Shown: positions 1 through 20,651 of the stretch, one piece after another
Position numbering within the stretch: position 1 is the stretch's first letter
Layout of the letters: every line of letters starts with the position of its first letter
IMG/VR virus record: IMGVR_UViG_3300001683_000069
Location: 1-20,651 of that record
Reading direction: 5' to 3' (one strand)
Source: a virus
DNA length: 20,651 nucleotides
Program-made: the position numbers and the translations under genes
Notes under the pieces: model-generated
Told to the model about the DNA's origin: nothing
The model's database searches: none
What the model saw: only the letters and a program-made list of their open reading frames with translations

Positions 1-75
1 ATGCCAGAACCCGCCTGTTGTCAATTGATCGCGTACTGCCTTGTCAGCAAATGGGCCTTTGTTTTTCTCACTCAT
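1..75 (-). CDS. Leftward gene, N-terminal 25 residues only (unknown)
   Basis: An open frame starts at the ATG complementary to 73-75 and runs off the left edge of the window, so only 25 codons are visible (MSEKNKGPFADKAVRD...). A strong ribosome binding site (GAGGAGAAC) lies 6-9 bases upstream, inside the last codons of the HD-hydrolase gene. The start overlaps that gene's TGA stop by 8 bases, which suggests translational coupling. The visible piece is charged, has no signal peptide and matches no family I recognise. Existence of the gene is well supported by the binding site and overlap; its function is unknown. Confidence 0.7.
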   Translation of the reverse strand, partial: MSEKNKGPFADKAVRDQLTTGGFWH

Positions 76-670
76 TATTGTTCTCCTCATAAGCATTAAC
101 GATATCCAAAGCTGTTTCCCGTAGGCTTGCATCGCCCTTGGTAAGCACTTCAATCAGCAGTCTCTTCTCTGCCATGTAGATAGGGGCGAAGCTACCTCCG
201 TAAGTAATGATGCTCTTGGAGTTATCTATCAGATCAGCCAGCTTAATGGTCTGCACTTGACTACTTTGTCCAGCCAAATGATCCCTATCCATTTTCTTAC
301 GTGTTGCACGGTTACCATCGGACAGCACGCTTACGTCTGTCATACCCAACACATACTCTGCTATCTCAGTCCTAAAACCTGCCTCGAATATGTCCTCATA
401 AGTTATGTCAGTGTCCTCAATAACATCATGAAGGAACGCAGCACTGATTATGTTGCAGTCATAGGTCACTGACGCGACCATCTTGGCAACGGCTATCGGA
501 TGAACTATGTACGGTTCACCCGTGTACTTACGCTTCTGATCCCCGTGCGCTTCTGTCGCATATCGACAGGCAAAGTCAATCAACGCCTGAGATCGTTTAC
601 TTACTATCCCGTGGTGGCGGGGTTTTGTTATTCCATGTTCACCCATTATTGTTTTTATCATCCCGTACAT
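68..670 (-). CDS. HD-domain small alarmone hydrolase-like protein (MESH1/SpoT-hydrolase type)
   Basis: The 200-residue product has the ordered motifs of the RelA/SpoT hydrolase HD family. These are KYTGEPYIVHPIAVA with His57, AAFLHDVIEDTD with the His81-Asp82 pair and Glu85-Asp86, and IKLADLIDN with Asp146 and Asn150. Members of the family use a Mn-bound HD centre to remove pyrophosphate from (p)ppGpp, and some act on related nucleotides or NADPH. The length matches a stand-alone hydrolase; no synthetase, TGS or ACT domain is present. The ATG at 670 is chosen because AGGAG lies 7 bases upstream; a later Met9 lacks such a site. The palindrome at 703-720 precedes it and the next gene overlaps its stop. 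Likely roles (inference) are lowering host alarmone during infection or neutralising toxic alarmone synthetases. The exact substrate cannot be read from the sequence. Confidence 0.88.
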   Translation of the reverse strand: MYGMIKTIMGEHGITKPRHHGIVSKRSQALIDFACRYATEAHGDQKRKYTGEPYIVHPIAVAKMVASVTYDCNIISAAFLHDVIEDTDITYEDIFEAGFRTEIAEYVLGMTDVSVLSDGNRATRKKMDRDHLAGQSSQVQTIKLADLIDNSKSIITYGGSFAPIYMAEKRLLIEVLTKGDASLRETALDIVNAYEENNNE

Positions 671-686
671 TGTCGTTCTCCTGTTT

Positions 687-701
687 GTTATGCCATAGCA
701 T
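687..701 (-). promoter_or_regulatory. Degenerate tandem half-copy of the 18-bp palindrome
   Basis: Read on the minus strand, this stretch (ATGCTATGGCATAAC) keeps the right half of the 18-bp palindrome, TATGGCATAAC, and a degraded left half. It lies immediately downstream of the perfect copy at 703-720 and just before the ribosome binding site of the HD-hydrolase gene, so that gene has one and a half copies in tandem. Confidence 0.6.
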
Positions 702-702
702 T

Positions 703-720
703 GTTATGCCATGGCATAAC
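703..720. promoter_or_regulatory. 18-bp palindrome, copy 1 (upstream of HD-hydrolase gene)
   Basis: Perfect palindrome GTTATGCCATGGCATAAC. Its near edge is 32 bases upstream of the start codon at 670, between two leftward genes. It is identical to five other copies in the left arm. It could be a dimeric-protein operator or, in RNA, a 7-bp stem closed by a CAUG loop. No T-run follows, so it is not an intrinsic terminator. Confidence 0.85.
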
Positions 721-726
721 ATTGTG

Positions 727-1095
727 TTAACTATTTCCACACTGTTGATGTGAACAGGTGCCGAAGGCAATGAGGGTACCGCAGAATTGACAGGTACGGG
801 CTTCACTCTCGGTCATACCATGTGTTCGCACGAGTACATAGACTTGTTGCTCAGGGGTTAACGCTTTGAACGGGGCTTTGTGGATAGACCAGTAGTCAAT
901 CGCAGACCGCAGCTCACGGTGAGTTGTGGTACTACTCCATGCGGTGAGTTGTGGCTGGGGGTACGAAGTTACCTGATCGTTGTAGTCTACGCGCTCAGGG
1001 GATTGGTTAGTGGCACGACGATCTGCAGGACTCGTTGTGGTAGGGGTAAATATTAGATCACTATAAACTCGTTGCTTTTTCTTGTTCGTGTTCAT
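727..1095 (-). CDS. Small putative zinc-binding phage protein
   Basis: The product is about 122 residues. The N-terminal two-thirds is polar and Ser/Thr/Pro/Gln-rich, probably flexible. A predicted helical stretch follows (LTPEQQVYVLVRTHGMTE). The C-terminus has a CxxC...C....C cluster (CQFCG, eight spacer residues, then CSHQQC), typical of a small structural zinc knuckle. Two start codons are possible: ATG at 1101 has GGAG only one base away, while ATG at 1095 has it seven bases away, so 1095 is preferred. A near-consensus sigma-70 promoter (1183-1211) and a palindrome (1126-1143) lie upstream. The HD-hydrolase gene follows and may be co-transcribed. I recognise no family; nucleic-acid or protein binding is only a guess from the zinc cluster. 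Confidence 0.75.
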   Translation of the reverse strand: MNTNKKKQRVYSDLIFTPTTTSPADRRATNQSPERVDYNDQVTSYPQPQLTAWSSTTTHRELRSAIDYWSIHKAPFKALTPEQQVYVLVRTHGMTESEARTCQFCGTLIAFGTCSHQQCGNS

Positions 1096-1125
1096 GTTCA
1101 TTCTCCTTAACTAAACTTACATTAT

Positions 1126-1143
1126 GTTATGCCATGGCATAAC
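1126..1143. promoter_or_regulatory. 18-bp palindrome, copy 2 (upstream of zinc-binding gene)
   Basis: Perfect copy of GTTATGCCATGGCATAAC, with its near edge 31 bases upstream of the preferred start at 1095. It lies downstream of the predicted transcription start of the 1183-1211 promoter, so it would be within the 5' untranslated leader. It could act as a roadblock operator or as an RNA hairpin. Confidence 0.85.
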
Positions 1144-1182
1144 AAGTGGTGTATGGCGCTATTTTTTAACACCTACGGTGTT

Positions 1183-1211
1183 ATTATAGCATGTTTAGCA
1201 TAACAAGTCAA
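1183..1211 (-). promoter_or_regulatory. Near-consensus sigma-70 promoter, leftward
   Basis: On the minus strand, TTGACT (1206-1211) is followed after exactly 17 bases by a perfect TATAAT (1183-1188). Transcription would start near 1176 and enter the zinc-binding gene and then the HD-hydrolase gene. The spacer contains GTTATGC followed by TAAACATGC, a half-match to the 18-bp palindrome, so the same regulator might bind between -35 and -10. A 7-bp inverted repeat (TAACACC/GGTGTTA, 1167-1183) sits at the predicted start site. Confidence 0.75.
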
Positions 1212-1286
1212 GCATACCTAGAGGTTATTTTGGTAGGTATTAAACCCTATAGGTGTGTAAACCTAGTGTAACTGTGTAACGGTGAA

Positions 1287-1382
1287 TTAGGTAGAACTAC
1301 GTAGGTACGCAGGAAGATGCGCTAGTATAGGCGCAACGGCGTTTAGGTAGGGCTACGTAGTAATGCAAGAGGATGCGCTAGT
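1287..1382. repeat. Paired 40-bp direct repeats (type A)
   Basis: Copies at 1287-1326 and 1343-1382, 56 bases apart, share the order TTAGGTAG, CTACGTAG, a central ATGC or ACGC element, and GATGCGCTAGT. They differ at several internal positions, so the duplication is old. They are non-coding. The shared CTACGTAG core is itself palindromic. Confidence 0.75.
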
Positions 1383-1419
1383 CTGCCTACACTGACGAGC
1401 GAAGTATGGTGCAGGTGGA

Positions 1420-1525
1420 TTGGCTAAGCGGTAGGCTGAATCAGTTTTGTACCTACTGTTCCACGGCGCGAAAGTGGGGGTGTTGGCTAAGCGGTAGGCT
1501 GGATCAGCTTTGTGTCAATGTTCCA
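1420..1525. repeat. Paired 31-bp direct repeats ending in TGTTCCA (type B)
   Basis: TTGGCTAAGCGGTAGGCTG followed by RATCAGYTTTGT occurs at 1420-1450 and 1483-1513 with two differences. Each copy is followed, after five or six bases, by the heptamer TGTTCCA (1457-1463 and 1519-1525). The unit therefore includes the heptamer and has a period of about 62 bases. Confidence 0.8.
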
Positions 1526-1809
1526 TTCGTTCCGGCCTAGAAAGGCAAAGTCAGGGGTGGAGGGTATTTTCGTGTGGAACACTACAAAAAGGAAAAAAGA
1601 GACGCGGTTTACCCCCCCAAGCCTCTTACTGTTCCATGTGGAACAATAGGGTTACTTACATATTGATTTAGATATATATAATAAGGGCTGCATATTTTGG
1701 AACACTTCTACTAACCGAGGGTTTACTAACATCCCGATAGGTTTACATATTTTTACCTACCATTATTCTGTTCCATAGAGGGTACCCTCCCAATAGAACA
1801 GTTGGAACA
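1457..1809. repeat. Cluster of TGTTCCA/TGGAACA heptamers
   Basis: Forward heptamers lie at 1457, 1519, 1630 and 1769. Reverse heptamers lie at 1575, 1639, 1698 and 1803. Two of them form a perfect inverted repeat, TGTTCCATGTGGAACA, at 1630-1645. Eight copies in 353 bases is far above chance (about 0.04 expected for a random heptamer on both strands). Spacing is mostly 55-71 bases. An AT-rich stretch (1657-1685) directly follows the central inverted repeat. The pattern suggests an array of protein-binding sites such as origin iterons. Confidence 0.8.
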
Positions 1810-1950
1810 GTACCGTAGGAATGCGGTCTGTAGCCCTCCTGCAGCTACCTCAAATTCGCTGCATCCTGCATCCCCACTGCTTTGTCCGGCTTGTCACAGT
1901 CCATGATACGCAACGCGTTAGATCACTGGTATCTGTGGTTACTGTAAGAT

Positions 1951-1968
1951 GTTATGCCATGGCATAAC
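1951..1968. repeat. 18-bp palindrome, copy 3 (no adjacent gene)
   Basis: Perfect copy of the palindrome inside repeat C. No ribosome binding site plus open frame follows it on either strand within a sensible distance, unlike the gene-linked copies. If the palindrome marks transcripts, this copy would belong to an untranslated RNA; if it is a protein-binding site, it may act from a distance. Confidence 0.8.
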
Positions 1969-2131
1969 AAAACTGCCGACCTAGTTGCGCGATTGCGCTA
2001 ATTATGGCTGTTCCCCAAACCTCTATGGCTGTCACGGGGGGGATTGGTATTATACTCCTTGACCTAAGTGGTTATGCTAAGTAGTAAGAGGACATAGTGC
2101 TATATTTTGGTGAATAAAAAGCTGGAATTTG

Positions 2132-2169
2132 CGTCACAACCGTCACATCGTCACGCTCGTCACATCGTC
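2132..2169. repeat. CGTCAC iterons
   Basis: The hexamer CGTCAC begins at 2132, 2141, 2149 and 2158, and a partial CGTC lies at 2166. The spacing alternates 9, 8, 9, 8 bases. The array lies between an AT-rich stretch (about 2101-2120) and repeat C copy two. Short phased iterons of this kind are typical initiator or repressor binding arrays, but no partner protein is encoded in the window. Confidence 0.6.
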
Positions 2170-2216
2170 TAATACGCAACGCGTTGGGTAACTGGCATCT
2201 GTGGTTACTGTAATAT

Positions 2217-2234
2217 GTTATGCCATGGCATAAC
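2217..2234. repeat. 18-bp palindrome, copy 4 (no adjacent gene)
   Basis: Perfect copy at the end of the second repeat C unit. Like copy 3, it has no start codon with a ribosome binding site nearby. It lies just downstream of the terminator of the leftward gene at 2351-2644. Confidence 0.8.
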
Positions 2235-2291
2235 AATAGGTAGGGGCGGCGTGTCTAATACGCAACGCGTTGGGTAACTGGCATCTACGGG

Positions 2292-2329
2292 CAAAAAAAA
2301 GCCCCACTCTCTGTTAGGAGAGCAGGGCT
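2292..2329 (-). terminator. Intrinsic terminator, leftward
   Basis: On the minus strand a hairpin is formed by AGCCC/GGGCT (2300-2304 with 2325-2329) and CTCTC/GAGAG (2307-2311 with 2318-2322), with a two-base internal mismatch and a 6-base loop. It is followed by a run of eight T residues. It sits 21 bases past the stop of the leftward gene at 2351-2644 and separates that transcript from the repeat region. Confidence 0.88.
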
Positions 2330-2350
2330 GATGGAACTACTTACACTTGA

Positions 2351-2644
2351 TTACTCCAGTTCACCACAGAAAGTACACTGGAATACACGGTTATCATAAG
2401 CATCCTGATAATCATGATCACATCCGGCGGTTGATTTAACTCTAACGAAGAGAAAATCCTGTAGTTTGCGATAACGGATCTTCACATCGAGTCCGTCGCG
2501 GATACTGCAGTACTTACCATTCCATTGGTTTGACATGTCGGAAATAATAAAATCCTTTCCGTCATTCCAATCCTTTAGAACCTCTGCAGCGGTTGCGTAA
2601 TCCCTGCCATAAGCGGGAATTACAATAGTACTTTGTACATCCAT
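2351..2644 (-). CDS. Small conserved phage protein with C-terminal zinc cluster
   Basis: The product is 97 residues. The N-terminal half (PAYGRDYATAAEVLKDWNDG, then KDFII) resembles a small phage family with a YGRDY...DW..GKDF pattern whose function is unknown to me. A basic β-like stretch follows (VKIRYRKL). The C-terminus holds CDH plus CTFCGE, a plausible C.H...CxxC metal site. A longer reading would start at 2755, but it would run through the palindrome. The ATG at 2644 has AGGAG eight bases upstream, in ATAGGAGCACGA, a leader also used by the gene at 2762-2914. A palindrome copy lies 24 bases upstream and a strong terminator follows. Confidence 0.78.
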   Translation of the reverse strand: MDVQSTIVIPAYGRDYATAAEVLKDWNDGKDFIISDMSNQWNGKYCSIRDGLDVKIRYRKLQDFLFVRVKSTAGCDHDYQDAYDNRVFQCTFCGELE

Positions 2645-2668
2645 ACATCGTGCTCCTATTTTAATGGT

Positions 2669-2686
2669 GTTATGCCATGGCATAAC
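2669..2686. promoter_or_regulatory. 18-bp palindrome, copy 5 (upstream of 97-residue gene)
   Basis: Perfect copy whose near edge is 24 bases upstream of the ATG at 2644, followed on the minus strand by ACCATTAAA and the ATAGGAGCACGA ribosome binding leader. A weak terminator hairpin lies further upstream and I see no good sigma-70 promoter between them, so this element may itself be needed for expression. Confidence 0.85.
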
Positions 2687-2724
2687 ATTGGATCTGCCAT
2701 AAGATGACAGGGTAAAACATACTG

Positions 2725-2746
2725 AAAAGACGGCTCTTACGAACCG
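2725..2746 (-). terminator. Weak leftward terminator-like hairpin
   Basis: On the minus strand CGGTTC GTAA GAGCCG forms a 6-bp stem with one G-U pair and a tetraloop, followed by TCTTTTC. It lies 16 bases past the stop of the 50-residue gene. It may partly end that transcript. Confidence 0.4.
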
Positions 2747-2761
2747 CCGATTCACTAGGTT

Positions 2762-2914
2762 CTACCTCCTATGCTTACTTATGCGCCTATGCCCTTTAGT
2801 AAAGTGATACCTATCATCCTTTGATACGTGCCTGAATGGTGTACCTTTTCGAAGTGATCGGGTGCTGATCACTATCCCATCCACAATTACATCTTCTGTT
2901 CTTTTGGTTCTCAT
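2762..2914 (-). CDS. Small basic protein, 50 residues, unknown
   Basis: A short leftward gene of 50 codons: MRTKRTEDVIVDG... ending HRRISKHRR. It is rich in Arg, Lys and His, especially at the C-terminus, which would suit nucleic-acid binding (inference only). It is supported by a full AGGAG site nine bases upstream of the ATG, within ATAGGAGCACGA, which is identical to the leader of the next gene downstream (start 2644). It is also supported by a diverged palindrome at the same relative position as in the other leftward genes. Its transcript probably ends at the weak hairpin at 2725-2746. I do not recognise a family. Confidence 0.65.
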   Translation of the reverse strand: MRTKRTEDVIVDGIVISTRSLRKGTPFRHVSKDDRYHFTKGHRRISKHRR

Positions 2915-2938
2915 AAACTCGTGCTCCTATTTTGAGGT

Positions 2939-2953
2939 TCTGCCATTGGCAGA
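2939..2953. promoter_or_regulatory. Diverged palindrome copy (upstream of 50-residue gene)
   Basis: TCTGCCA T TGGCAGA occupies the position, 24 bases before the start at 2914, where other leftward genes have GTTATGCCATGGCATAAC. Relative to that sequence, one A-T pair has become C-G on both arms, one base has been inserted at the centre and the outer pairs are lost, yet the inverted repeat is kept. Confidence 0.6.
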
Positions 2954-2956
2954 TTG

Positions 2957-2980
2957 GAAGGTGCTAGATTCAGCACCTTC
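2957..2980. other. 9-bp stem hairpin upstream of the variant palindrome
   Basis: GAAGGTGCT (2957-2965) and AGCACCTTC (2972-2980) are perfect reverse complements around a 6-base loop. No T-run follows on either strand. It lies between the terminator at 2997-3024 and the variant palindrome. It could be an operator or an RNA-stabilising or processing hairpin at the 5' end of the leftward message. Confidence 0.55.
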
Positions 2981-2996
2981 TAAACTGGCAACATAC

Positions 2997-3024
2997 AAAA
3001 AAATGGGGGCTTTTCAGCCCCCAT
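2997..3024 (-). terminator. Intrinsic terminator, leftward, after 248-residue gene
   Basis: On the minus strand an 8-bp stem (ATGGGGGC/GCCCCCAT, 3003-3010 with 3017-3024) with a 6-base loop is followed by seven T residues. It starts 14 bases past the stop codon at 3038. It isolates the first leftward gene from those further left. Confidence 0.9.
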
Positions 3025-3037
3025 AAGTGGTACAAGT

Positions 3038-3784
3038 CTAGTCGATAAATCCATCAGACTCTTCAGACTCTTCAGTCTTTTCAGCCGCTGCCTTACGCAT
3101 AATAGCTAAGGTACCTTTCACGGCAACAAGTTGCTCCACCAGCGTGTCGATGTTTTCCTTCGAATGCGCTGGAATCTCTGCAGCGTGCATCTGGTTAGCT
3201 ACGGTCTCCAACTTAGTGAAGGCCTCATCGCAACGTTTAAGATCTTCACCTTTCACGCCAGACTTGCCAACATTCGGATCAGACTTGATAGCATCTGCCT
3301 TCTCAGCTTGCTTGATCGCTTTGGTGATGTACTTCTTGTCACCTCTAGCATACGCAGCGCGCATGAGACCTTTGTCGATCTTATCCATGCGTGAACTAAC
3401 CGCTTGAGCAGTACTGCGCTTAAGCTTAGCTACGCCTACAGCATCAGTCACATCAGGATTAATCGCTTGTGCAAGCTTCAAAGCCTTTTCAGGATTCAAT
3501 TTCACATCAAGCAAGTACAGTTCCTGCCTGCCTATCAACTTGGCAGCGAATGCTTTGTTAGCCGTCCATTGCGTTACTCCACAGGATGACTCAGGGTTAT
3601 TGACTTTCACGCCAACATCAGAGCCAAATGGCTTGATAGTCGGGCATTTCCAGTCGCTAGGACGCACGTCGTACTTAACGTACAGTGTCTCATAACCAGT
3701 CTCGACGGATTTCTCGTCTTTATTAATGGCTACAAGTACCTTTTCAACCGCTTGGCGATCGTCTTTCTGTATTAAAGTTTTCAT
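3038..3784 (-). CDS. Leftward phage protein of unknown function, 248 residues, acidic C-terminal tail
   Basis: This is the first gene of the left arm. The start at 3784 (MKTLIQKDDRQ) is chosen over a longer reading to 3853 because AGAGG lies seven bases upstream and the longer frame would translate the palindrome. Residues about 1-115 look globular (YVKYDVRPSDWKCPTIKPFG; CGVTQWTANKAFAAKL). Residues about 115-235 look mostly helical and basic (KLKRSTAQAVSSRMDKIDKG), with an internal Lys-rich stretch. The protein ends EESEESDGFID, an acidic tail reminiscent of SSB-type interaction tails but without their terminal Pro-Phe. I recognise no family. Its position at the divergent region and its own strong terminator suggest an early or middle, well-expressed protein; DNA binding is possible but unproven. 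Confidence 0.8.
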   Translation of the reverse strand: MKTLIQKDDRQAVEKVLVAINKDEKSVETGYETLYVKYDVRPSDWKCPTIKPFGSDVGVKVNNPESSCGVTQWTANKAFAAKLIGRQELYLLDVKLNPEKALKLAQAINPDVTDAVGVAKLKRSTAQAVSSRMDKIDKGLMRAAYARGDKKYITKAIKQAEKADAIKSDPNVGKSGVKGEDLKRCDEAFTKLETVANQMHAAEIPAHSKENIDTLVEQLVAVKGTLAIMRKAAAEKTEESEESDGFID

Positions 3785-3809
3785 ATTGAAACCTCTTTTA
3801 CTTAGGAAT

Positions 3810-3827
3810 GTTATGCCATGGCATAAC
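3810..3827. promoter_or_regulatory. 18-bp palindrome, copy 6 (upstream of 248-residue gene)
   Basis: Perfect copy of GTTATGCCATGGCATAAC, with its near edge 25 bases upstream of the start at 3784. It is the rightmost copy I noticed; the rightward structural arm appears to have none. Confidence 0.85.
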
Positions 3828-3830
3828 AAC

Positions 3831-3843
3831 GTATGCCGCATAC
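3831..3843. promoter_or_regulatory. Second inverted repeat GTATGCcGCATAC
   Basis: A 13-base perfect inverted repeat with a single central base lies three bases from palindrome copy 6. It shares the TATGCC...GCATA elements with the 18-mer. It may be a related lower-affinity site, making a tandem operator before the first leftward gene, just as the HD-hydrolase gene has one and a half copies. Confidence 0.55.
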
Positions 3844-3943
3844 TGCGCGACATGGTTGTATTTTACTACGTTTGCGCACATTCGCCTAGTAATCGGGCAT
3901 TTACTTGTATCTGGTAATGACCCACCCCGGTGGTACGCCCCCC

Positions 3944-3952
3944 TGTGGATAA
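3944..3952 (-). promoter_or_regulatory. Perfect DnaA box
   Basis: TTATCCACA on the minus strand is the consensus 9-mer bound by bacterial DnaA. One perfect 9-mer is expected by chance only about 0.16 times in the whole window, and this one falls in the short intergenic region beside AT-rich repeats. A one-mismatch version (CTATCCACA) occurs near 877-885 inside a gene. A single box is suggestive, not proof, of DnaA-linked replication or regulation. Confidence 0.5.
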
Positions 3953-3970
3953 AAAAGGTGGGGTGGTCTA

Positions 3971-3983
3971 GTATTACTAATAC
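3971..3983. promoter_or_regulatory. 13-bp palindrome GTATTAcTAATAC
   Basis: A perfect dyad with a single central base, located between the DnaA box and the AT-rich block, upstream of the terminase genes. The size and symmetry suit a dimeric repressor operator controlling rightward (late) transcription; no second copy was noticed. Confidence 0.4.
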
Positions 3984-4009
3984 GCGCCAATAAATAGCGT
4001 TTTTTTGGT

Positions 4010-4063
4010 TTCCATAAAAATTTTTATGGAAGAAAAAATTTTTATGGAAGAAAAAATTTTTTT
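4010..4063. repeat. AT-rich tandem 18-mers with 22-bp palindrome
   Basis: Two exact 18-base units (4020-4037 and 4038-4055), built from T5, ATGGAAG and A5, are followed by a partial third (A then T7). Bases 4010-4031 form a perfect 22-bp palindrome centred on A5T5. The block could be read as protein (IFMEEK repeated) but lies upstream of a better ribosome binding site, so it is more likely non-coding. Such A/T blocks are easily melted or bent, as in origin unwinding elements or promoter UP elements. Confidence 0.65.
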
Positions 4064-4097
4064 GTTTACTATTAGCGCATACCAACAGGAGTCACTG

Positions 4098-4727
4098 TTG
4101 AGCAATTCTGGCAAGCACTTTATTATTCTAGAACCCGAGATTGGGGTGCCCTTTTCTCCAAACGTCCCTTATGTGGATCTACGGAAACGCGCCCTTGCCG
4201 CTTGCGCGACCGCTGAACAACTGCGGCAGGTAGCGCCCCTAGATGACGCACCATATGCCAAGCTCACAGTGGCAGAGGCCGAAACAGCCGCAGCCCTGAC
4301 GCTGGCCTATGCTGAAGATCCCGTGGCTACCTCGAAACAAACCACTGCCATTGCCGACCTGACCCCTGCATCATTAGTAATGACCGGGAAGATTCTTGCA
4401 GAGTTTGGGCAGGCCGTAGCCAAAAATGCTGTGCAGATACGCCATCTCGTCACCAATAAACTCCTGCTGGAGTCCGATGGCCCTGATGCTCGCCTCCGGT
4501 TACGCGCCTTGGAGCTGCTCGGTAAGATCACCGATGTCGCCTTGTTTACTGAGAAATCTGAGATCACCGTGACCCATAAAAGTACCTCTGAACTGCGTGC
4601 TCAACTGCGGGGTAAGTTAGAGAAACTCGTTAACCCAGAATCTGATTTAACATCTGAAGCAGAGTTCACGCCGATAGACATAGACGCAGAACTGGGTACA
4701 TCCCGCTATAGTGGGGACTCCAAGTGA
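4098..4727 (+). CDS. terS: Terminase small subunit-like DNA packaging protein
   Basis: The 209-residue product lies directly upstream of the large terminase and overlaps its start by four bases. The central and C-terminal parts are helical, with VTNKLLLESDGPDARLRLRA, then LELLGKITDVALF and ITVTHKST, which resemble small-terminase proteins of related phages. These proteins recognise phage DNA and regulate the packaging motor. No classical helix-turn-helix is obvious to me. I chose TTG at 4098 because AGGAG is six bases upstream. The open frame extends back to a TTG at 4005 through the AT-rich 18-mers, with ATGs at 4026 and 4044, but those starts lack a ribosome binding site. Assignment rests on position and motif memory. 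Confidence 0.7.
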   Translation: MSNSGKHFIILEPEIGVPFSPNVPYVDLRKRALAACATAEQLRQVAPLDDAPYAKLTVAEAETAAALTLAYAEDPVATSKQTTAIADLTPASLVMTGKILAEFGQAVAKNAVQIRHLVTNKLLLESDGPDARLRLRALELLGKITDVALFTEKSEITVTHKSTSELRAQLRGKLEKLVNPESDLTSEAEFTPIDIDAELGTSRYSGDSK

Positions 4728-6337
4728 ATAGCGCAGTTTCCGCCCATTCTGGCAGGTCCAGCGGGAGAGCCTCCGGCGTGGCCTTAATACAGCCAAAAGA
4801 TTTCTCTGAGCAGGATATTGCCCTGCTGCTCCAGAACGTCGATACGATGGACGCGGCAGAGCTGGATGAGCTGGATGGGATCATTGACGAGCTGGACACC
4901 CGCAGTAAAAACAATGCTGCCTATGATGACCTGATTGAGTTCTGCAAACTGATGCAGGACGACTACATAGTAGGCAAACACCACCGCATCATGTCACGCT
5001 TGTTAATGGCGATAGAATCCGGTGATAAGGACAGGGTCTGCGTTAACATCCCGCCACGCCACGGCAAGTCGCAGATCAACTCTATCTTCTATCCTGCATG
5101 GTTCTTGGGTAGAAACCCTCGCCTGAAAGTCATGATGGTGTCCCACACCACAGACCTAGCGGTGGACTTTGGACGTAAAGTGCGCAACCTGATTGCCTCC
5201 CCCGCCTACAAAAAGATATTCCCGTTGGTGTCGCTGGCACCGGACTCCAAGTCAGCGGGGCGCTGGAATACCAACCACGGAGGTGAGTACTACGCCTGCG
5301 GCATAGGCTCCTCTATCGCTGGACGGGGCGCTGATTTGTTGATCATTGATGACGCGCACTCTGAGCAGGATGTGCTTAATGGCAACTTTGATGTGTTTGC
5401 CAAAGCCTATGAGTGGTTTACCTACGGCGCACGCCCCCGCCTGATGCCCGGAGGCCGCGTAGCGATCATAGCGACCCGCTGGCATTTGGATGATCTGACA
5501 GGTCGAGTGATCCGAGACATGGCAACCAATCCGTTGGCTGACCAGTATGATGTGATTGAGTTTCCCGCCATTGTTGAAGTCGAGGATAAGGCCACGGGCA
5601 AACTAAGTCAGAAGGCATTATGGCCTGAGTTCTTTGACCTTGATGCCCTGCTGCGTACCAAGGCATCCATGCCGCAGTTCCAGTGGAACGCCCAGTACCA
5701 GCAAGACCCCACCGCAGAAGAAGCGGCACTGATTAAACGGGATTGGTGGCGACAGTGGACACGCGAGGAACCGCCCGAGTGTGAGGCTATCATCATGTCC
5801 CTTGACTCGGCAGCGGAGACTCATAACCGTGCTGACTACACGGCCCTGACCACATGGGGAGTGTTTAATAATGAGCAGGAGGACGCGCACCACATTATCC
5901 TGCTTAACAGTATCAAGGACAGGTACGAGTTTCCTGAGCTGAAGGCGATGTGTCTGCAGCAATATGATAAGTGGCAACCGGACTCGTTTATCGTTGAGAA
6001 GAAATCATCCGGGGTAGCGGTGTATCAAGAGATGCGCCGGATGGGTATTCCTGTTAGTGAGTACACACCTCATCGGGGGTCTGGGGATAAGACTGCTAGA
6101 CTTAATTCTGTATCCGACATAGTATCGTCAGGCATGGTGTGGGTACCACAGACTCGCTGGGCAGAAGAACTCGTTGAAGAGGTGGCTGGCTTTCCGTTTG
6201 CGAGCCATGATGACCTAGTTGATAGCACAGTGATGGCACTGATGCGGTTCCGACAAGGTGGCTTCATCAGATTGCCTAGCGACTTAAAAGATGAGACCCG
6301 TTACTTCAAGGGTAACCGCCACCAAAGGTTCTACTAA
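4724..6337 (+). CDS. terL: Terminase large subunit (ATPase/nuclease)
   Basis: This is the DNA-packaging motor of 537 residues. The Walker A loop is PPRHGKS (about residues 110-116). Walker B with catalytic acid is LLIIDDAH (about 205-212). A coupling motif, IATRWHLDDLTGR, follows. The nuclease half shows the acidic clusters MSLDSAAE...RADYTAL, EKKSSGVAVYQEMRR and the near-terminal HDDLVDSTVMAL, which together form the RNase H-like metal site. The length is normal for the family. It starts at GTG (4724) overlapping the upstream TGA; only a weak GGGGA precedes it, so it is probably translationally coupled to the small subunit. It pairs with the portal encoded at 7562-10096. Confidence 0.96.
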   Translation: MNSAVSAHSGRSSGRASGVALIQPKDFSEQDIALLLQNVDTMDAAELDELDGIIDELDTRSKNNAAYDDLIEFCKLMQDDYIVGKHHRIMSRLLMAIESGDKDRVCVNIPPRHGKSQINSIFYPAWFLGRNPRLKVMMVSHTTDLAVDFGRKVRNLIASPAYKKIFPLVSLAPDSKSAGRWNTNHGGEYYACGIGSSIAGRGADLLIIDDAHSEQDVLNGNFDVFAKAYEWFTYGARPRLMPGGRVAIIATRWHLDDLTGRVIRDMATNPLADQYDVIEFPAIVEVEDKATGKLSQKALWPEFFDLDALLRTKASMPQFQWNAQYQQDPTAEEAALIKRDWWRQWTREEPPECEAIIMSLDSAAETHNRADYTALTTWGVFNNEQEDAHHIILLNSIKDRYEFPELKAMCLQQYDKWQPDSFIVEKKSSGVAVYQEMRRMGIPVSEYTPHRGSGDKTARLNSVSDIVSSGMVWVPQTRWAEELVEEVAGFPFASHDDLVDSTVMALMRFRQGGFIRLPSDLKDETRYFKGNRHQRFY

Positions 6338-6362
6338 CAACGTAACCACAAAGGAGAGAGTG

Positions 6363-6665
6363 ATGCCTTCTAAATCAAAACGCTTAGATAAAGACTTAGA
6401 TAAAGACTTAGATAAAGACTTAGATAAATTTATGCGCGAGTTGGCTGCGACCAAGAAAGCAAAATATGCCAATGCACCAATAAGTGCAGAAAATCGTATG
6501 CTTGCGGAAGAAGACCGGGGCGAGCGGGTAGAACGGTCTAATGCTACGTCAGGTATGAAGCACGGTGGCAAAGTTAAGGGCCACGCCAGAAGCTACAAGT
6601 CAGGGGGTAAAGTCCGTGGTTGTGGTATTGCTCAAAAAGGCACACGTAAAGCTAAGATGCTATAG
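6363..6665 (+). CDS. Small basic Gly/Lys-rich protein with LDKD repeats
   Basis: The product is 100 residues. The start at 6363 (MPSKSKR) has AGGAG upstream. Residues about 8-21 are nearly four copies of LDKD, encoded by a 12-base repeat (6383-6428). The C-terminus is strongly basic and Gly-rich: HGGKVKG, SGGKVRGCGIAQKG, TRKAKML. This GGKVRG.G.A..G...AKM ending recurs in small proteins of uncultured phages and often sits near terminase or portal genes; its function is not known to me. Nucleic-acid or capsid binding would fit the charge. It lies between the large terminase and an unknown structural-type gene. Confidence 0.78.
   Translation: MPSKSKRLDKDLDKDLDKDLDKFMRELAATKKAKYANAPISAENRMLAEEDRGERVERSNATSGMKHGGKVKGHARSYKSGGKVRGCGIAQKGTRKAKML
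6383..6428. repeat. 12-base tandem repeat in the small basic protein gene
   Basis: The unit CTTAGATAAAGA repeats three times plus ten bases and encodes the LDKD run. Copies are identical, so it is a recent, slippage-prone expansion that keeps the frame. Confidence 0.9.
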
Positions 6666-6685
6666 GTAACCAAGGGCATTTAATC

Positions 6686-7552
6686 ATGGCAATAGAAGGG
6701 ATAGCCTCACTCGTTCCAACTAACGTGCGTACCTTCGTAAAAAATCTGATGGCTGATAATAACAGCGACGAGAGTCTGCTGACCGCAGATGACTTTACCG
6801 CAGAAGAAATCAACGAGATATACCGCCAGATAGACGCGCAAAACGCTATAAATAGCGTTGACGAACAAGATTTTATAACCCGTAGGGATTATAGGCGTGA
6901 AATAGTTGAGAGGAATTCCACCCCGGAAGCGCAAGCAAAAAGACTTACTCGCTACGCTACCCTCCCCCAAGAGGAACCAGCGTTTTGGTCGAACCATGCT
7001 ATAACTACTGACGGTATCATTAAAGAGGATACAAAATTTTTCGATTCCCCTGAAGCTGAACTTGCAGAATACAACGCGACAATACAGAGGCACTTAGATG
7101 ATGCAGAGGAATTGGTGGATTCGTATAGTAAAAATAGAAATAGAACATCTATTACGTACCCCGGCGAATTAGTACCTGAAGGAGAATCAAACCCATACAC
7201 TGATACTGATTCCGGCTTCATAACCACAGTTATGCAATCGTTTAATTCCCCTGCATACAATATATCCACCACATTAGGGAGATATACAGCACATAAAAAT
7301 GAAGATGACACAGTGACAATAAAAGATACGTACAATTGGGGGCGACAGGGAGAGTACGAGCTATCACTTGATATGTTTTCGTTCATGCTCAGGAATATCA
7401 CTGATCCAGTAGCGTTTGGCGACATCTTTATGCGATCTATTCTAGGAAAAGGTAAGCAAAGCACAATCGAGTTTGATCTCCCCCCTAGACAGACCATCAC
7501 CACTGCAATGCCCGAAGGATATAGTGTCGGTGGGCGTGTAAGGTTAATTTAA
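6686..7552 (+). CDS. Unknown phage protein, 288 residues, C-terminal GGRVRLI
   Basis: The product begins MAIEGIASLVPT and is acidic and polar. A probably folded region lies at about 165-220 (GFITTVMQSFNSPAYNIST; TIKDTYNWG), followed by a helical stretch (DMFSFMLRNITDPVAFGD). The last residues, GYSVGGRVRLI, match a short C-terminal signature that I associate with phage structural or internal proteins next to terminase and portal genes, but no function is established to my knowledge. AAGGG eight bases upstream supports the ATG at 6686. It sits between the terminase and portal genes in the same direction, so a virion or packaging role is likely. It is lower in G+C and more AT-codon rich than the terminase gene. 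Confidence 0.7.
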   Translation: MAIEGIASLVPTNVRTFVKNLMADNNSDESLLTADDFTAEEINEIYRQIDAQNAINSVDEQDFITRRDYRREIVERNSTPEAQAKRLTRYATLPQEEPAFWSNHAITTDGIIKEDTKFFDSPEAELAEYNATIQRHLDDAEELVDSYSKNRNRTSITYPGELVPEGESNPYTDTDSGFITTVMQSFNSPAYNISTTLGRYTAHKNEDDTVTIKDTYNWGRQGEYELSLDMFSFMLRNITDPVAFGDIFMRSILGKGKQSTIEFDLPPRQTITTAMPEGYSVGGRVRLI

Positions 7553-7561
7553 GAGGATTTT

Positions 7562-10096
7562 ATGGCAATAGATAAAACACTCAACCCCCTGCCTTCCGGT
7601 ATTGACGTAGATGCACTAGATTCTGACGAACTAGAAGGTATGGACGAGCAAATGGAAGTATTAATGCTGTCTGATGAGGAGATGGAGGCCAACACTGAGT
7701 TGTTAGAGGACGGTAGTGTTGAGATTACCTTGATTGGTGGCACTGACACGGAACAGTACATCCCCTTCGATGCCAACTTAGTAGAGCATCTTGAGGAAGA
7801 AGAGCTTACCAGCATAGCAACTGATCTGATCGAGATGATTGGCAGCGACATTAGTAGCCGCAAAGAGTGGGCTGATACCTTTGTACAGGGGCTGGATGTG
7901 CTCGGGCTTAAATATGAGACTCGTAGTGACCCGTGGGAAGGTGCCTGCGGCACGTTCTCATCCGTGTTATCTGAGGCTGCTATCCGTTTCCAAGCAGAAA
8001 CAATGTCAGAAACCTTCCCTGCTGCTGGGCCTGTAAAAACCAAGATAGTGGGTGAGGAAACAAGGGACAAGATCGACGCTGCTGAACGTGTTAGGGCAGA
8101 CATGAACTACGAGCTGACCGAACAGATGGTTGAGTATCGGCCTGAGCATGAACGCATGCTCTACAGCCTTGGTCTGGCGGGGTCAGCCTTTAAGAAAGTC
8201 TATGAAGATCCTACCCTTGGACGACAAACCGCTGTTTTTGTCCCCGCAGAGGACATTATTGTCCCCTATGGTGCCTCCCATATTGAAACTGCAGAGCGTG
8301 TTACCCACGTTATGCGTAAAACCAAGAACGAATTACGCAAGTTACAGGTCAGTGGCTTCTACATTGATGAGGAATTGGAAGAACCTGCCCCCTATCACTC
8401 AGATATTGAAGAGCGGAAGGCTGAAGAAGAGGGTATAGAGCTTAACGAAGATGATCGCTATGCCCTGTATGAGATACATGCTAACTACATTATCGAAGGA
8501 TTGGATGATAGTACGGATGATATTGCTGTACCTTACGTTATTACCATAGATAGAAGCTCTGAAAAAGTACTGGCGGTGTACCGGAACTGGGACGAAGAGG
8601 ACGAATTACGCAAAAAACGCCAACATTTCGTGCATTACGTCTATGTACCGGGGTTTGGCTTCTATGGTTTAGGGCTTATTCACATCATTGGTGGCTATGC
8701 GCGTACTGGAACCTCCCTAATACGCCAACTTGTAGACGCTGGTACGCTGGCAAACCTCCCCGGAGGGCTTAAAACACGCGGGTTACGCATCAAAAACGAC
8801 GATGAGTCCATCAATCCGGGTGAATTTAAGGATGTAGATGTCCCATCGGGCAGTATTAGGGACAATATCATGGCATTGCCCTATAAAGAGCCTAGTCAGA
8901 CGTTATTGCAACTATTAGATAAGATAACGACTGAAGGTAGGCGTTTAGGGGCTATTAGCGACATGAACATCTCTGATATGTCGGCAAATGCCCCCGTGGG
9001 GACTACTTTAGCCCTGTTAGAGCGCACATTGAAGCCAATGGCGGCGGTACAGGCGCGGGTTCACTACGCCATGAAGATGGAGTTCAAGCTCCTCAAGAAA
9101 ATAATGGCGACATTTGCCCCTGCAGAGTACGGATATGCCCCAAATAGGGGCGAAATCAGTGCTAAAGACACCGATTATGACATGGTTGAGATCATCCCGG
9201 TCAGTGATCCCAATAGCTCCACAATGGCCCAGCGGGTCATTCAGTACCAAACAGCCATGCAAATGGCTAAAGATGCCCCCCATATCTATGACCAACGCGT
9301 ACTGCATCGGCAGATGTTGGAAGTTATTGCCATCCCCAACGCGGATAAGATCGTGCCCATACCAGAGGATATGGCTCCTGTAGATCCTATCAGTGAAAAC
9401 ATGAATGCCTTGGTGGGTAAGCCGATGAAAGCGTTTATATATCAAGACAATGAGGCACATATAGCAACACATACTTCGTTTATGCAAGATCCGTCAATCA
9501 TGCAGATCATTGGGCAGAACCCTATGGCAAATCAGATTATGGCGGCTATGCACGCTCACGTTGCTGAGCATCTCGGGTTTGTCTACCGCAAGAAGATTGA
9601 AGAGAAGTTAGGCGCTACCATGCCACCCCCAGATAGTCGGTTACCAGAAGAAGTTGAGGTAACCCTGTCACAACTCGTCGCTTCTGCCGGACAGCAGCTT
9701 ACGCAGCAAAATAAACAGCAGGCAGCACAGCAACAAGCACAAGAAAAAGCCAAAGATCCTGTTATCCAAATGAATCAGGCTAAACAGCAAACAGCCGAAG
9801 CTGAAGTACAGCGCAAGGCTGCTAAAGATCAGGCTGATATTGGACTGAAGACCCGTGAGCAAGATCGCAAAGAGCTGAAAGATAAGGCCGATGCGCTGAT
9901 TGACGGTAAAGAGCTGGAGCTGCAAGAGTTGAAAGCTAAAGCCGATGCGCTGATTGACGGTAAAGAGCTGGAGCTGAAAGAGCAGGAACTGGCAGTAAAA
10001 GCGCGGTCGCACGGGCACAGCCAGCAATTAGATAAGGCTAAACACAATTCCGGGCTTGAGATTAAAGCGCAGGAATTAGCAAAGGGTGATGAGTAA
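7562..10096 (+). CDS. Portal protein (P22-like)
   Basis: The 844-residue product is the dodecameric head vertex through which DNA enters and leaves. Recognisable core motifs include EWADTFVQGLDVLGLKYE (about 102-119), SDPWEGACGTF, then RFQAETMSETFPAAGPVKT (about 122-160), and GFGFYGLGLIHIIGGYARTG with RQLVDAGTLANLPGG. It carries an acidic N-terminal extension of about 70 residues and a long Gln/Lys/Glu-rich C-terminal helix (about 700-840). That helix includes an 18-residue repeat, KADALIDGKELEL, duplicated at the DNA level. Length is above that of P22 portal (about 725), mainly because of these ends. AGAGGA precedes the ATG. Confidence 0.92.
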   Translation: MAIDKTLNPLPSGIDVDALDSDELEGMDEQMEVLMLSDEEMEANTELLEDGSVEITLIGGTDTEQYIPFDANLVEHLEEEELTSIATDLIEMIGSDISSRKEWADTFVQGLDVLGLKYETRSDPWEGACGTFSSVLSEAAIRFQAETMSETFPAAGPVKTKIVGEETRDKIDAAERVRADMNYELTEQMVEYRPEHERMLYSLGLAGSAFKKVYEDPTLGRQTAVFVPAEDIIVPYGASHIETAERVTHVMRKTKNELRKLQVSGFYIDEELEEPAPYHSDIEERKAEEEGIELNEDDRYALYEIHANYIIEGLDDSTDDIAVPYVITIDRSSEKVLAVYRNWDEEDELRKKRQHFVHYVYVPGFGFYGLGLIHIIGGYARTGTSLIRQLVDAGTLANLPGGLKTRGLRIKNDDESINPGEFKDVDVPSGSIRDNIMALPYKEPSQTLLQLLDKITTEGRRLGAISDMNISDMSANAPVGTTLALLERTLKPMAAVQARVHYAMKMEFKLLKKIMATFAPAEYGYAPNRGEISAKDTDYDMVEIIPVSDPNSSTMAQRVIQYQTAMQMAKDAPHIYDQRVLHRQMLEVIAIPNADKIVPIPEDMAPVDPISENMNALVGKPMKAFIYQDNEAHIATHTSFMQDPSIMQIIGQNPMANQIMAAMHAHVAEHLGFVYRKKIEEKLGATMPPPDSRLPEEVEVTLSQLVASAGQQLTQQNKQQAAQQQAQEKAKDPVIQMNQAKQQTAEAEVQRKAAKDQADIGLKTREQDRKELKDKADALIDGKELELQELKAKADALIDGKELELKEQELAVKARSHGHSQQLDKAKHNSGLEIKAQELAKGDE
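9887..9976. repeat. 54-base tandem duplication in the portal C-terminus
   Basis: Thirty-six bases at 9887-9922 recur exactly at 9941-9976, giving two copies of an 18-residue unit (KADALIDGKELEL...) in the predicted coiled coil. The identity at synonymous positions shows a recent duplication. Confidence 0.9.
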
Positions 10097-10296
10097 TGCC
10101 TACTACGGTATTTGATGTCCTACGTAAAAACATTAATCTCCAGATTAAGGATGCAACAGGATTACTTATTGGCGGTGGGGTCAAAGACTTCACTCAATAT
10201 AAGGATACAACAGGGTTTATTCGAGGTCTAAACTCTTGCTTACGTGAAATTGATGACCTCTCGCGGAATCTAGAAGGATATGAAGATGATAACTGA
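10096..10296 (+). CDS. Small conserved phage protein downstream of portal
   Basis: The 66-residue product starts one base inside the portal stop (TAATG), so it is translationally coupled to the portal. The pattern KDFTQYKDTTGFIRGLNSCL followed by REIDDL resembles a small family that follows the portal gene in many related phages. Its function is unknown to me. It ends acidic (EGYEDDN). It is probably largely helical and may be a head-assembly accessory factor. The next gene starts inside its 3' end. Confidence 0.75.
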   Translation: MPTTVFDVLRKNINLQIKDATGLLIGGGVKDFTQYKDTTGFIRGLNSCLREIDDLSRNLEGYEDDN

Positions 10297-10678
10297 GCAA
10301 TTGGAGCTATTCCAAGACCACCCCGAGCCAGAATATGATGTAAATGAGTGTTTACCTAGACCTATAGGGTATAGGATATTAATTGCCCTGCCCAAGGTGG
10401 ATGAGACTTTTGGCGATACTGGGTTAATAAAATCGACAAAAACAGTTCATGAAGAACATATTATGTCTATCGTGGGGTTGGTTGTTGAGCTTGGTGAGCA
10501 GTGTTATAAAGATCCAGAGAAGTTCCCTACTGGCCCTTGGTGTGAAGCAGGGGATTATGTGATGTTCCGCGCTAATAGCGGTACACGGTTTAAGTTTGGG
10601 GGGCTTGAGTATCGTTTGATGAACGATGATTCCGTTGAAGCCATCGTACCTGATCCTAAAGCCATCAGCAGAGTCTAG
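10286..10678 (+). CDS. GroES-like co-chaperonin
   Basis: The product is about 130 residues with a Cpn10-type β-barrel pattern: GYRILIALPKVDE, a TGLIKSTKT segment in the mobile-loop position, VGLVVELGEQCYKD, then GPWCEAGDYVMFRANSGTRF and YRLMNDDSVEAIV. GroES proteins cap GroEL; phage versions such as T4 gp31 help fold capsid proteins. Position between portal and scaffold/capsid genes supports a head-assembly role. Two starts are possible: ATG 10280 is only two bases from AGAAGG, and ATG 10286 is eight bases away, so 10286 is preferred. It overlaps the preceding gene. Whether it binds host GroEL cannot be judged, because the loop lacks a clear hydrophobic IVL tripeptide (it reads GLI). Confidence 0.8.
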   Translation: MITEQLELFQDHPEPEYDVNECLPRPIGYRILIALPKVDETFGDTGLIKSTKTVHEEHIMSIVGLVVELGEQCYKDPEKFPTGPWCEAGDYVMFRANSGTRFKFGGLEYRLMNDDSVEAIVPDPKAISRV

Positions 10679-10686
10679 GAGGATTT

Positions 10687-11736
10687 ATGCCATTTCAAAA
10701 AGTAGAGTTTGAGTTCCCTGAAGGCGAAGCCGCCGACGAAGGTACAGTAGAGCATACGACAATCGACGTTGAGGATACTGATGCAGTCAATATTGAAGAA
10801 CTGGATATTGATGAAGCGCCTGTAGTTGAGGAAGAGGCAGAGGAAGAGGAGGAAGAAGTTGAGGTTGAGATTGTTGACGATATTCCTCCTGCAGATAGAG
10901 GGAAGGTACCCGCTACCCCTCCAGAAGATATTACTGAGGATGAGCTGGAGAACTATTCAGCTAAAGTACGTAACAGAATAAAGCACTTCAGTAAGGGTTA
11001 TCACGACGAGCGCAGGGCTAAGGAACAGGCTGTTCGTGAGACGGTAGAGCTGCAGTCCATTGTCCAAAACCTGATGAATGAGAACACCGGACTGAAGTCT
11101 ACGGTGGAGAAAGACCGTGAAGCCCTTGTTGCCCAAGCCCGAGCCACATTAAATAATGATGAGAAAAAAGCTAGGGTAAATTACAAAGAAGCCTATGAGG
11201 AAGGTGACCCTGATAGGTTACTTGCAGCCCAAGAAGAACTGACTGAGACAAAGCTGACCAAGCAGCGTCTGGAGTCTCTTGTAGCCACTCCTGTACAATC
11301 TAATCCAAATGTAGTACAACAACCGCAACAGGCAGCAATGCCACCGAGGGCAAAGCCCGATGCAAAGGCGTTGGATTGGCAAGGAGAAAATTCTTGGTTC
11401 GGACATGAAGATCACGAACCAGAAACTGCCTTTGCTATCGGCATACATAAAAAAATGGTGGAACGTGAAGGCATTTCCCCAGAAACTGATGATTACTACT
11501 CGCGCCTTAATGCGAGTATGCATGATAAATTCCCGGAATTATTCGGGAACACCTTAGAAACTGGAAGAGGTAATAGAAGGACAACAAGTAATGTAGTTGC
11601 ACCCGCTACGCGGAGCATGTCAGCTAAGAAAATTAAATTGACACCAACTCAGTACGCGTTATCCAAAAGACTAGGACTTACTCCAGCACAATACGCTAAG
11701 CAAGCTGCATTAGACATGAGGAAACAAAATGGCTGA
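10687..11736 (+). CDS. Scaffolding protein
   Basis: The 349-residue product lies just upstream of the capsid genes. It has an acidic N-terminal third, including a long Glu/Asp/Val run at about 40-65. A coiled-coil-like helical segment follows (about 95-200; KHFSKGYHDERRAKEQ onward). Next comes a Gln/Pro-rich linker (VVQQPQQAAMPPRAK). The basic C-terminus contains two LTPxQYA units (LTPTQYALSKRLG and LTPAQYAKQ), the sort of terminal helix-loop that contacts capsid protein in other scaffolds. It chaperones procapsid assembly and then leaves. AGGAGG precedes the ATG. The last eight bases overlap the next gene. The assignment is from composition, motifs and position. Confidence 0.82.
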   Translation: MPFQKVEFEFPEGEAADEGTVEHTTIDVEDTDAVNIEELDIDEAPVVEEEAEEEEEEVEVEIVDDIPPADRGKVPATPPEDITEDELENYSAKVRNRIKHFSKGYHDERRAKEQAVRETVELQSIVQNLMNENTGLKSTVEKDREALVAQARATLNNDEKKARVNYKEAYEEGDPDRLLAAQEELTETKLTKQRLESLVATPVQSNPNVVQQPQQAAMPPRAKPDAKALDWQGENSWFGHEDHEPETAFAIGIHKKMVEREGISPETDDYYSRLNASMHDKFPELFGNTLETGRGNRRTTSNVVAPATRSMSAKKIKLTPTQYALSKRLGLTPAQYAKQAALDMRKQNG

Positions 11737-12178
11737 AAACAGAATCAAACGAGAAGCCGAAGCACGAGATACAACAGAGCGAGCAAAACAGTGGGTACCT
11801 CCTGAAATGTTGGAGTCCCCGCCGCCTGAAGAAGGATATGTATTTCGTTGGGTTCGTGTTGCTAATAGAGGTGTGACTGATGCCACTAATGTTTCTTCAA
11901 AATTAAGAGAAGGTTGGGAACCGGTAAAGGCTAGTGATTACCCTGATATTTTTCTTGTAGATATTGAGAACGAAAGGTTCAAGGACAATATTGTTCGGGG
12001 TGGGTTACTGCTTTGTAAAGTGCCAAAAGAAATAACTGATCAACGTAATGCTTATTACGAGAATCAGGCTAATTCTCAGATGGCCTCGGTAGATAACAAC
12101 CTTATGCGGGAAAGTGACCCAAGAATGCCAATCTTTAATGAGCGGAGTTCTAAAGTCACTTTCGGTAACGGAAACTAA
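11729..12178 (+). CDS. Small conserved head-region protein
   Basis: The 149-residue product starts inside the scaffold gene (8-base overlap), suggesting coupling. Motifs include EGYVFRWVRV, NVSSKLREGWEPVKASDYPD and GGLLLCKVPKE. A YYENQ...MPIF...VTFG ending follows. Similar proteins occur between scaffold and capsid genes in related phages, without a known role that I can name. A minor capsid or assembly role is inferred from location only. Confidence 0.7.
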   Translation: MAENRIKREAEARDTTERAKQWVPPEMLESPPPEEGYVFRWVRVANRGVTDATNVSSKLREGWEPVKASDYPDIFLVDIENERFKDNIVRGGLLLCKVPKEITDQRNAYYENQANSQMASVDNNLMRESDPRMPIFNERSSKVTFGNGN

Positions 12179-12201
12179 ATTATTGGACATTAGGAGCTAA
12201 A

Positions 12202-12795
12202 ATGGCTTATCCAACAGTTGCAGGCCCATATGGGCTAGTTCCGGTGAAACTTCTAAGTGGTGTTCCTTATGTAGGTACAGTACGTCACTACAGTATTGCT
12301 AGTGCGTATAATACAAACATTTTTAACGGGGACGCTGTTGCGATTGTAACCGGAGGCACGGTGGCTCGTGACGCAGCAGATGCTGCTATGACGCCAATCG
12401 GCATTTTTATGGGGTGTAGTTATACAGACCCCGGATCGAACCAAAAAGTATTTAAACAGTATTTCCCCGCCAACACTGCCGCAAGCGACATTACTGCTTA
12501 CGTGGTAGACAACACAGAGGTGCTATTTAAAGTAGCAATTGTTTCTGGTACTACTGTGATTGGATCAATGGCAATTACTGACATCGGGGCCAATGGTCAA
12601 CTTGTGGACAATACTGGTGATACTATCACTGGTAATTCAAAGGTTGGTTTATTGGAAACTTCAGCCACGACCAACACATTTCCAGTGCGTATCGTAGAAC
12701 TAGTAGAGGAAACTAAAAATTCTTCTGGTGGTTATACTGAAGCGCTGGTGAAGTGGAATGCTGGTCATCAATTTAACGCTGTCTTAGGCGTATAA
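12202..12795 (+). CDS. Putative capsid decoration/structural protein
   Basis: The 197-residue product starts MAYPTVAGPYGLVPVK and is rich in Ala, Gly, Thr and Val with a predicted all-β character (GDAVAIVTGGTVAR; TPIGIFMGCSY). Proteins of this look, with an N-terminal PYGL.PV segment, commonly lie immediately before the major capsid gene and are virion components; decoration or stabilisation of the head is likely. AGGAG with a six-base gap supports the start. The capsid gene follows after 12 bases with its own strong site. Confidence 0.65.
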   Translation: MAYPTVAGPYGLVPVKLLSGVPYVGTVRHYSIASAYNTNIFNGDAVAIVTGGTVARDAADAAMTPIGIFMGCSYTDPGSNQKVFKQYFPANTAASDITAYVVDNTEVLFKVAIVSGTTVIGSMAITDIGANGQLVDNTGDTITGNSKVGLLETSATTNTFPVRIVELVEETKNSSGGYTEALVKWNAGHQFNAVLGV

Positions 12796-12807
12796 GGAGT
12801 CACGTAA

Positions 12808-13713
12808 ATGGCTATTTCAAGAGCACAATTACTTAAAGAACTCCTACCCGGACTTAATGCGTTATTTGGGCTGGAGTACAAAAAGTACGCTGAAGAACAT
12901 ACGATGATTTTTGAAACAGAATCTTCTGATCGTTCTTTTGAAGAAGAAACGAAACTGTCAGGTTTCAGTGCAGCCCCTGTTAAAGACGAGGGCGCAGGTA
13001 TTGAATATGATACCGCACAGGAAGCATGGACAGCGCGTTACAATCACGAGACTATTGCGATGGGCTTCGCTGTTACAGAGGAAGCTATCGAAGATAACTT
13101 GTACGACTCTCTGTCGGCTCGTTATACCAAAAGTCTTGCACGGGCTATGGCGTACACTAAGCAGGTTAAGGCAGCAGCTATCCTTAATTCCGCTTTTGCT
13201 ACGACTACCTACGGTGATGGGCAGACGCTGTGTTCTACAGCTCACCCGCTTGTATCAGGTGGTACTAACTCTAACAGGCCAACAACTGCGGCTGACCTCA
13301 ACGAAACTTCACTTGAAGCGGCATGTATTGCCATTTCTCAGTGGACGGACGAGCGTGGTTTGTTGATCGCAGCTAAGCCTAAGAAGTTATGTATCCCTTC
13401 TAACCTTCAGTTTGTGGTAACGCGTTTGCTTGAAACTGATCAGCGGGTTGGTACAGCAGATAACGATATTAATGCTATTCGTAACAACGGAACTATTCCG
13501 GGTGGTTACGGTGTTAATCATTATCTGACTGATACAGATTCATGGTTCCTAACTACGGATGTTCCTAACGGACTCAAGCACTTCAAGCGAGTAGCATTGT
13601 CTACTTCTATGGATGCTGATTTCGATACTGGTAACAGTCGTTATAAGGCGCGAGAACGATACAGCTTTGGTGTATCTGATCCGCTTGGCCTTTATGGTTC
13701 GCCGGGAGCGTAA
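12808..13713 (+). CDS. Major capsid protein (HK97-fold, Mu gpT-like)
   Basis: The 301-residue product has features of short HK97-fold capsid proteins of the Mu gpT-like type. The N-terminal helix is LLKELLPGLNALFGLEYKKY. It also has GFAVTEEAIEDNLYD, the STAHPLVSGG loop, KPKKLCIPSNLQFV, and the ending DFDTGNSRYKARERYSFG then SDPLGLYG. It lies after scaffold and decoration genes and before a strong terminator, as expected for the most abundant virion protein. AAGGAG is eight bases upstream. The short length suggests that no N-terminal delta domain is present, so the separate scaffold would do that job. Confidence 0.9.
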   Translation: MAISRAQLLKELLPGLNALFGLEYKKYAEEHTMIFETESSDRSFEEETKLSGFSAAPVKDEGAGIEYDTAQEAWTARYNHETIAMGFAVTEEAIEDNLYDSLSARYTKSLARAMAYTKQVKAAAILNSAFATTTYGDGQTLCSTAHPLVSGGTNSNRPTTAADLNETSLEAACIAISQWTDERGLLIAAKPKKLCIPSNLQFVVTRLLETDQRVGTADNDINAIRNNGTIPGGYGVNHYLTDTDSWFLTTDVPNGLKHFKRVALSTSMDADFDTGNSRYKARERYSFGVSDPLGLYGSPGA

Positions 13714-13716
13714 AGC

Positions 13717-13749
13717 ATTAAGGGAGGTCTTTGGGCCTCCCTTAATTTA
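13717..13749 (+). terminator. Intrinsic terminator after major capsid gene
   Basis: An 11-bp perfect stem (ATTAAGGGAGG/CCTCCCTTAAT, 13717-13727 with 13736-13746) and an 8-base loop are followed by TTTAT. The U-tract is short, so read-through to the downstream structural genes is likely. It would set a high level of capsid message relative to later genes. Confidence 0.8.
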
Positions 13750-13755
13750 TCCTGA

Positions 13756-13772
13756 CAGTCCATAATGGACTG
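13756..13772. other. Short inverted repeat in capsid-downstream leader
   Basis: CAGTCCA TAA TGGACTG is a 7-bp stem with a 3-base loop, located between the terminator and the ribosome binding site of the next gene. It could be an operator, an RNA processing hairpin or a leader structure. No promoter is evident beside it. Confidence 0.5.
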
Positions 13773-13796
13773 ACTTAACCCAGACAGGAGATTTAC

Positions 13797-14228
13797 ATGG
13801 GTACTTCTACATTTTCAGGTCCGTTAAAGGCTGGTACTACCCGCGAGGGCGCTAGTAAGAACACTGGCTACACGGTAATGGCACAGACAGGCGCGTGGGT
13901 TCAATCTACAACTGCCGCCGCCGTAGGGGATATTATAATCCCTGCAAATTCACAAATTTTAGAAATCCAACTGACCGTTACTGTTGCCCCTGCTGCGGGT
14001 AACATTAGTATGGGTACTTCTGTTACCTCTACAGAATTGTTTACCCTATTAGCCGCAGGTACTGCTGCTAATGTATTCCTCTTTGGTTCTGCTGCTACTA
14101 TCACAGATGGCGATGCATGGGCTGATGTAGGTACTTCAGATGTGACTATCTACGCAGACTGTAGCGCAGGCACTACTGGACGCGGGTTTATCACTGTTTC
14201 CTACATCCAAGGCATTGATAACGCTTAA
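13797..14228 (+). CDS. Small virion structural protein (β-rich, decoration-like)
   Basis: The 143-residue product starts MGTSTFSGPLKAGTTREG and is rich in Ala, Thr and Gly with alternating hydrophobic strands (ILEIQLTVTVAPAAGNIS; VTIYADCSAG). The TFSGP...GT opening is common in phage head-region structural proteins. AGGAG precedes the ATG. It follows the capsid terminator. Head decoration or spike is the likeliest role, from composition and position only. Confidence 0.6.
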   Translation: MGTSTFSGPLKAGTTREGASKNTGYTVMAQTGAWVQSTTAAAVGDIIIPANSQILEIQLTVTVAPAAGNISMGTSVTSTELFTLLAAGTAANVFLFGSAATITDGDAWADVGTSDVTIYADCSAGTTGRGFITVSYIQGIDNA

Positions 14229-14239
14229 TGAGGTGATCT

Positions 14240-14365
14240 ATGACTAATATGCATGGTGTACGTGGGCATAACAGCCGTAACGCCCCTAAACCGAAAGGTA
14301 AGGCAGTGAAATCTCCGCCCCCCACTAAAGGTAAAGGTGGGGCTAAAGGGAGGTCAGCTTCATGA
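14240..14365 (+). CDS. Tiny basic Lys/Gly/Pro-rich protein, 41 residues
   Basis: A short frame, MTNMHGVRGHNSRN then KPKGKAVKSPPPTKGKGG, ending RSAS. An excellent ribosome binding site (GAGGTGATCT) precedes the ATG. Its TGA overlaps the next start (ATGATG at 14362), and the GGGAGG serving that next gene lies inside this frame. The very basic, disordered composition suggests nucleic-acid or virion binding. Small KGK-rich proteins occur in related phage structural operons, but I know no function. Confidence 0.65.
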   Translation: MTNMHGVRGHNSRNAPKPKGKAVKSPPPTKGKGGAKGRSAS

Positions 14366-14643
14366 TGTCCAGTGATATAAAAGCAGATCGGATTACCAGT
14401 ACAGGTTCAGTGTTTGCTGGCCCTGCGCGTATTCGAGGGATTCATGTACTTACGGATGGTGTTGGTGCAGGTAGACTGACAATCACTGATGGTAGTGGTG
14501 GAGCCACCGTACTGGATGTAGATTTTGACCCTGCTTCGGATTATAACTTTGTGACTATTCCGGGGGGCGGCATTCGTTGTCAAGCTTCTATCTTTGTTTC
14601 TGCACTGACGAACATCACTGCGGCGACGATTCTGCGATCATAG
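14362..14643 (+). CDS. Small structural-type protein, 93 residues
   Basis: The product begins MMSSDIKADRITSTGSVF and continues with AGPARIRGIHVL and a Gly/Asp-rich β pattern (LTITDGSGGATVLDVDFD; IPGGGIRC). The TGSVFAG.ARI.GI.VL opening recurs in small phage proteins located between capsid and connector genes; their role is unknown to me. GGGAGG eight bases upstream supports ATG at 14362, which overlaps the preceding stop. Confidence 0.7.
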   Translation: MMSSDIKADRITSTGSVFAGPARIRGIHVLTDGVGAGRLTITDGSGGATVLDVDFDPASDYNFVTIPGGGIRCQASIFVSALTNITAATILRS

Positions 14644-14652
14644 GTGTGATAC

Positions 14653-15339
14653 ATGGCTACTTCAGGTACCACTACTTTTGCTCCTGATTTTACAGAGATA
14701 GCAGAAGAGGCGTGGGAGCGTGTGGGTCGTGAGATGCGATCTGGATATGACCTACGCACCGCTAGACGTTCTATGAATCTGCTTACTATTGAGTGGCAGA
14801 ATCGTGGTATTAACCTTTGGACTATTGATTCTGGGACTATACCGCTACTAACAGACACAGCAGCCTATAACTTACCTACAGACACTATTGATCTGTTAGA
14901 TCAAGTTATACGTACTGGTGCTGGTAGTGCCTCATCACAGAGTGATCTCACTATAAGTCGTATGAGTCCTAGTGAGTATGCGTCAATACCCAACAAGTTA
15001 AACACAGGTAGACCTATAAAGGTTTGGATTGACAGGCAAGTAGTGCAGCCTGTCATTACTCTTTGGCCTATCCCTTCCAGTAATGATTATACGTTTGTGT
15101 ACTGGCGTATGCGGCGTATAGAAGATGCTGGGCGTGGTGCGGAGACTCCTGATATTAACTTTAGGTTTCTCCCGGCACTTATTGCGGGGCTTGCTTACCA
15201 TATATCTATAAAGGTACCTGAAGCAGTGCAGCGAGTGGGTATGTTGAAAGATATGTATGAAGAGTCTTTTACATTAGCTGCAGCGGAGGACAGAATAAAA
15301 ACCCCAGCTCGGTTTGTTCCCCGAATAGTACATATTTGA
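14653..15339 (+). CDS. Head-to-tail adaptor/connector protein (P22 gp4-like)
   Basis: The 228-residue product has TEIAEEAWERVG followed by RSGYDLRTARRSMNLLTIEW, NLWTIDSGTIPL, AYNLPTDTIDLLDQVIRTG, TGRPIKVWIDR, YWRMRRIEDAG and FRFLPALIAGLAYHISIKVP. This pattern is shared with a family of podovirus connector proteins that I recall as gp4- or tail-tube-A-like adaptors. Such adaptors dock under the portal after packaging. AGGTGTGAT supports the start. The next gene begins one base after its stop. Confidence 0.75.
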   Translation: MATSGTTTFAPDFTEIAEEAWERVGREMRSGYDLRTARRSMNLLTIEWQNRGINLWTIDSGTIPLLTDTAAYNLPTDTIDLLDQVIRTGAGSASSQSDLTISRMSPSEYASIPNKLNTGRPIKVWIDRQVVQPVITLWPIPSSNDYTFVYWRMRRIEDAGRGAETPDINFRFLPALIAGLAYHISIKVPEAVQRVGMLKDMYEESFTLAAAEDRIKTPARFVPRIVHI

Positions 15340-15340
15340 T

Positions 15341-15652
15341 ATGGCTGGGGCATTTGCATCGACAAAACAGGCATTAGGTGTATGCGATGTATGTGGGTTT
15401 ACTTATAAGCTGAAGACGTTACGTGACCTGTATGTGAAGGATAGAAATACTCATACAAAAGCGTGTAGAACATGCTGGAATTCTAGCCATCCTCAGTTAC
15501 GTTTAGGTGATTATCCGGTACGTGATCCACAAGCGTTACGTGATCCGAGGCCCGATACGACCCAGTTAGCTTCTAGTAGGGCTATCATAACGCCTGTTGT
15601 CTCTACCCGTATAGCAGTAGGTGCAATTGGCAGCGTTACAGTAATAACATAG
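15341..15652 (+). CDS. Small zinc-ribbon protein of the connector cluster
   Basis: The 103-residue product has two CxxC pairs (CDVCGFTYKLKTL and CRTCW) and the motifs HPQLRLGDYPVRDPQALRD and PRPD. This combination is characteristic of a small conserved protein next to connector genes in related phages; its biochemical role is unknown to me. It begins one base after the adaptor stop and has no clear ribosome binding site, so coupling is likely. The C-terminal 30 residues are hydrophobic and β-like. Confidence 0.75.
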   Translation: MAGAFASTKQALGVCDVCGFTYKLKTLRDLYVKDRNTHTKACRTCWNSSHPQLRLGDYPVRDPQALRDPRPDTTQLASSRAIITPVVSTRIAVGAIGSVTVIT

Positions 15653-15670
15653 AGGAAAATGGTTTAACTT

Positions 15671-16300
15671 ATGAATTATTCTGCGCTGACAACAAACATA
15701 GAGGATATCTGCGAGACAAGTTTCACGGCTGCCCAGTTTGCTATGTTTACAGAACAGGCAGAGCAGAAGATATATAACACAGTGCAGTTCCCCGCGCTTA
15801 GGAAAAATTCTACGGGTACGTTGACCGCTGATAATACGTATTTAGATATACCGACTGATTTTCTCTGGTCATACTCTTTAGCGGTAGTGGATAGTGCGGG
15901 CAATTACGAGTATCTCATTAATAAAGACGTTAACTTCATACGAGAGGCTTACCCAAAGGTTACCTCCACGGGGCTACCTAAACATTACGCGTACTTTAAT
16001 AATGACGCATTTATCGTTGGGCCTACTCCCGATAGCGCGTATGCAGTGGAGCTACATTATGGATATTATCCAGAGTCAATCGTTACAGCTACTAATACAT
16101 GGCTTGGGGACGATTTCGATTCTGCTCTGTTGAATGGAGCGTTAGTTGAAGCCATCCGGTTCATGAAGGGTGAGCCAGATATGGTTCAGTTGTACCAGAG
16201 TATGTATATGCAAGCCATGACGCTGCTCCAGAATCTAGCAGATGGTAAATTACGTGAGGATGCTTATAGAGATGGGCAATATAAGTTCAGTGTGGAATAA
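15671..16300 (+). CDS. Phage adaptor protein (second connector)
   Basis: The 209-residue product has FTAAQFAMFTEQAEQKIYN, VQFPALRKNSTG, YLDIPTDFLWSYSLAV, then GPTPDSAYAVELHYGYYP and LLNGALVEAIRFMKGEPD. This layout matches adaptor or head-completion proteins of podovirus-like phages that extend the portal towards the tail. An earlier in-frame ATG at 15659, with AGAGG three bases before it, is closed by TAA after one codon. The usable start is therefore ATG 15671, with the ribosome binding site about 15 bases away. Confidence 0.75.
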   Translation: MNYSALTTNIEDICETSFTAAQFAMFTEQAEQKIYNTVQFPALRKNSTGTLTADNTYLDIPTDFLWSYSLAVVDSAGNYEYLINKDVNFIREAYPKVTSTGLPKHYAYFNNDAFIVGPTPDSAYAVELHYGYYPESIVTATNTWLGDDFDSALLNGALVEAIRFMKGEPDMVQLYQSMYMQAMTLLQNLADGKLREDAYRDGQYKFSVE

Positions 16301-16323
16301 CGACATTATAGGTAGAGGTAGAT

Positions 16324-16614
16324 ATGCTTGAGTTGAAGATGAGAGTACCTGTGAATGGGGTCAGTGTACACACCACGGTCAATAGAGGGCGTACTCCTGA
16401 AGAAGTAGCCCAAGAAGCAGTGGCTAAAATTATAGGCATTTCAGAGACTGCGGAACCCGCGCTGAAACAACAAGCAGAGGCTTTTCGGGATAGGATGTAT
16501 CACGTTATTGTCTATGCTATAAAACAAGGCATACGTAGTGATCATACAACCTTAATCAACACCTTAACCGCCCAAGGGCATACAGACACCGCAGAATTGA
16601 TAAGAAAACTATAA
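16324..16614 (+). CDS. Small conserved phage protein, 96 residues
   Basis: The product begins MLELKMRVPVNGVSVHTT and continues RGRTPEEVAQEAVAKIIGIS. A helical second half follows (QQAEAFRDRMYHVIVYAIKQ and HTTLINTLTAQGHTDTAELI). A similar 90-100-residue protein sits between connector and fibre genes in related phages, with no function known to me. AGAGGTAG precedes the ATG, and its stop overlaps the next start by one base. Confidence 0.7.
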   Translation: MLELKMRVPVNGVSVHTTVNRGRTPEEVAQEAVAKIIGISETAEPALKQQAEAFRDRMYHVIVYAIKQGIRSDHTTLINTLTAQGHTDTAELIRKL

Positions 16615-17042
16615 TGGCAATCACCCAAGCGATGTGTACATCTTTTAAGCAGGAGCTACTGCAAGCTACCCATAATTTTACGGCCACTACTGGGAACGTG
16701 TTTAAGATAGCGTTATACACAAGTTCTGCTACGTTAAGCGCCACTACCACCGCGTATAGTACTACTAATGAGTCAAGCGGCACCGCGTATACCGCTGGGG
16801 GGAATACGTTAACTAATGTTACCCCTGTTATATCTGGCACAACGGCGTTGGCTGATTTTGCGAATACTACATGGACTGCGGCTACTGTTACCGCCCGAGG
16901 ATGTATGATTTATAACTCTTCAGCAGCCAATAGATCTGTTCTTGTGTTGGATTTTGACTCAGATAAAACTGTTACCAACGGGGATTTTACTATTCAATTC
17001 CCTGTAGCCGATGCCACTAATGCAATTATCAGGATAGCCTAA
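16614..17042 (+). CDS. Structural-type protein, 142 residues
   Basis: The product opens MAITQAMCTSFKQELLQATH and continues with FKIALYTSSATLS, TAYTAGGNTLTNVTPVISG and a DFTIQFPVADATNAIIRIA ending. I associate this well-conserved sequence type with tail-region proteins of marine and freshwater phages; no function is established to my knowledge. It is probably a β-sandwich. It is coupled on both sides by TAATG overlaps, which groups it with the fibre genes. Confidence 0.72.
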   Translation: MAITQAMCTSFKQELLQATHNFTATTGNVFKIALYTSSATLSATTTAYSTTNESSGTAYTAGGNTLTNVTPVISGTTALADFANTTWTAATVTARGCMIYNSSAANRSVLVLDFDSDKTVTNGDFTIQFPVADATNAIIRIA

Positions 17043-17134
17043 TGGTTTGGAATACTATATCAACAGTACAGAGTCCGAATTGGGTTACTATATCAACAAC
17101 GCAAACCCCTAATTGGCAAGACATAGCTACATGA
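17042..17134 (+). CDS. 30-residue protein with two TISTxQxPNW repeats
   Basis: A tiny frame begins on the last base of the preceding stop (TAATG) and encodes MVWNTISTVQSPNWV followed by TISTTQTPNWQDIAT. It contains two 11-residue repeats, each ending in PNW. The conserved protein repeat despite synonymous change in the DNA supports it as a real gene. Small Asn-Trp repeat proteins before fibre genes occur in related phages. The role is unknown; an accessory of the fibre is possible. The fibre gene starts ten bases later. Confidence 0.6.
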   Translation: MVWNTISTVQSPNWVTISTTQTPNWQDIAT

Positions 17135-17144
17135 GGTTAAAAGT

Positions 17145-20100
17145 ATGACAACGCAATACACTACGATCCTTAAGTTGGCACTTCCTGTACAAGGGGAGTT
17201 AAGTGGTACTTGGGGCGATGTTGTTAATAATAATATCACCTCTATGGTCGAACAAGCGGTTGCAGGTAAAGCTGTTATTAACTCATGGACTGCTAATGCC
17301 CACACATTAACTTCAGCGGATGGCACCACTGCGGAATCACGTTGTGCAATTCTTGATCTTACGGATACGGGTACAGCCTTATCAGCAGCGGGGTCGGTTA
17401 TTTGCCCAGCGCAAACAAAACTTTATATCATAGAGAATAATACTGCACAGATTGTAACTGTTAAAACGTCTAGTGGTAGCGGAGTTGCCGTTCCTGTCAA
17501 TAAGATGATGTTGGTTTATTGTGATGGCACAAATGTTGTTGAGGGTGTTACCCATACCAATAGTCTTAGCTTAGGGACTAGTACGGTAACAGTTTCTTCC
17601 CTCCTCGACCAAGACAACATGGCATCTGATAGTGCCACTGCTCTGGCAACGCAACAGTCTATTAAAGCTTACGTTGATGCCCAAGTCGCTACAGTCGATA
17701 CGCTTGCTGAGGTGCTTGCTCTCGGGAACACGACAGGTGGAACTAACATTGTAGTTACTGCTGGCGATGCTATTACCACAAATACGATCAGTGAAACGAC
17801 TGCTGCTTCCGGCGTGACTATCGACAGTGTATTGCTGAAAGACAATGCAGTTACTGCGACAACTTTTACTGGCGCACTCACGGGTAATGTAACGGGTATC
17901 GTAGGGGCAACAACCCCCGCCGCTGGTACGTTCACAAATCTGATAGCGAATACTAATTTGGCGCTTGCTACAGGCGCGACCGTCACAGGGATTGATAATG
18001 GCACCATCGGTACAAGTGCTACGCTGCTGGCGACACAAGGGGCTATTAAAACCTACGTTGATGCTCAAGTAGGTACTGTAGACACACTGGCTGAAATCTT
18101 AGCCCTTGGTAATGTTACTGGTGGCACTGATCTAGTAGTTTCTATTGGTGATGATATACAGACGCTAACCGCAGGGACTTCAAACCTCCGCTTGGGGCTT
18201 GGTGCGGGAGCCGCGATTGCTAGTGGTGGTAACTACTCGGTGCTTTTGGGAGATTCAGCAGGGGCTGCAATCACCACTGGGATACAAAACACAGCGATAG
18301 GTTTCAGAGCCGCATGGAAAACTACTACGGGCTACAATAACATAGCGATAGGCTCCCAAACTTTCAGAGAGAACACCACAGGGTGGCAAAATGTAGCCAT
18401 TGGAGGAGCCGCTTTATTTACCAACACCACGGGGAATTACAATACTGCGGTTGGGACTAGCGCAATGTGGGGCAACACCACAGGGTCGAATAACGCAGCG
18501 TTTGGCTGGAGTGCTTTATATAACAACACCACAGGCATTAATAATACAGCATTGGGTTGGATAGCTTTAAAGGCCAACACCACTGCCTCTTATAACACTG
18601 GAGTAGGCTATCAGGCTTTAACTGCCAACACCACTGGAGGAAATAACACAGCCATAGGCCAAACCGCTTTAGCAGCTAACACCACAGCATCTAACAATAC
18701 AGCTGTTGGTTATCAATCTTTATACACCAACACCACAGTAAGTAGCTTGACCGCAGTCGGCTATCAAGCGTTGTATGCAAATACCACAGGTACTGTTAAT
18801 ACTGCTGTCGGTTATCAAGCGTTAAAAGCCAACACAACCGGATACAGTAATACAGCCGTTGGTCTTAATGCTTTAGCAGCAAACATTACCGGACATAGTA
18901 GTACAGCCGTAGGCACGTATGCGTTATATGTCAACACAGCTATTGGTAACACGGGAATAGGAGAACAAACTTTATTCGCCAATACCACTGGCGTTAATAA
19001 TACAGCAGTTGGTAGACGGGCTTTACAGGACAACACCACGGGGCAGCAACACGCAGCCGTTGGTATTAATGCTTTAGCTAATAACACCACTGGGGGTAAT
19101 AACACAGCGATGGGTGCAAGCGCTTTAAGCGCCAACACCACAGGTGGTGCCAATACAGCAGTCGGCAATGGTGCTATGGGTGGGAATACCACAGGCCTAG
19201 ACGGGGTCTCAGTAGGTTACAACAGCCAGATGACAGCAAGCGGCGGCGGCAACACATCTGTAGGTAAGTGGACTCTGTTTAGCAACACCGCATCCAACCT
19301 AACAGCAATCGGGCGTGATTCTTTATTTAGCAACACCACTGGCACAGGTAACGTAGCAGTAGGCGCATATTCGTTAAGAGCCAACACCACTGGGAGTAAC
19401 AATATAGCCGTTGGCTATCAGTCTTTATACGTCAACACCACCGGAGGCTATAACACAGCCGTTGGTACATATTCGTTAGACGCTAATACGACAGGTATTA
19501 ATAATACAGCCCTTGGATACACGGCTTTAAGCGCCAACACCACTGGCACTAATAACACAGCTACTGGTTATCAGACTTTATTCAACAACACCACTGGCAT
19601 TAATAATACAGCTTTTGGGGGTTATGCTTTAGGCGTCAACACTACAGGAAATAACAACGCCGCTTCTGGCTTCCAATCTTTATTCTCCAACACCACGGGT
19701 TCGAATAATGCTGCTCTTGGATACACGGCTTTATTCGCTAACACCACAGGTGCTAGTAACGTAGCGGTTGGTCTACAAGCATTATACTCAAACACCACAG
19801 CGAGTAATAACTCAGCCCTTGGTTATCAGGTTCTATACTCCAATACCACTGGGATTAGAAACACGGCTCTGGGTTTTCAAGCCTTGTACTACAACACTAC
19901 AGGTGGATACAACACAGCCGTTGGTGCATATTCATTAGACGCAAACACGACAGGGGCTAACAACGTAGCGGTTGGCTACAATGCTTTAACCTCTAATACC
20001 ACAGGGGCAACTAATGTAGCCGTTGGTCCATACGCATTAAACGCCAACACCACAGGCCCGAGTAACACTGCCACTGGTTATGCAGCTTTGAGTGCCAACA

Positions 20101-20651
20101 CCACTGGCACATCCAACGTAGCGTTTGGTCAAAGCGCTTTAAACAACAATACAACTGGGGGTTATAGTTCAGCGATAGGGCTTGAAGCGCTATATACCAA
20201 CACCACTGGCGGCAGTAACATAGCGCTCGGATACCGTGCGCTGCTGAGAAACACCACTGGCTCGGGTAATACTGCCCTATCAGGCAGTGCATTATTTGAG
20301 AACACAACTGGCGGAAGTAACACAGCAGTCGGCCTTAGTGCGCTAAATCAAAACACCACTGGGCATCAGAATTTAGCCGTTGGTTATTCTGCTTTACAGA
20401 ACAGCACTACCGCGTTTAATAACACTGCTCTAGGCTATCAAGCCTTGTTCTACAACACCACCGTAGGCAACCTAACAGCACTCGGGTATCGAGCTTTATT
20501 TTCAAACACTACGGGTACTAATAACGTTGCTTCTGGATACGAAGCTTTAACCGCAAACACTACAGGCGGTTACAACACAGCTACGGGCTATCAAGCTTTA
20601 AAGGCTAACACCACGGGAGGTTTTAACACTGCTATAGGCCAAACCGCTTTA
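17145..20651 (+). CDS. Giant tail-fibre/adhesin protein, C-terminus outside window
   Basis: The reading frame is open for 1169 codons and continues past the right edge. Residues about 1-165 form an N-terminal attachment region (YTTILKLALPVQGELSGTWG). Residues about 167-338 contain two copies of a 44-residue stalk motif (ATQ..IK.YVDAQV.TVDTLAE). From about residue 382 to the end there are 46 complete 17-residue repeats plus a partial one, consensus NTAVGYQALxANTTGxN. The repeat recalls the NSVAIG β-roll repeats of YadA-type trimeric adhesins, so a trimeric β-roll or β-helix fibre is inferred. GAGG lies upstream of the ATG. A C-terminal trimerisation or chaperone domain is expected but not visible. 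It probably mediates host attachment. Confidence 0.88.
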   Translation, partial: MTTQYTTILKLALPVQGELSGTWGDVVNNNITSMVEQAVAGKAVINSWTANAHTLTSADGTTAESRCAILDLTDTGTALSAAGSVICPAQTKLYIIENNTAQIVTVKTSSGSGVAVPVNKMMLVYCDGTNVVEGVTHTNSLSLGTSTVTVSSLLDQDNMASDSATALATQQSIKAYVDAQVATVDTLAEVLALGNTTGGTNIVVTAGDAITTNTISETTAASGVTIDSVLLKDNAVTATTFTGALTGNVTGIVGATTPAAGTFTNLIANTNLALATGATVTGIDNGTIGTSATLLATQGAIKTYVDAQVGTVDTLAEILALGNVTGGTDLVVSIGDDIQTLTAGTSNLRLGLGAGAAIASGGNYSVLLGDSAGAAITTGIQNTAIGFRAAWKTTTGYNNIAIGSQTFRENTTGWQNVAIGGAALFTNTTGNYNTAVGTSAMWGNTTGSNNAAFGWSALYNNTTGINNTALGWIALKANTTASYNTGVGYQALTANTTGGNNTAIGQTALAANTTASNNTAVGYQSLYTNTTVSSLTAVGYQALYANTTGTVNTAVGYQALKANTTGYSNTAVGLNALAANITGHSSTAVGTYALYVNTAIGNTGIGEQTLFANTTGVNNTAVGRRALQDNTTGQQHAAVGINALANNTTGGNNTAMGASALSANTTGGANTAVGNGAMGGNTTGLDGVSVGYNSQMTASGGGNTSVGKWTLFSNTASNLTAIGRDSLFSNTTGTGNVAVGAYSLRANTTGSNNIAVGYQSLYVNTTGGYNTAVGTYSLDANTTGINNTALGYTALSANTTGTNNTATGYQTLFNNTTGINNTAFGGYALGVNTTGNNNAASGFQSLFSNTTGSNNAALGYTALFANTTGASNVAVGLQALYSNTTASNNSALGYQVLYSNTTGIRNTALGFQALYYNTTGGYNTAVGAYSLDANTTGANNVAVGYNALTSNTTGATNVAVGPYALNANTTGPSNTATGYAALSANTTGTSNVAFGQSALNNNTTGGYSSAIGLEALYTNTTGGSNIALGYRALLRNTTGSGNTALSGSALFENTTGGSNTAVGLSALNQNTTGHQNLAVGYSALQNSTTAFNNTALGYQALFYNTTVGNLTALGYRALFSNTTGTNNVASGYEALTANTTGGYNTATGYQALKANTTGGFNTAIGQTAL
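17643..18158. repeat. Duplicated 44-residue stalk module in the fibre gene
   Basis: Segments 17643-17774 and 18027-18158 are each 132 bases. They encode the same pattern, LATQ..IK.YVDAQV.TVDTLAE.LALGN.TGGT..VV..GD.I. They are diverged in DNA. The module is common in fibre proteins of aquatic phages and probably forms trimeric stalk segments. Confidence 0.8.
18288..20651. repeat. 51-base coding repeat array (17-residue NTAVG...NTTG units)
   Basis: Forty-six complete units and nine residues of another follow one another with no other sequence between them. Most units are exactly 51 bases. The three units at about 18900-18947, 19203-19250 and 19251-19298 are one codon short. Invariant or near-invariant positions are Asn1, Ala3, Gly5, Leu9 and Asn12-Thr-Thr. 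Positions 6-7, 10-11 and 16-17 vary most. Units are diverged in DNA, so the array is old, and its length may vary between relatives by recombination. Confidence 0.93.

Follow-up and report, generated by a model that had tools for sequence, protein, structure and literature searches.

A phage gene with a long array of 17-residue units, likely a fibre with a beta-roll shaft

The last gene of the window (the whole 20,651-nucleotide stretch of DNA analyzed) belongs to an uncultivated tailed phage and looks like that for a tail fibre or side spike. We consider it likely that its product is a fibre composed of an N-terminal anchor, a solenoid shaft of the YadA-type left-handed beta-roll and a C-terminal Peptidase_S74 domain. 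Its PHROG matches are to virion structural proteins (phrog_23837 and phrog_6002) and a tail spike (phrog_4636), and the genes upstream include, by their PHROG names, a terminase (4724-6337), a portal (7562-10096) and a major head protein (12808-13713). A role of the N-terminal domain in attachment to the virion is suggested by this gene order and by the conservation of the domain. The annotated features are provided in Table 1. The two copies of the linker module are identical at 25 of 31 residues, and further copies were spotted by eye in the translation of one relative, L011.

Table 1. Annotated features of the fibre gene, in window coordinates.
Feature	Coordinates	Strand	Description	Basis
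Fibre gene	17145..20651	+	1169 residues; open at window end, C-terminus outside record	ORF list, PHROG matches
Putative N-terminal anchor domain	17145..17534	+	residues 1-130; common to fibres with very different C-terminal parts	
Linker module, copy 1	17661..17753	+	residues 173-203	
Linker module, copy 2	18045..18137	+	residues 301-331	
Two divergent units opening the array	18183..18287	+	18183-18233 and 18237-18287; one extra residue between	
Main array	18288..20651	+	46 units and 9 residues of the next	profile parse, shuffles
18-base identical stretch	18654..18671	+	identical to window end 20634-20651; lies in the NTAIGQTAL unit	
Irregular unit	18900..18947	+	16 residues	gap in profile parse
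Weak unit and irregular unit	19203..19298	+	weak unit 19203-19253 (score 17.1); 15-residue unit 19254-19298	parse gap

A profile parse of the translated gene found 46 windows of 17 residues that score as units, two of them upstream of 18288. The main array is made up of 44 units of 17 residues, one of 16 and one of 15, the last two being gaps in the profile parse that are counted as units in the total of 46; together with the nine-residue start of the next unit these account for 788 residues (44x17+16+15+9). The sequence-only reading, which had placed at least 46 tandem 17-residue units between 18288 and the window end, is thus confirmed in its count. By comparison, when the residues from position 351 onwards were shuffled 200 times, the number of units averaged 2.5 and never exceeded seven. 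The divergent opening units score 24.9 and 29.5 and all later units 30.8-53.6 with the exception of the weak unit at 19203; the first divergent unit shares 94% protein identity with its counterpart in the relative L009. The identical coding stretch shared by the NTAIGQTAL unit and the window end had been given as 19 bases, where the exact length is 18.

Conserved positions in the window units are G5 (45/46), T14 (44/46), T13 (43/46), and A3 and N12 (both 41/46). Three pairs of positions are variable, with entropies of 3.16 and 3.01 bits at positions 6-7, 3.50 and 2.83 at 10-11, and 3.22 and 2.57 at 16-17. These entropies establish the pairs as real variability among units, as the sequence-only reading had described at fixed places, and the same columns vary across 2825 units from 92 relatives, in an entropy count restricted to family units with scores above 25. 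The pairs are most simply read as surface positions. The conserved glycine and the Asn-Thr-Thr were likewise correctly recognized, but no support was found for the latter as a glycosylation sequon.

As the record ends inside the array, the repeats might have led the assembler to produce the length of the array or its stop at the contig end. We regard such an artefact as highly improbable. No 21-base word occurs twice anywhere in the gene, which makes a collapsed or looped repeat unlikely at the usual word sizes, and many complete relatives carry arrays of similar size. A repeat-driven break was expected to enrich contig ends within arrays and was rejected, as 17 contig ends fall within arrays (2.1 kb on average) and 35 in the 4 kb that follow.

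Shafts of this kind are present in many phages and in some bacteria, and the window array is therefore a long but ordinary example. Matches to the window protein were found in 101 of 50,697 phage records. The bacterial relatives comprise 59 loci, many of them titled Bacteroidota. Relatives were drawn from searches that kept the best 80 loci or returned 14, and statistics on unit number describe that sample. A hand-made list of near-identical copies cut the set from 118 ORFs to 92, taking out the window itself and 25 more. Of these 92 non-redundant relatives 66 are complete, their locus including both ends, and in these the number of units ranges from six to 102 with a median of 33.5. Fourteen of these 66 reach at least 46 units, so that the earlier description of the array as extreme is too strong.

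Two separate 12-unit segments, modelled as single chains with AlphaFold, both gave a regular beta-solenoid with mean pLDDT of 89.1 and 90.3 respectively. A regular fold, anticipated earlier as a likely beta-roll, is thus predicted for both segments, although the two models disagree on handedness. The best structural matches of the first model are trimeric autotransporter heads, with UspA1 at Z 17.6 (rmsd 2.1, 179 aligned residues, 27% identity), CbpF at Z 17.2 (20% identity) and BpaC at Z 13.9 (34% identity); it also aligns to BoaA, and identities to UspA1, BpaC and BoaA lie between 27 and 34%. Left-handed transferases follow close behind (GlmU, Z about 15), and no right-handed beta-helix tailspike is among the matches listed. 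Foldseek returned no PDB match at E<=0.001.

The second model instead matches right-handed beta-helices, NosD at Z 14.9 and the Dettilon tailspike at Z 14.6, over nearly its whole length, and it has more internal support (three of five AlphaFold models at 86.8-90.3, compared to one of five for the first). The units could then be turns of a tailspike-like solenoid that gives each fibre chain an elongated surface, and published fibres carry S74 domains after other beta-helical shafts (PMC10769870). We find this rather unlikely. Identity to these right-handed structures is 6-13%, below the values for all four autotransporter heads, and the left-handed roll motif fits the unit in a single register. 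Against a viral model library at E<=0.001, the first model has 89 matches and the second 20, and AlphaFold itself therefore yields both folds. No YadA-like head is among the matches listed for the second model, an absence that is no proof against such heads.

The YadA-type left-handed beta-roll is favoured by the motif of its turns, which is published as GxNSVAIGAxSxAx with 14 or 15 residues per turn and with insertions falling between motif positions 14 and 1 (PMC9543794). This motif fits the unit in one register only, with G15 as motif position 1 (score 20.4, next rotation 5.6), and 22 of 20000 shuffled motifs match the unit equally well. In the fitted register 2822 of the 2825 family units have the glycine of motif position 8, as do 45 of 46 in the window, position 5 is Thr or Val, position 7 is Val, Ile or Leu, and the Asn-Thr-Thr extras of the 17-residue turn sit between positions 14 and 1.

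At the level of sequence profiles, Pfam YadA_head (PF05658) was found in the array gene of the relative L081 at 25.3 bits against a cut-off of 25, the sole case in five records searched; the window gene has no match to this family, hmmscan at E<=0.01 does not list it for L081, and a weak match occurs in two of 37 array segments. Pfam matches of the array segments at E<=1 are spread across 21 families, most of them unrelated. Sequence searches for solved structures found no solved autotransporter head. A sequence bridge from the array to solved structures was dropped, as none was found beyond the weak, mixed matches of L081 (best E 0.011, 7ar9 chain CA3).

In the structure we propose, each 17-residue unit would form one turn of the beta-solenoid, most likely a YadA-type left-handed parallel beta-roll in which Asn-Thr-Thr supplies three extra loop residues between turns. 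The conserved Gly, Ala and Leu positions together with Asn-Thr-Thr would hold the turn, and the stacked turns would give a stiff shaft fixed to the virion by the N-terminal domain. At the rise of 4.8 angstrom per turn reported for BpaC (PMC9543794), 48 turns would extend over about 23 nm.

Both ends of the proposed fibre can be judged from relatives. The N-terminal domain, matched from query position 15 or earlier, was found in 70 ORFs among the best 80 loci, and it also occurs in named phages at 31-44% identity. In 34 distinct closed genes the domain is 59.8-81.5% identical and is followed by zero to 24 units, with no units in 24 of them. At the other end, Peptidase_S74 (PF13884) was found in 66 of 75 C-termini (those of the non-redundant relatives whose locus includes the 3' end) and is the only Pfam family there at E<=0.001. 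All five distinct closed genes that combine this N-terminal domain with at least seven units have S74 by motif. The window gene probably also ends in an S74 chaperone, located beyond the contig end, which by analogy with its relatives would guide folding of the chains to a trimer before cleaving itself off.

The YadA-like heads (YadA, UspA1, BpaC, BoaA and CbpF) are left-handed parallel beta-rolls with which the window unit shares the motif register and its Gly 8. BpaC is likewise long, with 42 predicted turns (PMC9543794). The window unit differs from these heads in its 17 residues per turn with an Asn-Thr-Thr insertion, compared to published turns of 14-15, and its units are diverged in DNA where those of BpaC are described as very similar (PMC9543794). 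The window gene is moreover a phage gene whose relatives end in S74 and not in the membrane anchor of trimeric autotransporters. A pelagiphage tail fibre with a YadA-like (3S6L_A) module and S74 was published in 2014 in a metaviromic island paper (PMC3909814); by its description it resembles our case as a marine phage fibre with both among its domains, but it has a T7-like N-terminal domain whereas the window gene has another. The mosaic adhesive trimer (MAT) fibres of Bdellovibrio are also long, trimeric and beta-helical and end in S74 or other tips, although they are bacterial surface proteins for which the available part of PMC10769870 does not mention the 17-residue unit.

Arrays of the same unit occur in the cultivated phages HTVC111P (a Pelagibacter phage; 28 units), Methylophilales phage Venkman (29), Prochlorococcus phage P-SSM2 (29) and Bacillus phage SPO1 (gp2.52, nine), in genes annotated as tail fibre, adhesion or tail spike; all four arrays have fewer units than the window and lie in other genomes. 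Pelagibacter phage HTVC112P is also among the phage records that match the window protein. We found no description of this 17-residue unit in a library of open-access papers. A large class of phage fibre repeats, for the most part unnamed, is here placed beside a well-studied adhesin fold, to which the window contributes a long example and no new principle. The picture is testable, as the number of turns could set fibre length and the occurrence of one N-terminal anchor with zero to at least 46 units offers a natural series for effects of shaft length. Tentatively, the unit may define a subclass of the YadA beta-roll, with 17 residues and an Asn-Thr-Thr insertion as its hallmark, that serves as a swappable shaft cassette behind this anchor, in which gain and loss of units adjusts length and the variable pairs change the surface.

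The sequence-only reading went further and suggested that repeat recombination could set fibre length or host range. As a contingency locus, the array would gain and lose units by recombination and thereby alter fibre length, surface and finally host range. Gain or loss of a whole unit is seen in one pair of relatives, L090 and L091, which have 100 and 101 units, are set apart by a single exact tandem unit of 51 bases, and show 12 mismatches over 15 kb in a global alignment with none inside the array. The spread of unit numbers among complete relatives points in the same direction, as does a block containing YSLDANTT, of which the window and L009 each have two copies, and the BpaC paper (PMC9543794) offers the same route as a speculation for autotransporters. 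We nevertheless judge a contingency locus unlikely. The single L090/L091 difference could have been made by the assembler, and a whole-unit difference is absent from 13 of the 14 near-identical groups (pairs with one copy cut within the array were left out), in one of which L100 and L102 differ by two residues. Near-identical pairs other than L090/L091 show no concentration of point changes in arrays. Only nine of 87 arrays, each of at least 15 units, contain a unit pair more than 90% identical, and an adjacent pair in three.

Recent tandem expansion in the window array was rejected, and recent repeat recombination there is not supported. DNA identity between units of the window is 57% on average and in no pair exceeds 84%, and neighbours resemble each other hardly more than distant units do (lag-1 z = 1.8, leaving out the first two units as well as the weak one at 19203-19253). 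An excess at lag 11 was observed in the window (z 2.7) and in L090 (z 3.7); as 12 lags were tested, no meaning is attached to it.

The repeat observation itself is correct. The array, though long, is an ordinary member of a fibre-shaft family with a wide distribution. A total of 46 windows of 17 residues were found by the profile parse, two of them upstream of 18288; counted from 18288, with irregular 16- and 15-residue units included, there are 46 units, and the record stops 9 residues into the following one. The number in the window is a lower bound. Shuffled residues gave at most seven units in 200 trials. The array of at least 46 units that the sequence-only reading placed from 18288 to the window end is borne out. 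So are its hypervariable pairs at fixed unit positions, as columns 6-7, 10-11 and 16-17 are variable in the window and the most variable among 2825 units from 92 non-redundant relatives, in which Gly 5 is kept in 2822. The shortening in the irregular window units, read from sequence, lies in or beside the Asn-Thr-Thr loop. The stretch in the NTAIGQTAL unit is indeed identical to the window end, over 18 bases rather than 19.

The description of the array as 'extreme' does not hold, as 14 of 66 complete non-redundant relatives have at least 46 units (range 6-102, median 33.5); two relatives' loci, L090 and L091, have unbroken arrays of 100 and 101 units respectively. The N-terminal domain of about 130 residues is common to fibres of very different content (210-1691 residues), including unit-free ones in the named phages DSL-LC04, HTVC027P, HTVC023P and MinM2 (217, 234, 225 and 411 positions, stop counted). 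Among 34 distinct closed genes with this domain, 24 have no units and the maximum is 24 units; the window array is therefore the longest seen here for its N-terminal anchor type. Pfam Peptidase_S74 was matched in 66 of 75 non-redundant C-termini of arrays ending within the data and not in the other nine, and of the distinct closed genes that combine the same N-terminal domain with at least seven units, all five have the S74 motif. From these counts, an S74 domain would be expected past the window end, as in most relatives. L090 has no S74 motif and its C-terminus is of a different kind by sequence. Two relatives' contigs each hold three adjacent array genes (L165, 3294-10614; L141, up to 7947); a single phage may therefore have several array fibres.

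The array was known before in kind, because 101 of 50,697 phage records match the window fibre protein, PHROG families cover it, and a 2014 paper (PMC3909814) describes fibres of pelagiphages whose domains include S74 and a YadA-like part, with metagenomic coverage falling over the YadA-like part. Similar arrays were found in predicted giant-virus proteins and bacterial genome contigs. The open-access literature searched yielded no description of the 17-residue Asn-Thr-Thr unit as such, which is not proof of absence.

The beta-roll motif printed in the BpaC paper (PMC9543794) matches the window units in a single register, with G15 as position 1 followed by x, N, N, T, A, V and G (score 20.4, next rotation 5.6; as good in 22 of 20000 shuffled motifs). 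The unit exceeds 14 residues by three, the Asn-Thr-Thr, placed between motif positions 14 and 1, where that text describes insertions in the YadA-type roll. Pfam YadA_head was above cut-off in the array gene of one relative (L081) and was not listed for it under hmmscan at E<=0.01, nor for the window fibre gene. Single-chain AlphaFold models of two array segments both gave a regular solenoid in which 17 residues make one turn. The best structural alignments of the downstream segment were to trimeric autotransporter heads, UspA1 (Z 17.6, rmsd 2.1, 179 residues, 27% identity) and CbpF (Z 17.2, 20% identity), followed by GlmU-type left-handed helices (Z about 15) and, lower in the ranking, BpaC (Z 13.9, 34% identity) and BoaA (Z 12.7, 30% identity, rmsd 5.7). 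The upstream segment aligned to right-handed helices, namely NosD (Z 14.9) and the Dettilon tailspike (Z 14.6), with 6-13% identity. Segments of the same array thus resemble solenoids of either hand, and independent viral models at E<=0.001 divide in the same way, 89 matching the downstream and 20 the upstream model; single-chain prediction is compatible with both hands. A right-handed helix, to which the upstream alignments and the 20 viral models point, is a serious rival as the fold of the units, while a left-handed roll is more likely. The beta-roll fibre proposed earlier is thus plausible and partly supported, by the solenoid in both segments, the motif fit and the autotransporter-like downstream model, with the upstream model against it.

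Repeat recombination had also been proposed to alter unit number, and one pair of relatives agrees: L090 and L091 are separated by a single exact 51-base in-frame unit, with 12 mismatches elsewhere in 15 kb aligned. The remaining 13 groups of near-identical arrays show no whole-unit difference, and similarity between neighbouring window units is not clearly higher than between others (lag-1 z 1.8). Both this idea and that of host range, which are tentative, rest on that one pair of relatives. Recent tandem expansion in the window was rejected, the mean DNA identity among its units being 57%, with no pair above 84%. The most similar pair (units at 19452 and 19911) has an identity that only 7 of 500 column-permuted arrays reach, a hint of copying in the distant past. 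The nearest relative, L009, is 85% identical to the window protein over residues 1-212, and the first divergent window unit shares 94% protein identity with its counterpart; the regular units are not collinear, with best DNA matches of 0.55-0.84. The YSLDANTT unit occurs twice in the window (19452-19502, 19911-19961) and twice in L009 (10165, 10624) at different places, which suggests shuffled multi-unit blocks. Among 87 arrays, a unit pair more than 90% identical was found in only nine, adjacent in three, and the neighbour mean exceeds the all-pair mean in 69 (median excess 0.007). Overall, the arrays look old and diverged, with unit-level events rare and large parts swapped, rather than rapidly expanding.

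The 20651-base IMG/VR record, all of which the window spans, is classed linear and carries tailed-phage genes. The nearest terminases from named phages are those of Pelagibacter phages HTVC027P and HTVC023P and phages 023Pt_psg01 and DSL-LC04 (45-48% identity).

Genes, domains and modelled array segments in the window
Feature	Position	Strand	Remark
HD_4 domain protein	68-670	-	above cut-off, E 2.1e-15
Terminase large subunit	4724-6337		tailed-phage gene
Small protein	6291-6665	+	DLDK repeats in a run (translation)
Portal protein	7562-10096	+	tailed-phage gene
Cpn10 domain	10280-10678	+	above Pfam cut-off
Major head protein	12808-13713		tailed-phage gene; more structural genes follow, then fibre gene
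Fibre gene	starts 17145	+	runs open off record end
Upstream segment	18237-18848		AlphaFold model mc83562918050
Downstream segment	19503-20114		AlphaFold model m68057361b233

Two copies of KADALIDGKELEL were observed in the C-terminal part of the translated portal protein, and the Cpn10 (GroES-type co-chaperonin) domain lies between the portal and major head genes. The HD_4 domain is of the kind found in (p)ppGpp hydrolases.
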